This document shows positions 1 through 64,000 of a stretch of 64,000 bases of DNA, piece after piece. The notes beneath the pieces were generated by a model. It was not told the origin of the DNA and did not search any database. It worked only from the letters and a program-made list of their open reading frames with translations. Origin of the DNA: Sanguibacter keddieii. Lineage in GTDB: Bacteria; Actinomycetota; Actinomycetes; Actinomycetales; Actinomycetaceae. The stretch covers positions 1 to 64,000 of the forward strand of contig NZ_JVOJ01000059.1 in the NCBI RefSeq assembly GCF_001064145.1, in the 5' to 3' direction. Position 1 is the stretch's first letter. Each line of letters starts with the position of its first letter. The position numbers and the translations under genes were made by a program.

Positions 1-4
1 GTGT

Positions 5-122
5 GTTGTGGCGGTGTCCTACTCTCCCACAACCTGGCGGTTGCAGTACCATTGGCGCTGCCGGGCTTAGCTTCCAGGTTCGGAATGGGTGCTGGGCGTT
101 TCCCCGGTGCTATGACCACCAC
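5..122 (-). rRNA. rrf: 5S ribosomal RNA
   Basis: Read on the minus strand, the segment has the universal 5S core: GGTCATAGC near the 5' end, CCCATTCCGAACC and GGAAGCTAAG in the middle, and GGGAGAGTAGGAC near the 3' end. The ends close as a GTGG/CCAC helix. It is the last gene of the 16S-23S-5S operon. A C5-A6-G5 inverted repeat at 145-160 lies between it and 23S. Ends are accurate to a few bases. Confidence 0.95.
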
Positions 123-177
123 AAGACTGGTGTTCAACACGTCTCCCCCTTTTTTGGGGGGTGTGGGTTGATCGTGG

Positions 178-194
178 TTTGTATAGTGGTTGCG
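178..194. repeat. 23S processing stem, distal arm
   Basis: The 17 bases TTTGTATAGTGGTTGCG here are the exact reverse complement of 3405-3421, on the other side of the 23S gene. In the minus-strand transcript the two arms would pair and loop out the whole 23S rRNA, the usual substrate for RNase III-type excision. Confidence 0.8.
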
Positions 195-241
195 GCTGTT
201 TTGTTGCCTGTCTTGTTGTTCACCCGCACGTGTTGTGTGGG

Positions 242-3372
<3,131 letters not shown>

Positions 3373-3404
3373 AAACACAAAAAACAGTACAGAACAAATA
3401 TGCT

Positions 3405-3421
3405 CGCAACCACTATACAAA
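3405..3421. repeat. 23S processing stem, proximal arm in the 16S-23S spacer
   Basis: Exact inverted copy of 178-194, lying about 33 bases upstream of the 23S 5' end in transcript order. The rest of the roughly 325-base 16S-23S spacer (3373-3696) contains no tRNA gene that I can fold. Confidence 0.8.
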
Positions 3422-3693
3422 TCACAAACAACCCACCACACACAACCCACACCCAAAAAAAGAACCCTTCAGGCCGGCTGCGCAGGCACCCACCACCCCA
3501 CACGGTGGCAGACGCTCACACGGTGTTGAACGTGAACCCGACAGTGTGTCCGCTCGTATAACTTATTATGCCCAACCCAAACACGCACCCACACCCACCA
3601 CCCACACTGGGCAGTAAACACATGCAGGCACAAGAAAACAAACAACACAACCCAACAGGCCACGCTGCTTGTTCCCCACAAAACTGGGCTCCC

Positions 3694-5236
<1,543 letters not shown>

Positions 5237-5340
5237 AAAACACAAACGTTAAAGCCCAGAAAAACCAACCAAACAAAACAGTCCGGCCAGCAATCCCAAC
5301 CAAAAACACTCAAAAACAAAAAACAGGCATAAAAAACAAA

Positions 5341-5372
5341 CAAACACACTATCGAGTTCACAAACAACACCC
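5341..5372 (-). promoter_or_regulatory. boxA-like rrn antitermination leader site
   Basis: The minus strand reads TGTTTGTGAACTCGATAGTG followed by TGTTTG, about 105 bases upstream of 16S. It closely resembles the actinobacterial rrn leader boxA block (TGTTGTTTGAGAACTCAATAG type), where Nus factors load. This is a pattern match only. Confidence 0.7.
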
Positions 5373-5484
5373 ACACGATCAAGGACATACGAATATCTCG
5401 CATGTTTTCGAAAGGCGTTCCGCGCCATGTTTCCGCGACCCGAGCTTCTCGCTTCGTTCGCTGCCGTTCGGCGCAACAAGGAAA

Positions 5485-5513
5485 ACAATACGCACTTGTC
5501 CGAGCATCGTCAA
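5485..5513 (-). promoter_or_regulatory. rRNA operon promoter
   Basis: On the minus strand a -35 TTGACG (5508-5513) and -10 TATTGT (5485-5490) are separated by exactly 17 bases, about 250 bases upstream of 16S. The gene-free stretch 5237-5837 thus holds the rrn leader and promoter and, at its far end, the promoter of the symporter gene; nothing else is recognised in it. Confidence 0.7.
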
Positions 5514-5748
5514 ATCAAGCGCAACCGATGCAGCGACACCTCGACTTTCGCAAAATATCAACGATTTCTCGCGACACGCGCAGCCAAACCAGCCCAAAAT
5601 CGGCGATTTTAATGCTCCAGACCACAAGGATTTGGGCGAAATGTGCGCCAGCACTCGCAAGATTCACGAGTAACCCAAGACAGAGCCGCCGATCATCAGC
5701 GCCTGAACTGCCGACATGGCCGAAACCATCGCGTTCTTTAGCAAACTC

Positions 5749-5778
5749 TTTACCTTCCATTGACCAAGGCGCTATACT
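5749..5778 (+). promoter_or_regulatory. promoter of the sodium:amino-acid symporter gene
   Basis: A -35 TTTACC (5749-5754), an 18-base spacer and a -10 TATACT (5773-5778) lie about 60 bases ahead of the start codon at 5838. Confidence 0.55.
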
Positions 5779-5837
5779 CAGGACCATGAGCGCGGACTCG
5801 CCGCGTCCACAAACATCCATCAACGCTAGGAACAACG

Positions 5838-7307
5838 ATGAATGGAACCCTACGCCCGGCCTTTGATCTCGCCGGCACCCTGGACACGATCTCAGGCTTT
5901 ATGTATACGTACGTGCTCGTCGCCCTCTTGATCGGCGCAGGCCTGTACTTCTTCATCCGCACGCGCGCCATTCCGCTGCGCCTGTTCAAGGAAGCGATCC
6001 GCGTCGTGACCGAGCCTCCCCACGAGGAAGGCGAGGTTTCCTCGTTCCGCGCTCTGATGGTCTCCACGGCCTCGCGTGTCGGTGTCGGCAACATCGCCGG
6101 CGTTGCAACCGCTGTCGCTGCCGGCGGTGCCGGTGCTGTCTTCTGGATGTGGGTCATCGCGACCCTCGGTGGTGCCTCCGCATTCATCGAGTCGACGCTC
6201 GCGCAGATCTATAAGAAGCAGGGTCCTCACCACTCCTACGGTGGTCCGGCCTACTACATCCAGACGGCCCTCAAGCAGAACTGGCTAGCCACGCTTTTCG
6301 CGTCGGTGCTCATTCTGACCTACATGGGCGGCTTCAACCTGCTGGCCTCCTTCAACGTCGCTGACGCTTTCACCGGGTACAGCTGGGCGAACGACTGGAC
6401 GCCGTGGATCGTCGGCACCATTCTCGCGATTCTCATGGCCGGCTCCATCTTCGGCGGCACGCGTCGCCTCACTGACGTCACCGGCCTCCTCGTTCCCGTC
6501 ATGGCGATCATCTATCTGGGCGTCGGCTTCGTTGTCATCGTGCTGAACTACCAGAACATTCCCGCGATGTTCGCCGCGATCTTCCGTGGCGCTTTCGACT
6601 TCCCGGCCATCTTCGGCGGCTTCGCCGGTTCGGCCATGATGCTGGGCATTAAGCGTGGCCTCTACTCGAACGAGGCCGGTGTTGGCTCCGCTCCGAACGC
6701 CGCTGCCTCCGCCTCCGTGTCGCACCCCGCCAAGCAGGGCCTCGTCCAGATGCTGTCGGTCTTCATCGACACCATGGTGATCTGCACGCTGACCGCGTTC
6801 GTGGTTCTCTCCTCGGGCGTGGGCAACGACAACGGCGTGACGGGCGCTCCCCTCGTGAAGGACGCGATGGCCACGGTCCTCGGCCAGAGCGTCGCGCAGG
6901 TCTTCATCTCGGTCGCACTGTTCCTCTTCGCCTTCACGACGCTGGTCGGCAACTTCTACTACGCCGAGGTGAACTTCCGCTTCCTCATGCGCAACAAGCA
7001 CATGAAGCACTGGATGCTCTCGATCTTCCGCGCCGTGGCCGCGCTGCTCGTCTTCGCGGGCGCTCTGCTCAAGTTCGAGGTTGCGTGGAACCTGGGTGAC
7101 ATCCTGATGGGCCTCATGGCGCTCATCAACCTGCCCGTCATCATCATCCTCGGCAACCAGGCCATCCGCTGCGCGAACGACTACGTCGCCCAGCGCAAGG
7201 CCGGCCTCGAGCCTTCCTTCAAGGCCTCCTCGATCGGCCTGAACCCCGACGAGCTGGATTTCTGGAAGGACGACGCTCCCGTCGCCGCCGAGAAGACCAA
7301 CGCGTAA
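5838..7307 (+). CDS. sodium:alanine/glycine symporter, AGCS family
   Basis: The 489-aa protein has roughly ten hydrophobic segments and the AGCS hallmarks: ASRVGVGNIAGVATA in the N-terminal third and GLYSNEAGVGSAPNAAA near the middle. AGCS proteins import alanine or glycine with Na+ (sometimes H+) across the cytoplasmic membrane. Length is normal for the family. The ATG at 5838 is preceded by AGGAAC at a good distance. It stands alone between its own promoter and a strong bidirectional hairpin at 7330-7367. The exact amino acid cannot be read from sequence. Confidence 0.92.
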   Translation: MNGTLRPAFDLAGTLDTISGFMYTYVLVALLIGAGLYFFIRTRAIPLRLFKEAIRVVTEPPHEEGEVSSFRALMVSTASRVGVGNIAGVATAVAAGGAGAVFWMWVIATLGGASAFIESTLAQIYKKQGPHHSYGGPAYYIQTALKQNWLATLFASVLILTYMGGFNLLASFNVADAFTGYSWANDWTPWIVGTILAILMAGSIFGGTRRLTDVTGLLVPVMAIIYLGVGFVVIVLNYQNIPAMFAAIFRGAFDFPAIFGGFAGSAMMLGIKRGLYSNEAGVGSAPNAAASASVSHPAKQGLVQMLSVFIDTMVICTLTAFVVLSSGVGNDNGVTGAPLVKDAMATVLGQSVAQVFISVALFLFAFTTLVGNFYYAEVNFRFLMRNKHMKHWMLSIFRAVAALLVFAGALLKFEVAWNLGDILMGLMALINLPVIIILGNQAIRCANDYVAQRKAGLEPSFKASSIGLNPDELDFWKDDAPVAAEKTNA

Positions 7308-7329
7308 GGGTCCGCTCCTCTAGCAACTT

Positions 7330-7367
7330 GCCCCGGCCTCGTCTGATTGAACGGACGAGGCCGGGGC
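7330..7367. terminator. bidirectional hairpin terminator (GGCCTCGTC family)
   Basis: Perfect 14-bp stem GCCCCGGCCTCGTC / GACGAGGCCGGGGC with a 10-base loop, between two convergent genes. It has no T-tract. It is one member of a stem family repeated in many intergenic gaps of this window. Confidence 0.75.
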
Positions 7368-7399
7368 TTCGTCATGTCCGACGGCGTGGCGATCGGATA

Positions 7400-8227
7400 C
7401 TACGCCGGCGCGTGAGCGAAGCGCGCTCGGATCTGCACTCCCCCGGTGTACCCGCACGCGGACAGTGCGCGAGCCACTGCGTCGGCAGCCCACCCGAGCA
7501 TCTCAGGCCGGTCGTGCGGGGCACGCAGAACGGCAGTCGCTCCGGTGCCGGAGGCCGTGGAGGACTCTACAGAGAGCCCCATCTGCACCCACGAGGCCAC
7601 GGCCTCGTCGAAGCCCATGCAGGACAGAACCTGTCCCTCGTATCGCACGCCCGCCTCCACGTAGATGAGTGGACCGGGGATCACCAGAGACGAATCGAGC
7701 GAGCCGATCGGCAGGCTCCCGTCCTCCCACGGGCAGTTCGCGGTGGAGCGCGCGTATCCCGGCGGCAGGTCACACTCGAAGACGCACTCGTCGACGCTCA
7801 CGTCGGCGACGAGCTCGAGGGTGGCAACGGAGGCAATCACAGATGCCACGAACGGGATGCGCCTGCCCGTTTCCCCAAGCCACGTGTCGACGAGGGCGTG
7901 GCACATCGCGCGGCCGGTGGCGTCCGTGGCATACTCCCCCGCCATTCCGGGCGCCCTCTGCCCATCAACGCCCTTGTCTCGCGGCGGCACTTTGATGTCT
8001 CCCACGAAAAAGTCGAAGGCGTAGAGCCCGTGATGGGCGCGATTATCGTCGAACTGGGAGAACCCCAACCCCGTGCCGACAAGCACGGACAGAAACGCGT
8101 CGTAGAGGCACTCCGGATCCTCTGCGAAACACCGCGTCGCGTGAGGCGCGCGCGGGGACATTTGCCCGTACAGCCACGCCTGCAATGCCACGTAGCGCTC
8201 CTGGGAGGCGCGATCGTTGACTGTCAT
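7400..8227 (-). CDS. protein of unknown function (275 aa)
   Basis: I do not recognise the family. The 275-aa product is soluble, acidic, and has no signal peptide or membrane segment. Its N-terminal third is rich in Trp, Tyr and Phe, and a Ser/Ala/Gly-rich segment is followed by a C-terminal alpha/beta-looking part. The ATG at 8227 was chosen over the in-frame codon 24 bases upstream because GAGGAGG lies 5 bases before it. It is monocistronic, framed by GGCCTCGTC-type hairpins on both sides (7330-7367 and 8286-8322). Codon use matches the neighbours, so it is likely a real gene. Confidence 0.75.
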   Translation of the reverse strand: MTVNDRASQERYVALQAWLYGQMSPRAPHATRCFAEDPECLYDAFLSVLVGTGLGFSQFDDNRAHHGLYAFDFFVGDIKVPPRDKGVDGQRAPGMAGEYATDATGRAMCHALVDTWLGETGRRIPFVASVIASVATLELVADVSVDECVFECDLPPGYARSTANCPWEDGSLPIGSLDSSLVIPGPLIYVEAGVRYEGQVLSCMGFDEAVASWVQMGLSVESSTASGTGATAVLRAPHDRPEMLGWAADAVARALSACGYTGGVQIRARFAHAPA

Positions 8228-8285
8228 GGGAACCTCCTCGTTCCAACCCACAACGCTTGCCCCCTCATTATCGCAGAGAAAGAAG

Positions 8286-8322
8286 GCCCCGACCTCGTCT
8301 GAGTGACAGACGAGGCCGGGGC
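8286..8322 (-). terminator. hairpin terminator (GGCCTCGTC family)
   Basis: GCCCCGACCTCGTCT / AGACGAGGCCGGGGC stem with one mismatch and a 7-base loop, 20 bases downstream of the stop of the dehydrogenase gene ending at 8342. Confidence 0.7.
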
Positions 8323-8341
8323 GAAGGACGAGACGGAGCGC

Positions 8342-9943
8342 TCAGCGGGTGGCGAGCAGCGCCTCCTCAGCCTCCTTGGTCCACAGGCCGGCGGCGTCGA
8401 GTTTCGCGGCGACCGTCGGGAGCTTCTCGGCGAGCTCGGATACGGGGGTCAGGCCCAGGTCGTGCATCATCGGGAAGACCATGATCTTGCCGCCCGAGGT
8501 ACGGTTCATCACCGCGTTGATGGCGTCGCCGAAGCCCGCCATGCCGGTGATCGCCCACAGGGAGATCGTGGTGTCGATGATTCCGGCCTCGATCTTGCGC
8601 AGAACCGTGCGCATGTCGGAGACGTCCGATCCGGAGGTGCCCAGCATGAAGATGCGGCGCTCGATGATGCCCTGCAGGTCGAAGTCGCCGAACGTGCCGG
8701 CCGGGATGCCAGCGAACGCGTTCAGGATGCCGCCCTCAGCCAGCAGGTCGACGGCCTGGGAGACCAGCGCCGGGACGGGCACGAGGCACGTCGCGTAGGT
8801 GTAGCCGTACTCCAGGGGCGTCGAGGCGGTGTTGATGATGTCCAGCGGAACGCCGTTCTTTTCCGCGGTCGGGCCCACGACCTTCGTCAGGTTGGCCAGG
8901 CGCTCGTCCGACAGGTCGGTGCCCACGACGCTGATGCCGGGAACACCCGAGGTGACGGCGCGCATCGTGTGCATGACGCCCATCGGGCCGGCCGCGCCGA
9001 CGAACACACAACGGTCGTTTTCGCGCAGATCGCCGTTAGCGGGGATCCAGGCGTAGCCCTCGCGCGGATCCGAGCCGGTCGTGCCACAGAAGCGGATGAA
9101 GTCGTAGTGGACGCGGCCGATGTCCAGGGACACCTTGCGCTCGATCGAGCCTCCACCCAGGACGACACACATGGTGCCGCGGGTGCCGATGAGCAGAGCG
9201 GCCTTCTCAATAGCATCGGCGTCCGCGCCGAAGAACACGACGTCATCAAACTCGCCTTCGACCCCCTCAAGCTCCTCGGCGGCGACACGCACGACCTCGG
9301 CGGGCTTGTGCTCGGCGGTCAGGGCGTCGATGTCGCCCTCACCGACGACCAGCAGGCGGCCACCGTCGGCGACGTGATCGCGCTCAGCCCACGCGTAGGA
9401 GCCCTCGACGGTCGCCCAGGGCTCGATGAGGCCGACGGCCGCGGCCGACGGGCCCTCCGACACGTGAATGAGGAACTCTTCGCCGTCCGGGGACACGACG
9501 CAGCGCTCGTCGACGACAACGAACTCCTCGAGGGCGCCGTCAAAGTTGTAGCCGAAGGCACCGTTCGACTTCGCGGTGCGCAGGTGCTTCCAGTCGGCCT
9601 GGACCAGCAGACGGTCGCCGACCTTGAAGTGCGTGACCTTCTCACCGACCTGCACGACGCGGACGACGGGCTCGTGGCCGGGCGTCACGGCCTCCTGGTT
9701 CGGGTGGTAGGAGGGGATGTCCTTGAGGGCGTCCAGGTCGATGCCCGCCACCACGTCCGACTTGCGCGGGTGGCCATCGAACTGGTGGAGCAGCTTCGTA
9801 TCAGAGAAGCAAATGCCACAGGCTTCGACCTCGAGCATGATCTGCGTCGGGCCAACGGGGTCAACGGGCTTCGCCGGGTTCACGACGAACTCTTCCTTGC
9901 CGACGATCTGAATCGCGTACTGGGTGGAGGGAATCTGGGTCAT
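8342..9943 (-). CDS. zinc-type alcohol dehydrogenase, sorbose-1-phosphate-reductase-like
   Basis: The 533-aa protein belongs to the medium-chain dehydrogenase superfamily. CGICFSD (Cys42) and GHEP (His90-Glu91) supply the catalytic zinc ligands, followed by a proline/glycine-rich GDRLLV segment and a Rossmann half. It lacks the CxxCxxC structural-zinc loop and is about 150 residues longer than ordinary alcohol dehydrogenases, as in the SorE-like polyol/ketose-phosphate group. The ATG at 9943 is preferred over the GTG at 9958 because GAAAGAG lies upstream at the right distance. It is the last gene of the DeoR-led operon and sits behind an intercistronic hairpin. The substrate is probably a sugar phosphate or deoxysugar derivative; this is inferred from context. 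Confidence 0.75.
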   Translation of the reverse strand: MTQIPSTQYAIQIVGKEEFVVNPAKPVDPVGPTQIMLEVEACGICFSDTKLLHQFDGHPRKSDVVAGIDLDALKDIPSYHPNQEAVTPGHEPVVRVVQVGEKVTHFKVGDRLLVQADWKHLRTAKSNGAFGYNFDGALEEFVVVDERCVVSPDGEEFLIHVSEGPSAAAVGLIEPWATVEGSYAWAERDHVADGGRLLVVGEGDIDALTAEHKPAEVVRVAAEELEGVEGEFDDVVFFGADADAIEKAALLIGTRGTMCVVLGGGSIERKVSLDIGRVHYDFIRFCGTTGSDPREGYAWIPANGDLRENDRCVFVGAAGPMGVMHTMRAVTSGVPGISVVGTDLSDERLANLTKVVGPTAEKNGVPLDIINTASTPLEYGYTYATCLVPVPALVSQAVDLLAEGGILNAFAGIPAGTFGDFDLQGIIERRIFMLGTSGSDVSDMRTVLRKIEAGIIDTTISLWAITGMAGFGDAINAVMNRTSGGKIMVFPMMHDLGLTPVSELAEKLPTVAAKLDAAGLWTKEAEEALLATR

Positions 9944-9988
9944 GACTGACTCTTTCACTGGAAAAACAACTGGACGTGGGAAGAAAGG

Positions 9989-10036
9989 ACGAGGCCGGGG
10001 AGCTCCGGAGAAACCCGCATGCGTCCCCGGCCTCGT
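9989..10036 (-). terminator. intercistronic hairpin (GGCCTCGT family)
   Basis: ACGAGGCCGGGGA / TCCCCGGCCTCGT, a perfect 13-bp stem with a 22-base loop, lies between the SDR stop and the dehydrogenase start on the same strand. It may attenuate, or protect the upstream mRNA from 3' decay. Confidence 0.6.
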
Positions 10037-10042
10037 GAGAAG

Positions 10043-11065
10043 TCAGGAGAGCATCACCTGGCCGCCCGTGACGGGCACGGCCTGGCCGGTCTCGTATTCC
10101 TGCTCAACGATGTAGAAGATCGCGCGCAGAACGTCGATGCCCTGGGCACCGCGGCGCATGGGGACCTTCGCCTCGTAGAACTCCTTGACGTCGGCGACCG
10201 TCTTGGCACCGGGGACCTTGCCGGAGTTCAGGTACTGGACGAAAAGGCCACGGTCCGGGTCGGACCAGAGCGGGCCGTCGTAGAAGTTGCCGGGGCAGAT
10301 CGCGTTGACCTTCACGCCGTGAGCAACCATCTCGAGGGCGAAGGACTGGACCAGGCCGATACCGCCGAACTTCGAGCCCGCGTATGCGGCGTTCTTGTTC
10401 GAGCCGACGAGGCCGGACTTGGAGTTGATCTGGATGATGTCGGTCAGCCACTCGGGAGCGGTCGAGTGCTGGCGGGCCAGGAGCTGACCCAGGTGCTTGG
10501 TGACCAGGAAGAAGGCGACGTAGTTGATGTCCGTGGACAGTCGGAACGCGGAGGCGTCCTGCTCGAGGACGGAGCCGGCGCGCACGATGCCCGCGTTAGA
10601 GACGACCAGGTCGAGGCCGCCGGTGACTCGCTCGATCTCGGCGGCCATCGCGGCGACAGAATCCTCGTCGGCGACGTTGACCGTGATCGGGTGGGCGACG
10701 CCTTCGCCGCCGAGCTCGGCGGCCTTCGCGACGGCACCTTCCCCGTTCAGGTCGGCCACGTACACGAAGCAGCCGGCGTCCACCAGGCCGCGAGCGATCT
10801 CGGCGCCGAAGCCCTGGGCGCCGCCCGTCACGAGGGCGACGCGGCCGTTGATGGTGCGCTCACCCGTGGCGGTGGCGCGGACCTCAAAGGTCTCCTCGCC
10901 GGCGCGAACGACGACGGGAAGCTCCGTCTCCTTCAGGGAGCAGGGGCAGACCTCGGTGAGCGGGCCGTCGAAGGTGACGGTCGGCACGTCCGAGCTAGGG
11001 GCCACGATGACGGGGCGGCCGAGGGCCTTGAGGAAAAGCCCGCGTACCTCGGGAGCGTTACTCAT
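10043..11065 (-). CDS. SDR oxidoreductase, sorbitol-6-phosphate dehydrogenase-like
   Basis: The 340-aa protein has a ~70-residue N-terminal extension ahead of a classical short-chain dehydrogenase. TGGAQGFG (about 80-87) binds the NAD(P) pyrophosphate, a Ser lies in INSKSG, and the catalytic YAGSK follows near residue 228. Classical SDRs are ~250 aa; an N-terminal extension is seen in the sorbitol-6-phosphate 2-dehydrogenase-like group, which oxidises a sugar-alcohol phosphate to a ketose phosphate. AAAGAGAG precedes the ATG. It follows the PHP gene by 27 bases. The true substrate is unknown; neighbours suggest a deoxysugar intermediate. Confidence 0.8.
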   Translation of the reverse strand: MSNAPEVRGLFLKALGRPVIVAPSSDVPTVTFDGPLTEVCPCSLKETELPVVVRAGEETFEVRATATGERTINGRVALVTGGAQGFGAEIARGLVDAGCFVYVADLNGEGAVAKAAELGGEGVAHPITVNVADEDSVAAMAAEIERVTGGLDLVVSNAGIVRAGSVLEQDASAFRLSTDINYVAFFLVTKHLGQLLARQHSTAPEWLTDIIQINSKSGLVGSNKNAAYAGSKFGGIGLVQSFALEMVAHGVKVNAICPGNFYDGPLWSDPDRGLFVQYLNSGKVPGAKTVADVKEFYEAKVPMRRGAQGIDVLRAIFYIVEQEYETGQAVPVTGGQVMLS

Positions 11066-11092
11066 GATGTCTCTCTTTCTTGACGGTGATCG

Positions 11093-12400
11093 TCAGTTAA
11101 TCGATGTGGCTCGGGCGGCGACGTCGGCGGCGTCCTCGCCGTCGGCAATCGCGCGACCCAGGGGTGCGTACTGGCTGATGCGCTCAGCGAGGGCCTCGGG
11201 GGTCAGACGACCCGTGCGGCCGAGCAGGTGCAGGGAAGGATCCACGGAGGACAGGGCCTCGTGCGCGACGAGCGCCCACGTGGCCTCGTTGAGGTCCGCG
11301 AACTCGGGGCGACGCAGCTCCTCGCAGGTGAAGCGCTGGCGGGGCTGGTTGATGTCCACGCCCGAGATTTCGAGCATGCCGTGGGCGGCCGCGAGCGCGT
11401 GAATGCGCGCAAGCTGCTCGGGGGTGTTGCGCGGGGGCATGTAGGTGACGGCTCGCAGGCCGATCGACTCCATGTACTCGAAGATCTCATCGAGGAAGTC
11501 ATCCTCGAACTTCTCGGCCTTCTTGTCGCCCGTCGGCGAGGCCGACACGTCGCCCAGGTAGGCGTAGGTGGCGATCGCGCCGACCGAGTCGGCGAACTCG
11601 ACGACCTCGGCGGCGCTCGGCAGCTCGTCGGTGGGCTGGATGTAGATGCGATCCAGGTAGTTGGCCTTCAGGACGCCCAGCAGGTCGTACATGAGGTACG
11701 GGTTGTCGGCGTCGGACAGGACGCGCGCGAGGGACTCGGGGATCTCGACGCCCATCGAGTCCAGGCCCTGGACCAGGGCGGGACCGCGGCCAAAACCGCG
11801 GATGAGGGCCGAGGCCATGGCGGCCAGCAGGTGGCGCTCGGTGATCCCGCCGCCATTGGCGTACTGCGAGATGCCAACCATGTCGGAGCGCGGGTCGAAA
11901 GGCTCCAGGCCCAGGTCAGTGAGGATCTTGTTAGCGCTTTCGGCCATGGCGAGGGTGCGCTCCAGGCGCGCGGCGCGCTTGGGAGCCAGCCACGCGGCGA
12001 CCTTCTCGCGGGCCGGGGCGGGCACGCCCTGCACCGTCATGTAGGCCACGCCCACAGAGTCGGGGTTGTTGAGCTTGCGCTGCGCGAGCGGCGTTCCCTC
12101 GCCGAAGCGGGCGCGAATCTCAAAACCGGTGACGGAACCCATGCCCAGGATGCGGGTGGCCTCGCTCATCTCAGCGGCGGCGCCGATCGAGTCATGGTCG
12201 ACCGAGCCGACGACGCGCAGGCCGTTGCGGCGCGCGAGCAGCGCGGCGTGGGTGGGCGTGTAGGGGCTGAACGAGAAGCACGTGTGGATGTGGTTGTTCG
12301 ACTCGGGCACCCAGCTGGGGAAGTGCTCGTCGGCCACGCCGGCGCGCAGCGCCTCGATGCGCTGGGCCGGGGTGGAAGCCGGGTCGTTGGTGTTGTCCAT
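11093..12400 (-). CDS. PHP-domain metal-dependent hydrolase
   Basis: The ~435-aa protein begins its fold with HIH (residues 37 and 39) followed by a DHDS motif (about 68-71). These are the first two metal-binding motifs of the polymerase-and-histidinol-phosphatase (PHP) family, which hydrolyses phosphoesters on a multi-metal centre. The family is often annotated only as hypothetical. The start is uncertain: ATG codons at 12400 and 12412 are both possible, and neither has an ideal ribosome site. It lies between the fused E1 gene and the SDR gene on the same strand. A phosphatase step in the same pathway is a reasonable inference, not proven. Confidence 0.7.
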   Translation of the reverse strand: MDNTNDPASTPAQRIEALRAGVADEHFPSWVPESNNHIHTCFSFSPYTPTHAALLARRNGLRVVGSVDHDSIGAAAEMSEATRILGMGSVTGFEIRARFGEGTPLAQRKLNNPDSVGVAYMTVQGVPAPAREKVAAWLAPKRAARLERTLAMAESANKILTDLGLEPFDPRSDMVGISQYANGGGITERHLLAAMASALIRGFGRGPALVQGLDSMGVEIPESLARVLSDADNPYLMYDLLGVLKANYLDRIYIQPTDELPSAAEVVEFADSVGAIATYAYLGDVSASPTGDKKAEKFEDDFLDEIFEYMESIGLRAVTYMPPRNTPEQLARIHALAAAHGMLEISGVDINQPRQRFTCEELRRPEFADLNEATWALVAHEALSSVDPSLHLLGRTGRLTPEALAERISQYAPLGRAIADGEDAADVAARATSIN

Positions 12401-12456
12401 GGGTTCTGCCATCTCTTCGTTGGGTGGAGAAAAACGGTGATGAAACAAGTATGTGG

Positions 12457-12500
12457 GCGAGGCCGGGGCACGGTGAGGAGGAGTGTGGCCCCGGCCTCGC
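12457..12500 (-). terminator. intercistronic hairpin (GGCCTCGC family)
   Basis: GCGAGGCCGGGGC / GCCCCGGCCTCGC, a perfect 13-bp stem with an 18-base loop, in the 170-base gap between the E1 stop (12572) and the PHP start. The operon continues past it, so it probably sets relative expression. Confidence 0.6.
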
Positions 12501-12571
12501 GGGCTCGCGTCAGGGAGTGCGAGCCAAGGACGGGGGCGGGCCGGAAAGGGGAACAGCCCGCCCCCAATGCC

Positions 12572-15025
12572 TCAGAGGCCCGCGCGGTTCAGGCGCGCGA
12601 TCTCGGCCTCGGTCGCGTGCTTCGTGGTGGGCACGTGGCCGGGCAGCGGGAGGATGCGCTCGTGAATCGCGTCGAGGATCCAGGAGACCTGCGGGAAGAA
12701 GTACGACTCCATCTCGGGTCCGGGCGTGATGCCGTTGCGCGAGGCGACGACGGCGATCGGCGCGTCGAGCGCGTCGAAGGCCAGGGTCTGCACGTTGGCG
12801 GCAACCGTGTTGAGGAAGGAGCCGCGCTCGACGGCGTCCGAGGTGAGGACCAGGCGACCGGTCTTCTTCACGGATGCGATGAGCTTGTCGTAGTTGAGCG
12901 GGGCGACGAAGCGCAGGTCGATGACCTCGGCGCTCAGTCCGTACTTCTCGGCCAGGACGTCCGCGGCCTCAAGCGCCTTGTACACGGTCGCGCCGTAGGC
13001 GGCGATCGTGATGTCGGTGCCCTCGCGGCGGATCGCCGGCTCGCCTTCTTCGGTCTCGTAGTAGCCCTCGGGCACGCCGCCGGGCTCGAAGTCCTCGCCC
13101 TTGTCGTAGAGCTTCTGGCTCTCGAGGAACACGACCGGGTCGGTTCCGGCGAGCGCCAGGTTGAGCATGCCCTTAGCGTCGGTCGGGGTCGTCGGGAAGT
13201 AGACCTTCAGGCCCGGGATGTGAGCGACGAGCGCGCTCCAGTCCTGGGAGTGCTGAGCGCCGTACTTCGAACCCACGGACACACGCAGGACGAGAGGCAT
13301 CTTCAGCAGGCCGGCACTCATCGACTGCCACTTGGCCATCTGGTTGAAGACCTCGTCACCGGAGCGGCCCAGGAAGTCGCAGTACATGAGCTCAACGACC
13401 GCGCGGCCACCGGCCATCGCGTATCCGACGCCGGCGCCCACGATCGAGGCCTCGGCGATGGGCGAGTTGAAGAGGCGACGGTAAGGCAGGGCTTCGGTCA
13501 GGCCACGGTAGACGGCGAAGGCGCCGCCCCAGTCGCGGTTTTCCTCGCCCCATGCGGCCATCGTCGGATCCGTCTTGAAGCGGTGCAGCATGGCCTCGAA
13601 CAGGCCGTCACGGAACTGGTACATGCGCATCTTGGAGACGGGCTTGCCGCTGGCGTCGACGGAGGTACGCACCTTCTTGGCCAGAGCCTTGACACGCGGG
13701 TTGTCCTCGAGGTCAATCTCGGGGGTCGCGTCGTCGAAGGCCTCGACCTTCTCGTTGGAGAACATGACGGAGTCGATGTAGCCGTCGGCGACGCGCGGCG
13801 TGGCCTCGTCGTCGATCGAGAGCTTGAGGACCTTGACGAGCTTCTCGGTCAGCGAGGCCGTGTAGCCGTCAATCTCATCCTGCGTGGTCAGGCCGTTGGA
13901 GATCAGCAGGTTGGAGTACTCCTTGATGCAGTCCACCTGCTCCCACAGCTCGACCTCTTCCTTCGTGCGGTACGAGGAGGCGTCCGACGGCGAGTGGCCG
14001 GAGAAGCGGTAAGTGATGGTGTCCATGAGGACGGGGCCGCGGCCCTCCTCGAGGATCTTCTTCTTGCGGGTGGTCGCATCCGCGACCGCCAGCGGGTTGA
14101 GGCCGTCGACGCGCTCGGCGTGCATGGCCTCGGGGTTGAGGGCCGCGCCCACGCGGGCGAGGATCTCATAGCCCATGGTCTCGCCGAACGTCTGGCCGCC
14201 CATGCCGTAGAAGTTGTTGAAGAAGTTGAACAGGATCGGCGGGTTGCCACCGTCCTCCTCGCGCCACAGCGAGCGGAACTGGTCCATCGACGCGAAGTTC
14301 ATGGCCTCCCACACGGGACCACAGGCCAGGGCGGCGTCACCGACGTTCGAGACGACAATGCCGGGCTTGCGGTTGATGCGCTTGAACAGGGCCGCGCCGT
14401 TCGCGATGGGGGCGGAGCCACCGACGATCGCGTTGTTCGGGTAGGAGCCGAAGGGCAGGAAGAAGGTGTGCATCGAGCCGCCCAGGCCACGGTTGAAACC
14501 GGACTTGCGGGCGAAAATCTCGGCGAGGGCACCGAAGAGGATGAAGTTCTCGGTGAGGTCCTTCGTGTCCTTGTAGTCGATCTTCTCGGCGTAGGACAGG
14601 GTCTCGCCACCGAGGAAGCCCTTCATGATGGACTCGAGCTGAGCCTCGTCCATCTGGTGCATGGCCGAGTAGCACTTGGCGAGGATCTCGCCGTGGGAGC
14701 GGTGCGAGCCGAAGATGAAGTCATCGGGCGACAGCACGTAGCTCTGGCCGACGTAGGCGCTCTCCTGGCCGATGCCGAGGTGGGCGGGGCCGCGGTGGTT
14801 GTACTCGATGCCCTGCCAGGCGCCGGTCTTCTTGATCGAGTCGAGCATCGACTCGAAGGTGCGCACGACGATCATGTCGTGGAGCATCTGGACCATGCCC
14901 TTTTCGCCGTAGCGGGCGAGCTCGGTGTCACGGTCGAAGGTGTACTGGTTGACGGGGACCTCGGGGAACTTCACGTACCCGGGGCGACGCACCTCATTGG
15001 GGTCGATGATAAGAGACTGAGTCAT
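12572..15025 (-). CDS. fused E1 alpha-beta subunit of a 2-oxoacid (or acetoin-type) dehydrogenase complex
   Basis: The 817-aa protein carries both E1 halves in one chain. The N-terminal alpha half contains the thiamine diphosphate motif, here GDAALACG (about 229-236) followed by the NN pair (270-271), and a His in GSHRSHGE. The C-terminal half from about residue 480 is a transketolase-like beta subunit ([36 protein letters not shown]). E1 decarboxylates a 2-oxoacid, or splits a diketone/acetoin, and passes the acyl group to lipoyl-E2. The fused form is usual for branched-chain and acetoin-type E1 of some lineages. It follows E3 by 33 bases. The substrate is undetermined. Confidence 0.85.
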
Positions 15026-15058
15026 TTTTCTACTCTTCCTTGACGTAGGGGATGTTCG

Positions 15059-16426
15059 TTAGAGCTTGACGGCCCACGCGGCTTCGCGGATGACCTCGGA
15101 GACCGTGGGGTGCGGGAAGACGACCTGGCGCAGGTCCTCGACGGTCAGTTCCATCTCGAGGACGGCCTGAGCGCCCCAGATCATCTCGGCGGCGTACGCA
15201 CCCAGCACGTGGATGCCCAGCACCTGGTGGGTCTTCGGGTCAACGAGGATCTTCGCCTCGCCGGGGGCCTTGAAGCCATTCTCCGCAATGAAACGGCCGG
15301 ACATGAGGGCGGGAACCTTGGCGACGAGGACCTCGCGGCCCTCGCGCTTGGCGGCGGACTCGGTCAGACCGACCCCGGCGGCCTCGGGGATCGAGAAGAC
15401 GGCCCACGGGACGGTGTGCCAGCGCATGACCTCGCCGCGCTTCTTCGCGGCCGGATCGAGGATGTTCGCCGAGGCGATCTCCGCCATGCGGTAGGCGGCG
15501 TGCGCCAGGAGGGAACGTCCGGTGACGTCGCCGATGGCCCACACGTTGGGCAGGTTGGTGCGCATCGTGTCGTCGACGACGATGCCGCGGTTGATCTCGA
15601 GGCCCGCCTCCTGCGCGCCCCAACCCGCCGTCGCGGGACGGCGGCCCACTGCCATGAGGACCACGTCGGCCTCGACGCTCAGCTTCTCCTCGCCCTTGGA
15701 GTAGTGGACGGTGCCGCCATCGAGGGACTCGACGCGGCAGCCCAGCTCGAAGGTGACGTCCTTCATCGCGGCACGGGCCTTGGCGGCCAGGTCGTCGTCC
15801 ATGAAGGGCAGGATCTCGGGGGCCATCTCAATGACGGTCACCTGGGAGCCGAGGGTGGAGTACAGGGAGGCGAACTCAACGCCGATGACGCCGCCGCCGA
15901 TGATCGCGAGGCGGGAGGGGACCTCGGGCAGCGAAAGGATGCCCGTGGAGTCGACCAGCGCGGGGTTGTCCTGGGTGCCGGGCAGCGGGGGCATGGCCGG
16001 CACGGAGCCCGTGGCGATGATGACGTGGTCCGAGGTGTAGGTCGTGCCCTCGACGGTCACGCGACCGGGGGCATCCAGGTGGCCTCGTCCGTTGATGACG
16101 GTCACGCCTGCCTTGCGCTCGGTGGCTGCGACGCCGGCGACCAGGCCGCCCACGACCTGATCCTTCCAGGCCTGCATCTGCGTCCAGTTGACGGCCACGC
16201 CCTGGGCGTCCACGCCGAACTGGCTGGCTTCCTTGGCGTGCAGGTAGTTCTTCGCGCCGTTGAGCAGGGTCTTGGTGGGGATGCAGCCCACGTTCAGGCA
16301 GGTGCCGCCCAGGTACTGCTCCTCAACGAGGGCGACCTTCTTGCCCGCGTGTCCGAGGCGCTCGGCAGCGAGGTAGCCGCCGGGGCCCGCACCGAGGACG
16401 ATGACGTCAAAATGCGTGTCACTCAT
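15059..16426 (-). CDS. lpdA: dihydrolipoyl dehydrogenase (E3)
   Basis: The 455-aa flavoprotein has the FAD-binding GAGPGGYLAAERL at residues 12-24, the redox disulfide GGTCLNVGCIPT (Cys43/Cys48), an NAD-binding GGGVIGVEFAS near the middle, and the C-terminal HPTVSE active-site base. It reoxidises dihydrolipoamide on E2 with NAD+. Length is typical. It sits 16 bases after E2 and 33 bases before E1 on the same strand, giving the order E2-E3-E1. GAGGAATACTC precedes the ATG. Confidence 0.93.
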   Translation of the reverse strand: MSDTHFDVIVLGAGPGGYLAAERLGHAGKKVALVEEQYLGGTCLNVGCIPTKTLLNGAKNYLHAKEASQFGVDAQGVAVNWTQMQAWKDQVVGGLVAGVAATERKAGVTVINGRGHLDAPGRVTVEGTTYTSDHVIIATGSVPAMPPLPGTQDNPALVDSTGILSLPEVPSRLAIIGGGVIGVEFASLYSTLGSQVTVIEMAPEILPFMDDDLAAKARAAMKDVTFELGCRVESLDGGTVHYSKGEEKLSVEADVVLMAVGRRPATAGWGAQEAGLEINRGIVVDDTMRTNLPNVWAIGDVTGRSLLAHAAYRMAEIASANILDPAAKKRGEVMRWHTVPWAVFSIPEAAGVGLTESAAKREGREVLVAKVPALMSGRFIAENGFKAPGEAKILVDPKTHQVLGIHVLGAYAAEMIWGAQAVLEMELTVEDLRQVVFPHPTVSEVIREAAWAVKL

Positions 16427-16442
16427 GAGTATTCCTCTTTCC

Positions 16443-17783
16443 TCAGGCCAGAACGGTCACGTCGATGTTTTCGATGGCGGCGACCAGGTCGCGCAGGAAG
16501 CGGGCGCCGTCCGCGCCGTCGATGACCTGGTGGTCGATCGTCAGCGACAGGTTGAGGCGCTGCTCCACACCGATCGAGCCGTCGGCGGTCACGGTCGGGC
16601 GCGGGGTGATCGTGCCGACGCCCAGGATGGCCGTCTGGGGCAGGTTGATGACGGGGGTGAAGGTCTCGATGCCGAAGGAACCGATGTTGGAGACCGTGAA
16701 GGTGCCGCCGCTCAGGAAGTCGGGCGACAGGGAGCCGTCGATCGCGCCGCCGGCGAGGCGCTTGGCCTCGTCGGAGAACGCCTTGAGGCCCAGGGCCTGC
16801 GCGGAGCGGATGACGGGGACGAGGAGGCCGCGCGGGGTGTCGCACGCGAAGCCGAGGTGGACCTGCTCGAACTGCGTGAGGACGCCGTCCTCGAGGTGAG
16901 CGTTGAACACGGGGTACTTGAGCAGGGTGCGCGACACGGCGAAGCACACCAGATCGTTGAGCGTAATCTTGTTCAGGCCCAGGGACTCGTCGGCGTTCTT
17001 GACCTTCTTGCGCATCGCGAGGATGCCGGCGGCGTTGGCCGTCGTGTTGAGGGTCAGCTGCGCGGTGGAGGTCAGGGATTCCATCATGCGCTTGGCGACG
17101 ACCTTGCGCACGCCCTTGAGCGGGGCGGAGGTCGAGGCGCCGGGGAAGTCAGCGGCCGCGGCGGGGGCTGCGACGGCGACGGCGGGCGCGGCCTCGGCGG
17201 TGCGGCCGGCGTCGGCGACGGACACGCGGCCACCGATGCCGGTGCCTTCGGTGGCGCTCACGCCGGCGGCGCGCGCGGCGGAGGTCAGGACGGGGCCGGC
17301 AGCGATCGCGGCGGCGACGTCACGCTCGATGACGCGGCCGTGGGGTCCGGAGCCCTCGGTGATGGCCGAAGCGTCGACACCGTTCGACGCGGCAAGGGCG
17401 CGGGCGCGCGGGGAGACAGCGCCGGTGGCGCGCTCGGTCGCGAAGGCGGGGGCAGCGGCCTCGGGGGCGGCTGCCTGCTCGGCGGGAGCATCGGCCTCGG
17501 CGGGGGTGCCGTCGCCACCGGGAACGAGGCCGGAGATGTCCTCCCCGGGCTCACCGACGATGATGAGCGGATCCTTCACGGGAACCTCGTCGCCTTCCTC
17601 CCACAGGAGTTTCAGGACGGTACCCTCGGCGGTCGAGGGCACCTCCATGGTCGACTTGTCGGTCTCGATGGACGCGAGCGTCTGGTCGACGGAGACGGTG
17701 TCGCCTTCTGCGATCATCCACTCGACGATGATGCATGACTCAACAGAGTTGCCCAGCTGGGGCATCACCACGATGGTGGCCAT
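16443..17783 (-). CDS. dihydrolipoamide acyltransferase (E2) of the 2-oxoacid dehydrogenase complex
   Basis: The 446-aa protein starts with one lipoyl domain (ETDKSTMEVPS, lipoylated Lys about 43), then an Ala/Pro/Glu-rich linker. A peripheral-subunit-binding domain follows (SPRARALAASNGVD to GPHGRVIERDV), then a second shorter copy-like segment (LTSAARAAGVS to GTGIGGRVSVAD), and the catalytic domain ending with DHQVIDGADGARFL. The start at 17783 is fixed by AGGAGG before the ATG; the longer open frame upstream is not used. It is the first structural gene after the DeoR regulator, 10 bases downstream. The acyl substrate is unknown. Confidence 0.88.
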   Translation of the reverse strand: MATIVVMPQLGNSVESCIIVEWMIAEGDTVSVDQTLASIETDKSTMEVPSTAEGTVLKLLWEEGDEVPVKDPLIIVGEPGEDISGLVPGGDGTPAEADAPAEQAAAPEAAAPAFATERATGAVSPRARALAASNGVDASAITEGSGPHGRVIERDVAAAIAAGPVLTSAARAAGVSATEGTGIGGRVSVADAGRTAEAAPAVAVAAPAAAADFPGASTSAPLKGVRKVVAKRMMESLTSTAQLTLNTTANAAGILAMRKKVKNADESLGLNKITLNDLVCFAVSRTLLKYPVFNAHLEDGVLTQFEQVHLGFACDTPRGLLVPVIRSAQALGLKAFSDEAKRLAGGAIDGSLSPDFLSGGTFTVSNIGSFGIETFTPVINLPQTAILGVGTITPRPTVTADGSIGVEQRLNLSLTIDHQVIDGADGARFLRDLVAAIENIDVTVLA

Positions 17784-17793
17784 GTAATTCCTC

Positions 17794-18543
17794 CTAGACG
17801 ATGCGCAGCTTCGTGCGCTCGGCCAATTCCTTGATGGATTCTTCGGGGATCTCATCGTCGGTGATGATTCCGGTGACCTCGTCGATCCCCATGAAGCTGA
17901 CAAAGCCGGCTTCCCCATACTTGGAGGAGTCGGCGAGCAGCCACGTCTCTTGTGCGCGGGTGCGCATAATGGAGCCGACCTGTCCGCCTTCTACGAGCTG
18001 GGTGGTCAAGCCCCGATCAACACTGAACCCGTCGGTCCCGAGGAACGCGACGCGTGCGTTGAAGTCATTGATGGCGCGCTCGGCGACCGGGCCCACGAGG
18101 GACTCGGACTCGGCGCGGAAGTGCCCACCCGTCAGCGTGATGTTGAGGTTCGGGTTGGAGCGGGCGTTGGCGAAGACGAGCACGGAGTTAGTCAGGACCT
18201 GAACCCCGCGCTTGCCGGTGAGGTACTTGACGATGAGGGCGCAGGTGGTGCCGGCCTCGATCATGATGCGATCGTCATCGTGAATCATGTCGGCAGCGGC
18301 GCGAGCGATGCGCTCCTTGATCTCAACACGATCGTTCTGGCGCAGGTGAATGTTGCGGAAGGTGGTGGGACGCGCTCCTCCGTGCGTGCGCACGAGGTAG
18401 CCCTGCTCGTCGAGAGACTTGAGCGAAGCGCGCACCGTGACGGGCGAAACGCCCAGATCGGAGGCAAGCTGCGCGACGCTCACCTCACCCTCCCGGGCGA
18501 GGCGATCCAGGATGTAGTTCGTGCGTTCTTCTGCACGTCCCAT
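17794..18543 (-). CDS. DeoR/GlpR-family transcriptional regulator
   Basis: The 249-aa protein has the DeoR winged helix-turn-helix (about 7-55, VSVAQLASDLGVSPVTVRASLKSL, RTHGGA) and a C-terminal sugar-phosphate-sensing domain with GTTC, LTNS, TGG and GTDGF motifs. Such proteins are usually repressors released by a phosphorylated sugar. It heads the operon with E2-E3-E1-PHP-SDR-dehydrogenase. AACGAAAGT boxes around its promoter suggest autoregulation, and its inducer is probably an intermediate of the adjacent pathway. Confidence 0.9.
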   Translation of the reverse strand: MGRAEERTNYILDRLAREGEVSVAQLASDLGVSPVTVRASLKSLDEQGYLVRTHGGARPTTFRNIHLRQNDRVEIKERIARAAADMIHDDDRIMIEAGTTCALIVKYLTGKRGVQVLTNSVLVFANARSNPNLNITLTGGHFRAESESLVGPVAERAINDFNARVAFLGTDGFSVDRGLTTQLVEGGQVGSIMRTRAQETWLLADSSKYGEAGFVSFMGIDEVTGIITDDEIPEESIKELAERTKLRIV

Positions 18544-18563
18544 GGGCTCACCTCCTTATGTCG

Positions 18564-18630
18564 AAGCGACAATCTTTGTCGCTTTCACTTTCGTTAAGGA
18601 AAGAATAGTCATTTAAACGAAAGTATGCAA
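18564..18630 (-). promoter_or_regulatory. promoter and DeoR-type operator of the E2-E3-E1 operon
   Basis: On the minus strand TTGCAT (18625-18630) and TATTCT (18602-18607) are spaced by 17 bases. Inverted ACTTTCGTT (18587-18595) and AACGAAAGT (18616-18624) bracket the -10 box, and a 9-bp inverted repeat AAGCGACAA/TTGTCGCTT lies at 18564-18584. GAAA-rich boxes of this kind are typical of DeoR-family sites. Further AACGAAA copies occur at 18806-18824. Confidence 0.65.
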
Positions 18631-18733
18631 CATCACGAGAAGAACATTCACACGTGTGCGCCCACCGCGCACAAACGTTCAAAGCAACGCTGCTCATTCT
18701 CTGAAAATCGATGATATTACAAGGATAAATGCA

Positions 18734-18765
18734 CTGGTGGGTGACTCCCTCGAGCCACCCACCAG
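18734..18765 (-). terminator. probable terminator of the fucose operon
   Basis: CTGGTGGGT / ACCCACCAG, a 9-bp stem with a 14-base loop, about 110 bases after the fucU stop. The rest of the 18544-18875 gap holds the DeoR promoter region and no gene. Confidence 0.45.
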
Positions 18766-18875
18766 CTATGAAACTCTCGCCCACACCCCGGAGCCACCAT
18801 CCAGTTAAAACGAAAACGAAACGAAAGTGCTCGTCACCGATCCAACAAGGCGCGCCCTGGAGCGGCAAACGGGTT

Positions 18876-19307
18876 TTACTCCCCGGGCTGGCGAACGCCG
18901 ACCGTCAGGAGCAGGTTGCCGTACAGGCGCTGCTCGCCCGTCGCAACGATGATGCCAACGTTCTCGTCGCGCGCGGCATCGTAGAAGTCCCAGCGCGAAA
19001 TCTCGCCGAACTCCACGCCGGGCAGAGCAGCGCGGAACTCGTCGTGGATCGGAATCTCCACCGGATCAGCGTCGGGGGCCGGGGTCATGATCTCTGCGCG
19101 CTCGATCGGAATCGTGCGCTTGAGGACATCAAGAACCTGACTAACATTGAGGAGCCCCGGGGCAAGGTTGAGCGAAATAAGTTCGCAGCGCGGGTTCACA
19201 CCCGTCGTGTGGGGGTAGTTCGCGTCCGCCAGCAGAATCTTCGAGCCGTGGCCGGCGGCCGCGAGCGCACGCAGGAACTGCGGGTGCGTCATAGGTCCAT
19301 AGAGCAT
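18876..19307 (-). CDS. fucU: L-fucose mutarotase / RbsD-FucU family protein
   Basis: The 143-aa product matches the RbsD/FucU fold: MTHPQFLRALAAAGHGSKILLADANYP at the N terminus with the conserved His and Asp, and a C-terminal VATGEQRLYGNLLLTVGV. The family interconverts sugar anomers (fucose or ribose) so that the isomerase or kinase gets the right form. Length fits FucU. The ATG at 19307 with AAAGG upstream was chosen; the longer frame is the shadow of the LacI gene. It is last in the fucose operon, 13 bases after the LacI stop. Confidence 0.85.
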   Translation of the reverse strand: MLYGPMTHPQFLRALAAAGHGSKILLADANYPHTTGVNPRCELISLNLAPGLLNVSQVLDVLKRTIPIERAEIMTPAPDADPVEIPIHDEFRAALPGVEFGEISRWDFYDAARDENVGIIVATGEQRLYGNLLLTVGVRQPGE

Positions 19308-19320
19308 GAACGTGCCTTTC

Positions 19321-20316
19321 TTACAGGTGTGAACTGGCCCGGATGACCAGCTCGGGGTCGAGGACGATGTCCTGAGAGGGACCACCGCCCATGAGCGAGC
19401 GCACGAGGCGCACTGCGGTGCGTCCCAGGCGATCGAAGGGCTGGTGGATTGTCGTGAGCGGAGGTGCGTAGGAGTCCGCACCGTCGATGTCGTCGAAGCC
19501 GACGACCCGCACGTCGCGAGGCACCACTCCCCCGCGCTCGTAGATGTAGCGCATGGCACCGAGGGCCAGCTGGTCGTTCGCGGTCTGGATGCCCTGGGGC
19601 AGACGACCGGCCGCGCGCATGACGTCGTAGCCATCGCGAGAGTCCCATGAGTCGGGCTGGAGCACGACGGGCTCGATGTCGTAGGCCTGGCACGCCTGCT
19701 CGTAGCCGAGCCTACGCATCTGCGCGTCCGACCAGCCAGCCGGACCCGAGATGTGCACGACGTCGGTCAGTCCCTGGGCGAGCAGGTGCTCGGTGGCCAG
19801 GCGCGCCCCACGCACGTTATCGACAGCGACGGTCGAGATGCCGTCGAGGCCCTTTTCGCTCGTCAGAACGAGGACGGTCGGGAAGCGCCTCCCCGATTCG
19901 ATCGCGACATCGATCGTCGGGTCCTGTCCGCCCAGGATGATGGCACCGTCGACGTCGAAGGGCGCGAAGTCGCTGCGCAGCTGACCGTCGGGCCCGTACG
20001 CGTAGGACAGGGACACGTGGTACCCGGCCTGCGACGAGGCGTTCAGGATCGACAGCAGCACACGCCCGTGTCCATGAAACATGGGCGCCGCCAAGACGAC
20101 GTGAAGGACGTTGGTGCGCTTGGCCGCGAGCGCGCGCGCCGCGTAGTTGGGCACGTAGCCCAGCTCCTCGACGAGTTTCGCAATGCGCGCACGCGTCTTT
20201 TCGGAGACCTCCGGGTCCCCGCGCACGACGCGCGAGACCGTGTTGGTCGAGACGCCTGCACGCCGCGCGATGTCGGCGAGGGAGACCTTCTTAGCTGCGG
20301 GTCGGGACGTGGACAT
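19321..20316 (-). CDS. LacI-family transcriptional regulator of the fucose operon
   Basis: The 331-aa protein has an N-terminal LacI helix-turn-helix (SLADIARRAGVSTNTVSRVV, about 12-31) with the hinge YVPNYAARALA, followed by a periplasmic-binding-protein-like sensor domain ending in the usual GFDDIDGA and TTIHQP motifs. The ATG at 20316 lies inside the end of the kinase gene (26-base overlap), so translation is probably coupled. The likely target is the GTTAGCGTTAAC site upstream of the transporter genes. Confidence 0.9.
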   Translation of the reverse strand: MSTSRPAAKKVSLADIARRAGVSTNTVSRVVRGDPEVSEKTRARIAKLVEELGYVPNYAARALAAKRTNVLHVVLAAPMFHGHGRVLLSILNASSQAGYHVSLSYAYGPDGQLRSDFAPFDVDGAIILGGQDPTIDVAIESGRRFPTVLVLTSEKGLDGISTVAVDNVRGARLATEHLLAQGLTDVVHISGPAGWSDAQMRRLGYEQACQAYDIEPVVLQPDSWDSRDGYDVMRAAGRLPQGIQTANDQLALGAMRYIYERGGVVPRDVRVVGFDDIDGADSYAPPLTTIHQPFDRLGRTAVRLVRSLMGGGPSQDIVLDPELVIRASSHL

Positions 20317-21700
20317 GAGTCGCTGCACTGGCTGCGATGACGGAAGCGCGATCTTCCTCAGCGAGAGCGCCGATGGTTTCGAGCTGGGCGAGGAGGGAGC
20401 CGAAGGTCGAGGCCTCGATGGGGCCGCGCACGACAGTGACTCCCGAGATCTGGGCGGTCAGGTCGCACAGGAGGCGGTTGCGCGCGCCGCCACCCACGAG
20501 GTTGAGCTGGTCGGGGGCCTTTCCGGTAGCCTCGGTCAGCTCGCCGATCGCGCGGGCGTAGCGGCGGGCGAAGGACTCGATGATGACGCGCACGTAGCCT
20601 GCCATGGAGTCGGGACGGGCCGCGCCCTGGGCGTCCAGGGCCTCGTCGATCTTGCGCTGCATGTCGCCGGGGGTGGCGAAGGCTTCCTCGTCAGGGTCAA
20701 ACACACCGGAGGCGGCGGGCAGCTCGCGCGCCTGGCCGACGAGTTCGTCGGTGTCGGTGGGCGTGCCCTCGCGCTCCCACTGACGCTGAATCTCCTGGAG
20801 GATCCACATGCCCGTGATGTTGAAGAGGGGACGCACTCCCCCGTCCGTGCGGCCCTCGTTCGTAATGCCGAGGTCGAAGGCGGCATCGCTCATGAGGGGC
20901 TGGTCCTCGATGGCACCGAGGACGGACCATGAGCCGCAGGACAGGAAGTAGGCGCGCTTACCTTCCTCAATGGGCAGGCCGTGGACGGCACAGGCGGAAT
21001 CGTGGGCGCCACCACGCACAACGGTGAGGGTTTCGAGGCCGGGAACAGTGCAGGGGCCGACGACCGTGCGGTCGGCGGCGAGTTCACCGAACCAGCCGCG
21101 CGGGATACCGAGACGGGTGAAGACCTCGTCGTTGAAGTCACCGCCGCCCGGGGTGAGCAGGCCCGAGGTCGAGGCGATCGTGCGCGACCAGCCGACGACA
21201 CCGGTGAGTCGGTACGCAAAGTAGTCGGGCAGGAAAAGGGCCGCGGCGACGCGCTGCGCGTCGGCGGGGTTTTCCTGCATGTAAGCGAAGATCTGGTTCG
21301 CCGTGTTGATGGTGGCCGGCTGGTTGCCGGTCAGGTCGAAGAATTCACGGTCGCCGATGCGCTCACGGAAAGCGTCAAGGGTGCGGGAGGTGCGCTCGTC
21401 GCGGTAGGCGATGACGTCTCCGACGAGCTCGCCGTTCTCATCGAGGGGGGCCCAGTCCACGCCCCACGTGTCAATGGAGACCGCGCGGGCGTCCGGGAAC
21501 TGCTCGAGGGCCTTCTTCAGGCCGATGATCGTCTCGGCCTCCATCGTGGCCACGTCCCACGTGAGGGTGCCGTCGTCCCGGCGGCGGGCCTCGTGCTTAA
21601 AGCGGTGGATATCGGTAACGTCGATGCGTCCGTCGTGCAGCGTTCCGGCGAGGACTCGTCCGGATGCAGATCCAAGGTCAACAGCAAGTACGGTGGTCAT
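20291..21700 (-). CDS. FGGY carbohydrate kinase of the rhamnulokinase type, probably acting on L-fuculose
   Basis: The 469-aa protein opens with VLAVDLGSASGRV, the phosphate-1 loop of FGGY kinases. It has IDTWGVDWAPLD and the FLPDYFAYRLTG segment typical of RhaB, and a C-terminal VGGGARNRLLC adenosine motif. RhaB phosphorylates L-rhamnulose at C1, but next to fucose isomerase the natural substrate here is more likely L-fuculose. The ATG at 21700 follows AGGAG and is preferred over the 57-base longer frame. A 15-bp hairpin separates it from the isomerase gene. Confidence 0.82.
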   Translation of the reverse strand: MTTVLAVDLGSASGRVLAGTLHDGRIDVTDIHRFKHEARRRDDGTLTWDVATMEAETIIGLKKALEQFPDARAVSIDTWGVDWAPLDENGELVGDVIAYRDERTSRTLDAFRERIGDREFFDLTGNQPATINTANQIFAYMQENPADAQRVAAALFLPDYFAYRLTGVVGWSRTIASTSGLLTPGGGDFNDEVFTRLGIPRGWFGELAADRTVVGPCTVPGLETLTVVRGGAHDSACAVHGLPIEEGKRAYFLSCGSWSVLGAIEDQPLMSDAAFDLGITNEGRTDGGVRPLFNITGMWILQEIQRQWEREGTPTDTDELVGQARELPAASGVFDPDEEAFATPGDMQRKIDEALDAQGAARPDSMAGYVRVIIESFARRYARAIGELTEATGKAPDQLNLVGGGARNRLLCDLTAQISGVTVVRGPIEASTFGSLLAQLETIGALAEEDRASVIAASAATHVHVPTRS

Positions 21701-21822
21701 TGAAGGTCTCCTGCTCAAAACGCCCTCGCGCGGCGCGTCCCATCGTTGGGTTCTCATGCGGCTTTCCTCATCGGCGAGGCCGGGGCCGGATCCCGGTGGT
21801 GCTGCCCCTCGCGGGGGCGAGC

Positions 21823-21863
21823 CCGGTCGGGCTCGGGGAGAGAGGACACCCGAGCCCGACCGG
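21823..21863 (-). terminator. intercistronic hairpin after the fucose isomerase gene
   Basis: CCGGTCGGGCTCGGG / CCCGAGCCCGACCGG, a perfect 15-bp stem with an 11-base loop, starts 9 bases after the isomerase stop. A GCGAGGCCGGGGCC half-copy of the common terminator stem sits just beyond at 21773-21787. Confidence 0.65.
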
Positions 21864-21871
21864 TGGTTGCA

Positions 21872-23635
21872 TCAGCGGTACATCGGACCGAAGGTCTCGC
21901 AGGCGCGGAAGTCCGCGCCTTCGAGGGACTCAGTGCCGAACAGCGACCACGCCTTGGGACGGAAGATCCGCTCCTCGGGGACGTTGTGCATGTTGACCGG
22001 GATGCGCAGCATCGAGGCCAGCGTGATGAGCTGACCGCCGATGTGGCCATAGGAGATCGCGCCGTGGTTAGCGCCCCAGTTGTTCATCACGTCGTAGACG
22101 CTCTTGAACGCGCCCTCACCCGTCAGGTTCGGGACGAACCAGGTGGTGGGCCACTCGATGTTGGTGCGCTCTTCGATGGTGAAAGCGACCTCGTCGGGCA
22201 GCTCGACCGTGTAGCCCTCGGCGATCTGCAGAACCGGTCCGAGGCCGCGCACCAGGTTGAGGCGGCACATCGTCACGGGCATCTCGCCGGAGGTGCGGAA
22301 GTGGGTCGAGAAGCCGCCGCCACGGAAGTAACCGGTTGAAGCCGGGTGGAAGGTCGTGGCCTTGAGCGTGGCGTCGCGGTCCTCCTCGGTCAGCTCATAC
22401 CAGGGCTTGATGACGTTCTTGCCGTCGCGCACAGCCTTGCCGGCGCCGTCCAGCGTGGTCGAGCCGGAGTTACGCAGGTCGAGCAGACCGGCGGCAGCGC
22501 GGCCCTCGGGCTTCCAACCGGTGGCCTTCTCGATGGACTCGGCGCTCCAGTAGGTACGAACGTCGGAGAAGATCTGCGGCGTGTTCGTCAGGAGGTAGCC
22601 GAACAGCATCGAGGCGCCGTTGAGCGAGTCGTTCTCGGTGGCCACGACGGAGGGCTGGCGGATGCCGGTCCAGTCGAAGTTCGTGTTGAGGATGGTCTCC
22701 AGAACGTCACCGTTGGGGAAGTGGTCGGTCCACTGACGCTGACCCTGGAAGCCCGCCGCAATGGCACCGTGGCCGCCAGCCTCTTCCTCAAAACCCAGCT
22801 CGGCCAGACGCGGGTTGCCGTGCATGAGGTCGCGGGCGATGAGCGTCATCTTGGTGACGAACTTCCACCAGTCCTCGTGCTTCTCCGGGTACTGCCACTC
22901 CGGCGGGTTCCAATCCTTGCCCTGCGTGAAGTTCTCGCGGATCCACTGGTACGCCTTCTCGTACTCCTCGGGGTCGTAGATGCCCTCATCGATGCGGCGG
23001 GTGAACTCGGACATGTCGATGTACTCGTTGCGCATGCCGAGGTAGGAGCCGAAGAAGTCGGGGTTCACGACGGAGCCGGCAATACCCATGGAGACGGAGC
23101 CCATGGACAGGTAGGCCTCGCCCTTCATCTGAGCGACGGCCAGACCGGCGGTCGCGTAGTCGAGGAGGCGGGTGCGCACGTCCTCGGGGATGGAGGTGTC
23201 GTCGGCGTCCTGCACGTGCTCGCCGTAGATGCCGAAGGCGGGGATACCGATCTGAGCGTGGCCTGCCAGAGCGGCGGCAAGGTACACGGCACCGGGACGC
23301 TCAGTGCCGTTGAAGCCCCAGATGGCGTGCGGCATCGCGGGATCCATGTCGGTAGTCTCGGTGCCGTAGCACCAGCAGGGGGTGACCGTCACGGTCAGGC
23401 CGACGTTGTTCTCGCGGAACTTGGCGGCGCAGGCCTGGGCCTCGTGGACGCGGCCGATCGTGGTGTCAGCGATGACGACCTCGACGGGGGTGCCGTCCGG
23501 GTAACGCAGGTTGGAGGTGAAAAGCTCGGCGACGGACTTCGCCATGTTCATGGTCTGCTCTTCGAGCGACTCACGAACGCCCTTACGGCGGCCGTCAATA
23601 GTGGGGCGGATCCCGATGCGGGGGTGGTTTGTCAT
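21872..23635 (-). CDS. fucI: L-fucose isomerase
   Basis: The 587-aa protein, close to the ~590 of the family, converts L-fucose to L-fuculose in the cytoplasm using Mn2+. It matches FucI throughout; the [19 protein letters not shown] block contains the metal-binding Glu and Asp, and [13 protein letters not shown] near the C terminus contains the metal-binding His. The ATG at 23635 has GAAGGAA just upstream. It lies downstream of the ABC transporter genes and upstream of kinase, LacI and fucU. FucI enzymes also act on D-arabinose. Confidence 0.95.
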
Positions 23636-23721
23636 TATTCCTTCATCCCTCATGATGACGTCGATGTCGGAGCGCGGGGGCACTCGCCCCCTCGGATCCT
23701 TTGAACAACAAAGTGCCGGGT

Positions 23722-23761
23722 CCGCGGGTCCCGCCCCACGTGAGTGGTGCGGGACCCGCGG
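23722..23761 (-). terminator. hairpin downstream of the sugar-binding protein gene
   Basis: CCGCGGGTCCCGCCCCAC / GTGGTGCGGGACCCGCGG, an 18-bp stem with one mismatch and only 4 loop bases, lies between the binding-protein stop (23825) and the fucI start. It may make the transporter mRNA more abundant than the enzyme mRNA. Confidence 0.65.
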
Positions 23762-23824
23762 CGGGCCACCGGTTCAGTTTGTCACATCCCCAGCCCCGGC
23801 CTCGTGCCCGATGGAGCTATTGGC

Positions 23825-24886
23825 TCACTCGTACAGGTTCGCCTTGATGTCAGCGCTGTCGATGTTGGTCTTGTCGTACCAGGCGAAGCCCGAGTCGATG
23901 ACCTTGGGCAGCTCGGCGCCGTTGAGCGCGGCAACCGCAGCCTTGACCGTGTAGTAGCCGATCTTGACGGGCGACTGGGTCACGGCACCAGCCTCGGTGC
24001 CACCCTTGATCGCGTCGATCTGGGTCTTGCCCGAGTCGAAGCCGACAACGGTGACGTCCTTACCGGACTCAGCAACACCCTGGACGATGCCGGAGGCAGC
24101 GGCCTCGTTGGAGCCGTACATGCCGACGATGTCGGAGTTGGCCTGGATGATGGACAGGGAGGTGTCGGCGGCCTTGGTGACCTCACCGGCGATCTGCTCG
24201 TCGAGGAGCTTCAGGTCGGCGGGAGCATTGGCCTTGAAGTACTCCTTGAAGCCCTCGCAGCGCTGCTTGCCCGTGGTGGAGGTCGAGTCGTGGCAGACCA
24301 TGCCGACCGAGCCCTTCTTGTCCTTGAGCAGCTCGATCATGTGCTTGGCGGCCTCGGCAGCGGCGGCCTTGTTGTCCGTCTGGACGGTGGTGACGGGGAT
24401 GTCGGACTCAACACCGGAGTCGAAGGCGACAACCGGGATGCCCTTGCTATTGATCTCGTTCAGGAGGTCGGCGGCAGCCTTGGAGTCGAGAGCGGCAAAG
24501 CCGATGGCGGCCGGGCCGGAGTCCAGAGCGGACTTCAGCTGGTCGGTCTGCTCGGTCACCTTGGTCTCGTCCTGCGGGCCAACGAAGTTCACCTTGTAGC
24601 CCAGCTCCTCGCCGGCCTGCTCGGCACCTTCCTTCACGGCCTGCCAGAAGCGGTGCTGGAAGCCCTTGGAGACCAGGTAGATGGTCTTGGTGCCGTCACC
24701 CTTGACCGCGGCCTTCTCCCAATCCTGGGCGTTGCCGGAGGTGTCAACCTTGGCGGAGCCGGAGGACGCGCTGGGCTTGGCGTCGGAGGAGGACGAGGAG
24801 GAGTCCGTTGAGGTCGTGCAGGCAGCCAGGCCCAGGGCCATGGAGCCGACGGCGGCGGCGGCGAAGATACGTCCGATGGGGCGCAT
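23825..24886 (-). CDS. sugar ABC transporter substrate-binding lipoprotein (fucose)
   Basis: The 353-aa protein has a lipoprotein signal with lipobox LAAC (Cys23) and a Ser/Asp linker, then a ribose-binding-protein-like (Peripla_BP_4) domain: KTIYLVSKGFQHRFWQAVKEG, GFAALDSKAAADLL, FDSGVESDIPVTTVQTDN. It captures the sugar outside the membrane for the permease and ATPase encoded just upstream. Fucose or a fucosyl sugar is inferred from fucI next to it. Confidence 0.88.
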   Translation of the reverse strand: MRPIGRIFAAAAVGSMALGLAACTTSTDSSSSSSDAKPSASSGSAKVDTSGNAQDWEKAAVKGDGTKTIYLVSKGFQHRFWQAVKEGAEQAGEELGYKVNFVGPQDETKVTEQTDQLKSALDSGPAAIGFAALDSKAAADLLNEINSKGIPVVAFDSGVESDIPVTTVQTDNKAAAAEAAKHMIELLKDKKGSVGMVCHDSTSTTGKQRCEGFKEYFKANAPADLKLLDEQIAGEVTKAADTSLSIIQANSDIVGMYGSNEAAASGIVQGVAESGKDVTVVGFDSGKTQIDAIKGGTEAGAVTQSPVKIGYYTVKAAVAALNGAELPKVIDSGFAWYDKTNIDSADIKANLYE

Positions 24887-24979
24887 TGGTTTTCCTTTCG
24901 TGGGGTGGCGGGGTCATTCCCGCCCTTGGTGTGTGTGAACCGACGTCGGTCCACGATGGGTGAATTGAACGGGTAAGAA

Positions 24980-25993
24980 TCAGGCTGCGTTTTCGCGGAT
25001 GCGACGCAGGTTGTCGATAACGACCGCGAGGAGCAGGACGATACCGGTGACGACGAACTGCCATTCGGCGGCGATACCCATCATCGTCAGGCCCTTCTTG
25101 AGGGTCTCCATGAGGATCGCGCCGACCAGAGCGCCGGGGATCGAGGCGCGGCCACCCGACAGGGAGGTACCGCCGATGACGGCTGCGGCGATGACGTTGA
25201 GCTCCATGCCCACACCCTCAGCGGGCTGGACAAGGCCGTTACGAGCCGAGTACAGGATGGCACCGATAGCCATGAACGCACCTGCGACCACGTAGATGAT
25301 GATCTTCCACAGGCGGACGTTGACGCCTGACAGGCGCGTCGCTTCTTCGTTGGAGCCGATCGCCAGCGCGTAGCGGCCCAGCAGCGTCTTGTTCATGAGG
25401 AAGGTCGCCACGACCGTGAGGACCACGAAGATGATGACAGCGTTGGCAACGTAAGGGATGGGCATGCCGGAGGCAATGTACTTGTAGCCGGGGTTGGCGA
25501 TGGAGATCGAGGCCTTGTCGGAGATGATCAGCGCCAGGCCTCGGGCGACCATCATCATCGCGAGCGTTGCGATGAAGGGCGGCAGGCCCAGGATCGACAC
25601 GTTGAGGCCGTTGACCAGGCCGATCGCCATACCGACGAGCAGCGTCAGAACGAGGCCGAGGCCGAGCGGCAGGTTCATCTTGTCGCCCGCGAGGAAGACA
25701 CCGGCCATAACGGCCACGAGGCTCAGGCCCGTACCGACGGAGAGGTCGATGCCCGACGTGGCGATCACGAATGTTGCGCCGAGCGCCATGACGCCCGTGT
25801 AGGCCGACTGAAGGACGATGCCCAGGTAGACCTCACGATTCACGAACGCGAAGTTGGGCACTGCAAAGCTAAAGAATGCCAGAACGACCAGCAGCGCCAG
25901 CGTCACGAGCAGCAGCTGCATGTTGTTCTTCATGAAGGTCTTGAAAGACGACGGCGCCTCCAGGCCCTTGTTATCGACGACGGCGGTGCTCAC
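24980..25993 (-). CDS. sugar ABC transporter permease (RbsC/AraH family)
   Basis: The 337-aa protein has about nine to ten hydrophobic helices and the RbsC-type signature ATSGIDLSVGTGLSLVAVMAG, plus AAAVIGGTSLSGGRASIPGALVGA near the C terminus. The start overlaps the ATPase stop by 4 bases (ATGA), so they are translationally coupled. A 93-base gap then leads to the binding protein. Confidence 0.92.
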   Translation of the reverse strand: MSTAVVDNKGLEAPSSFKTFMKNNMQLLLVTLALLVVLAFFSFAVPNFAFVNREVYLGIVLQSAYTGVMALGATFVIATSGIDLSVGTGLSLVAVMAGVFLAGDKMNLPLGLGLVLTLLVGMAIGLVNGLNVSILGLPPFIATLAMMMVARGLALIISDKASISIANPGYKYIASGMPIPYVANAVIIFVVLTVVATFLMNKTLLGRYALAIGSNEEATRLSGVNVRLWKIIIYVVAGAFMAIGAILYSARNGLVQPAEGVGMELNVIAAAVIGGTSLSGGRASIPGALVGAILMETLKKGLTMMGIAAEWQFVVTGIVLLLAVVIDNLRRIRENAA

Positions 25994-27507
25994 GCGTGTA
26001 CTCCGTTCGCTTCTTCCTGGCCGACGGTGGCCAGTTCCATAATGTTTTCTTGGGTGGCTTCCTCGTTGTCGAGGGTGCCGATAATGCGGCCATGGGCCAT
26101 GACGGCGATGCGATTCGCCAGACGCAGGACCTCGGGCAGCTCCGAGGAGATCACAATGATCGCCTTCCCCTGCTTCGCCAGCTCCTCAAGCAGCGTGTAG
26201 ATCTCATCCTTCGCGCCCACGTCGATGCCGCGGGTCGGCTCGTCGAAGATCAGGATGTCGGCATCGCGCTCCAGCCACTTGGCCACGACGACCTTCTGCT
26301 GGTTGCCGCCGGAGAGGCTGCGGACCTCAACGTCGACGCTGGGGGTACGCGTGCGCAGCTTCGCCACGTAATCCTTGGCGACATCACGCAGCTTCTTGGT
26401 CGCAACGACCGATGCGTTCGTGAAGTGGTCCATGGCGGCCATGCCCGTGTTGAAGGACAGGTCCTTGTCGAGGAGCAGGCCGTACTGCTTGCGGTCCTCG
26501 GATAGGTAGCCGATGCCGTTCTTCACGGCATCGTTCGCGCCCTTGATCGTCACCTTCTTGCCGTGGACGTAGATGTCGCCCGCGGTGTGGGGGTCAGCGC
26601 CGAACAGGGCTCGGGCGACCTCGGTGCGGCCGGCGCCGACCAGTCCCGCGAACCCGAAGATTTCGCCCTTCTTGACCTCGAAGGACACGTCGTGGACGAC
26701 CTTGACGGTCGAGAGGTGCTCGACGCGCAGGATGGCCTCGTCGGAGAGCGGCTTGGTCGTGGGACGCGCGTCGGCGGGAACCTCGCGGCCGACCATCATC
26801 TTGACGACCTCGCTCATGGGCGTCGAGGCCGTGTCCACCGTGCCGATGTACTTGCCATCGCGCAGGACCGAGATGCGGTTGGTGAGCTCGGTGAGCTCGG
26901 GCATACGGTGCGTGATGAAAATCAGGCCGGTCGTCGGGCACACGAAGTCGCGCACCAGCTCGAAGAGAGACTCGGTCTCAGTCGTGGTCAGCGGAGCCGT
27001 GGGCTCATCCATGACCAGGATCTTCGAATCGAAGGACAGCGCGCGCGCAATTTCCACCATCTGCAGGCGCGCAACCGGCAGGTCGCGGCAGTAGGCGGTG
27101 GGATCGATGTTCATGTTGAGGCGCTCGAAAAGCTCGCGCGCATCACGAACCATCTTGCGGTCGTCGACGTAGCCAAACTTGGACGTGCCGGGTCGACCGA
27201 TGTACAGGTTCTGGGCGACGGTCAGGTCAGGAACGATGTTGAGTTCCTGGTGGATGATCGACAGGCCGAGGTCACGTGCGTGCTCCGGCGACTGGATGTC
27301 GACCTTCTCCCCCTGCAGCCAGATCTCGCCGCCCGGGTCGGACTTGTGGATACCGGTGAGCACCTTCATGAGCGTGGACTTGCCCGCTCCGTTCTCACCG
27401 CAGAGACCCAAGACTTCACCGGGTCGAAGGTCGAGGTCCACGTCGGACAGCGCCTTCACACCGGGGAACGTCTTTGAGATCCCCTTTAGCTCTAGTAAGT
27501 TCGTCAC
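25990..27507 (-). CDS. sugar ABC transporter ATP-binding protein (RbsA family, two ATPase domains)
   Basis: The 505-aa protein has two tandem nucleotide-binding domains. The first has Walker A GENGAGKS (about 39-46) and Walker B ILVMDEPT. The second has the strong signature LSGGNQQKVVVAKWL and ILIFDEPTRGIDVGAK. In RbsA-like proteins the second Walker A is degenerate, as here (AGLVGAGRTEVA). The start is a GTG at 27507 with AAGGGG upstream. It is the first gene of the fucose operon, with a LacI-type operator 60 bases upstream. Confidence 0.92.
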   Translation of the reverse strand: MTNLLELKGISKTFPGVKALSDVDLDLRPGEVLGLCGENGAGKSTLMKVLTGIHKSDPGGEIWLQGEKVDIQSPEHARDLGLSIIHQELNIVPDLTVAQNLYIGRPGTSKFGYVDDRKMVRDARELFERLNMNIDPTAYCRDLPVARLQMVEIARALSFDSKILVMDEPTAPLTTTETESLFELVRDFVCPTTGLIFITHRMPELTELTNRISVLRDGKYIGTVDTASTPMSEVVKMMVGREVPADARPTTKPLSDEAILRVEHLSTVKVVHDVSFEVKKGEIFGFAGLVGAGRTEVARALFGADPHTAGDIYVHGKKVTIKGANDAVKNGIGYLSEDRKQYGLLLDKDLSFNTGMAAMDHFTNASVVATKKLRDVAKDYVAKLRTRTPSVDVEVRSLSGGNQQKVVVAKWLERDADILIFDEPTRGIDVGAKDEIYTLLEELAKQGKAIIVISSELPEVLRLANRIAVMAHGRIIGTLDNEEATQENIMELATVGQEEANGVHA

Positions 27508-27565
27508 TTCTCACCCCTTGGGTACCAGTAACTTCTCTGTTTCTGGAGTTTGCTTCCCCGGCATC

Positions 27566-27577
27566 GTTAACGCTAAC
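27566..27577. promoter_or_regulatory. LacI-family operator upstream of the fucose transport operon
   Basis: GTTAACGCTAAC here reads GTTAGCGTTAAC on the minus strand, one base from the symmetric LacI-family consensus GTTAGCGCTAAC with the central CG. It lies 60 bases before the GTG start of the ATPase gene. A LacI regulator is encoded in the same operon. Confidence 0.6.
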
Positions 27578-27696
27578 GGTCACTGTTCCGGAGAATCGCC
27601 CTCTTTGGCGTCCCCTTAAGAGTAGAGCATCACGGTGGCCCGCGCGACCCAAATATCTTTGCACGTAATCAAATCGTAACCGAATGTCAGGACGAT

Positions 27697-28053
27697 TTAG
27701 TCTGACATTTCCGCATGATCGCGCAGATTTTCAAGGATGGAATGCGCGACAGCATCCAGCCACTCCTGCTCGACCACGCAGTCTTTGATCAGTACCTTTC
27801 CGCGTGTCGAATCGTGAGGGATCCCCTCTCGTTCCCACTCGAAAAATCCCTCACCTCGCACAGTTGTCGGAAAAGTTCCGTGAACGTTCACGACGCGCCA
27901 CCACGGGACCCCACCTCCCCAGTCGTGCATAATCCGCCCCACGACGCGCGGACCGGTACCGACCGCACGGGCGATCATCCCATAGGTGGCCACTCGCCCC
28001 TCGGGAATTTCCTCCACCACCCGCAGAACAGCCTCGACGAGTTCTTCCCTCAC
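27697..28053 (-). CDS. alkyltransferase-like (ATL) DNA-binding protein
   Basis: The 118-aa protein has the fold of the O6-alkylguanine transferase DNA-binding domain (IPEGRVATYGMIARAVGTGPRVVGRIM). The active site PCHRV is replaced by PWWRV, so the acceptor cysteine is missing. ATL proteins bind O6-alkylguanine without repairing it and hand the lesion to nucleotide excision repair. The GTG at 28053 overlaps the upstream stop as GTGA; a GTG 27 bases earlier is also possible. Confidence 0.8.
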   Translation of the reverse strand: MREELVEAVLRVVEEIPEGRVATYGMIARAVGTGPRVVGRIMHDWGGGVPWWRVVNVHGTFPTTVRGEGFFEWEREGIPHDSTRGKVLIKDCVVEQEWLDAVAHSILENLRDHAEMSD

Positions 28054-29177
28054 AGCTTGATCATCTTCTCCACGGCCCACAGGACCTCACGCGGATCGAT
28101 CGGGACCACGGCGAGGTCCGTGTCCGCCAGCGGTTCAGGTTCACGGTCGGACGACTCAGATACCTGCGGCTCCGGAGCCTGCCGATCATCCCTAGTGGAT
28201 ACAACCGCCTCATCTACCGCACTACGCCTCCTCCTCAGGCTACGGCGCCTGCTCGGGCGGCCACGGCCTCGTCGAAAGGCACGATCCTCCTGCCCCTCAT
28301 CAAGCTGCAGCGAGAACGCATCGCCCACCTGATAGGTGACGCCAGAGCAATCCAGGACGCGCAGGTGTGCGTACGGCTCTTTCCAAGCACTCTCGGCACG
28401 GAAGGCCATGAAGGCGAGGGCATGGAAGTCGGCGGCGTTCAGGGCATCGGCGACGGTCGACCCCTTCGGAGCGACGTGGGAGATGTCCCGCATCACGCGG
28501 AACGTGTTCCACAGGGGCTTGTCCCCCAGCTCCATCGTCTCGGCGGGTAGCCAGCGCAGACCATCCACCGTGCCGGTGCGCGGGCCCAGTCGGGTAAACC
28601 CGCGAACGAAGCCGACGACCTCGCTGGGGAGGATCTCGTCAACCTGGACAACGCGCGTGCTATGCAGCTCCACGAGCGCACGATCCCTACTGAGCCACAC
28701 GCGCATGAGACGGGGCTTCTGCGCGGCATTGGAGTGCAGGGCCCACACATCCAAGCGCAGCCGCGCCCACGAGGTCGGGGCAAGCTCGTGCCTCGGCTGA
28801 AGCGCGTCGGCGGGCGCGTCCAGCATCGCCAGGTAGCTGCGCTTATTGACCGCGATCTTGCCCAGCTGACTGTCATGGAAGCGCCGAGGGAAAGGAGCCC
28901 GTGCATCCGGGCGCCCCCAGAGGCTCGCGGCCGTCACGAGGCGATCCTCATCGCCTTGCCCGCGCGGTTGCGCGTTCCATTCCTGCCAGCGCGTCCCAAA
29001 CTCAGCGTAGCGCCGCCGCATACGCTCCTCGCGCTCGACTGCGCTCTCTCTGGGGGCGCGCGGGCGAGACTTCGGCTTACTAGGCGCACGTAGAGCCTCG
29101 ACGACCCCCAAGACGACGTAGAAAGCGACGACGGCGATAAGCAACGCGACATTGGGATGCCCTGCGATCGCTTCCAA
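28050..29177 (-). CDS. membrane-anchored protein of unknown function (375 aa)
   Basis: Not recognised. One N-terminal transmembrane segment (about 9-28, VALLIAVVAFYVVLGVV) is followed by a basic, Arg-rich stretch, a ~200-residue globular domain, and a C-terminal tail with an Arg/Ser-rich patch (RRGRGRPSRRRS) and acidic residues. The TTG start at 29177 is supported by GGAGAAGGGGG at good spacing. The stop overlaps the ATL gene. The globular part has no catalytic motif I can name; it may be an actinobacterial membrane-anchored regulator or structural protein. Confidence 0.65.
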   Translation of the reverse strand: MEAIAGHPNVALLIAVVAFYVVLGVVEALRAPSKPKSRPRAPRESAVEREERMRRRYAEFGTRWQEWNAQPRGQGDEDRLVTAASLWGRPDARAPFPRRFHDSQLGKIAVNKRSYLAMLDAPADALQPRHELAPTSWARLRLDVWALHSNAAQKPRLMRVWLSRDRALVELHSTRVVQVDEILPSEVVGFVRGFTRLGPRTGTVDGLRWLPAETMELGDKPLWNTFRVMRDISHVAPKGSTVADALNAADFHALAFMAFRAESAWKEPYAHLRVLDCSGVTYQVGDAFSLQLDEGQEDRAFRRGRGRPSRRRSLRRRRSAVDEAVVSTRDDRQAPEPQVSESSDREPEPLADTDLAVVPIDPREVLWAVEKMIKL

Positions 29178-29200
29178 TGAGGCCCCCTTCTCCGATCAAC

Positions 29201-29231
29201 AAAAAGCCCCGAGTTCACGAGAACTCGGGGC
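29201..29231 (-). terminator. intrinsic terminator of tRNA-Asn
   Basis: GCCCCGAGTTC / GAACTCGGGGC, a perfect 11-bp stem with a 4-base loop, is followed on the minus strand by TTTTTG. It is the clearest classical terminator in the window. Confidence 0.9.
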
Positions 29232-29236
29232 ATCTG

Positions 29237-29308
29237 CTCCTGCGACTGGATTCGAACCAGTAACCGTCCGATTAACAGTCGGATGCTCTGCCGTTGAGCT
29301 ACGCAGGA
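29237..29308 (-). tRNA. tRNA-Asn (anticodon GTT)
   Basis: The minus strand folds as a cloverleaf: TCCTGCG acceptor, GCTC D-arm, anticodon stem around CTGTTAATC with GTT, and the GGTTCGAATC T-arm. CCA is not encoded. It is followed by a perfect terminator. Confidence 0.95.
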
Positions 29309-29416
29309 TTGCGACAAGAGAAGATAGTAGCAGAGACTATTCGGAACTGGCAAGCCAGATACGGGCCTGGAGCTATGCTGCGCATCACGGATATGCGACT
29401 TCCTTGTCTGGGGTGC

Positions 29417-30211
29417 TCACTCCCATGTGGGATTCTCGATGTCTACCCCCTGCTGCCTCGCGACATGCTCGATTGCATCGGCGAGCCACTGCGCGAAGCC
29501 AACCTGCTGCGAGTCGTAGTGTTCGCTGAATCGCTCGTCGTGTACGTACGTGCGAGACATGATGTAGTGCTTGGCGGGCGTGACCGGAAAGAACTCGCTG
29601 AGAGCCTCTCTGTGTTCCTCAACCAGGCCCGCGACCCTCTCGCTATCAGGAGCGACACCATCACGAATCGCGTCGATCATCCTGCGTTCAATGTCATGAA
29701 ATCTCTCGGCATTGTGCCGCCAGTCAGCAGAGTGCCACGAAGCAGTGCGTTTACGCGATTCACGCCAGTCGTCGGTGTCTCCATAGCGCTCCTCGGCCTC
29801 GCTCTGGTGCGCCGCAAAGTTGGCCTCCCCCAAGATCTCCCCGATTTCTTCCACGGTGAGCGCCTTGTCATCCATTGCATCCTCCAAAAGTATGTCTAGT
29901 GCTTCGATCATTGCGTCCGTCTCGCGACGGTGAGCAAGAAGGCTTTCTCTTTGTCTCTTCAAGTGTTCAATCGCCGTGTCTCCAGAATCGAGCAGAGACT
30001 TAATATCTATGAGTTTCATGCCCGTCGCCCGATAGATGATGATCCTCTGGACTCGGGCACAATCCTCAGGCGAATAGAGCCGGTAGTTCGACCAGCTCCG
30101 CGCGGTGGGAGCCAGGAGCCCCTGCGCCTCCCAGTGGCGCAGCGTCCGCACAGTCAGCGAGAAACGCTCGGCCACCTCTCCGACCGTGTAGAGAATGCTG
30201 TCGTTGCTCAT
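29417..30211 (-). CDS. MerR-family regulator with a TipAS-like effector domain
   Basis: The 264-aa protein has an N-terminal MerR winged helix (YTVGEVAERFSLTVRTLRHWEAQGLL, YRLYSPED), a coiled-coil linker (about 75-110, rich in Glu/Arg) and a C-terminal domain with repeated Trp, His and acidic residues. That arrangement fits TipA-type antibiotic-binding domains, in which thiopeptides are bound and activate transcription. The ATG at 30211 was preferred over the longer frame because family members start near MSNDSILYTV; the ribosome site is weak. The TipAS assignment is moderate. Confidence 0.75.
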   Translation of the reverse strand: MSNDSILYTVGEVAERFSLTVRTLRHWEAQGLLAPTARSWSNYRLYSPEDCARVQRIIIYRATGMKLIDIKSLLDSGDTAIEHLKRQRESLLAHRRETDAMIEALDILLEDAMDDKALTVEEIGEILGEANFAAHQSEAEERYGDTDDWRESRKRTASWHSADWRHNAERFHDIERRMIDAIRDGVAPDSERVAGLVEEHREALSEFFPVTPAKHYIMSRTYVHDERFSEHYDSQQVGFAQWLADAIEHVARQQGVDIENPTWE

Positions 30212-30348
30212 AAGATCGATTCTGACCCCTGACGCCACGTCATGGTCAAGCGAAAGAAAGTTCCCGTATCGCGGTCACGTGAAAACACGCCAGAGAACGC
30301 GGGCCCGCCGATCGGGCACGCAGATGTCCCTGACCTGGCAGGTGACGA

Positions 30349-30429
30349 TCCGGATAGGTTACGACGATCCGGATAGGTTAATAAGCTATCCGGATGCTCA
30401 CAACCTATCCAGATAGCAACAACCTATCC
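30349..30429. repeat. GGATAGGTTA box cluster (copy 1)
   Basis: Two forward GGATAGGTTA boxes (30352-30361, 30371-30380), a CCGGATAG/CTATCCGG central hairpin and two inverted AACCTATCC boxes (30402-30410, 30421-30429). The same family occurs three more times around the toxin-antitoxin genes. Confidence 0.8.
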
Positions 30430-30467
30430 ACTTACGCAGCTGGATTCAGCCACTGATGCAGGCCAAC

Positions 30468-30634
30468 GTGAAACCGCCATCACCACTGCTCACCCCTAAA
30501 CAACAACCATTGAAACCGACAACACCTCTGCGACCGAAAAACGTACTAAAAACACCCATTTCGCACCCGCAAAGGCGATGACGGTTTCACTCCCACACAT
30601 GTACCAGCGAGCAAAGGCGACGACGGTTTCAAAC
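30468..30634. repeat. imperfect inverted repeat with an extra direct arm
   Basis: GTGAAACCGCCATCACCACTGC (30468-30489) pairs imperfectly with GCAAAGGCGATGACGGTTTCAC (30569-30590). A third near-copy of the right arm, GCAAAGGCGACGACGGTTTCA, lies at 30611-30631. The surrounding gap 30212-31137 contains no convincing gene. Confidence 0.6.
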
Positions 30635-30665
30635 AGACATGCCGAACAACATCAGCACACCAGGT

Positions 30666-30822
30666 CCCACTGGTGTGGAGGGCGCCGGAGGGACCGGAGG
30701 GCCTGGCTGCGGTGCCCGTGGGCGGCGGAGGGGCCTGGCAGGGCTATTCACAGCGACCTAGCCCCACTGGTGTGGAGGGCGCCGGAGGGACCGGAGGGCC
30801 TGGCTGCGGTGCCCGTGGGCGG
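30666..30822. repeat. 60-bp exact direct repeat, period 97 bp
   Basis: Bases 30666-30725 are repeated without change at 30763-30822, both starting CCCACTGGTGTGGAGGGC. The unit is very G+C-rich and lies in the gene-free region between the MerR gene and rplL. No open frame uses it convincingly. Confidence 0.85.
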
Positions 30823-31054
30823 TGGCGGGGCCAGGCCGCGGTGCTGTTCGGCGGCGGCAGGGCCAGGGCGGGCCTCGAGATCGACCACTCCGAGCGAAGC
30901 TCGCGTGTGGCGATCTCGCGGGCGGGCCGCCGCCGACCAGCACACACAGCGGCCAGGCCCATCAAGGCAGGCCACGCGACGGTCGAAAATCAGCCGAGCC
31001 CTACGGTACCCAGAACACCGGTGGCGCCACAAGCAACATGACGCACCCGCGCAT

Positions 31055-31094
31055 GCGAAAACCCCGCCCCGCGGATGCGGGACGGGATTTTCGC
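31055..31094 (-). terminator. terminator of the rplJ-rplL operon
   Basis: GCGAAAACCCCGCCCCGC / GCGGGACGGGATTTTCGC, an 18-bp stem with one mismatch and a 4-base loop, 44 bases after the rplL stop. Confidence 0.8.
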
Positions 31095-31137
31095 TACCCA
31101 GTCGGGTATGAAGTCTGAACGATTCAGACGGGGAAAG

Positions 31138-31518
<381 letters not shown>

Positions 31519-31610
31519 GAGTGGCATCCTTCCTAATTGGCCTGCACGAGTGCAGATTGTTGGGTAGTTTCACGCAGCCGGGATGGCGGCGTGGAACATG
31601 GCCTGTCTCG

Positions 31611-32132
31611 TCAGGCCGCCTCGCTCTGCTTTTCGCGCAGAGCATCGATGGTGCGCACTGCCTTGACGGGCAGAGCGTTGAATGCGAACGCCGCCTGACC
31701 AATCTTGGCCTTGAGGACGCCTGCAGCCTTGGCCAGCAGGACCTCGCGGGACTCGAGATCGGCAAGCTTCTTGACACCCTCGGCGCTCAGGGGAGCGCCG
31801 TCCATCGCGCCGGACTTCAGCACGAGGGCGGGGTTGTCCTTAGCAAAATCACGCAGGGTCTTGGCAGCCTCAACGGGCTCGCCGGAGACGAAAGCGATGG
31901 CCGTGGGACCCTTGAGGTCCTCAGCCAGGAAGTCGAGACCGACCTCCTTGGCCGCCAGGCGCGCCAGCGTGTTCTTTGCCACGGCGTAGGTCGCATTCTC
32001 GCCCAGGCCGCGACGCAGCTGCTTGAGCTGGCCGACGGTCAGGCCGCGGTACTCGGTCAGCAGGACAGCGTCGGCTGCGCGGAAACGCTCCACGAGCTCG
32101 GCAACTGCTGCCACCTTGTCGGACTTCGCCAT
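31611..32132 (-). CDS. rplJ: ribosomal protein uL10
   Basis: The 173-aa protein starts MAKSDKVAAVAELVERF and contains LTEYRGLTVGQLKQLRRGL and VAKNTLARLA, typical of L10, the stalk base that binds bL12 dimers. The ATG at 32132 has a perfect GGAAGGAGG. Upstream lie a leader and an attenuator-like terminator. Confidence 0.97.
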   Translation of the reverse strand: MAKSDKVAAVAELVERFRAADAVLLTEYRGLTVGQLKQLRRGLGENATYAVAKNTLARLAAKEVGLDFLAEDLKGPTAIAFVSGEPVEAAKTLRDFAKDNPALVLKSGAMDGAPLSAEGVKKLADLESREVLLAKAAGVLKAKIGQAAFAFNALPVKAVRTIDALREKQSEAA

Positions 32133-32165
32133 GGTCCTCCTTCCAGATACGTGACCGTAGGCAAG

Positions 32166-32275
32166 AAAAAACCCGACACGCAGGATCGTGTCGGGCATAC
32201 GCTCGGTTGCAGCTGGGCTGCTCACTCACCTGCGTTGGATTTTCCTCCACTAGCGTGGACACCAACGGTCTTCGG
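32166..32275 (-). ncRNA. L10 leader RNA with attenuator
   Basis: The transcribed leader (minus strand) contains GCCGAAGACCGTTGGTGTCC and AATCCAACGCAGGTGAG, which resemble the L10-binding leader. It ends with the hairpin CCCGACACG/CGTGTCGGG (32172-32195) followed by TTTTTTC. The hairpin lies about 40 bases ahead of rplJ, so it can act as an attenuator when L10 is in excess. Identification is by pattern only. Confidence 0.7.
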
Positions 32276-32283
32276 CACGGATC

Positions 32284-32312
32284 AGCTTAACAGGCCCAGC
32301 ATGGGCATGCAA
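32284..32312 (-). promoter_or_regulatory. promoter of rplJ-rplL
   Basis: TTGCAT (32307-32312), 17 bases, TAAGCT (32284-32289) on the minus strand, directly upstream of the L10 leader. The rest of the gap up to rplA (32313-32529) holds only the rplA terminator. Confidence 0.65.
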
Positions 32313-32474
32313 GCAACGGGGCGAGCATCACAGAAGATGCCGGGGTTGCGCCCGTCAACGAGCGCCGCTCACACCGCACTCGCACAGCTGCGAGGTCCCC
32401 GCCACGGCTCTTGCCGCTGCGTCGGCACGTGCGGCATGTGCGTGCACACGTAACGGCGCACAACGAATAAGGCG

Positions 32475-32505
32475 GGGCCCCGCGCAGCGGCGCTGCGCGG
32501 GGCCC
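32475..32505 (-). terminator. terminator of the rplK-rplA operon
   Basis: GGGCCCCGCGCAGCG / CGCTGCGCGGGGCCC, a near-perfect palindrome 25 bases after the rplA stop. Confidence 0.75.
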
Positions 32506-32529
32506 GGATGCTTGATCAGCGAGCGAGGC

Positions 32530-33237
32530 TCACTTCTCGATGAGGTCCTTGACCTTGGTGACATCCAGCGGGATGCCGGGGCCCATCGTCGTGGCGACGG
32601 AGCCCTTGAGCAGGTAGCGGCCCTTCGAGGAGGTCGGCTTGAGACGCAGCACCTCGTCCAGGACGGCGGCGTAGTTCTCGGTCAGCTGCTCGGCGGTGAA
32701 GGAGGCCTTGCCGACGATGAACGCCAGGTTGCCGTGCTTGTCGACACGGAACTCGATACGACCACCCTTGATCTCCTTGACGGCCTTCGCGACGTCCATG
32801 GTCACGGTGCCCGTCTTGGGGTTCGGCATGAGGCCACGGGGGCCGAGGACGCGGCCGAGGCGGCCGACCTTGCCCATGAGGTCGGGGGTAGCAACGGCAA
32901 CATCGAAGTCGGTGTAGCCCTTGGCAACCTTCTCGATGAGCTCGTCGCCGCCGACCTCGTCGGCACCTGCGTCGATCGCTTCCTGAGCGCGCGGACCAAC
33001 GGCGAAGACCAAGACCCGGGCGGTCTTGCCGGTGCCGTGCGGCAGGGAAACGGTGCCACGGACCATCTGGTCCGCCTGGCGGGGGTCGACACCCAGTCGG
33101 AAGACGACCTCAACGGTCGAGTCGAACTTGGTGACGGTGGTCTCCTTGGCCAGCTTCATGGCCTCGAAGGGGGTGTACAGCACGTCCGCGTGGACCTTCT
33201 CGGCCGCTGCGCGGTAGCTCTTGGAGCGCTTGGTCAT
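32530..33237 (-). CDS. rplA: ribosomal protein uL1
   Basis: The 235-aa protein has the L1 signature around [16 protein letters not shown] and starts [16 protein letters not shown]1 binds 23S rRNA at the mobile stalk and commonly represses its own operon. It lies about 70 bases after rplK. Confidence 0.97.
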
Positions 33238-33306
33238 TCTGCTTCTTCTCCTTGCAGTCGTGGGTGTCGGGCAGCGCCTGCCCTACCACGGGGGGGTTGG
33301 TTGAGG

Positions 33307-33738
33307 TCAGCCCTCGACGTTGATGCCCATGGAGCGGGCGGTGCCGGCGATGATCTTGGCCGCAGCCTCGACATCGTTGGCGTTGAGGTCAGCCATCTTG
33401 GACTGGCCGATTTCGCGAGCCTGATCCATCGTGATCGAACCAACCTTGACGGTGTTGGGGGTGCCGGAACCCTTCTGGATGCCAGCAGCCTTCTTGATGA
33501 GCTCAGCAGCAGGCGGCGTCTTGAGGACGAACGTGAAGGAACGATCCTCGTAGACGGTGATCTCAACGGGGATGATGTTTCCACGCTGCGACTCGGTGGC
33601 CGCGTTGTAAGCCTTGGTGAACTCGACAATGTTCACGCCGTGCTGGCCCAGAGCGGGGCCGACGGGCGGTGCGGGGGTAGCGGCGCCGGCTGCGATCTGA
33701 AGCTTGATCAGGCCGGTGACCTTCTTCTTCGGTGCCAT
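33307..33738 (-). CDS. rplK: ribosomal protein uL11
   Basis: The 143-aa protein begins [15 protein letters not shown] and carries the proline-rich [21 protein letters not shown] and the C-terminal rRNA-binding domain. It forms the GTPase-associated centre with 23S domain II. Confidence 0.97.
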
Positions 33739-33852
33739 GAATGCGGGTCTTTCTTCTGAAGTTCTGACCGACGGGTGCCGGTCAGGGCGGAGCGTTTGGC
33801 GCTGCTCACTGGGTTTCAGCGGGCATAGTGCGCCCTACGCACACAAAAGTGA

Positions 33853-33888
33853 ATCATAACGCGATTCCGGGCTTGATCCCAAGTCCGG
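33853..33888 (-). promoter_or_regulatory. rplK promoter overlapping the nusG 3' hairpin
   Basis: On the minus strand TTGGGA (33877-33882), 18 bases, TATGAT (33853-33858). The same bases include CCGGGCTTG/CAAGTCCGG (33867-33888), a 9-bp hairpin 11 bases after the nusG stop, so one short segment may end nusG and start rplKA transcription. Confidence 0.5.
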
Positions 33889-33898
33889 GTGCGTGATG

Positions 33899-34681
33899 TC
33901 ACTGCTCGAGCTTCTCCACCTGGTCGAAGCCGAGCTCGAGCGGCGTCTCGCGCTCGAAGATGGTGACGAGGACCTTGAGCTTCTGGGTCTCGGGCATGAT
34001 CTCGGAGATCGTGGCCGACATGGTCTCGAAAGGTCCGTCGGTGACGGTGACGATCTCGCCGACCTCGAACTGGGTCTGGACGACCTGGACGGGTGCGGGC
34101 TGATCCTTGGCGGCCTCGGCAGCTTCCTCGAGGACGTTGGGCGTCAGGAGCATGACGACCTCGTCGATCGAGAGCGGCACGGGGTTGTGCTGGTCGCCCA
34201 CGAAGCCGGTGACGGCGGGGGTCTCCTTGACGACGCGGTACGAGGCCTCGTTGAAGTCCATGCAGACAATCGCGTATCCGGGGATGCGCACGTGACGCAC
34301 GCGCTTCTTCGTGGTGCCGCGGTACTCCATGACGTACTCATCCGGGACCTCGACGGCGAAGATGTAGTCTTCCATGTTCTGCGTGGTGATGCGCTGCTCG
34401 AGGTTCGCCTTCACCTTGCGCTCGTGGCCGGAGTAGGTGTGGATAACGTACCAGTCGCCGGGAGACATGTAGAGCTTGCGGCGCAGCTTAGCGATCGCTT
34501 CATCTTCGGCCGAGGCAGGGGCCTCGTCGTCCGATTCGGTCTCCTCCTCGGCGACTTCCTCGGTCACCTCATCGACGACTTCCTGGGCGGCTCCGTCGGC
34601 CAGCGCCTCGGCACTCTCCTGCTGCACCTCTTCCTGGTGCTCCTCGAAGGCCTGTTCCTCGGTGTAGTTTTCGTCGCTCAC
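33899..34681 (-). CDS. nusG: transcription termination/antitermination protein NusG
   Basis: The 260-aa protein has an acidic, Glu-rich N-terminal extension of about 70 residues, then the NGN domain ([21 protein letters not shown]) and the C-terminal KOW domain ([24 protein letters not shown]). The extension is common in actinobacteria. NusG binds RNA polymerase and links it to ribosome, Rho or Nus factors. The GTG at 34681 with GGAGGG 7 bases upstream is preferred over a TTG six codons earlier. Confidence 0.95.
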
Positions 34682-34719
34682 GACGTTTCCCTCCTGCAAA
34701 TGGGGCCGGACCGTAGAAG

Positions 34720-34750
34720 AAACCCGCCTGCAGCATCCTGCGGGCGGGTT
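34720..34750 (-). terminator. hairpin between secE and nusG
   Basis: CCCGCCTGCAG / CTGCGGGCGGG with one mismatch, between two genes that are normally co-transcribed. It may be a partial terminator. Confidence 0.45.
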
Positions 34751-34758
34751 CGTCGGTC

Positions 34759-35055
34759 TCAGCCGAAGATCAATGCACTTAGCTTACCGAATCCGAAGTC
34801 GAGTAGGCCAGCGAAAAGCATGATTGCGGCGACAAACACAACGACGACGACGAAGTACGTCCAGGTTTCGGATCCCGTGGGGTAGGTGACCTTCTTCATT
34901 TCGTCAATGACCTGTTTGAAGAAGATCCAGATGCCACCGAAGAATCCGGGACGCTTCGCCTGCTCCTTGGTGGCGGCGCTGCGCTTGCGGGTAGCTTCGC
35001 TCTTAGTGCGATCTCGGCGCGAGGATTCAGCGTCCGAGGCAACACGATCGGCCAT
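34759..35055 (-). CDS. secE: preprotein translocase subunit SecE
   Basis: The 98-aa protein has a charged cytosolic N terminus, the amphipathic [15 protein letters not shown] segment and a single C-terminal transmembrane helix (about 66-86), as expected of SecE, which clamps SecY in the membrane. AGGAGG precedes the ATG. Confidence 0.95.
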
Positions 35056-35089
35056 GGGAATCCTCCTACGAAAATGATCAGCTAATCCG

Positions 35090-35162
35090 CAGGGCAGGCG
35101 GGACTCGAACCCACAACCGCCGGTTTTGGAGACCGGTGCGCTACCAATTGCGCCACTGCCCT
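35090..35162 (-). tRNA. tRNA-Trp (anticodon CCA)
   Basis: On the minus strand AGGGCAG/CTGCCCT acceptor, GCGC D-stem, anticodon CCA in CTCCAAA, and GGTTCGAGTCC T-arm. CCA is not encoded. It is immediately upstream of secE, the usual actinobacterial arrangement. Confidence 0.95.
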
Positions 35163-35187
35163 ACGCAGGAAAACCTGCCTGACGAAC

Positions 35188-35216
35188 ATTAGTGGATAAG
35201 GCGACGCTTTGTCCAA
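35188..35216 (-). promoter_or_regulatory. possible promoter of tRNA-Trp/secE
   Basis: TTGGAC (35211-35216), 17 bases, ACTAAT (35188-35193) on the minus strand, 26 bases upstream of the tRNA. The -10 is a weak match. Confidence 0.4.
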
Positions 35217-35343
35217 CCGAGACACGCGTCGGCGGGTCACATGCCGCGCAATACCAGCCCCGACCTCGTAAATGAGAGGTAGCCCACGCGCGCATCGTGT
35301 ACGCTCCCCGTCGCACGCGCGCGCGACGTGGGACCATGGAAGG

Positions 35344-36549
35344 GTGACCAATACTCCTCGCACCCGTGTCTCTGATCGTTTCAACGCCATCACGCCGTCC
35401 GCGACCCTGGCCGTGGACGCGAAGGCCAAGGCCCTCAAGGCCGCCGGCCGCCCGGTGATCGGCTTCGGTGCCGGCGAACCCGACTTCGCCACGCCCGACT
35501 ACATTGTCGAGGCCGCCGTCAAGGCCGCGCGCAACCCCGCGATGCACCGCTACACGCCCGCCGCCGGCCTGCCCGCGCTGCGCGAGGCCATCGCAGAAAA
35601 GACCCTGCGCGACTCCGGCTACGAGGTCTCCCCCGCCGACATTGTCGTCACCAACGGCGGCAAGCAGGCCGTCTTCCAGGCCTTCGGCGCGCTGCTGGGC
35701 CCCGGCGACGAGGCCATCCTGCCGACGCCCTACTGGACCACCTACCCCGAGGTCGTCAAGCTCGCCGGCGCGACCCCCGTCGAGGTGTTCGCGGGCGCCG
35801 ACCAGGACTACAAGGTGACCGTCGAGCAGCTCGAGGCCGCGCGCACCCCTCGCACGAAGGTCCTGCTCATGTGCTCGCCGTCCAACCCGACGGGCAGCGT
35901 CTACACGCCCGAGGAGCTGACCGCGATCGGCCAGTGGGCGCTCGAGCACGGCATCTGGGTCATCTCCGATGAGATCTACGAGCACCTGCTGTACGAGGAC
36001 GCGCAGAGCGCGCACATCGTCAAGCTCGTGCCCGAACTGGCGAACCAGGCCGTCATCCTCAACGGCGTGGCCAAGACCTACGCGATGACCGGCTGGCGAG
36101 TGGGCTGGATGATCGGCCCCTCCGACGTCATCAAGGCCGCCCTGTCCTTCCAGTCACACCTGACCTCCAACGTCAACAACATCGCCCAGGAGGCCGCGCG
36201 CGCCGCCGTGTCCGGTTCCCTGGACGCCGTGGACGAGATGCGCGTTGCCTTCGACCGCCGCCGCCGCACGATCGTTGACATGCTGCGCCAGATCGACGGC
36301 TTCGACGTTCCCACCCCCAAGGGCGCGTTCTACGTCTACCCCTCCGTCGAGCGCCTGCTGGGTCGCGAGATCCGCGGCCGCGTGGCCAACACGTCGGGCG
36401 AACTCGCCGACCTCATCCTCGACGAGGTCGAGGTCGCGGCGGTCCCGGGCGAGGCCTTCGGCCCCTCCGGCTTCCTGCGCTTCTCCTACGCCCTGGCCGA
36501 CGACGACCTCGTCGAGGGCATCACCCGCGTGCAGGAGCTCTTCGCCTGA
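35344..36549 (+). CDS. aspC: pyridoxal-phosphate aminotransferase, aspartate aminotransferase type
   Basis: The 401-aa class I aminotransferase has [31 protein letters not shown] at the N terminus, the PLP-lysine in [16 protein letters not shown], and the C-terminal FLRFSYA arginine. It transfers amino groups between aspartate and 2-oxoglutarate. The GTG at 35344 is chosen by homology; the GGAAGG ahead of it abuts the codon, so initiation may be unusual or leaderless. The stop overlaps the next gene. Confidence 0.9.
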
Positions 36550-37358
36550 TGCACGTCTCGTTCGAACGGACAGCGCAGGACGCTCCCCTCGGGACGGTCC
36601 TCCTCGCCCACGGGTACGCGGAACACTGCGGGCGCTACGCCCACCTGCGCTGTGCGCTCACCCGCGCCGGCTACGACGTCGCCTACTACGACCACGCGGG
36701 CCACGGGACCTCTGAGGGTCCCCGCGCCCGCGTGGACGTGGGCGCGCTGATCCGCGACTTCGGCGACGCACGCCGGGCGGCCCTCGCCCACGCGCGCACC
36801 CCGGAGCTGTTCCTGTTCGGACACTCGATGGGCGGCATCATCGCGGCCGCCTCCACAATCCTCGACCCGACGCGGCTGCGCGGCACCGTCCTATCCGCGC
36901 CCGCGCTGCGCCCCCTCCCCCATGTCTCCCCCTCCCAGGCGCGCAGGCTGCTGCCGATCGCGCGGCTGCGCCCCGGCCTCGTCGTGGCGAAGGGAGCGTC
37001 CGACATGGAGGTCTCTCCCCTGTCGCGCGACCCGCAGGTCCAGCGCGACTTCGACGCGGATCCGCTCACCTACAAGGGCGGCGTGCCGATCCTAACGGGC
37101 GCGACCATGATCATTCAGGGTGACGAGGTCATCGCGCGCGCCGCCCGCCTGGCCACCCCGACGCTCGTCATGCACGGGTCCGGCGACCTGATGGCGGACC
37201 TGCGCGGCTCGCGTGAGCTCGTACGCGGGGCACGCGCGGCGCACCCGGACGCCGACATCCACCTGCGCATCATCGACGGCGCGTACCACGAGCTCCTCAA
37301 CGAGCCCGAGGGCCCCGGCCTGATCCGTGACATCATCATCTGGCTCGGGGAGCACTAG
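36549..37358 (+). CDS. alpha/beta hydrolase, monoacylglycerol-lipase-like
   Basis: The 269-aa protein has HGYAEHCGRYAHLRCALTRAGYDV, YDHAGHGTSEG and the nucleophile elbow GHSMGG, with a C-terminal Asp (GSGDLMAD) and His (GAYHELLNE) completing a catalytic triad. This is the lysophospholipase/monoglyceride lipase group. Its ATG overlaps the aminotransferase stop (TGATG), so the two are coupled. No signal peptide, so it is cytoplasmic. Confidence 0.88.
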   Translation: MHVSFERTAQDAPLGTVLLAHGYAEHCGRYAHLRCALTRAGYDVAYYDHAGHGTSEGPRARVDVGALIRDFGDARRAALAHARTPELFLFGHSMGGIIAAASTILDPTRLRGTVLSAPALRPLPHVSPSQARRLLPIARLRPGLVVAKGASDMEVSPLSRDPQVQRDFDADPLTYKGGVPILTGATMIIQGDEVIARAARLATPTLVMHGSGDLMADLRGSRELVRGARAAHPDADIHLRIIDGAYHELLNEPEGPGLIRDIIIWLGEH

Positions 37359-37361
37359 GCC

Positions 37362-38441
37362 GTGGAAGCGCCCGCTGTCCCTAACCTGACGGCCCCGCGC
37401 CCCACCCCACCGGGCAGGCGTGACCTCGCGACTCTCCCCAAGGCCCACCTGCACCTGCACTTCACGGGTGCTATGCGGCCCAGCACGATGGTGGACATGG
37501 CGCGCGCTCAGGGCGTTCGGCTGCCCCCTCACCTACTGCACATCGACGCGGCATCCATGCCGGCCGACGGGCGCGGGTGGTTCCGTTTCCAGCGCGCCTA
37601 CGATTCCGCGCGCCACCTCGTGCGCTCCGAGGCCGCGATGCGCCGCCTGATCCGCGAGGCCGCCGAGGACGACGCCGCCGAGGGCTCGGTGCGCATGGAG
37701 ATCCAGGCCGATCCCACGTCCTACGCGCCCTACGTCGGCGGCATCACCCCGGCGCTTGAGATCATCATCGACGAGGCCCGCTCCGCCTCCCGCGATACCG
37801 GCGTCGATATCGGGGTGATCGTCGCGGCGTCGCGCATGAAGCACCCGTTGGATGCGCGCACACTCGCGCGCCTGGCCGCATCGTTTGCTGGGGACGGTCC
37901 CGGCGAGGTCGTGGGTTTTGGCCTGTCGAACGACGAGCGCGTGGGTTCGACGGCTTCTTTTGCTCCGGCGTTCCGCATCGCGCGCCGCGCCGGGCTCGTG
38001 GGCGTCCCGCACGGCGGCGAACTCCTGGGGCCTTCCTCCGTGCGCGAGGTCGTGTCCGCTTTGGCGCCCGCGCGCCTCGGGCACGGGGTGCGCACCAGCG
38101 AGGACCCTGCGTTGCTGCGCGCCGTTGTCGACGCGGGTATCGCCCTGGAGGTGTGCCCCACGTCGAACGTCCACCTGGGCGTCTACACGGACTTTTCGCA
38201 GGTGCCGCTGCCGACGCTATTGTCGGCGGGGGCTACCGTCGCGCTCGCAGCCGACGACCCGCTGCTGTTCCGCTCGCGCCTGGTCGCCCAGTACGAGGTC
38301 GCGCGCGACGTGTTCGGACTGTCCGACGAGGCCCTGGCAGACCTGGCGCGCTCCTCTATCGACGCGTCGCTGGCCTCGCCCTCGCGCAAGGCTGCGTGGA
38401 AGGCGGACATCGACGCCTGGCTCGCGGCATCCGTGGCGTAG
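37362..38441 (+). CDS. add: adenosine deaminase
   Basis: The 359-aa protein carries the zinc and catalytic motifs of adenosine deaminase: KAHLHLHFTGAMRP near residue 27, VGVPHGGE, ARLGHGVRTSED and LAADDP. It deaminates adenosine to inosine in purine salvage. The HLHLHFTG differs from the usual HLHLDGA, as in adenosine-deaminase-like proteins, so a related substrate is possible. The start is a GTG at 37362, 3 bases after the previous stop. Confidence 0.85.
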   Translation: MEAPAVPNLTAPRPTPPGRRDLATLPKAHLHLHFTGAMRPSTMVDMARAQGVRLPPHLLHIDAASMPADGRGWFRFQRAYDSARHLVRSEAAMRRLIREAAEDDAAEGSVRMEIQADPTSYAPYVGGITPALEIIIDEARSASRDTGVDIGVIVAASRMKHPLDARTLARLAASFAGDGPGEVVGFGLSNDERVGSTASFAPAFRIARRAGLVGVPHGGELLGPSSVREVVSALAPARLGHGVRTSEDPALLRAVVDAGIALEVCPTSNVHLGVYTDFSQVPLPTLLSAGATVALAADDPLLFRSRLVAQYEVARDVFGLSDEALADLARSSIDASLASPSRKAAWKADIDAWLAASVA

Positions 38442-38513
38442 GTCCCAGGCGCGAGGCTGCGCGCAGCAGCTGTTTCTCACCGCCCTCATGATTCTCACGA
38501 TTCGGCACGTTTA

Positions 38514-38640
38514 CCCACAAATGTCGCACGTAATTCCCATGTCAACTTTTTCAACTTTGAAATCAGATCGTTGATATTCCGCGGTTTTCAAGGCGTGATC
38601 CAGGAAACACGTTGGGGAATTACGTGCGAAATTTGGGGAG
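38514..38640. repeat. 127-bp palindromic element, copy A
   Basis: Arms TCGCACGTAATTCCC (38524-38538) and GGGAATTACGTGCGA (38615-38629) extend outward into CCCACAAAT/ATTTGGGG. Inside, CTTTGAAA and TTTTCAAG flank the invariant CGTTGATATTCCGCGGTTTTC (starts 38569). No open reading frame. Copies B and C follow. Confidence 0.85.
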
Positions 38641-38778
38641 GTCTCAGCGGCACCTGCGGTATCGACGGTATCGACGGGATTTACGGGAGGACGCAAACAC
38701 AGCCGTTGCCCGTCCCCGTGGCCCACAGCCACAGTGATGCCCAAATTGCTGGCCACCTTGGCGACCGACGGTTCGCAT

Positions 38779-38883
38779 CCGGATAGGTTATGAACACGCG
38801 GATAGGTTACGAAGATCCGGATAGGTTATTAAGCTATCCGGATGCGCATAACCTATCCGGATCGTGACAACCTATCCGCGTAA
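38779..38883. repeat. GGATAGGTTA box cluster (copy 2)
   Basis: Three forward boxes (38781, 38800 and 38819 regions), a CCGGATAG-CTATCCGG centre and inverted boxes TAACCTATCC. GATCCGGATAGGTTA (38814-38828) pairs perfectly with TAACCTATCCGGATC (38849-38863), and CGCGGATAGGTT with AACCTATCCGCG outside it. Confidence 0.85.
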
Positions 38884-38934
38884 CAGATCCGCGAGCGCAG
38901 GCAAGCTTCTCCTCAACACTCCCAAGATTCCACG

Positions 38935-39061
38935 CCCCCGCAATCTCGCATGCAATTCCCCCACACTTCTTTCAAACATTGAAACCAGAACGTTGATATT
39001 CCGCGGTTTTCGAGGGGGACAACAGAACAAGCTCCGGGGAATTGCATGCGAAATGTGGGGA
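38935..39061. repeat. 127-bp palindromic element, copy B (divergent)
   Basis: Arms TCGCATGCAATTCCC (38946-38960) and GGGAATTGCATGCGA (39037-39051), with the same core CGTTGATATTCCGCGGTTTTC at 38991-39011. The two arm positions that differ from copies A and C change in both arms, keeping the pairing. It lies about 130 bases ahead of the antitoxin gene. Confidence 0.85.
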
Positions 39062-39165
39062 GCCCTCTCTCAGTCCGGTTGTTTCTTTCCCATCCAACCG
39101 CCCGAGTCGGCCACCTCGGGACGACCACAGACCCGGCCTCGTACCTACCGACGACCGCTTCACCA

Positions 39166-39185
39166 ATAGTGCACGCGTGCACTAT
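39166..39185. promoter_or_regulatory. 20-bp perfect palindrome, likely autoregulatory operator
   Basis: ATAGTGCACG followed by its exact complement CGTGCACTAT, ending 9 bases before the antitoxin ATG and overlapping a possible -10 (CACTAT). A perfect dyad at this place is the expected site for the HTH domain of the antitoxin. Confidence 0.7.
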
Positions 39186-39194
39186 CATGGAGAC

Positions 39195-39665
39195 ATGAGC
39201 CGGTTTCAACGTGACGATGCGCCGTCCCTCGTGCGTGCTGCACGTCAGGACGCGTCCCTCACGCAGGCCGAGCTGGCGGGGATGACCGGGATGAGCCAGT
39301 CGACCCTCGCGCAGATCGAGTCCGGCAAGCGCGCAGTCTCCTCCGAGCTGCTCGAACGCATCCTCCGCACCGCCGACTACCGCCCCTCTGTGCCGCTCGC
39401 CCGCTACGCGTCCTCGATCAGCACCTACGCCCAGGAACGAGGCCTCGGCACCCTCCGCGTCTTCGGCTCGGTTGCCCGGGGCACGGACGGATTCGAGTCG
39501 GACATCGACCTAATTGGCACGCCAACCCGCGACCTGTCACTGTTCGAGTTGGCGGACATCGCATCGTTCGCAAGCGAGCTCACCGGCTTCCCGACGGAGG
39601 TTCACGCGGATACACACGTGCCCGAAGCACTGCGAACTGCCGTTGACGAGGCCGTGGCACTATGA
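39195..39665 (+). CDS. MNT-type antitoxin with N-terminal XRE helix-turn-helix
   Basis: The 156-aa protein joins an N-terminal XRE-like HTH (about 13-60, LTQAELAGMTGMSQSTLAQIESGKR) to a minimal nucleotidyltransferase with the exact GSx10DxD motif (GS 91-92, D103, D105). In MNT-HEPN systems (MntA/HepT type) the MNT protein adenylylates the toxin to inactivate it. Here the HTH likely also represses the operon at the palindrome just upstream. The ATG at 39195 follows GGAG; the longer frame runs through repeat B and is rejected. Its stop overlaps the toxin ATG by 4 bases. Confidence 0.85.
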   Translation: MSRFQRDDAPSLVRAARQDASLTQAELAGMTGMSQSTLAQIESGKRAVSSELLERILRTADYRPSVPLARYASSISTYAQERGLGTLRVFGSVARGTDGFESDIDLIGTPTRDLSLFELADIASFASELTGFPTEVHADTHVPEALRTAVDEAVAL

Positions 39666-40057
39666 GTGAGTCTGCTCCCTTCACCCCTCGGCCGCGAGTG
39701 GCACGCAGACACGCGCCCAGTTTCGACGCTGAGAACTTCCTGCACGAACTCGACGTCATTGCCCACCGCGTCAAGCGAGTTACCGCTGTCCCCGCCGAGA
39801 CCTTCAGTTCCGATTGCCCGGAGTACGACTCCGCCTGCATGGTGATCATCCGGCTGGCCGCATTCCTGGAACGCGAAGAGTACGCACCCTACATGGATGC
39901 CCTAACCTCACCTGAGAAGCGCGCCCTGCGCACGACCCGCAACATCGCGGCGCACTCGGGGTACCAGAGCATGGACGACCAGCTCCTGTGGATGGCCGTC
40001 ACCCGCAACGTGCCCGACATGATCGAGCGCCTGCGCGCCGCAGTCTCACGCGGATAG
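39662..40057 (+). CDS. HEPN-domain toxin
   Basis: The 131-aa protein is mostly helical and ends with the HEPN RNase motif Rx4H: RNIAAH (Arg93, His98), followed by GY (Tyr101), close to the tyrosine that MntA-type antitoxins modify in HepT. In HepT the motif is Rx4HxY; here the tyrosine is one residue further. ATGA overlap with the antitoxin gene indicates a coupled operon. The TAG stop at 40055-40057 is part of a GGATAGGTTA box, so the box cluster begins inside the coding sequence. Confidence 0.82.
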   Translation: MSESAPFTPRPRVARRHAPSFDAENFLHELDVIAHRVKRVTAVPAETFSSDCPEYDSACMVIIRLAAFLEREEYAPYMDALTSPEKRALRTTRNIAAHSGYQSMDDQLLWMAVTRNVPDMIERLRAAVSRG

Positions 40058-40116
40058 GTTACGAAGAACCGGATAGGTTATTAACCTATCCGGATCGTGA
40101 CAACCTATCCACGTAA
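40050..40116. repeat. GGATAGGTTA box cluster (copy 3)
   Basis: Two forward and two inverted boxes. The centre is a perfect palindrome of CCGGATAGGTTA and TAACCTATCCGG around one T (40069-40093). The first box supplies the toxin stop codon. It may serve as the 3' structure of the toxin operon. Confidence 0.85.
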
Positions 40117-40174
40117 CAGATCCGCGAGCGCAGGCCAGATCGGCCTCAGCACTCGCACGATTCCACACAGTTCC

Positions 40175-40300
40175 CCGACAATCTCGCACGTAATTCCCAT
40201 GTCAACTTTTTAAACTTTGAAATCGCATCGTTGATATTCCGCGGTTTTCAAAGGGTGTCCCAGAACACGCTCCGGGGAATTACGTGCGAAATTTGGGGAG
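40175..40300. repeat. 127-bp palindromic element, copy C
   Basis: Arms TCGCACGTAATTCCC (40184-40198) and GGGAATTACGTGCGA (40275-40289), core at 40229-40249. Outer arm ends are 106 bases apart, as in copies A and B. The flanks share GATGCCCAAAT.GCTGGCCACCT with the right flank of copy A. Confidence 0.85.
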
Positions 40301-40430
40301 GTCCCGCCACGGGATCTGCGGGATCGACGGCCTCTACCGAGGCACCAACGCAGTCGTCGAGCGAACGCCCACCGCGGTGCCCACAGCGATGCCCAAATCG
40401 CTGGCCACCTCGGCGACCGACGGTTCGCAT

Positions 40431-40541
40431 CCGGATAGGTTATGAACACGTGAATAGGTTACGAAGATCCGGATAGGTTATTAAGCTATCCGGATGCGCA
40501 TAACCTATCCGGATCGTGACAACCTATCCGGATCGTGGCTA
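40431..40541. repeat. GGATAGGTTA box cluster (copy 4)
   Basis: Nearly identical to the cluster at 38779-38883, with three forward and inverted boxes around CCGGATAG-CTATCCGG. Both are preceded by the same ~45 bases (GGCGACCGACGGTTCGCATC). The gap 40542-40672 up to murB holds nothing else recognised. Confidence 0.85.
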
Positions 40542-40672
40542 CTCAGAAAGCGGACTCATCCGGTGCCTGACGGTACACACATCAACGTCGCTACCCAGCC
40601 CACGACGGGCGAAGCGACGATCACGCAATCCACTACCACGTGATGCCCATCGTCACCCGGCCAGGTGGCCCG

Positions 40673-41761
40673 CTACCAGGCGATGCCGACCGTGACCGGC
40701 TCGGGCACCAGGGTCACGCCGAACGCCTCACGAACGCGCTCGCGCACCGTGCGGGCCAGGGCCTCGATGTCGGCGCCGCTCGCACCGCCGCGGTTCGTCA
40801 GGGCCAGCACGTGCTTGGTGGACAGGGACGCGCGCGGCGGATCCCCGGCCTCGGGCAGGTGGAATCCCTTCCCACAGCCCGCGTGGTCGATGAGCCAGGC
40901 GGCGCTCGTCTTGACGAGGCCCTCCCCCGCCCTGAAGCGCGGCGCATCCTCGGGCAGGGCTGCGGCAGCGGCCTCGGGCAGGATCGGGTTCGTGAAGAAG
41001 GAACCGGCGCTCCACGTGTCGTGATCGGCGGGATCGAGGACCATGCCCTTGCCGCGGCGCATCTCCAGGACGGTGGAGCGGACCAGGGACGCGTCGGCAC
41101 GCTCGCCGGCCTCAACGCCGAGGCGACGCGCCAGTTCGGCGTACATGACGGGGGCACTGAGGGCCGAGCGCTCGAGACGGAAGTCGACGGAGAGCACCAC
41201 CCAGCGGCCGGTCGGCCCCCAGGGACGGTCGCCCAGGCCGGGCTGGCCGACGCTGCGCTTGATCGCCGAGGAGCGGTACGCGAAGCCGAGGTCGGAGGGC
41301 AGCAGGCGCACGACGATGCCCGTCAGGCGATCGTAGACCTCGACGCTCTCGATGGTCTCGGAGACCTCGTGGCCGTAGGCGCCCACGTTCTGCACGGGGG
41401 AGGCACCGACCGTCCCGGGGATGCCGGACAGCGCCTCGACGCCGGACAGACCCTGAGAGAGCGTCCAGGAGACGAAGGCGTCCCAGACCGTGCCCGCGCC
41501 GGCGCGCACGACGACAGATCCGGCCGGCTCCTCGTGGATGATGGAGGCAACCTCGCCGAAAGGCTGCACGTCGACGACCATGCCCTCGAAGGGGGCGTCG
41601 GATGCCAGCAGATTCGACCCTCCGCCCACGACGAGGAGCGGGCCTCCGGCGGCGTCGGCCGCGGCGACGGCATCCACCAGAGCGTCGGCGGACGTGGCGG
41701 GCACGAGGCGGGCGATGGGCCCACCTACGCGCAGGGTCGTCAGATCAGCAAGGGTCGTCAT
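40673..41761 (-). CDS. murB: UDP-N-acetylenolpyruvoylglucosamine reductase
   Basis: The 362-aa flavoenzyme makes UDP-MurNAc for peptidoglycan. FAD-binding VVGGGSNLLASD, EALSGIPGTVGASPVQNVGAYG, the YRSS...K motif and the proton-donor Ser in SAGSFFTNPILP are all present. Length is typical of type I MurB. It is part of the usual actinobacterial murB-aspC-trnW-secE neighbourhood. Confidence 0.95.
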   Translation of the reverse strand: MTTLADLTTLRVGGPIARLVPATSADALVDAVAAADAAGGPLLVVGGGSNLLASDAPFEGMVVDVQPFGEVASIIHEEPAGSVVVRAGAGTVWDAFVSWTLSQGLSGVEALSGIPGTVGASPVQNVGAYGHEVSETIESVEVYDRLTGIVVRLLPSDLGFAYRSSAIKRSVGQPGLGDRPWGPTGRWVVLSVDFRLERSALSAPVMYAELARRLGVEAGERADASLVRSTVLEMRRGKGMVLDPADHDTWSAGSFFTNPILPEAAAAALPEDAPRFRAGEGLVKTSAAWLIDHAGCGKGFHLPEAGDPPRASLSTKHVLALTNRGGASGADIEALARTVRERVREAFGVTLVPEPVTVGIAW

Positions 41762-41817
41762 GCCCCTAAGCCTAGTCGCACGGCACGCGTTCGGCCTAAC
41801 CCCGGAGCGCGACGGGT

Positions 41818-42807
41818 TCAGTCCATCGTAATGACGATCTTGCCTCGCACGTGGCCGCCCATGAGCTCCGTGTACGCGGCGCGTACCTGCCCCACTTCGA
41901 ACGGGTAGGTACGCGCAATGGTCAGGCTCACCGTGCCGCGTTCCACAAGACCCGCAACCGTCGCGATGTCGGAGATCTTTCCGTCGCGCCCGCCCGTGAA
42001 GCGCGCGCGCCGCAGGGCGATCGCAGGCGTCGGGACGAGCGTTCCCACGCGCTCACCCTGAACGCCGAGGCTGTGGGCCAGCGACGAGTATCCGCCGAAG
42101 CAGTCGATGAAGGCAGTGACGGGCGAGGGCGCCGCGTCCTTGATTTGTTGCTCCAGGCCCTCGCCATAGGCCACGGGGATCGCGCCAAGGGACCGCAGGT
42201 AGTCGGCATTTGAGGGACTGGCGATACCGATGACGGTCGCGCCGCGGGCGAGAGCCAGCTGCGTGACGAGGCCTCCCACTCCTCCGGCGGCCGCAGCGAC
42301 CACGATGACGTCACCCACGTCGGCCTTCACGCTGCGCATGGCGCCCATCGCGGTCTGCGCGGCCACGCCCAGGCCACCGGCGGCCTCGAAGCTGACGGAA
42401 GCGGGTTTGGGGACGACGTTGGCGGCCGCGACAAGGAGTTGGGTCGTCAGCGAACCGTACGCGCGGGCCTGCCAGGGCGCGGCACGCAACAGGCCAATAA
42501 CCTCGTCCCCCACTCCCATGTTGCTCACCGCCGGGCCGACGGCCGTCACGACACCCGCAAAATCCTGTCCCACGCCCCGTAGCGGCCGCTCCTTGCCGCG
42601 AGCGAACCAACGGGCAGGGTGAACGATGGTGCGGACGACCTCGAGGGGCCTCGTCAATCCACCGAAGAGCTTGTAGTCAACAGGGTTGATGCCGGCGGCC
42701 TGCACCTTCACGAGCACCTGCCCCTCACCGGGCGCAGGAAGGGATACCTCGCCTTCCTCGAGCACCTCAACGCCTCCGAAACGACGGTATCCGATCATTC
42801 GCGCCAT
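41818..42807 (-). CDS. NADP-dependent zinc-free alcohol dehydrogenase/quinone oxidoreductase
   Basis: The 329-aa medium-chain dehydrogenase has AAGINPVDYKLFGG, GQDFAGVV, and the cofactor-binding AAAGGVGGLVTQLALARGATVIG. It lacks zinc-ligand cysteines. The family reduces quinones, enones or aldehydes with NADPH; the substrate is unknown. GAAGAAG precedes the ATG. It is monocistronic, or co-transcribed with murB, which starts 56 bases downstream of its stop. Confidence 0.85.
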   Translation of the reverse strand: MARMIGYRRFGGVEVLEEGEVSLPAPGEGQVLVKVQAAGINPVDYKLFGGLTRPLEVVRTIVHPARWFARGKERPLRGVGQDFAGVVTAVGPAVSNMGVGDEVIGLLRAAPWQARAYGSLTTQLLVAAANVVPKPASVSFEAAGGLGVAAQTAMGAMRSVKADVGDVIVVAAAAGGVGGLVTQLALARGATVIGIASPSNADYLRSLGAIPVAYGEGLEQQIKDAAPSPVTAFIDCFGGYSSLAHSLGVQGERVGTLVPTPAIALRRARFTGGRDGKISDIATVAGLVERGTVSLTIARTYPFEVGQVRAAYTELMGGHVRGKIVITMD

Positions 42808-42927
42808 GATTCTTCTTCTCTCGTCGAAGCGACACGGAGCGCCACGTCACAGGCGTTCCTGCCCACCAGGATACGCCGACCGAATCGCCGAAGAAAGGCG
42901 CAAGGACAAGCCGGATACGCGGCCTAC

Positions 42928-44169
42928 CTAGTCGCCGAAGGCGAGGTCCGTGCGCCTGGTTCCACGCCGGTCGGGCACCTGCCCGGCGAGCACGATCGCG
43001 AGGAGGACCGGCAGCGCCACGAAGGCCAGCGCACGGTGGTAGCCGATGTGGTCAGCGATGAGGCCGAGGATCGGCGGGCCGATGAGGGCCGCGCCGTAGT
43101 TGACGGTCGACAGGACCGAGACGCGCGCAGGCGTCATCACGGGCTCGACGGACAGCGCGGAGATGCCCAGCGGGAAGCCGAGGGCCGATCCGATGCCCCA
43201 CAGAGCAATACCCGCGACCGCGAGGCCGTGGTGCGGCGCGAAGGCCACGAGCAGCAGGCCCACTACCGCGCCGGTAAAGGTGATGCGCAACAGCATGGGC
43301 GAGCCCAGGCGGGCCTCGAGGCGCGGGGACGCGAAGCGCACGATCGTCATCATGAGCAGGAAGAACGCAAACGCCGCGGATGCCGCCGCCGTTGAGTAGC
43401 CGTAGCCGTCCACCATGGACAGGTTGAGCCAGTCGTTCGCCGCGCCCTCCATGAGGCCCGCGCTCATGACCATGAGGGCGATGAGCACGGTCTGCTTCTC
43501 GCGCCAGGCAACCCGGGTGAGGCCCTTCGCCTTGTTCGACGAGGCCTCTCCTCCATCACCCTTGTCCTGAGCGGGCGCGAGGACCGCGACCTCCTCCTTC
43601 GTCAGGTAGAAGCCGACGGCAGTGCCGCAGGCGAGAAGCTCGAGGGCCGCCAGGCCGAAAAGGTGGGCTCCGAGGGGCAGCCCCATCTGGGCGGCAACAG
43701 CGCCGAGGAGGGCACCACCGAGCATGCCGACCGCGTACATCGCCTGGATGACGGGGACGACGGTGCGGCGCACGGCCGCCTGCACGAGGCCGGCCTCAAT
43801 GTTCATGGTCGCGCCCCACAGGCCGTTGCCAGCCGCGATCAGCACGAGGCCGACGGTGGCCAGCGGGATCGACACGTTGAGCGCGCCCATGCCCGCGCAG
43901 ACGATGCCGAGAGCCCAGATGAGCACACCGATACGGCCCGAGGCCCGCGCGCCGAATTTGGTCACGATCGGTCCGGAGGTCGGCAGGGTGAGCAGAGAGC
44001 CGAGGGAGGCGATGAGCAGCATCGTGCCGATCGTCGCCGGGGTCAGTCCGAGGTCATCGCGCACGTCGGGCAGGCGCGAGAGCCACGCGGAGGTACCGAA
44101 ACCGAGGCACACGTAGACGATACCGGTGGCGCGAAGGGCGGCGTGAGCACGAGAGGACGGGACAGACAT
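42928..44169 (-). CDS. MFS transporter
   Basis: The 413-aa protein has about twelve hydrophobic helices and the MFS 2-3 loop (GPIVTKFGARASGRIG). It resembles the sugar/drug MFS group that starts with YVCLGFGTSAWLSRLPDVRDDLGL (YbjJ-like). A ~25-residue Gln/Asp/Lys loop separates the halves. The substrate is unknown. It stands between the oxidoreductase and the sialic-acid operon and may be unrelated to the latter. Confidence 0.85.
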   Translation of the reverse strand: MSVPSSRAHAALRATGIVYVCLGFGTSAWLSRLPDVRDDLGLTPATIGTMLLIASLGSLLTLPTSGPIVTKFGARASGRIGVLIWALGIVCAGMGALNVSIPLATVGLVLIAAGNGLWGATMNIEAGLVQAAVRRTVVPVIQAMYAVGMLGGALLGAVAAQMGLPLGAHLFGLAALELLACGTAVGFYLTKEEVAVLAPAQDKGDGGEASSNKAKGLTRVAWREKQTVLIALMVMSAGLMEGAANDWLNLSMVDGYGYSTAAASAAFAFFLLMMTIVRFASPRLEARLGSPMLLRITFTGAVVGLLLVAFAPHHGLAVAGIALWGIGSALGFPLGISALSVEPVMTPARVSVLSTVNYGAALIGPPILGLIADHIGYHRALAFVALPVLLAIVLAGQVPDRRGTRRTDLAFGD

Positions 44170-44209
44170 GCTGGGTAATATACGCGCCGCCAGTTGCGAA
44201 TGTCAGCGG

Positions 44210-44240
44210 GCGCGGGCGGGTGTTGGTCACCCGCCCGCGC
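44210..44240 (-). terminator. terminator of the nan operon
   Basis: GCGCGGGCGGGTG / CACCCGCCCGCGC, a perfect 13-bp stem with a 5-base loop, 21 bases after the nanE stop. Confidence 0.8.
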
Positions 44241-44261
44241 ACTGTCACAACAGCGACAGGA

Positions 44262-44936
44262 TCAGCCCTCCACGGCCGCCTTGAACCACGTCGTAATCGA
44301 GGTGGGGTGCGTGATGGCGGTACCGACGATGACGGCGAACGCGCCCGCCTCCATGGCGGCGGCGGCCTGCTCGGGCGTGTGGACGCGGCCCTCGCAGATC
44401 ACGGGCACGTCCGGGAACGCGGCGACGACCTCGCGCAGCAGCTCCAGGTCGGGCCCATCCGTCTTGACGCGGTCACCCGTGTAGCCCGCCAGGGTCGTGG
44501 ACACGATGTCCACACCCGCGTCGACGGCGCGCTGGGCGTCCTCGAAGGAGCCGCAGTCAGCCATGACGAGGGTGCCGTCCTCACGCAGGGCCGCAACGGT
44601 CTGCGCGAAGCTCAAACCGTCGAGGCGCGGGCGACCCGTCGCGTCCAGGGCGACGATGTCGGAGCCGGCCATGACGCAGGCGCGGGCGTGGCGCAGCGAG
44701 GGGGTGATGTACACGCCCTCGTGGCCTTCCTTCCACAGGCCGATCACGGGCACGTCGACGCGGCCCTTGATCGCGGAAATGTCGGACAGGCCCTGGCAGC
44801 GGATCGCGGCGGCGCCACCGATCTCGGCGGCGCGGGCGATCTGGGCCATCGTCTCGGGGTGGCGCATGGGCTCGCCCGGGTACGCCTGGACGGAGACGAT
44901 GAGCTTGCCCTTCAGGTTTGCAATGAGCGGGTGCAT
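44262..44936 (-). CDS. nanE: N-acetylmannosamine-6-phosphate 2-epimerase
   Basis: The 224-aa TIM-barrel protein has IVSVQAYPGEPM at the first strand, IGLWKEG with the catalytic lysine, IVALDATGRPRLDG, and FAVIVGTAITHP at the phosphate-binding end. It converts ManNAc-6-P to GlcNAc-6-P. It is the last gene of the sialic-acid operon, 9 bases after nanK. Confidence 0.95.
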   Translation of the reverse strand: MHPLIANLKGKLIVSVQAYPGEPMRHPETMAQIARAAEIGGAAAIRCQGLSDISAIKGRVDVPVIGLWKEGHEGVYITPSLRHARACVMAGSDIVALDATGRPRLDGLSFAQTVAALREDGTLVMADCGSFEDAQRAVDAGVDIVSTTLAGYTGDRVKTDGPDLELLREVVAAFPDVPVICEGRVHTPEQAAAAMEAGAFAVIVGTAITHPTSITTWFKAAVEG

Positions 44937-44945
44937 GGTTTTCTC

Positions 44946-45866
44946 CTATGCGTGCAGGAAGAATGAAACGGCCCCGAGCAGCGGCGCGTCGCCGCCGAGG
45001 GAACCAACGAGGATGGGGGTGTTCGCGACGGGCGTCATCGCGGAGGCCGCGAAGCCTTCGCGCAGGGCGTCCCACCAGATGTCCCCGGAGCGGGTCATGG
45101 ACCCAGACAGGATGACGACGGCCGGATCCACGCAGTTGACCAACGAGGCCGTGGCCTCGCCGAGCGCGAACGCGGAGCGGGAGAAGCAGGCGGCCGCCAG
45201 GGCGTTGCCGGATTCGGCAAGCTCCTGCAGGGCGCGCCCGCCGTCGACCTCGGGGTCGGACTCGCCGCGCAGCGAGTCGTACCAGGCCGTGATGCCCGAG
45301 CCGGAGCAGAAGGACTCGATGTGTCCCTTGCGACCGCACGAGCACGTCATGTCGGGGGCGAAGTGGTGGTGGATGTGGCCCACATGTCCGGCGATGCCGC
45401 GCGACCCGAAGGAGACCTGGCGGTCCTCGACGAGAGCGCCGCCGATGCCGGTGCCCACCGCGATCGACAGGACGGAGCGGTAGGGCTGGCCGGCACCGAG
45501 CGTGGCCTCGCCCAGGCCGTGCGCGTGCACGTCGTTGAGGACGCGCACCGTCAGGCCGGTTGTCTCCTGAAGCAGAGAGCCCAGGGGGGTGCCTCCCCAA
45601 CCGGGCATCGTGCCCGTCGCGGAGGCGATGTCGCCGGTCGAGGGGTCGACGACGCCAGCGCTGGCGACGGCGACACCCGACACGGCAGGGTGTGAGGCGA
45701 CCAGGGACGAAGCGAGATCGCAGATGCGTGCCGCCACGTCCGCTCCGCCGCGCATCGCGTCGGTGGGGATCGATCCGCGCTCGGTGACCTCGTAGGTGTC
45801 ACCGGCCTCGACGATGCCCCACCCAACCTTGGTGCCACCGATGTCGAGGGCAAGGAGCGTAGTCAT
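44946..45866 (-). CDS. nanK: ROK-family N-acetylmannosamine kinase
   Basis: The 306-aa ROK protein has the phosphate loop LALDIGGTKVGWG and the zinc motif region with GHVGHIHHHF and CSCGRKGHIESFCSG. It would phosphorylate ManNAc at O6, linking nanA to nanE. A hairpin (45902-45969) separates it from nanA. Confidence 0.9.
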   Translation of the reverse strand: MTTLLALDIGGTKVGWGIVEAGDTYEVTERGSIPTDAMRGGADVAARICDLASSLVASHPAVSGVAVASAGVVDPSTGDIASATGTMPGWGGTPLGSLLQETTGLTVRVLNDVHAHGLGEATLGAGQPYRSVLSIAVGTGIGGALVEDRQVSFGSRGIAGHVGHIHHHFAPDMTCSCGRKGHIESFCSGSGITAWYDSLRGESDPEVDGGRALQELAESGNALAAACFSRSAFALGEATASLVNCVDPAVVILSGSMTRSGDIWWDALREGFAASAMTPVANTPILVGSLGGDAPLLGAVSFFLHA

Positions 45867-45901
45867 GAGGATCCTTACGAAAAGTTAGGGGTATAAGAAA
45901 A

Positions 45902-45969
45902 TCGACGAGGCCGGGGCGCGCGCCCGAAGGCGCGCAATACGCGGAACGGAACTGCCCCGGCCTCGTCGA
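45902..45969 (-). terminator. intercistronic hairpin between nanA and nanK (GGCCTCGTC family)
   Basis: TCGACGAGGCCGGGGC / GCCCCGGCCTCGTCGA, a perfect 16-bp stem with a 36-base loop that itself contains a GCGCGC/GCGCGC hairpin. It starts 5 bases after the nanA stop on the transcribed strand. Confidence 0.7.
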
Positions 45970-45973
45970 CGTA

Positions 45974-46891
45974 TCAGGAGAGCAGGTCGACCGCGCGCAG
46001 CACGGACGCGACATGCTCCATGTTGTCGCCCTCAATGGCGGCAACCGGGCGCGGCATCTCAGGCGAATCGAAGACGCCGAGCAGGTGCAGGGCGGCCTTG
46101 AAGGCGCCGACACCCGCACCGAAGCCCTGCACGCCCTTCACCTGGACGATGCGCATGAGCTCCGCGAGGCGGTCCTGCTCGGTGCGCACGGCCTCCCAGT
46201 CGCGACGCTCGTAGGCCTGCCACTGGCGCACGTAGCCCTCGGGGTCCACGTTGGCCAGGCCGGGCACGGAGCCGTCCGCGCCGGACATGTAGGCGCCGTC
46301 GACGACGACCTCGTGGCCGGTGAGCAGCTGCATCGGGTGGCCGGCGGCCTCGTTCGCCAGGCACAGCCAGCGGAACGCGACGTCGTCACCGGAGGAGTCC
46401 TTGACGCCGTCGATAACGCCATCGCGGCCCAGGCGCATGAGCAGGTCGGGCGACAGCTTCGTGTGCACGCACACGGGGATGTCGTAGGCCCACAGCTCGA
46501 GGCTGGTGTTCTCCTTGAGGATGCGGAAGTGACGCTCGACCTCGGTCTCGCCGCCGAGGGCGTAGAACGGGGCGGTCGCGACGACGCCGGTGGCACCGCC
46601 GATCTCTTCCACGGCCTTGATGTTCTCGATGACGCGCTCGGTCTCAGTGTCGATGACGCCGACCAGGAGCGGGATGCGGCCGTCAACGATGCGCACGGCT
46701 TCGCGCTGGATCTGTGCGCGGCGCTCGGCGGTCGAGAAGGCGACCTCACCGGTGGAGCCGGAGACGAACAGGCCGTCGAGGCCCGCCTCGATCAGGCGGT
46801 TGATGTGGCGCTCGAGCGAGGGGACGTCGAGTTCGCCGTCCTTGAGCGGAATGGCCAGGGGCGGGACGACGCCACGGATCTTCGAAGACAT
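45974..46891 (-). CDS. nanA: N-acetylneuraminate lyase (DapA/NanA family)
   Basis: The 305-aa protein has the GSTGEVAFST loop, YDIP, and the Schiff-base lysine in GVKDSSGD. These define the DHDPS/NAL superfamily; in this operon it should split N-acetylneuraminate to ManNAc and pyruvate. The ATG is 2 bases from the ATPase stop. Confidence 0.88.
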   Translation of the reverse strand: MSSKIRGVVPPLAIPLKDGELDVPSLERHINRLIEAGLDGLFVSGSTGEVAFSTAERRAQIQREAVRIVDGRIPLLVGVIDTETERVIENIKAVEEIGGATGVVATAPFYALGGETEVERHFRILKENTSLELWAYDIPVCVHTKLSPDLLMRLGRDGVIDGVKDSSGDDVAFRWLCLANEAAGHPMQLLTGHEVVVDGAYMSGADGSVPGLANVDPEGYVRQWQAYERRDWEAVRTEQDRLAELMRIVQVKGVQGFGAGVGAFKAALHLLGVFDSPEMPRPVAAIEGDNMEHVASVLRAVDLLS

Positions 46892-46893
46892 AA

Positions 46894-47712
46894 TTACATC
46901 TCTCCTTCGAGGTTGGGGTGCAAAAGCGAGGGCGCGGCACCCAGGAGCTTGCGGGTGTAGGGATCTTCCGGGTCGGCGAGCAGCTGTGCGGCCGGCCCTT
47001 CTTCGACGACCTTGCCGCCGTTCATGACGGCGATCCGGTCAGACACATAGCGCACGGTCTGAATGTCGTGCGAGATGAAGACCATCGCCAGGCCCAGTTC
47101 CTTCTTAAGGTCCGTGAGCAGGTTCAGGATCTGTGCTCGCACCGACACGTCGAGTGCGGAGGTGGGCTCGTCTGCGATGATCGCATCCGGGCCGATGGAC
47201 AGGGCTCGGGCGATGGCCACACGCTGGCGCTGGCCACCCGAGAGCTGTCCGGGAAGCGCGTCGAGCGCGCTCGAGGGCAGGCCGACGAGCGAGATCAGTT
47301 CGTGCACACGCCTGGCTCGCGAGGCCGCGTCACCGATGCCGTGCACGCGCAGCGGGTCAGCGAGCTGATCCTGGACGTGCATGCGGGGGTTCAGGGCCGT
47401 CGCGGGGTCCTGGAAGACCACGGAGACGACGCGACCGATCTCCCGTCGGGCGGCAGCGCTACGCTTCGTGACCTCCTTGCCGTTGAAGAACACCTGGCCG
47501 GCGCTCGGCATCTGCAGGCCACACATGACGTTCGCGGTCGTGGACTTGCCACAGCCGGACTCGCCGACGATGCCGAGCGTCTGTCCGCGCTCGATGCGCA
47601 TGTTGACGCCGCGCACCGCGTGGACCTTGTTCGGCTTGAACAGGGAGCCGGTACGCGAGGTGAAGGTCACCTCGACGTTCTTCAGTTCGATGATCGGGGT
47701 GTTGTCGCTCAT
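46894..47712 (-). CDS. oligopeptide-type ABC transporter ATPase (DppF-like), sialic-acid uptake
   Basis: The 272-aa protein has Walker [10 protein letters not shown], signature [15 protein letters not shown] and Walker B IIADEPTSALDVSV. It lies between the fused permease/ATPase gene (4-base overlap) and nanA. Transporters of this family carry sialic acid in several actinobacteria. Confidence 0.9.
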   Translation of the reverse strand: MSDNTPIIELKNVEVTFTSRTGSLFKPNKVHAVRGVNMRIERGQTLGIVGESGCGKSTTANVMCGLQMPSAGQVFFNGKEVTKRSAAARREIGRVVSVVFQDPATALNPRMHVQDQLADPLRVHGIGDAASRARRVHELISLVGLPSSALDALPGQLSGGQRQRVAIARALSIGPDAIIADEPTSALDVSVRAQILNLLTDLKKELGLAMVFISHDIQTVRYVSDRIAVMNGGKVVEEGPAAQLLADPEDPYTRKLLGAAPSLLHPNLEGEM

Positions 47713-49757
47713 CGCGTTTCCTCCTGACCGTTCGTTTCCAGCGCGAAGGCGTCAGCCTCCTCGCGGGGCGGCAGAGCCGCGTACACGTGCTCGGGACCGA
47801 CCTCGGTGAGGACCGGGCGGATGTCCAGTCCGTAATCGGGGTGCGAGGACCGCGGTGCGAAGCGGTCGCCCACGGGGAAGTCACGAGGCGAGGGCACCGT
47901 GCCGGGAACCTGGTGGAGTCGGCCGGAGCCGGACTCGATCGAGAGGACGGCGCCCAGCAGGCCGCGCGTGTACTCGTGGGTCGGGTGCGTGAGCAGTTCC
48001 TTGGTGGGAGCCTGCTCGATGACCTGGCCGGCGTACATGACGGTGATGTGGTGTGCCACCTCGGCGACGAGCGCCAGGTCGTGGGACACGAAGATCATGG
48101 CGAAGCCGAGCTTCTCGCGTAGCTCGTTGAGCAGTGCGATGACCTGCTTCTGGACGGTGACGTCCAGGGCGGTGGTCGGCTCGTCCGCGATGATGAGCTT
48201 CGGGTCGCGGGTCAGGGCCATGGCGATGAGAACGCGCTGACGCTGGCCGCCCGAGAGTTCGTGCGGGTAGGACTCAAGGGTGCGCTTGGGATCCAGGCCC
48301 ACGAGCTCGAGGAGTTCCTCGGCACTGCGGGTGCCACCGCGGCTGGTCAGCTGCTTCATCTGGGCCTTGATCAGCATGGCGGGGTTCAGGGACGACAGGG
48401 CGTCCTGGTAGATCATGGCCATCTCGTGCCCGAGCAGCGCGCGGCGCTCCTCGGCCGACTTCTCGAGCAGGTTCTCACCCTGGTAGAGGATTTCGCCCGA
48501 GATCTCGGCCTTGGGATCGATGAGGCCCATGATGGTCAGGGCCGTGATCGACTTACCGCAGCCGGACTCGCCCACGAGGCCCATGGTCTCGCCGGGGCGG
48601 ACCTTGAAGGACACGTGGTCGACGACGTTGACGTCGCCGTGACGGTCGAACTTGATGCACAGGTCGTTGACCTCGAGCAGCGGGGCTTTCTCGAACGAAG
48701 CCTCGAAGCGGTCGGTGCGATTCTCCTCGACGGACTTGAGGTCGTCGAGGCGGGCCTGCAGGGACTCGGCCTGCTCGGCGTAGGCGCGGCGCGGGTCGAG
48801 CAGGAGCTTGTCGGCCTCGCGGTCGGAGTCCTTATCGACCTGGGCGACCGCCGCCGAGGCGGGTGCCGCCACCATGGCGTCGGTGATGCCCTCAGACAGA
48901 ATGTTGAGGCACAGGACCGTGATCATGATGAACAGGCCCGGGAAGAACGCGGTCCACCACTTGCCCAGCAGAACCGACAGGTTCGACGAGGCCTCGGACA
49001 GGACGTTGCCCCACGTGGCCACGGTGGTCGCCTGAAGGCCCGAACCGATGAAGGTCAGGGAGGCCTCAAGGATGATCGCGTCGGCGACGAGGACGGTGGC
49101 GAACACGAGGACCGGGGCGGCCGTGTTACGCATGACGTGCCTGGTGAGGATCCAGGGGGCGCGGGCACCGGAGACGATCACCGCACGGACGTAGTCCTCA
49201 CCGTAGGCGGCCATCACGTTCGCGCGAACGATGCGCGACAGCTGCGGGATGTACACGAATGCGATCGAGCAGATGATGACGACGACCAGGCCGAAGGTGT
49301 TGCCGGACTTAGACAACGTGCGGCCGAAGACCAGGACGGAGACGGCCGCCATCGCGATGCCGGGCACCGCCATGATGATGTCCATGACGCGCATGATCGC
49401 TTCGGAGAAGGATTTGCGCACGACGGCCGCAATCGAGCCGATGATAGCGCCGAAGAAGAGAGCGATCAGGGTCGAGCACAGACCGATCAGCAGCGAGAAA
49501 CGTCCGCCGAACAGGACGCGCGCGAAGATGTCACGACCGACGTGGTCGGTTCCGAACAGGTGCTCGCCGGACGGGGCGCTCCACTTGTCGAAGATCTCAT
49601 CGGGACCGTAGGGAGAAACGTGGGGCGCCAGGATCGAGACGAGGACGATGAGCGCGAGGATGACCATCGCGATCTTCGATCCGGTGGACATCGCACCGAT
49701 GCGCGAAAAACGTGCACCCTTCGCGGTGACCTTGCCGAGCTTTTCTTTCTGATTCAT
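47709..49757 (-). CDS. fusion of DppC-type permease and DppD-type ATPase
   Basis: The 682-aa protein starts with a DppC-like permease of about 300 residues (six helices; [22 protein letters not shown] and the EAA loop [16 protein letters not shown]). A charged linker (about 310-360) follows, then a complete ATPase domain with [23 protein letters not shown] and [13 protein letters not shown]. Such permease-ATPase fusions are unusual but are seen in some actinobacterial dipeptide/sialic-acid transporters. It overlaps the next ATPase by 4 bases. Confidence 0.9.
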
Positions 49758-49760
49758 GCC

Positions 49761-50714
49761 TCACACCGACCTAATACGCGGATTGATGAGCAGGTAGAGC
49801 ATGTCAACGATGATGTTGACGACGATGAACGCGATCGCGACGACGAGCGCGCCACCCTGCACCAGGGTGACCCAGTTTTCCTGGATGCCCTTGAGCAGGA
49901 CCGCCTTTCCCATTCCATCGATGGAGAAAATAATTTCGATGACGACCGCGCCACCCATCAGGTAGCCGATGCGCAGGCCGAGGACGGTCACGGGGGTGAT
50001 GAGCGCGTTACGCAGCACGTTGCGGGCCACGACGATGCGCTTGGGGATACCGGCACCGACCGCGGTACGGACGTAGTCGCGGTCCAGTTCCTCAACCATT
50101 GAGGTACGCACGACTCGGGTCATCTGACCGATGACGGGAACCGCCAGCGCGATGGCGGGGAGAAGCATCCGCAGGAACCAGCCGCTCGGATCTTCGCTGA
50201 ACGCGGGCAGCGGGCCGGAGACCGGAAGCTTCTGAACAAATCCGAGGACCAGCAGCGCTGCCAGCCAGAAGGACGGGGTGCCGATGCCGATGACCGAAAA
50301 CACGCGGATGACCTGGTCGGGCCAGCGGTCGCGGTACAGAGCGGCGAGAACACCGAGGGGGAAAGCGATGATGACGGCGAAGAACAGGCCGAGGAAGGTG
50401 AGCTGCAGGGTGATCGGAAGAGCCTGAGCAACCAGATCGGTCACGTGGTTGGACGTGCCAACGCCGTAGGTGCCGAGGTCACCGTGGAGCATGTTCCACA
50501 GGTAGTGACCGTACTGAACGAAGAAGGGGTCGTTGAGACCGTGCTGGACACGGTACTCTTCGAGAGCTTCGGGGGTCGCGGTCTCGCCCAGTGCCGAGTA
50601 GGCCGGGTCGATGGGAGACAGCGACATGATGAAGAAGACGAGGAAGGACACGCCGACCACCATGATCGGCAGGGCCACCAAACGTCGTCCGATGAGTCGC
50701 AGAAGGTTATTCAC
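49761..50714 (-). CDS. oligopeptide-type ABC transporter permease (DppB-like)
   Basis: The 317-aa protein has about six helices, starts LRLIGRRLVALPIMVVGVSFLVFFIMSLSPIDPA as DppB proteins do, and has the EAA-like AGIPKRIVVARNVLRNALITPV. It is 3 bases from the fusion gene and 116 bases from the binding protein, with a hairpin in between. Confidence 0.92.
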   Translation of the reverse strand: MNNLLRLIGRRLVALPIMVVGVSFLVFFIMSLSPIDPAYSALGETATPEALEEYRVQHGLNDPFFVQYGHYLWNMLHGDLGTYGVGTSNHVTDLVAQALPITLQLTFLGLFFAVIIAFPLGVLAALYRDRWPDQVIRVFSVIGIGTPSFWLAALLVLGFVQKLPVSGPLPAFSEDPSGWFLRMLLPAIALAVPVIGQMTRVVRTSMVEELDRDYVRTAVGAGIPKRIVVARNVLRNALITPVTVLGLRIGYLMGGAVVIEIIFSIDGMGKAVLLKGIQENWVTLVQGGALVVAIAFIVVNIIVDMLYLLINPRIRSV

Positions 50715-50751
50715 TGCTAGACCTCCATTTCAACGGATTTTGGCAATGAGA

Positions 50752-50809
50752 AAGGAGGGGTGGCGCCCGACTGTGGCGTCTGCCTCAGGGCGGGGCTCCA
50801 CCCCTCCTT
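50752..50809 (-). terminator. intercistronic hairpin after the binding-protein gene
   Basis: AAGGAGGGGTGG / CCACCCCTCCTT, a perfect 12-bp stem, 21 bases after the binding-protein stop. It may let more binding protein than permease be made. Confidence 0.65.
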
Positions 50810-50830
50810 ACTCTGTGGTCCCTAGGGGAC

Positions 50831-52402
50831 TTACTTAGCGCTCACACCGAGCAACTGCAGGCCGGTGGAGGAGATCGCCTGGAATCCTTCCACCTTGGCG
50901 GGGTTGGATCCGGTGATCATGTTGCGGAACACGAGCGGGAAGATCACGGTCTTCTCAGCCAGCAGGTCCTGAGCCTCGCCCCACTTGGCCTTGGCGGCGT
51001 CACCATCGAGCTGGCTAGCTTCCTCAATGAGGGTCTGCAGCTGGTTGAAGGACTCGGGGTCGGACACCTGCCAGCCGTCACGCTTCTTGGTCCAGACGTT
51101 GTCGCCGTTCCACCAGGAGATGATGATGCCGGGGTCGGTGCCGAAGACCGAGGGGTCGCCGGGGGCCAGAACGATGTCGTAGGTGGGGTTGTCAACGTCG
51201 GTGACGTTGGAGTAGAGGTCAGACGAAGCCATCTGGGTGTGGTTGACCTTCAGGCCCAGGGCCTCCAGGTCGGACTTGATCTGGGGAACCAGGGAGAGGA
51301 CCCACGGGTGGTCCGTCGTCACCAGGTTGATCTCGAGGCCGGAGACGCCAGCGTCGCTCAGGAGCTTTGTGGCGGCATCCTTGTCGTAGGACAGATCGGT
51401 CGAAGGCTTCTTGTAGGCGGGGTTCGCCTCGGGCAGGAAGGAGGTCGCCTCAACGGCCTGGCCCTCGAGCGAGGAGCTGATCAGCTTCTGCTTGTCGATG
51501 GCCTTGAGGATCGCGCGGCGAACCTCGGGCTTGTCGAAGGGAGCCTTCTGCGTGTTGAACATCAGGAAGGGGTTGCCGTAGCCGGGCTTGGACTCAACGT
51601 TCCAGCCGGCGCCCTTGAGCTGATCCTGCGCGGAGGCGGGGACGGCTTCCATGACGTCGATGGTGCCACCGATGGCGGCGGCGAGGCGTGCGGAGTCATC
51701 CTTGAGGGACTGCCACTTGAGGGTGGCGACCTTCGCGGGCTCGTTGCCGGTGTAGTTCTCGTTCGGAACAGCGGTGATCTCGGTCGCCGTGATGTTCTCG
51801 TACTTGTAGGGGCCGGTGCCGATCGGCTTCGCCTTGAGCGAGTCTTCGTCCATCGACGCGGGGACAACGCGGACGTTAACGAAACGCTCCTTCAGGTTGG
51901 CGAAGGGGTGCTTGAGCTTGATCGTGATGGTGTTGTCGTCCTTGGCTTCGACGCTGTCGACGAAGGTGAAGAACTGACGGTAGATCGACTTCTCGGAGGT
52001 CGCGCGCTCGTAGGAAGCGACGAAGTCAGCGGCGGTCACGGGGGTGCCGTCGGAGAACTTCGCGCCGTCGCGCAGCTTCACCTCGTACTCGGTGTCGGAG
52101 ATCTTCTCCGGGTCACCGGCGGCCAGCGCGGGGCTGACCGAGTAGTCGGCCATGTTGAAACGGTACAGGCCCTCGAGGACCTGCCAGTTCGCACCCATGC
52201 CGAGAGCCGAGGTGGTGATCGGGCCGTAATCGGTGGTCTCGTAGGCGGCACCGGCGGTGATCGTACCCTTCGGCCCGTCGGAGGCCTTCGAGCCGCCGTC
52301 GGACGACGTCGTACTGGTCGATCCGCCGCCGCACGCGGTCAGGATCATGGCGGCAGCTGCGGTCAGTGCAGCGCCTGTTGCAAAGTGTTTGCGCATTCGC
52401 AT
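50831..52402 (-). CDS. extracellular solute-binding lipoprotein, family 5 (sialic-acid transporter)
   Basis: The 523-aa protein has a lipoprotein signal with lipobox LTAC (Cys24) and a Gly/Ser/Thr linker. The family 5 binding-protein domain follows, with YEVKLRDGAKFSDGTPVTAADFVASYER. The family usually binds oligopeptides; with nanA/K/E downstream, sialic acid is the likely ligand. The ATG at 52402 follows GAGGAG at a suitable distance. It is the first gene of the operon and is divergent from nanR. Confidence 0.88.
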   Translation of the reverse strand: MRMRKHFATGAALTAAAAMILTACGGGSTSTTSSDGGSKASDGPKGTITAGAAYETTDYGPITTSALGMGANWQVLEGLYRFNMADYSVSPALAAGDPEKISDTEYEVKLRDGAKFSDGTPVTAADFVASYERATSEKSIYRQFFTFVDSVEAKDDNTITIKLKHPFANLKERFVNVRVVPASMDEDSLKAKPIGTGPYKYENITATEITAVPNENYTGNEPAKVATLKWQSLKDDSARLAAAIGGTIDVMEAVPASAQDQLKGAGWNVESKPGYGNPFLMFNTQKAPFDKPEVRRAILKAIDKQKLISSSLEGQAVEATSFLPEANPAYKKPSTDLSYDKDAATKLLSDAGVSGLEINLVTTDHPWVLSLVPQIKSDLEALGLKVNHTQMASSDLYSNVTDVDNPTYDIVLAPGDPSVFGTDPGIIISWWNGDNVWTKKRDGWQVSDPESFNQLQTLIEEASQLDGDAAKAKWGEAQDLLAEKTVIFPLVFRNMITGSNPAKVEGFQAISSTGLQLLGVSAK

Positions 52403-52457
52403 GTTCTCGCTCCTCATCTTCGAGAATTGGGACGTGCGGTTCTGTTGTTCCGCTCGC

Positions 52458-52493
52458 TATACTGATCTTATGTTGTCAGACAAATTAATGCAA
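52458..52493. promoter_or_regulatory. divergent nan/nanR promoters with NanR operator
   Basis: For the transport operon (minus), TTGCAT (52488-52493), 17 bases, TAAGAT (52465-52470). The 11-base palindrome TTGTCAGACAA (52473-52483) lies in the spacer. It matches the FadR-type GntR consensus TNGTNNNACNA. For nanR (plus), a TATACT at 52458-52463 lies 6 bases before the ATG, so the transcript may be leaderless. One operator could control both directions. Confidence 0.7.
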
Positions 52494-53234
52494 GCGATAT
52501 CACCCCCATCGCTCTCAGAAACCAATCAGAACCGATCCGTACCAACATCGATTGACTCAAGATCCTCGGTAACGATGGATGCGATCAAGTCCTATATTTT
52601 GCGACATGGATTACATCCCGGTGATCGCCTCCCCACAGAATCGACACTATGCGCCGACCTTGGCGTTTCGCGCTCCTCTGTGAGAGAAGCATTACGTCGC
52701 CTCCAGGCTCTCGACATCGTGACGGTCCGCCAGGGTTCGGGTTCCTACGTCGGCGAGATGTCCATGCAACCGCTCGTCGAGACGCTCGTTCTACGCGCCG
52801 CCCTCGACGAGATCAACGGCGCGCAGTCTCTCCACGCAATCATCAATACGCGCCGCGCCCTCGACCTCGGGATCGCGGTTCCGATCACCCGCGCCATGAA
52901 GGGCACGACAAACCCCCACCTGTGGGAGCTCGTCGAGGCCATGACGGAGTACGCGCACACAGGTTCGACCTACCTCGAGCAGGACATCGCGTTCCACTCC
53001 GGCCTCCTCGCCTACATCGAGAACGAGCTCATGCACCAGCTCGTGGCCGCCATGTGGCTGGTCCACCAGAGCGTGACTCCCAAACTGGCCGCAGCATCGC
53101 GCCAGGAAATGGAAGACACCGCCGAGGCCCACGCGGCCATCCTGCGGGCGTGCGAAGCCGGAGACGTCGAGGCATACACCGCGGCAGTCGACGCACACTA
53201 CGCCCCACTCCTCGCGATCATCGAAGGTCGTTAG
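52470..53234 (+). CDS. nanR: GntR/FadR-family transcriptional regulator of the nan operon
   Basis: The 254-aa protein has an N-terminal unstructured stretch, then a GntR winged helix (about 36-100, RLPTESTLCADLGVSRSSVREALRRL, VTVRQGSGSYV) and a helical FCD/FadR-type sensor with conserved metal-site residues (D and H in EQDIAFHSG, VDAHY). It probably represses the nan operon until sialic acid or ManNAc-6-P appears. ATG 52470 was chosen for the -10 spacing. Confidence 0.85.
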   Translation: MLSDKLMQAISPPSLSETNQNRSVPTSIDSRSSVTMDAIKSYILRHGLHPGDRLPTESTLCADLGVSRSSVREALRRLQALDIVTVRQGSGSYVGEMSMQPLVETLVLRAALDEINGAQSLHAIINTRRALDLGIAVPITRAMKGTTNPHLWELVEAMTEYAHTGSTYLEQDIAFHSGLLAYIENELMHQLVAAMWLVHQSVTPKLAAASRQEMEDTAEAHAAILRACEAGDVEAYTAAVDAHYAPLLAIIEGR

Positions 53235-54310
53235 AGCACACAGAAAAACCCGGAGCGTTGTGGGGGCACGCGCACCGGGTTTTCTGTACCCGTTGAGAGG
53301 CGGGCCTCAACCTCCCACAGGCCGCTGTCGCGCTCGAAGACCACCACGGCCTCGTCCCCGTCGACCGTCGCGTCGCTGTACCCGAAGGCGTCCCGCCCAA
53401 AGAAGGCGACCCCCTCGGAGCGGACCTCACCCTCCCACGGGGGCGTCAGGCGAACAATCTCACCGCACGCCCGCGCATCCACCCTCCCAGGGTGCACGAG
53501 AAGCGAACCGATCATGCGCGCATTACAGCCCGGATCGTCGAGTTCCCACAGGCACCCACCCTGCCACGTGCGCCCGTCTCCCCACGCGAGGTAGCGCGCA
53601 CCTGAGCCTCGCCCCTCAAAGCCCTGGATACGGCAGTTCGCGACGAGGCGACCGTCCCACACGCTCAGCGTCGTCTCATCGAGGAGCGCTCCCCCGTCGC
53701 CGACAAGAGGGGCCGCCGCGCAGACCAGACATCCGCCACGCGCATAGACGACGCGCACGTGCGTCTCATCCCCTACGCGCACGACGTAGGGCAGCGCCAC
53801 AGCCCCGTCGACGGTCGCGGTGCCACCCGACGTCGCAAACAGCGCGTCTGCACCCGTAAGCTCATAGAGCTCATCCGTCATGTCCACATAGGCGAGGTCC
53901 TCGGGGCCACTCCCCCACGCCCACCAGGCACGCAGGTGCTCGCCATCGGCTCGCGAGTCCATATAGCCCACGCGCCCATCCGTCGATGCGAACGCCAGGT
54001 GCATGAGGCCGTCACCGTCCACGCCGACACACGCATCCGAAGAAACGGGCGGGCCTCCGGCGGGAAGCGGGCGCGGCTCACTCCACCGCCCCACCCCCTC
54101 GCGCACCATCCAGTGGATGCGGTTCGGATTCGGCAGGTCCGACGCCATCGTCAGCCCGTTGAAGTCAGATCCTGCGCCCGAGGCCGGGGCAGGCCTCTCA
54201 TCAAAGAACAGGACGGTGCGCTCGTCCGCGAGCGTCACGAGGCCGGGGATGCGCGCCTCCCCCGCGCCCTTCGGAGCGACGATGCAGCGGGGGCTGGTGA
54301 TGTCAGTCAT
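53231..54310 (-). CDS. sialidase-like beta-propeller protein without signal peptide
   Basis: The 359-aa protein begins with a sialidase RIP-like motif (RIPGLVTLADERTVLFFDERP, about 20-40) and continues with propeller-like blades. Repeated [VL]xDGDG/W segments are present, but canonical Asp boxes (SxDxGxxW) are degenerate. There is no signal peptide, so it should be intracellular. GH33 enzymes release sialic acid; this one could act on imported sialosides or be inactive. ATG 54310 is chosen; no strong ribosome site. Its stop shares TTAG with the nanR stop, and its last codons hold nanR's hairpin. Confidence 0.65.
   Translation of the reverse strand: MTDITSPRCIVAPKGAGEARIPGLVTLADERTVLFFDERPAPASGAGSDFNGLTMASDLPNPNRIHWMVREGVGRWSEPRPLPAGGPPVSSDACVGVDGDGLMHLAFASTDGRVGYMDSRADGEHLRAWWAWGSGPEDLAYVDMTDELYELTGADALFATSGGTATVDGAVALPYVVRVGDETHVRVVYARGGCLVCAAAPLVGDGGALLDETTLSVWDGRLVANCRIQGFEGRGSGARYLAWGDGRTWQGGCLWELDDPGCNARMIGSLLVHPGRVDARACGEIVRLTPPWEGEVRSEGVAFFGRDAFGYSDATVDGDEAVVVFERDSGLWEVEARLSTGTENPVRVPPQRSGFFCVL
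53240..53287 (+). terminator. nanR terminator inside the 3' end of the convergent gene
   Basis: ACAGAAAAACCCGG / CCGGGTTTTCTGT, a 13-bp stem with one bulged A, starting 6 bases after the nanR stop. These bases also encode the last residues of the sialidase-like protein. Confidence 0.7.
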
Positions 54311-54352
54311 GCACCCAGGATAACCGAGGCGCACGAACGCACATACAAAGAA

Positions 54353-54378
54353 CCCCGGGGAACCAGTGTTCCTCGGGG
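54353..54378 (-). terminator. terminator of rpmG
   Basis: CCCCGGGGAAC / GTTCCTCGGGG, an 11-bp stem with one wobble pair and a 4-base loop, 18 bases after the rpmG stop. Confidence 0.65.
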
Positions 54379-54395
54379 CTTTGAGACGGAAGCCG

Positions 54396-54566
54396 TCAGC
54401 GGGTCTCGCGGTGCGCCGTCGACTTGTGGCAGCGCGGGCAGTACTTCGCCAGCTCGAGACGATCCGGCGTGTTACGACGGTTCTTCTTGGTGATGTAGTT
54501 GCGCTCCTTGCACTCCGAGCAGGCCAGAGTGATCTTGGGGCGAACGTCCTGGGACTTGCTTGCCAC
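54396..54566 (-). CDS. rpmG: ribosomal protein bL33
   Basis: The 56-aa protein reads [19 protein letters not shown] from the GTG at 54566, continues [13 protein letters not shown] and ends KSTAHRETR. Two CxxC pairs (CSEC, CPRC) make it the zinc-binding form. GAGGG precedes the start. It lies downstream of tRNA-Met/Thr/Tyr, as in other actinobacteria. Confidence 0.95.
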
Positions 54567-54620
54567 GGTTGTTTCCCTCGCTTAGTTTCGTCGCTCGCGC
54601 GACCTGTCGGATGAAAGAGT

Positions 54621-54697
54621 TGGTAGCGGGGGCGGGGCTCGAACCCGCGACCTCACGATTATGAGTCGTGCGCTCTGACCAGCTGAGCTACCCCGCC
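54621..54697 (-). tRNA. tRNA-Met (anticodon CAT)
   Basis: Minus-strand cloverleaf with GGCGGGG/CCCCGCT acceptor (one wobble), anticodon CAT in CTCATAA, GGTTCGAGCC T-arm, and CCA encoded. The Met elongator is inferred from the lack of initiator GGG/CCC anticodon-stem pairs. Confidence 0.93.
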
Positions 54698-54724
54698 GCC
54701 GGAAGCGGATAAATCCGCAACCGG

Positions 54725-54797
54725 AGCCCCGAAAGGGAATCGAACCCTTGACCTTCTCCTTACCATGGAGACGCTCTGCCTACTGAGCTATCGGGGC
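54725..54797 (-). tRNA. tRNA-Thr (anticodon GGT)
   Basis: Minus-strand cloverleaf with GCCCCGA/TCGGGGC acceptor, TCTCC/GGAGA anticodon stem around ATGGTAA, and GGTTCGATTC T-arm. CCA is not encoded. Confidence 0.93.
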
Positions 54798-54888
54798 AAC
54801 GCCGGAAAGCCTATCTCATCTCCGAGCGCCGAAGCAATCCCGGAGCCTGAGAATGACATCACAGGCGTTACTCACTGGAACCAGCGAG

Positions 54889-54973
54889 TGGTGGCAGGTG
54901 AGGGATTCGAACCCCCGAAGCACGAAGCGTCTGATTTACAGTCAGATCCATTTGGCCGCTTTGGTAACCTGCC
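54889..54973 (-). tRNA. tRNA-Tyr (anticodon GTA)
   Basis: Minus-strand GGCAGGT/ACCTGCC acceptor, anticodon GTA in CTGTAAATC, long variable arm (GCTTCGTGC-type) and GGTTCGAATCC T-arm; CCA encoded. The class II variable arm fits tRNA-Tyr. Confidence 0.93.
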
Positions 54974-55071
54974 ATGCGCCGCTCTCGCGGTGCCGTGAAA
55001 GAATAGCATTAAAATGATGCCGAGCGCCAATCGGAACGACGATTGGCGCAGTTCCAACGAAAGGTGCACCC

Positions 55072-55575
55072 ATGGCAGACTCCTCCTTCGACGTTGTCTC
55101 CAAGCTCGACCGCCAGGAGGTCGACAACGCTGTCAACCAGACCGCCAAGGAGATCGCCAACCGCTACGACTTCCGCGGCGTCGACGCCGCCATCTCCCTC
55201 AGCGGTGACACGATCGCGATGGAGGCAAACTCCGCCTCCCGCGTGATGGCAATCCTCGACGTCCTGCAGTCCAAGCTGATCCGCCGCGGCCTGTCGCTGA
55301 AGGTTCTGGACTACAAGGACCGCGAGCCCAAGGCATCCGGCAAGCTCTTCAAGCTCGTCTGCCCCCTCAAGGAAGGCATCCCCCAGGACACCGCGAAGAA
55401 AATCTCCAAGCTCATCCGCGAGGAAGGCCCCAAGGGCGTCAAGGCCCAGATCCAGGGTGACGAACTTCGCGTTTCCTCCAAGTCCCGCGACGACCTGCAG
55501 GCCGTCATCGCGCTTCTCAAGGGACCCAAGGGCGAGGAGCTGGACGTCGCACTCCAGTTCGTCAACTACCGCTAA
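55072..55575 (+). CDS. YajQ family cyclic-nucleotide-binding protein
   Basis: The 167-aa protein starts [23 protein letters not shown] and contains [11 protein letters not shown] and [23 protein letters not shown], the two ferredoxin-like domains of YajQ. Family members bind c-di-GMP or nucleotides and can act as regulators. AAGG lies upstream of the ATG. It is monocistronic with a strong terminator. Confidence 0.93.
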
Positions 55576-55587
55576 CCAACGCCCATA

Positions 55588-55629
55588 CGCGGGGCGGGCG
55601 GCCGGAATCATCCGGCTGCCCGCCCCGCG
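55588..55629. terminator. terminator between yajQ and htpX
   Basis: CGCGGGGCGGGCGGCCGG / CCGGCTGCCCGCCCCGCG, an 18-bp stem with one mismatch and a 6-base loop, between convergent genes. Confidence 0.85.
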
Positions 55630-55639
55630 TTCTCACAGC

Positions 55640-56518
55640 TTAATAGCCCGCGATTTTCTCCAGTCGCTCAATGCGCTGCTCCATCGGCGGGTGCGTCGAG
55701 AACATACGCAAGAGGGACTGGCCGCGGAACGGATTCGCGATCATCATCGCGGCCACGTTGCGGGTGCGCGGAGTGTCCTCCATCGGACGCCGATCCGTCG
55801 CCATCTCCAGCTTACGCAGAGCCGACGCCAGAGCCAGCGGATCCTGCGTCAACATCGCACCATCCTCATCCGCGTCGAACTCACGCGTGCGCGACAGCGA
55901 GAACTGGATCAGCACCGATGCAAAAGGCGCGAGCAAGCTGAGAACCAGCATGCCCGCAAACCCCATGCCGCCGCTACCGTCACGTCCGTTACGGCCACCA
56001 AAGAACATGAAAAACTGCGCAACCGACGCGATAACCCCGCCCATCGCCGCAGCAACGGACGTCGTCAGAATGTCGCGGTTATAGACATGCATCAGCTCGT
56101 GCCCCAGCACTCCACGCAGCTCACGCTCATTGAGAATAGCCAGGATGCCTTCCGTGCAGCACACCGCCGCATTGTTCGGGTTACGCCCCGTCGCAAAAGC
56201 ATTCGGCGTCAACGACGGCGCCACCCAGATCGACGGCATCGGCTGCTGTGCGCGCGCAGACAGCTCACGAACGATCGCGTACAGCTGCGGGTACTGCGCC
56301 TCGGTCACCCGGTACGCACCCATCGACCTCAGCGCAATTGTCGCAGAATTCCAATACGAATAAGCCGTCTGCACCAACCCCAGCGCCGCAAACGCAAACA
56401 ACCACACGACACGCCCCGAACCCGCAGCAATAAGCGCGCCAATAGCGAGCAGCAACGCCCACATACCTCCCAGCAGGAGCGTCGTCTTCAGACCGTTGTG
56501 ATAGTTGCGGTGCACCAT
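55640..56518 (-). CDS. htpX: membrane zinc metalloprotease HtpX
   Basis: The 292-aa M48 protease has two N-terminal transmembrane helices, the HELMH zinc motif, a further hydrophobic pair and FDADEDGA carrying the third zinc ligand. It degrades misfolded membrane proteins. The ATG at 56518 is used; the longer frame lacks a ribosome site. Confidence 0.93.
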   Translation of the reverse strand: MVHRNYHNGLKTTLLLGGMWALLLAIGALIAAGSGRVVWLFAFAALGLVQTAYSYWNSATIALRSMGAYRVTEAQYPQLYAIVRELSARAQQPMPSIWVAPSLTPNAFATGRNPNNAAVCCTEGILAILNERELRGVLGHELMHVYNRDILTTSVAAAMGGVIASVAQFFMFFGGRNGRDGSGGMGFAGMLVLSLLAPFASVLIQFSLSRTREFDADEDGAMLTQDPLALASALRKLEMATDRRPMEDTPRTRNVAAMMIANPFRGQSLLRMFSTHPPMEQRIERLEKIAGY

Positions 56519-56647
56519 ACGGGCGATCCTATGGGGGTTACCTGAGAAGCTGCTGAGAACCAGCCGAAGCTCCAATGGGAAACAATGACCCCAACCTGCA
56601 GTCACAGGACACATCGAGGTGATCCACAGCCCCGCTCCCCCACACGA

Positions 56648-56682
56648 CGAGGCCGCGACCGGAATACCCGGCCACGGCCTCG
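56648..56682 (-). terminator. terminator of the ferredoxin-NADP reductase gene
   Basis: CGAGGCCG / CGGCCTCG with an inner CCGG/CCGG, 17 bases after the stop. It is a diverged member of the GGCCTCG stem family. Confidence 0.6.
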
Positions 56683-56698
56683 CACCGATCAGGGACGC

Positions 56699-58210
56699 TC
56701 AGTTGCGGCGACCCGGACCCGTGTAGTCATCGAAACGCTCAGGAGCGGTCGGCACGCCCATCTCGCCCATCTCACCGATAAGATCCGTTTCCTTCGGATC
56801 CACCTGCGCGCCACGCGAAATATCCGTCATCGAGCGCCGCGAGACGACCTTGATGCGCTCGCGCGTGCCGCGACCGCCCGGAAGCTCGCCGTAGTCCTCA
56901 CCCAGAGCCTGCTCGTAGGCATCCAGGAGCTCCCAGCCCTCCCAGGTCGTGAACTCAACGCCACGGGACTCCAGGAGCGCCACCATGGCCTCGTGCCCCA
57001 CCTCGGCCGTGTTCGCGTGCAGGCGCCCCTCCGAGGCGTCCTCCACGAGGTGGGAGATCGTCTGCTGGGCGTCCGACTTCGTCGAGCCAATGAGGCCGAC
57101 GGGGCCGCGCTTGATCCAACCGGTCGCATACACGCCCGGAATCACGGGGGCGGATTCGTCCTTCGTCGTATCGCCCTCAATGACGCGTCCCTCGACGTTC
57201 GGCACGACGCCGGCGCGCTTGTCGAAGGGCAGGCCCGGGATCGGCGAGGAGTAGTAGCCCACCGCGCGATACACGGCCTGCACGGGCCACGTCGTGATGA
57301 CGCCCGTGCCCGACACGCTGCCGTCGCCGTTCAGGGCGGTGCGCTCGGTACGCAGAGCCTTCACGTGGCCGTTCTCGTCCGCGACGACCTCGACCGGGGC
57401 CTGGAACAGATGAATGTGAATGCGACGCGAGGCCGTGTGCTCCTCCGGATCCGCCATCGCGTAGCCCGTCAGCGTCTTGACGACCTGACGCTGCTGGTTC
57501 GACGCGCGCAGCGCCTCCTCCGAGCCCTCGTCGAAGTCGAAGTCCTCTTCCGAGACGATGACATCCACGTCCGGGACCTTGCCCAGCTCGCGCAGCTCCA
57601 GCGGCGTGAACTTCACCTGCGCCGGGCCACGGCGACCGAACACGTGCACGTCGGTGATCGGATTGTCGGCGAGGGCCTCGGCCACGTTGGCCGGCACCTC
57701 AGTCTTCAGCATGTCCTCTGCATGCTTGGCCAGGACGCGAGCCACATCCAGCGCCACGTTACCGACGCCCAGGACCGCCACCTCGCGCGCCTTCAGCGGC
57801 CACGTGCGCGGGTAGTCCGGGTTGCCGTCGTACCAGGACACAAAATCGGCAGCACCGTAGGACTCGGGCAGATCCACGCCCGGAATGTCGAGCGGGTGAT
57901 CGCGGTCCGCGCCCGTCGCAATGACGATCGCGTCATAGTGGTCACGCAGGTCGTCAATCGTCACGTCACGGCCGACCTCGACGTTTCCGAGCAGTCGAAT
58001 ATCGCCGCGCTGGAGGATCTTGTACAGCGCCACGATGATCTGCTTGATGCGCGGGTGATCCGGAGCGACGCCGTAGCGCACGAGACCGTAGGGCGCGGGA
58101 AGACGCTCAAACAGGTCGATATTCACCTCGAGCCCCGACTTGGACAGGATGTCCGACGCGTAAATGCCAGCGGGACCAGCGCCGATGACGGCGACGTTGA
58201 GTGGTGCCAA
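56699..58210 (-). CDS. fprA: ferredoxin-NADP reductase, FprA/adrenodoxin reductase type
   Basis: The 503-aa FAD protein has GAGPAGIYASDIL at the N terminus, the PYGLVRYGVAPDHP motif of adrenodoxin reductases, and an NADP-binding GVGNVALDVARVLAKH with GRRGPAQ. It shuttles electrons between NADPH and ferredoxin or flavodoxin. The C-terminal ~60 residues extend past the mammalian length, as in actinobacterial FprA. Confidence 0.93.
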   Translation of the reverse strand: MAPLNVAVIGAGPAGIYASDILSKSGLEVNIDLFERLPAPYGLVRYGVAPDHPRIKQIIVALYKILQRGDIRLLGNVEVGRDVTIDDLRDHYDAIVIATGADRDHPLDIPGVDLPESYGAADFVSWYDGNPDYPRTWPLKAREVAVLGVGNVALDVARVLAKHAEDMLKTEVPANVAEALADNPITDVHVFGRRGPAQVKFTPLELRELGKVPDVDVIVSEEDFDFDEGSEEALRASNQQRQVVKTLTGYAMADPEEHTASRRIHIHLFQAPVEVVADENGHVKALRTERTALNGDGSVSGTGVITTWPVQAVYRAVGYYSSPIPGLPFDKRAGVVPNVEGRVIEGDTTKDESAPVIPGVYATGWIKRGPVGLIGSTKSDAQQTISHLVEDASEGRLHANTAEVGHEAMVALLESRGVEFTTWEGWELLDAYEQALGEDYGELPGGRGTRERIKVVSRRSMTDISRGAQVDPKETDLIGEMGEMGVPTAPERFDDYTGPGRRN

Positions 58211-58335
58211 CCGATTTCTCCTTCTTCGTGACCGCGCGCGTGTGCGCGCACCTGAGCACTAAGTCTAGCGCCCCGTTGCCAAGGGCAACCTTAGCTGAGA
58301 CCCCTCACACACCCCAAGGACGCCCCGCGCATGCG

Positions 58336-58386
58336 ACGAGGCCGGGGCCAGCCGCGCAATGACGCGCAGCCGAGCCCCGGCCTCGT
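58336..58386 (-). terminator. terminator of the nuo-ispB transcript (GGCCTCGT family)
   Basis: ACGAGGCCGGGGC / GCCCCGGCCTCGT, a perfect 13-bp stem, 10 bases after the prenyl-synthase stop. Confidence 0.75.
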
Positions 58387-58395
58387 TATCAACAA

Positions 58396-59409
58396 TCAGA
58401 CCAGGCGATCCACCATGAGGTTCGCGAAGGCCTCCAGCGCGGTCTTCGCCTCACCCTTGGGCAGCGGTGCCAGCGCGGCGATCGCGGCGTTCGCCCACGT
58501 GCGCGCGAGCTCGCGCGTCTCATCAAGGACGTCGTGGCTGCGTAGCTGCTCGACGACCGACGCCAGGGCCTCATCCGAGGACAGGTCACCCGTCAGCTCG
58601 CGCAGGATGCGCGCGCCGGCCTCGTCGATCGTGCCAGCCGTCTCCCGGCGACGCAGGAGGAGGACGGGCAGCGTGTCCACGCCCTCGCGCAGATCGGTGC
58701 CAGGCGTCTTGCCCGACTGCTCGCCCGAAGACGCCAGGTCAAGCACGTCGTCAGCAATCTGGAAGGCGACACCCACCTTCTCACCAAAGTCGCTCACGAC
58801 GTCCGCCATCAGCTGGCCGGCTCCCGACAGCAGCGCGCCGAAGGACGCGGCGGTGGACACGAGCGAGCCCGTCTTATCCGCCAAGACCTGCAGGTAGAAG
58901 TCCACGCGATCCGCGCCGCCCGTCGGGCCGAAGGTCTCATTGAGCTGGCCCTCACACAGACGCTCGAACGTGCGCGCGTGGTGCGCGACGATCTCGGGGC
59001 CCAGCGACGCCACCAGCAGCGACGCGCGAGCGAACAGGATGTCGCCCGCCAGAATCGCGCGGTTATTGCCCCACAGGTGCTGAGCCGAGGGCACGCCGCG
59101 ACGCGTGGGCGCCGAATCCATGACGTCGTCGTGGTACAGGGATGCCAGGTGCGTGAGCTCAACCGCCGTCGCAGCAGTGATGACCTGCTCGTCGAGCGCA
59201 CGCTCGGGCTCGCCCAGCTGCGCGCACACGAGGGTGAGCAGCGGACGCATCCGCTTGCCGCCCGCGACCGCAAGATGACGAGTCAGCTCGTCCGTCAGGT
59301 CACGAGACGAGGACACGGCGTCGAGGAGACGACGCTCGACGACCTCGAGCCCCGGGGTAATACGGGACTCGAGGTCGGGAACATGAAGATCGGGTGTTTG
59401 AGCGCTCAC
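58396..59409 (-). CDS. polyprenyl diphosphate synthase (all-trans)
   Basis: The 337-aa protein has both aspartate-rich motifs, DDVMD and DDVLD, plus GGKRMRP and the GDILFARA and KTGSL motifs, as in octa- to decaprenyl synthases. It likely makes the menaquinone side chain used by the nuo complex next to it. The GTG start at 59409 overlaps the nuoN stop as GTGA, so the two are co-translated; the longer frame inside nuoN is rejected. Confidence 0.92.
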   Translation of the reverse strand: MSAQTPDLHVPDLESRITPGLEVVERRLLDAVSSSRDLTDELTRHLAVAGGKRMRPLLTLVCAQLGEPERALDEQVITAATAVELTHLASLYHDDVMDSAPTRRGVPSAQHLWGNNRAILAGDILFARASLLVASLGPEIVAHHARTFERLCEGQLNETFGPTGGADRVDFYLQVLADKTGSLVSTAASFGALLSGAGQLMADVVSDFGEKVGVAFQIADDVLDLASSGEQSGKTPGTDLREGVDTLPVLLLRRRETAGTIDEAGARILRELTGDLSSDEALASVVEQLRSHDVLDETRELARTWANAAIAALAPLPKGEAKTALEAFANLMVDRLV

Positions 59410-60974
59410 GGAATCAGTATGACGATCTTTTCGAGCAGACTCAACACGGGACCGGGGAAGACGCCCAGGGCGAGCGTCCCAATCGCGCACACCGCGATCG
59501 CCAGGGCCGACAGGCCCTCCGACTTCACCACGACAGACTCGTCACCGGGCTCGGTGAAGAACATCAGGCGCACGAGGCGGAAGTAGTAGAAAGCGGTGAT
59601 CGCGGAAGCCACGAGGCCCACGATCGCGAGCCAGCCGATGCCGCCCTTGATCGCGTCGGAGAAAATCACGAACTTCCCAATGAAACCGCCCGTCAGCGGG
59701 ATGCCCGCGAACGACAGCAGGAAGATCAGCATCGCGCCCGCGATCCACGGGTTGGTGCGGCCGATACCCGCCCACTTGCGCAGGCTCGTCGCCTCGCCCA
59801 GGACGTTGCCGTCCGCGTCGCGGCCGCGCACCAGCGTGACCACGCCGAAGGCGCCGACCGTCGCCAGGCCATAACCGAGCGTGTAGAACAACACATGGCC
59901 CGTGCCGCCCTTCTGGATCGCGAGAATCCCCATCAGAATGAAGCCCGCGTGGGCGATCGAGGAGTAGGCCAGCATGCGCTTGACGTTATCCTGCACGAGG
60001 CCGGCGAAGGTACCGACGAGGATCGTCAGGACCGCGATGGCCGCGAAGATGTACAGGAAATCCCACTGCAGGTAGGCGGCGGCGACCGTGTAGAAGCGAA
60101 TCATCGCCGCGAAGGCCGCGATCTTCACGGCCGCTGCCATGAAACCGGTGACCGGGGTCGGGGCACCCGTGTAGACGTCGGGGGTCCATGCGTGGAAGGG
60201 AGCAGCGCCCACCTTGAACAGCAGACCCACCATCACGCAGAACACGCCCACGAGGACCATCCAGTCCATGTTGGTGTTGGTGGAGATGGCCTCGGCCAGC
60301 GCGGAGATACGCAGCGAGTTCGAGAAGCCGAAGAGGAAAGCGGAGCCCATGAGCAGGAAGCCCGAGGAGAAGGCACCAAGCACGAAGTACTTGAGGGCCG
60401 ACTCGTAGGACAGCTGGCGACGACGGCGGGCCGTGGCAGCCATGATGTACAGGGGAAGCGACATGACCTCGAGGGCCACAAACAGCATCACAAAGTTGTC
60501 CGCAGCGGGGAACATCATCATGCCGCCCAGCGAGAACAGGGTCAGCGGGAAGATCTCGGAACGCTGGTAGCCCTTGCGCTCCGACAGCTCCTCGGCGGCC
60601 GAGTCCGGACGGTCCGACGGCTGGCCGGCGAACGCGCCGTCACCGACGGAAGTGCGGTCGGCCATCACGAGGACGGCGAAGAAGGCGATGATGGCGAGGG
60701 CCGACTGAGCGGCAATCGTCAGCGGATCCTCCATGTACTCCCCCAGCGTCACCGGCGTGGCCAGGACGGGGGACCAGCGCAGGGCGAGCATGACGCACGC
60801 GCCGGCGGTCGCCAGGATCGACAGGCCGATCACGAGGGGTCGGCGTGCCTTGGCCGGTGCGAAGGCCTCGACGAGGACGCCGAGAACCGCGCCGCCCAGC
60901 ACGATGAGGATGGGCGCGAGGCTCACCCAGTGAACCTCGGGGGCCTGGAAGTTAGCCATGGGTAGGACGTTCAC
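59406..60974 (-). CDS. nuoN: NADH-quinone oxidoreductase subunit N
   Basis: The 522-aa protein has about 14 transmembrane helices of the antiporter-like type, with FHAWTPDVYTGAPTPVTGF and MLAYSSIAHAGF. It is one of the proton-pumping subunits of complex I. The GTG at 60974 overlaps the nuoM stop (GTGA) and has GGAGCG upstream. Confidence 0.95.
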   Translation of the reverse strand: MNVLPMANFQAPEVHWVSLAPILIVLGGAVLGVLVEAFAPAKARRPLVIGLSILATAGACVMLALRWSPVLATPVTLGEYMEDPLTIAAQSALAIIAFFAVLVMADRTSVGDGAFAGQPSDRPDSAAEELSERKGYQRSEIFPLTLFSLGGMMMFPAADNFVMLFVALEVMSLPLYIMAATARRRRQLSYESALKYFVLGAFSSGFLLMGSAFLFGFSNSLRISALAEAISTNTNMDWMVLVGVFCVMVGLLFKVGAAPFHAWTPDVYTGAPTPVTGFMAAAVKIAAFAAMIRFYTVAAAYLQWDFLYIFAAIAVLTILVGTFAGLVQDNVKRMLAYSSIAHAGFILMGILAIQKGGTGHVLFYTLGYGLATVGAFGVVTLVRGRDADGNVLGEATSLRKWAGIGRTNPWIAGAMLIFLLSFAGIPLTGGFIGKFVIFSDAIKGGIGWLAIVGLVASAITAFYYFRLVRLMFFTEPGDESVVVKSEGLSALAIAVCAIGTLALGVFPGPVLSLLEKIVILIP

Positions 60975-62530
60975 TGTGCGCTCCCTTCAGCGGTGGCGCC
61001 GACCTGCGTCGTGGGCAGGCCGAGGTCTGATGCAACCGGGGTCAGTGCGCTCACGAGAGGCGCCGACCAGATACCAAGGACGAGCATCGCGGCCACGAGG
61101 GGCACCATGACGCCGCGCTCACGGCCGTTCAGGTCCGCCAGGTCCTCCTTGCCCTTGCCGGGGGCGCCGGTGAAGACGCGCTGGTAGGGCATGAGGACGT
61201 AGAGGGCGGCGATGACGACGCCGAGCACCGCAAAGAGCGCCAGCGGACCGCTGACCGTCCACGTACCCATGAGCACGAGGTACTCGGGGACGAAGCCGGA
61301 CAGGCCGGGCAGGGCGATGGACGCGAGGCCGGACACGAGCCACAGACCCGCGAGAACCGGGGTCACGCGCTGCATGCCGACGTACTCACGCATGTCCTGC
61401 GTGCCACCGCGGCGCGACAGCCAGCCGGAGAGCAGGAACATCGCGGCGATCGAGACGCCGTGGGCGACCATGTAGAACATGGCGCCGACGAGAGCAATCT
61501 GCGAGCCGATGAAGATGCCCAGGACCATGAAGCCAAAGTGCGACACGGAGGTGTAGGACACGAGGCGCATGATGTCGTTCTGGCCGTTGGCCGCCAGGCC
61601 GCCCCACAGGATGGAGACGACGGCGAGCACGCACATGACCCACTTCGCGGAGGCGGCCGCGCCGGGGGTCAGCTGCAGGCACAGGGCGATCATGCCGAAG
61701 GTGCCGATCTTGTCCAGGACGCCGACGAGCAGCACCGAGGTGCCGGGGCGTGCGACGGCGGCCGTGTCGGGCAGCCAGGTGTGCACCGGGACCATGGGGG
61801 CCTTGATCGCGAAGGCAACCATGAAGGTCACGAAGATGACCATCTGAATGACGAGCGGGGCGCTCGGCAAGATGTGGGCGAGCGTGTCAATGCGGAAGAA
61901 CGTCGACACGTCCTGCACCGCCTGCGACCCCTTCGCCCACAGGTAGAGGATGCCACCGAGCATCACCAGTCCACCGAACAGCGAGTACAGCAGGAACTTC
62001 ATCGCTGCCTTGTGACGCGCTGCCTCGTCACCGACGCCGTAGCGACCGATCATGAGGTAGAGCGGCACGAGCATCGCTTCGAAGGCGAAGTAGAAGACCG
62101 TCAGGTCGTAGGCCGCGAAGATGACGACCATGAACGACTGGAGAGCCAGGACCAGCGCCGGGTAGGCGCCGCGGTCCTCGGCATCGTCCTCGTCCCAACC
62201 CGCAATAAGCACGAGCGGCACGAGGCCGATCGCCAGGAGGATCATGACCAGGCCCAGGGACGTGACGCCGAGGGACCAGGTGATGCCGATCTGGGGGATC
62301 CACAGATGGGACTCGTACACCTGGTACGAGGCCGGGGCGGACCAGTCGAACACGGAGGCGGCCACGTACACGCCGAGCGCGAGCTCGACGAGGGAGACCA
62401 CCAGGGCGACGACGCGCCCGGCGGCGCGCCTCAGGGGCGGGAGGAAGCCGAGGAGGGCCGCGCCCGCAGCCGGAATGGCCACGAGGACGGACAGCCACGG
62501 GAAGTTAGCAGCAACCATTGCACTTTCCAT
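60971..62530 (-). CDS. nuoM: NADH-quinone oxidoreductase subunit M
   Basis: The 519-aa protein has the Mrp-antiporter-like fold with FAIKAPMVPVHTWLPDTAAVARPGTSVLL and LVSYTSVSHFGFMVLGI. It is the second proton-pumping subunit. The ATG at 62530 follows AAGGGG; an alternative ATG lies 12 bases later. Confidence 0.95.
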   Translation of the reverse strand: MESAMVAANFPWLSVLVAIPAAGAALLGFLPPLRRAAGRVVALVVSLVELALGVYVAASVFDWSAPASYQVYESHLWIPQIGITWSLGVTSLGLVMILLAIGLVPLVLIAGWDEDDAEDRGAYPALVLALQSFMVVIFAAYDLTVFYFAFEAMLVPLYLMIGRYGVGDEAARHKAAMKFLLYSLFGGLVMLGGILYLWAKGSQAVQDVSTFFRIDTLAHILPSAPLVIQMVIFVTFMVAFAIKAPMVPVHTWLPDTAAVARPGTSVLLVGVLDKIGTFGMIALCLQLTPGAAASAKWVMCVLAVVSILWGGLAANGQNDIMRLVSYTSVSHFGFMVLGIFIGSQIALVGAMFYMVAHGVSIAAMFLLSGWLSRRGGTQDMREYVGMQRVTPVLAGLWLVSGLASIALPGLSGFVPEYLVLMGTWTVSGPLALFAVLGVVIAALYVLMPYQRVFTGAPGKGKEDLADLNGRERGVMVPLVAAMLVLGIWSAPLVSALTPVASDLGLPTTQVGATAEGSAQ

Positions 62531-62543
62531 TGTCGTGTACCCC

Positions 62544-64000
62544 TTACAGCCTGAATCCGAGGACGATGGCCAGGGCGAGGATGACGCCACCCAGGATGTA
62601 GGCGGCGTACGTGCGCACGAGGCCGTTCTGGGTGATGCCGACGATGCGTCCGAGCAGCTGCGAGCCGGCACCGAGGCCGTTCAGCGCACCGTCGATGGCG
62701 CTCGCATCGCCGACGGTCGCGACGGTGACGAGGCCCTTAGCGGGCATCATGAACAGGGTCTCGTTGACGGTGTCCTGGTAGAGGTCGCGGCGCGCGGCCT
62801 CGGTCAGGGCGTTGCCTGCGGGGACGGAGGTGGGAACCTCGTCGCGCCCGTACTTCATCCACGCGATAACCGCGCCGAGGATGACGAGGGCGAGGGTGGC
62901 TCCCTGAATGATGTACTCGTTGAGGACGGGATCACCGTGCGTGACGTGACCGATCGAGGGGACCAGCCAGTCGGTGAAGGTGTTACCCACGGAGAGGGCA
63001 CCGCCGAGGAGAACCGCGCCGATGGCGAGGATGATCATCGGGATCGTCATGAGCGGGCCGGACTCGTGCGGGTGCACGGGCGCGCCCTCCGCCTCGGTGG
63101 TCCAGCGGGCCTTGCCGTGGAACGTCATGAAGAAGAGACGCGACATGTAGAACGCGGTCACGCCCGCGCCGATCATCGCGACGGGGCCGTAGACCCAGCC
63201 GGCCCACAGAGCAATGTTGCCGCCGAAGCTGTCGGCACTGAAGGCGGCCTCGATGATCTTGTCCTTCGACCAGTAGCCGGAGAACGGTGGAACGCCGAGG
63301 ATGGCGAGCCAGCCCATCATGAACGTCAGCCACGTGACCTTCATGGCGCCGCGCAGGGCGCCGAAGCGGCGCATGTTCACCTGGTCGCCCATGCCGTGCA
63401 TGACGGAACCGGCACCGAGGAACATGAGGGCCTTGAAGAAGCCGTGGGTAAAGAGGTGGAAGATCGAAAACGCCCAGCCGATGGGGCCCAGGCCCGCGCC
63501 CAGCATCATGTAGCCGATCTGGCTCATGGTGGAGGCGGCGAGGACCTTCTTCATGTCGTCCTTCGCGCAACCGACGATCGCGCCGAAGAGGAGCGTGATC
63601 GCGCCGATGATGGCGACGGCGGTCGCCGCGATGGGGGCAGCCATGAAGACGTCGCCGGAACGAACAATCAGGTAGACGCCGGCGGTGACCATCGTGGCCG
63701 CGTGGATAAGCGCGGAGACGGGGGTCGGGCCCGCCATTGCGTCGCCCAGCCACGCCTGCAGCGGGAACTGAGCGGACTTACCGCAGGCGGCAACCAGCAG
63801 GAAGAATCCGATGACCGTCGCGGACGCCGCGGGGATCGACTCGACCTGGGAAGATACGACGGAGAAGGACACCGAGTGGAAGGAGGCGACCATCGCCATC
63901 ATGGCGATCAGCATGCCCATGTCGCCGACACGGTTCATGACGAACGCCTTCTTGGCGGCCACCGCGTAGGCGGGGACGTGGTTCCAGAAGCCGATCAGCA
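62544..64000 (-). CDS. nuoL: NADH-quinone oxidoreductase subunit L (partial)
   Basis: The open frame continues to the window edge; the start lies beyond 64000. The visible ~485 residues include LIGFWNHVPAYAVAAKKAFVMNRVGDMG, QFPLQAWLGDAMAGPTPVSALIHAATMVTAGVYLIVRS and DDMKKVLAASTMSQIGYM, all NuoL motifs. It is the third antiporter-like subunit and precedes nuoM by 13 bases. Confidence 0.95.
   Translation of the reverse strand, partial: LIGFWNHVPAYAVAAKKAFVMNRVGDMGMLIAMMAMVASFHSVSFSVVSSQVESIPAASATVIGFFLLVAACGKSAQFPLQAWLGDAMAGPTPVSALIHAATMVTAGVYLIVRSGDVFMAAPIAATAVAIIGAITLLFGAIVGCAKDDMKKVLAASTMSQIGYMMLGAGLGPIGWAFSIFHLFTHGFFKALMFLGAGSVMHGMGDQVNMRRFGALRGAMKVTWLTFMMGWLAILGVPPFSGYWSKDKIIEAAFSADSFGGNIALWAGWVYGPVAMIGAGVTAFYMSRLFFMTFHGKARWTTEAEGAPVHPHESGPLMTIPMIILAIGAVLLGGALSVGNTFTDWLVPSIGHVTHGDPVLNEYIIQGATLALVILGAVIAWMKYGRDEVPTSVPAGNALTEAARRDLYQDTVNETLFMMPAKGLVTVATVGDASAIDGALNGLGAGSQLLGRIVGITQNGLVRTYAAYILGGVILALAIVLGFRL

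Follow-up and report, generated by a model that had tools for sequence, protein, structure and literature searches.

What are the three palindromic repeats that lie around an MNT-HEPN gene pair in this part of the window, by which we mean the whole 64,000-nucleotide stretch of Sanguibacter keddieii DNA that was analysed, and what reads or moves them? The original prediction described a conserved palindrome with paired arm changes, present in three copies, and offered several readings, among them a structured RNA, a protein-binding dyad and the ends of a small mobile element. The observation itself was confirmed, while its interpretation was partly supported. All three copies (A, B and C; Table 1) have 106-base cores bounded by 12-base inverted arms, with both arms of B reading CATGCA where both arms of A and C read CACGTA, and the invariant inner core, CGTTGATATTCCGCGGTTTTC, is the same in each. 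Two details required amendment. Specifically, the TTTGAAA and TTTTCAA sequences said to surround that core are found in A and C and are ATTGAAA and TTTTCGA in B, and the MNT-HEPN module said to be flanked by the copies is enclosed by B and C, with A lying outside. When aligned, the copies share an identical 21-base centre and about ten further half-conserved bases on either side of the core. Folding z-scores were -3.5 to -6.4, as DNA and as RNA, on five strands (A, B and C on the plus strand, A and C on the minus strand), and on each of them none of 200 dinucleotide shuffles was as stable as the element.

Table 1. Coordinates of the palindromic element and its neighbours, in positions of the window
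Feature	Position	Strand	Details
Copy A of the element	38514..38638	+	Core 38524-38629; arms 38524-38535 and 38618-38629; CACGTA spelling
Copy B of the element	38936..39060	+	Core 38946-39051; arms 38946-38957 and 39040-39051; CATGCA in both
Copy C of the element	40174..40298	+	Core 40184-40289; arms 40184-40195 and 40278-40289; CACGTA spelling
HTH and nucleotidyltransferase protein (MNT-type antitoxin-like), 156 aa	39195..39665	+	Pfam HTH_3 1.3e-12, NTP_transf_2 1.1e-4
HEPN/HepT-like protein, 131 aa	39662..40057	+	Pfam HepT-like E 5.5e-5, 23.3 bits, just below the cut-off of 23.5
Inverted array of GGATAGGTTA iterons, 19-base period	38777..38878		Separate neighbour of the element
Second GGATAGGTTA iteron array	40047..40114		Separate neighbour of the element
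Third GGATAGGTTA iteron array	40429..40533		Separate neighbour of the element

The palindromes are a family of small repeats between genes, within one group of mouth bacteria. In the window's genome (G000), the arm pattern TCGCAYGYAATT occurs at 133 sites (66 forward and 67 reverse), with 0 for the backwards-pattern control, and a DNA search of the same genome returned 47 matches. The original prediction had staked its reading on the existence of further copies, and a model search found them. R1, a sequence-only profile built from 88 copies that are mostly of the CACGTA spelling, matched 12 of the 35 genomes of the genus, abundantly in eight and sparsely in four, with none in the other 23. Counted on both strands of each palindrome, R1 matches numbered at least 99 each in G000, G010, G011, G037 and G041, 79 in G039, 54 in each of G028 and G029, 15 in G033, two in each of G034 and G035, and one in G031. 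Across bacterial and archaeal species genomes, the arm-pair pattern was found in at least 84 stretches, and the 80 matches listed came from Schaalia sp. ORNL0103, S. odontolytica FDAARGOS_732, Actinomyces bouchesdurhonensis, Actinomyces sp. HPA0247 and an assembly filed as Xylanimonas cellulosilytica 352_XCEL. The last of these (JVKM loci, e.g., L068 and L069) carries a Schaalia-group repeat and is probably misnamed. An origin in phages or plasmids was considered and rejected, copy A having no match in either by distant blastn (E 1e-5) and the arm-pair pattern 0 occurrences in viral contigs.

No named MITE, IS end or known RNA family was matched, a point on which the prediction also held. Rfam 15 reported only rRNA and tRNA above the gathering score over the whole window, and between 38400 and 40600, at E up to 1, six weak microRNA-family matches that stay far below their gathering scores and include one over copy B. 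The exact arm strings gave no match in a literature search; among the matches listed for Schaalia odontolytica, Actinomyces odontolyticus and Actinomyces MITEs, nothing concerned the element, and none were found for REPIN/RAYT in Actinobacteria or for palindromic repeats in Schaalia. The excerpted text of PMC12369343 does not mention it.

The family is built as an inverted pair of arms around a spacer of nearly fixed length. Among the 175 copies first collected, for which lengths of 90-130 were allowed, the core measures 105 bases in 117, 106 in 36 and 107 in 16 (169 within 105-107, six off), and the element reaches about 125 bases with its flanks. Perfect inverted 11-mers starting TCGCA were counted at spacings of 60-159 in loci partly selected by their arms; only the spacings 105 (110 cases), 106 (41) and 107 (14) have at least three. 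Of the 492 exact arms in the fetched loci, again partly selected by arms, 482 can be matched to a second arm with four mismatches or fewer. By hand count, 88 of the 100 arm places listed from the 133 in G000 fall into 44 pairs, with starts 93-95 apart in 41 and 71 apart in three, and unequal arms in one pair; among the 12 unpaired places, nine have a partner one base off and one lies at a contig end. A shorter class of 83 bases was also seen (L047 1300-1382, L087 1362-1444, and C34 and C41 of G000), with CATGCA arms in the cases seen. An inverted pair forming the unit at fixed spacing, with singles rare, is the hallmark of REPINs; terminal inverted repeats on a small, gene-free unit are that of MITEs; both were found. 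Further, the near-fixed length, the arm pairing and the dispersal, mostly intergenic, bear out two of the proposals made from the window, namely selection on a dyad or hairpin and the ends of a small non-autonomous element.

The structured non-coding RNA that was offered as a third proposal fared less well, as the copies share no consensus interior fold beyond the arm pairs, which speaks against a classical structured RNA. On an alignment (A3) of 130 of the 136 G000 and G011 copies (cores of 105-107 that contain no N, are not duplicated and do not lie at an end), RNAalifold returned the 12 arm pairs only, and on the 116 copies of 105 bases it returned two tiny hairpins besides the arms. Many local interior column pairs rank above or near the arm pairs in mutual information (116 copies), so covariation there reflects subfamilies too. 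The variable interior usually carries a TTTCAAAC.TTGAAA motif and a central CGTTG.AATT dyad. By eye, the whole element may be viewed as a pair of half-sites that face each other and have diverged, and a single arm, AATNTCGCAYGYAATT, is self-complementary only in part.

The arms occur in two spellings. Only CACGTA (C) and CATGCA (T) are common, and both arms of a copy are spelled alike (CC or TT) in 44 of 48 copies in G000 and in 76 of 87 in G011, the other 11 G011 copies having unequal or odd arms. Three G011 copies combine one CATGCA arm with one CAGGTA or CAGGAA arm, and for two of these the ortholog interior is 95-96% identical. Arm changes that break pairing, named beforehand as evidence against the original prediction, do occur in the few copies with unequal arms, while most copies keep their pairing. 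Specifically, among the 130 aligned copies, columns 17-115 are C-G in 68, U-A in 56 and broken in six, and columns 19-113 are U-A in 68, C-G in 56, U-G in two and broken in four. The observed pairing, number of both-sided cells and covariation score were never reached by shuffles of these 130 copies, while neither the pairs with both-sided change (5 versus a shuffled mean of 7.2) nor the further pair types (16 versus 21.9) were in excess; with these two no higher than in the shuffles, the pattern is one joint switch rather than scattered compensation. Hence, the compensatory change seen in copy B belongs to a single two-state block switch at arm positions 6 and 8 rather than to many independent compensations.

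The balance of CACGTA to CATGCA arms is 98/33 in G000, 125/39 in G010, 52/16 in G039 and 71/16 in G041, and 40/112 in G037, 65/107 in G011, 12/12 in G028, 6/18 in G029 and 2/4 in G033; the remaining genomes have 0 or 1 arm of each spelling, and reversed controls gave 0 except for a single match in each of two genomes. Both spellings are found with all three main centre types. Since L062-L141 and four more loci were fetched with the CACGTA pattern only, statements on spelling rest on the G000 and G011 copies, which were found by model or BLAST, and on the whole-genome counts. The matched spellings suggest that a protein or a copying process reads both ends.

How one spelling gives way to the other can be followed at 16 of the 48 own copies, for which flanks anchor a G000-G011 ortholog pair. 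Eight of these pairs go from CC to TT, and one goes from CC to a switched arm plus an odd one; four are CC/CC, two are TT/TT, and the remaining one has an odd arm in G000. Over the 16 pairs, differences fall at 36 of 64 occurrences of arm positions 6 and 8, at 5 of 320 of the other ten arm positions and at 240 of 1287 interior positions. Interior identity is 0.63-0.77 in six of the eight fully switched pairs and 0.85 and 0.89 in the other two; in the four CC/CC pairs, it is 0.84-0.94. With the interior changed in six of the eight switched pairs, most switches are explained by whole-element replacement. At a few loci, the arms switched and the interior was kept. The interior of L203:17208 is 0.89 and 0.91 identical to the same-position CC copies of G000 and G039 and at most 0.72 identical to any non-orthologous TT copy examined. 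L136 and L205 differ at four arm positions and three interior sites, L205 having an identical TT sibling in tandem in G011, and L055 and L176 also differ at four arm positions, with interiors 0.91 identical, compared with 0.84 to the best other TT copy. The L230 tandem pair within G011 differs at both arms, at the first base and at five interior sites. For L203:6620, a non-orthologous TT copy (0.83) is nearly as close as the CC ortholog (0.85). The wider ortholog counts (210 pairs) include one locus more than once, under different ids.

Presence and absence of copies speak to mobility. At the window locus, G000, G010 and G011 carry three copies each and G037 carries two, while G028, G039 and G041 have a single copy and G029, G033 and G035 have none. 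Among the loci first collected, no clean empty site was convincing, and a directed search gave one. One gap is filled in G000, G037, G041, G010 and G011 and empty in G028, G029, G033, G035 and G039; no duplication is seen at its join, where flank divergence blurs the borders. Near this gap, G039 has a single copy where G000 has copy-gene-copy, as expected for a deletion between direct copies. No excision or transposition product was seen. Such presence/absence polymorphism at one site, together with the inverted ends, the small unit in gene gaps and the burst of copy number in one clade, is what an ordinary MITE would leave behind, that is, a unit with the terminal inverted repeats of a DDE-type insertion sequence that amplifies it in trans. 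We consider this unlikely, given that no target duplication signal emerged from 166 copies (words of 2-6 and 8 bases; best offset within the range of 20 shuffles), that among the arm places of G000 (100 listed of 133) none was seen to belong to a longer element with these ends, that none of the 18 Pfam-scanned genes between or beside copies belongs to a transposase family, and that the borders of the element are not sharp.

MNT-HEPN is present at the window locus in G029, G028, G010, G037, G011, G016 and G036 and was not found there in G039, G041, G033 and G035. Since G016 and G036 carry the module without any R1 match, it is probably older than the copies that surround it. No functional link between module and element emerged, since the model detected no element beside the module at this locus in G016, G036 and G029, nor at add-murB in L184, L185 and L181, which also hold the module. 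The element might also be an attC-like cassette recombination site of a putative integrase, in line with the 24 of 56 neighbouring pairs that enclose one predicted gene, the 38 of 56 in direct orientation and the lone G039 copy, for which, however, homologous recombination between direct copies suffices. The copies are also scattered along the chromosome, the scanned enclosed genes look ordinary and point either way, and relatives have MNT-HEPN at the locus without the element, all of which leaves this reading scarcely credible.

With gene gaps called by a home-made gene caller, four of the 48 own copies overlap a called gene, 17 lie in convergent, 15 in codirectional and four in divergent gaps, and for eight the fetched stretch has no called gene to one side. 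Among the 73 copies in codirectional gaps, own and other loci taken together, 55 follow the direction of transcription (p 1.7e-5, with orthologs not independent). In G011, which is closed in one contig and whose copies were taken from the best 150 scored candidates, 70 of the 95 listed copies run in the presumed fork direction (55 of 71 if each same-strand cluster is counted once), and the quarters from origin to terminus hold 49, 26, 16 and 4 copies. The origin was placed by gene content, not dnaA: coordinate 1 of G011 is adjoined by murJ-like (by eye), poly(A)-polymerase-like, penicillin-binding, rpsF-ssb and dnaB genes, which we take to mark the origin region. The genes of G011 are themselves 241:141 leading to lagging. 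In its convergent gaps, which are neutral for transcription, copies run 21:9 with the fork (p 0.043), and in its codirectional gaps the ratio of sense to antisense copies is 28:2 beside leading genes and 9:7 beside lagging genes. Fork direction and transcription direction both seem to count, as the convergent gaps and the difference between lagging and leading genes show transcription alone to be insufficient for the bias.

These counts bear on two alternatives. The first is an element that acts at the RNA level in transcripts and is under selection for the sense orientation; the excerpted texts (PMC2229807, PMC10969869) describe ERIC and Correia elements that act in transcripts. The excess of sense copies in codirectional gaps points that way, as does the lean of arm mismatches toward G-U on the model strand (34 versus 17 C-A in 257 copies). 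Set against this are the fork bias of convergent gaps and the near parity beside lagging genes in G011, the restriction of the RNAalifold consensus to 12 arm pairs, and the lack of any Rfam match above the gathering score, and we regard an RNA-level role as highly unlikely. The second is a chromosome-organising site, for which the sites of SlmA and Noc are models; an old mobile element would have been domesticated, with a binding protein whose drifting specificity dragged both arms along. A spacing that we infer to be near ten helical turns, the 12-base dyad, the switching of arms with the interior kept at some loci, and the terminus depletion and fork orientation in G011 (the one genome mapped) would all suit such a site. 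An organising site would sit poorly, however, with an element that occurs in only 12 of the 35 genomes of the genus, in high number in eight, and whose interior shows recognisable conservation as well. Moreover, flanks matched only 16 of the 48 own copies to one in G011, and at one site half of the compared genomes have no copy. We judge it quite unlikely.

The explanation that we favour, and hold to be probable, is that the element is a clade-specific, REPIN-like miniature mobile hairpin with a putative mobiliser acting in trans. It would spread as a folded single strand, handled in trans by a putative arm-reading protein that, at least in the window's genome, would not be a RAYT. The two spellings, two bases apart, may mark two recognition states, and the element would stay active only with matching arms. 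Insertion sequences of the IS200/IS605 type insert into single strands, which the fork orientation fits; the fork-oriented, origin-weighted copies of G011 would likewise fit insertion into single-stranded DNA of the lagging strand.

The likeness to REPINs, as described in excerpts of PMC3116915, is extensive. There, inverted REP doublets are the unit, spacer length and hairpin capacity are critical, compensatory changes are common, and groups GII and GIII stand two nucleotides from GI and are tied to specific RAYTs. Similarly, the element has short, conserved inverted arms around a variable spacer of fixed length, with the pair as the unit, and it occurs between genes in many copies, with sides that change together and arm groups two bases apart (PMC3116915, excerpts). 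It deviates from REPINs in four respects. First, the RAYT-type Y1 transposase is missing from the window's genome: Y1_Tnp (PF01797) had 0 matches in G000, while five of 14 control genomes were positive, E. coli included. Because of this absence, we do not file the element as a REPIN. Second, REPs are themselves palindromic, and the arms of the element, judged by eye, appear weakly so at best. Third, the element is oriented and origin-weighted in G011, whereas REPINs are placed at random in extragenic space in the excerpts of PMC3116915. Fourth, the host is an actinomycete. Much the same anatomy as that of REPINs, in an actinomycete genome that shows no RAYT, points to another way of making and keeping such hairpins. 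Spelling proportions differ between strains, and a gene that segregates with spelling would be a candidate arm reader. There is a practical side as well: contigs of this assembly end at such repeats, which also appear to give rise to deletions between genes in an oral genus that is common.

A bolder account, which we regard as doubtful, builds on the REPIN-like hairpin and has a non-RAYT arm reader exist in at least two specificities. As that protein changed, the paired ends would have been rewritten at two positions each, with interior and flanks kept, and whole-element replacement would have done the rest. Rewriting with the interior kept is clear at a handful of loci so far. If true, a protein and its paired DNA ends would be co-evolving genome-wide, caught half-way in several strains.

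Other published palindromic repeats resemble the element in part. Elements of the Correia type duplicate TA, which has no counterpart here, and Rickettsia palindromic elements are often fused into genes, unlike the element, which lies mostly between them. ERIC is an imperfect palindrome. By description in the excerpted sources, ERIC/RU-1 are 127-bp repeats that likewise lie mostly between genes, although ERIC is enterobacterial and two-state matched arms are not mentioned for it there (PMC2229807, PMC10969869). Correia/NEMIS elements (107 and 155 bp) are described with inverted ends and a short form of the same length, and the Rickettsia elements (105-146 bp) share the length and stem-loop form (PMC2229807, excerpts).

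The surroundings of the copies yielded several observations in their own right. The GGATAGGTTA iterons, inverted arrays with a 19-base period, are a second clade-specific dispersed repeat. Their doubled pattern occurs in 10 of the 35 genomes, including G033 and G035, which are poor in the main element, and in 0 of 25 others, with 0 for the reversed control; among the literature matches listed for the iteron strings, the titles look unrelated. DUF559/MTES_1575 nucleases, encoded by three genes between copies (L032, L071 and L202), were considered as the mobiliser, an idea that found no support, as genomes lacking the element have them just as those that carry it do. The ten iteron-holding genomes show 4-7 MTES_1575 matches each and the other 25 show 1-6, a mild excess at most. 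A protein without a Pfam or NCBIfam match also lies between copies in three strains (L032 5688-6515, minus strand; L203 6752-7789, plus strand; L071 1837-2688, plus strand), and its L032 and L203 versions are, by eye, clearly alike, with a hydrophobic stretch near the start. Finally, in two strains a C-terminal piece of murB is duplicated beside the intact gene, at L181 (2022-2198) and L179 (1488-1664).
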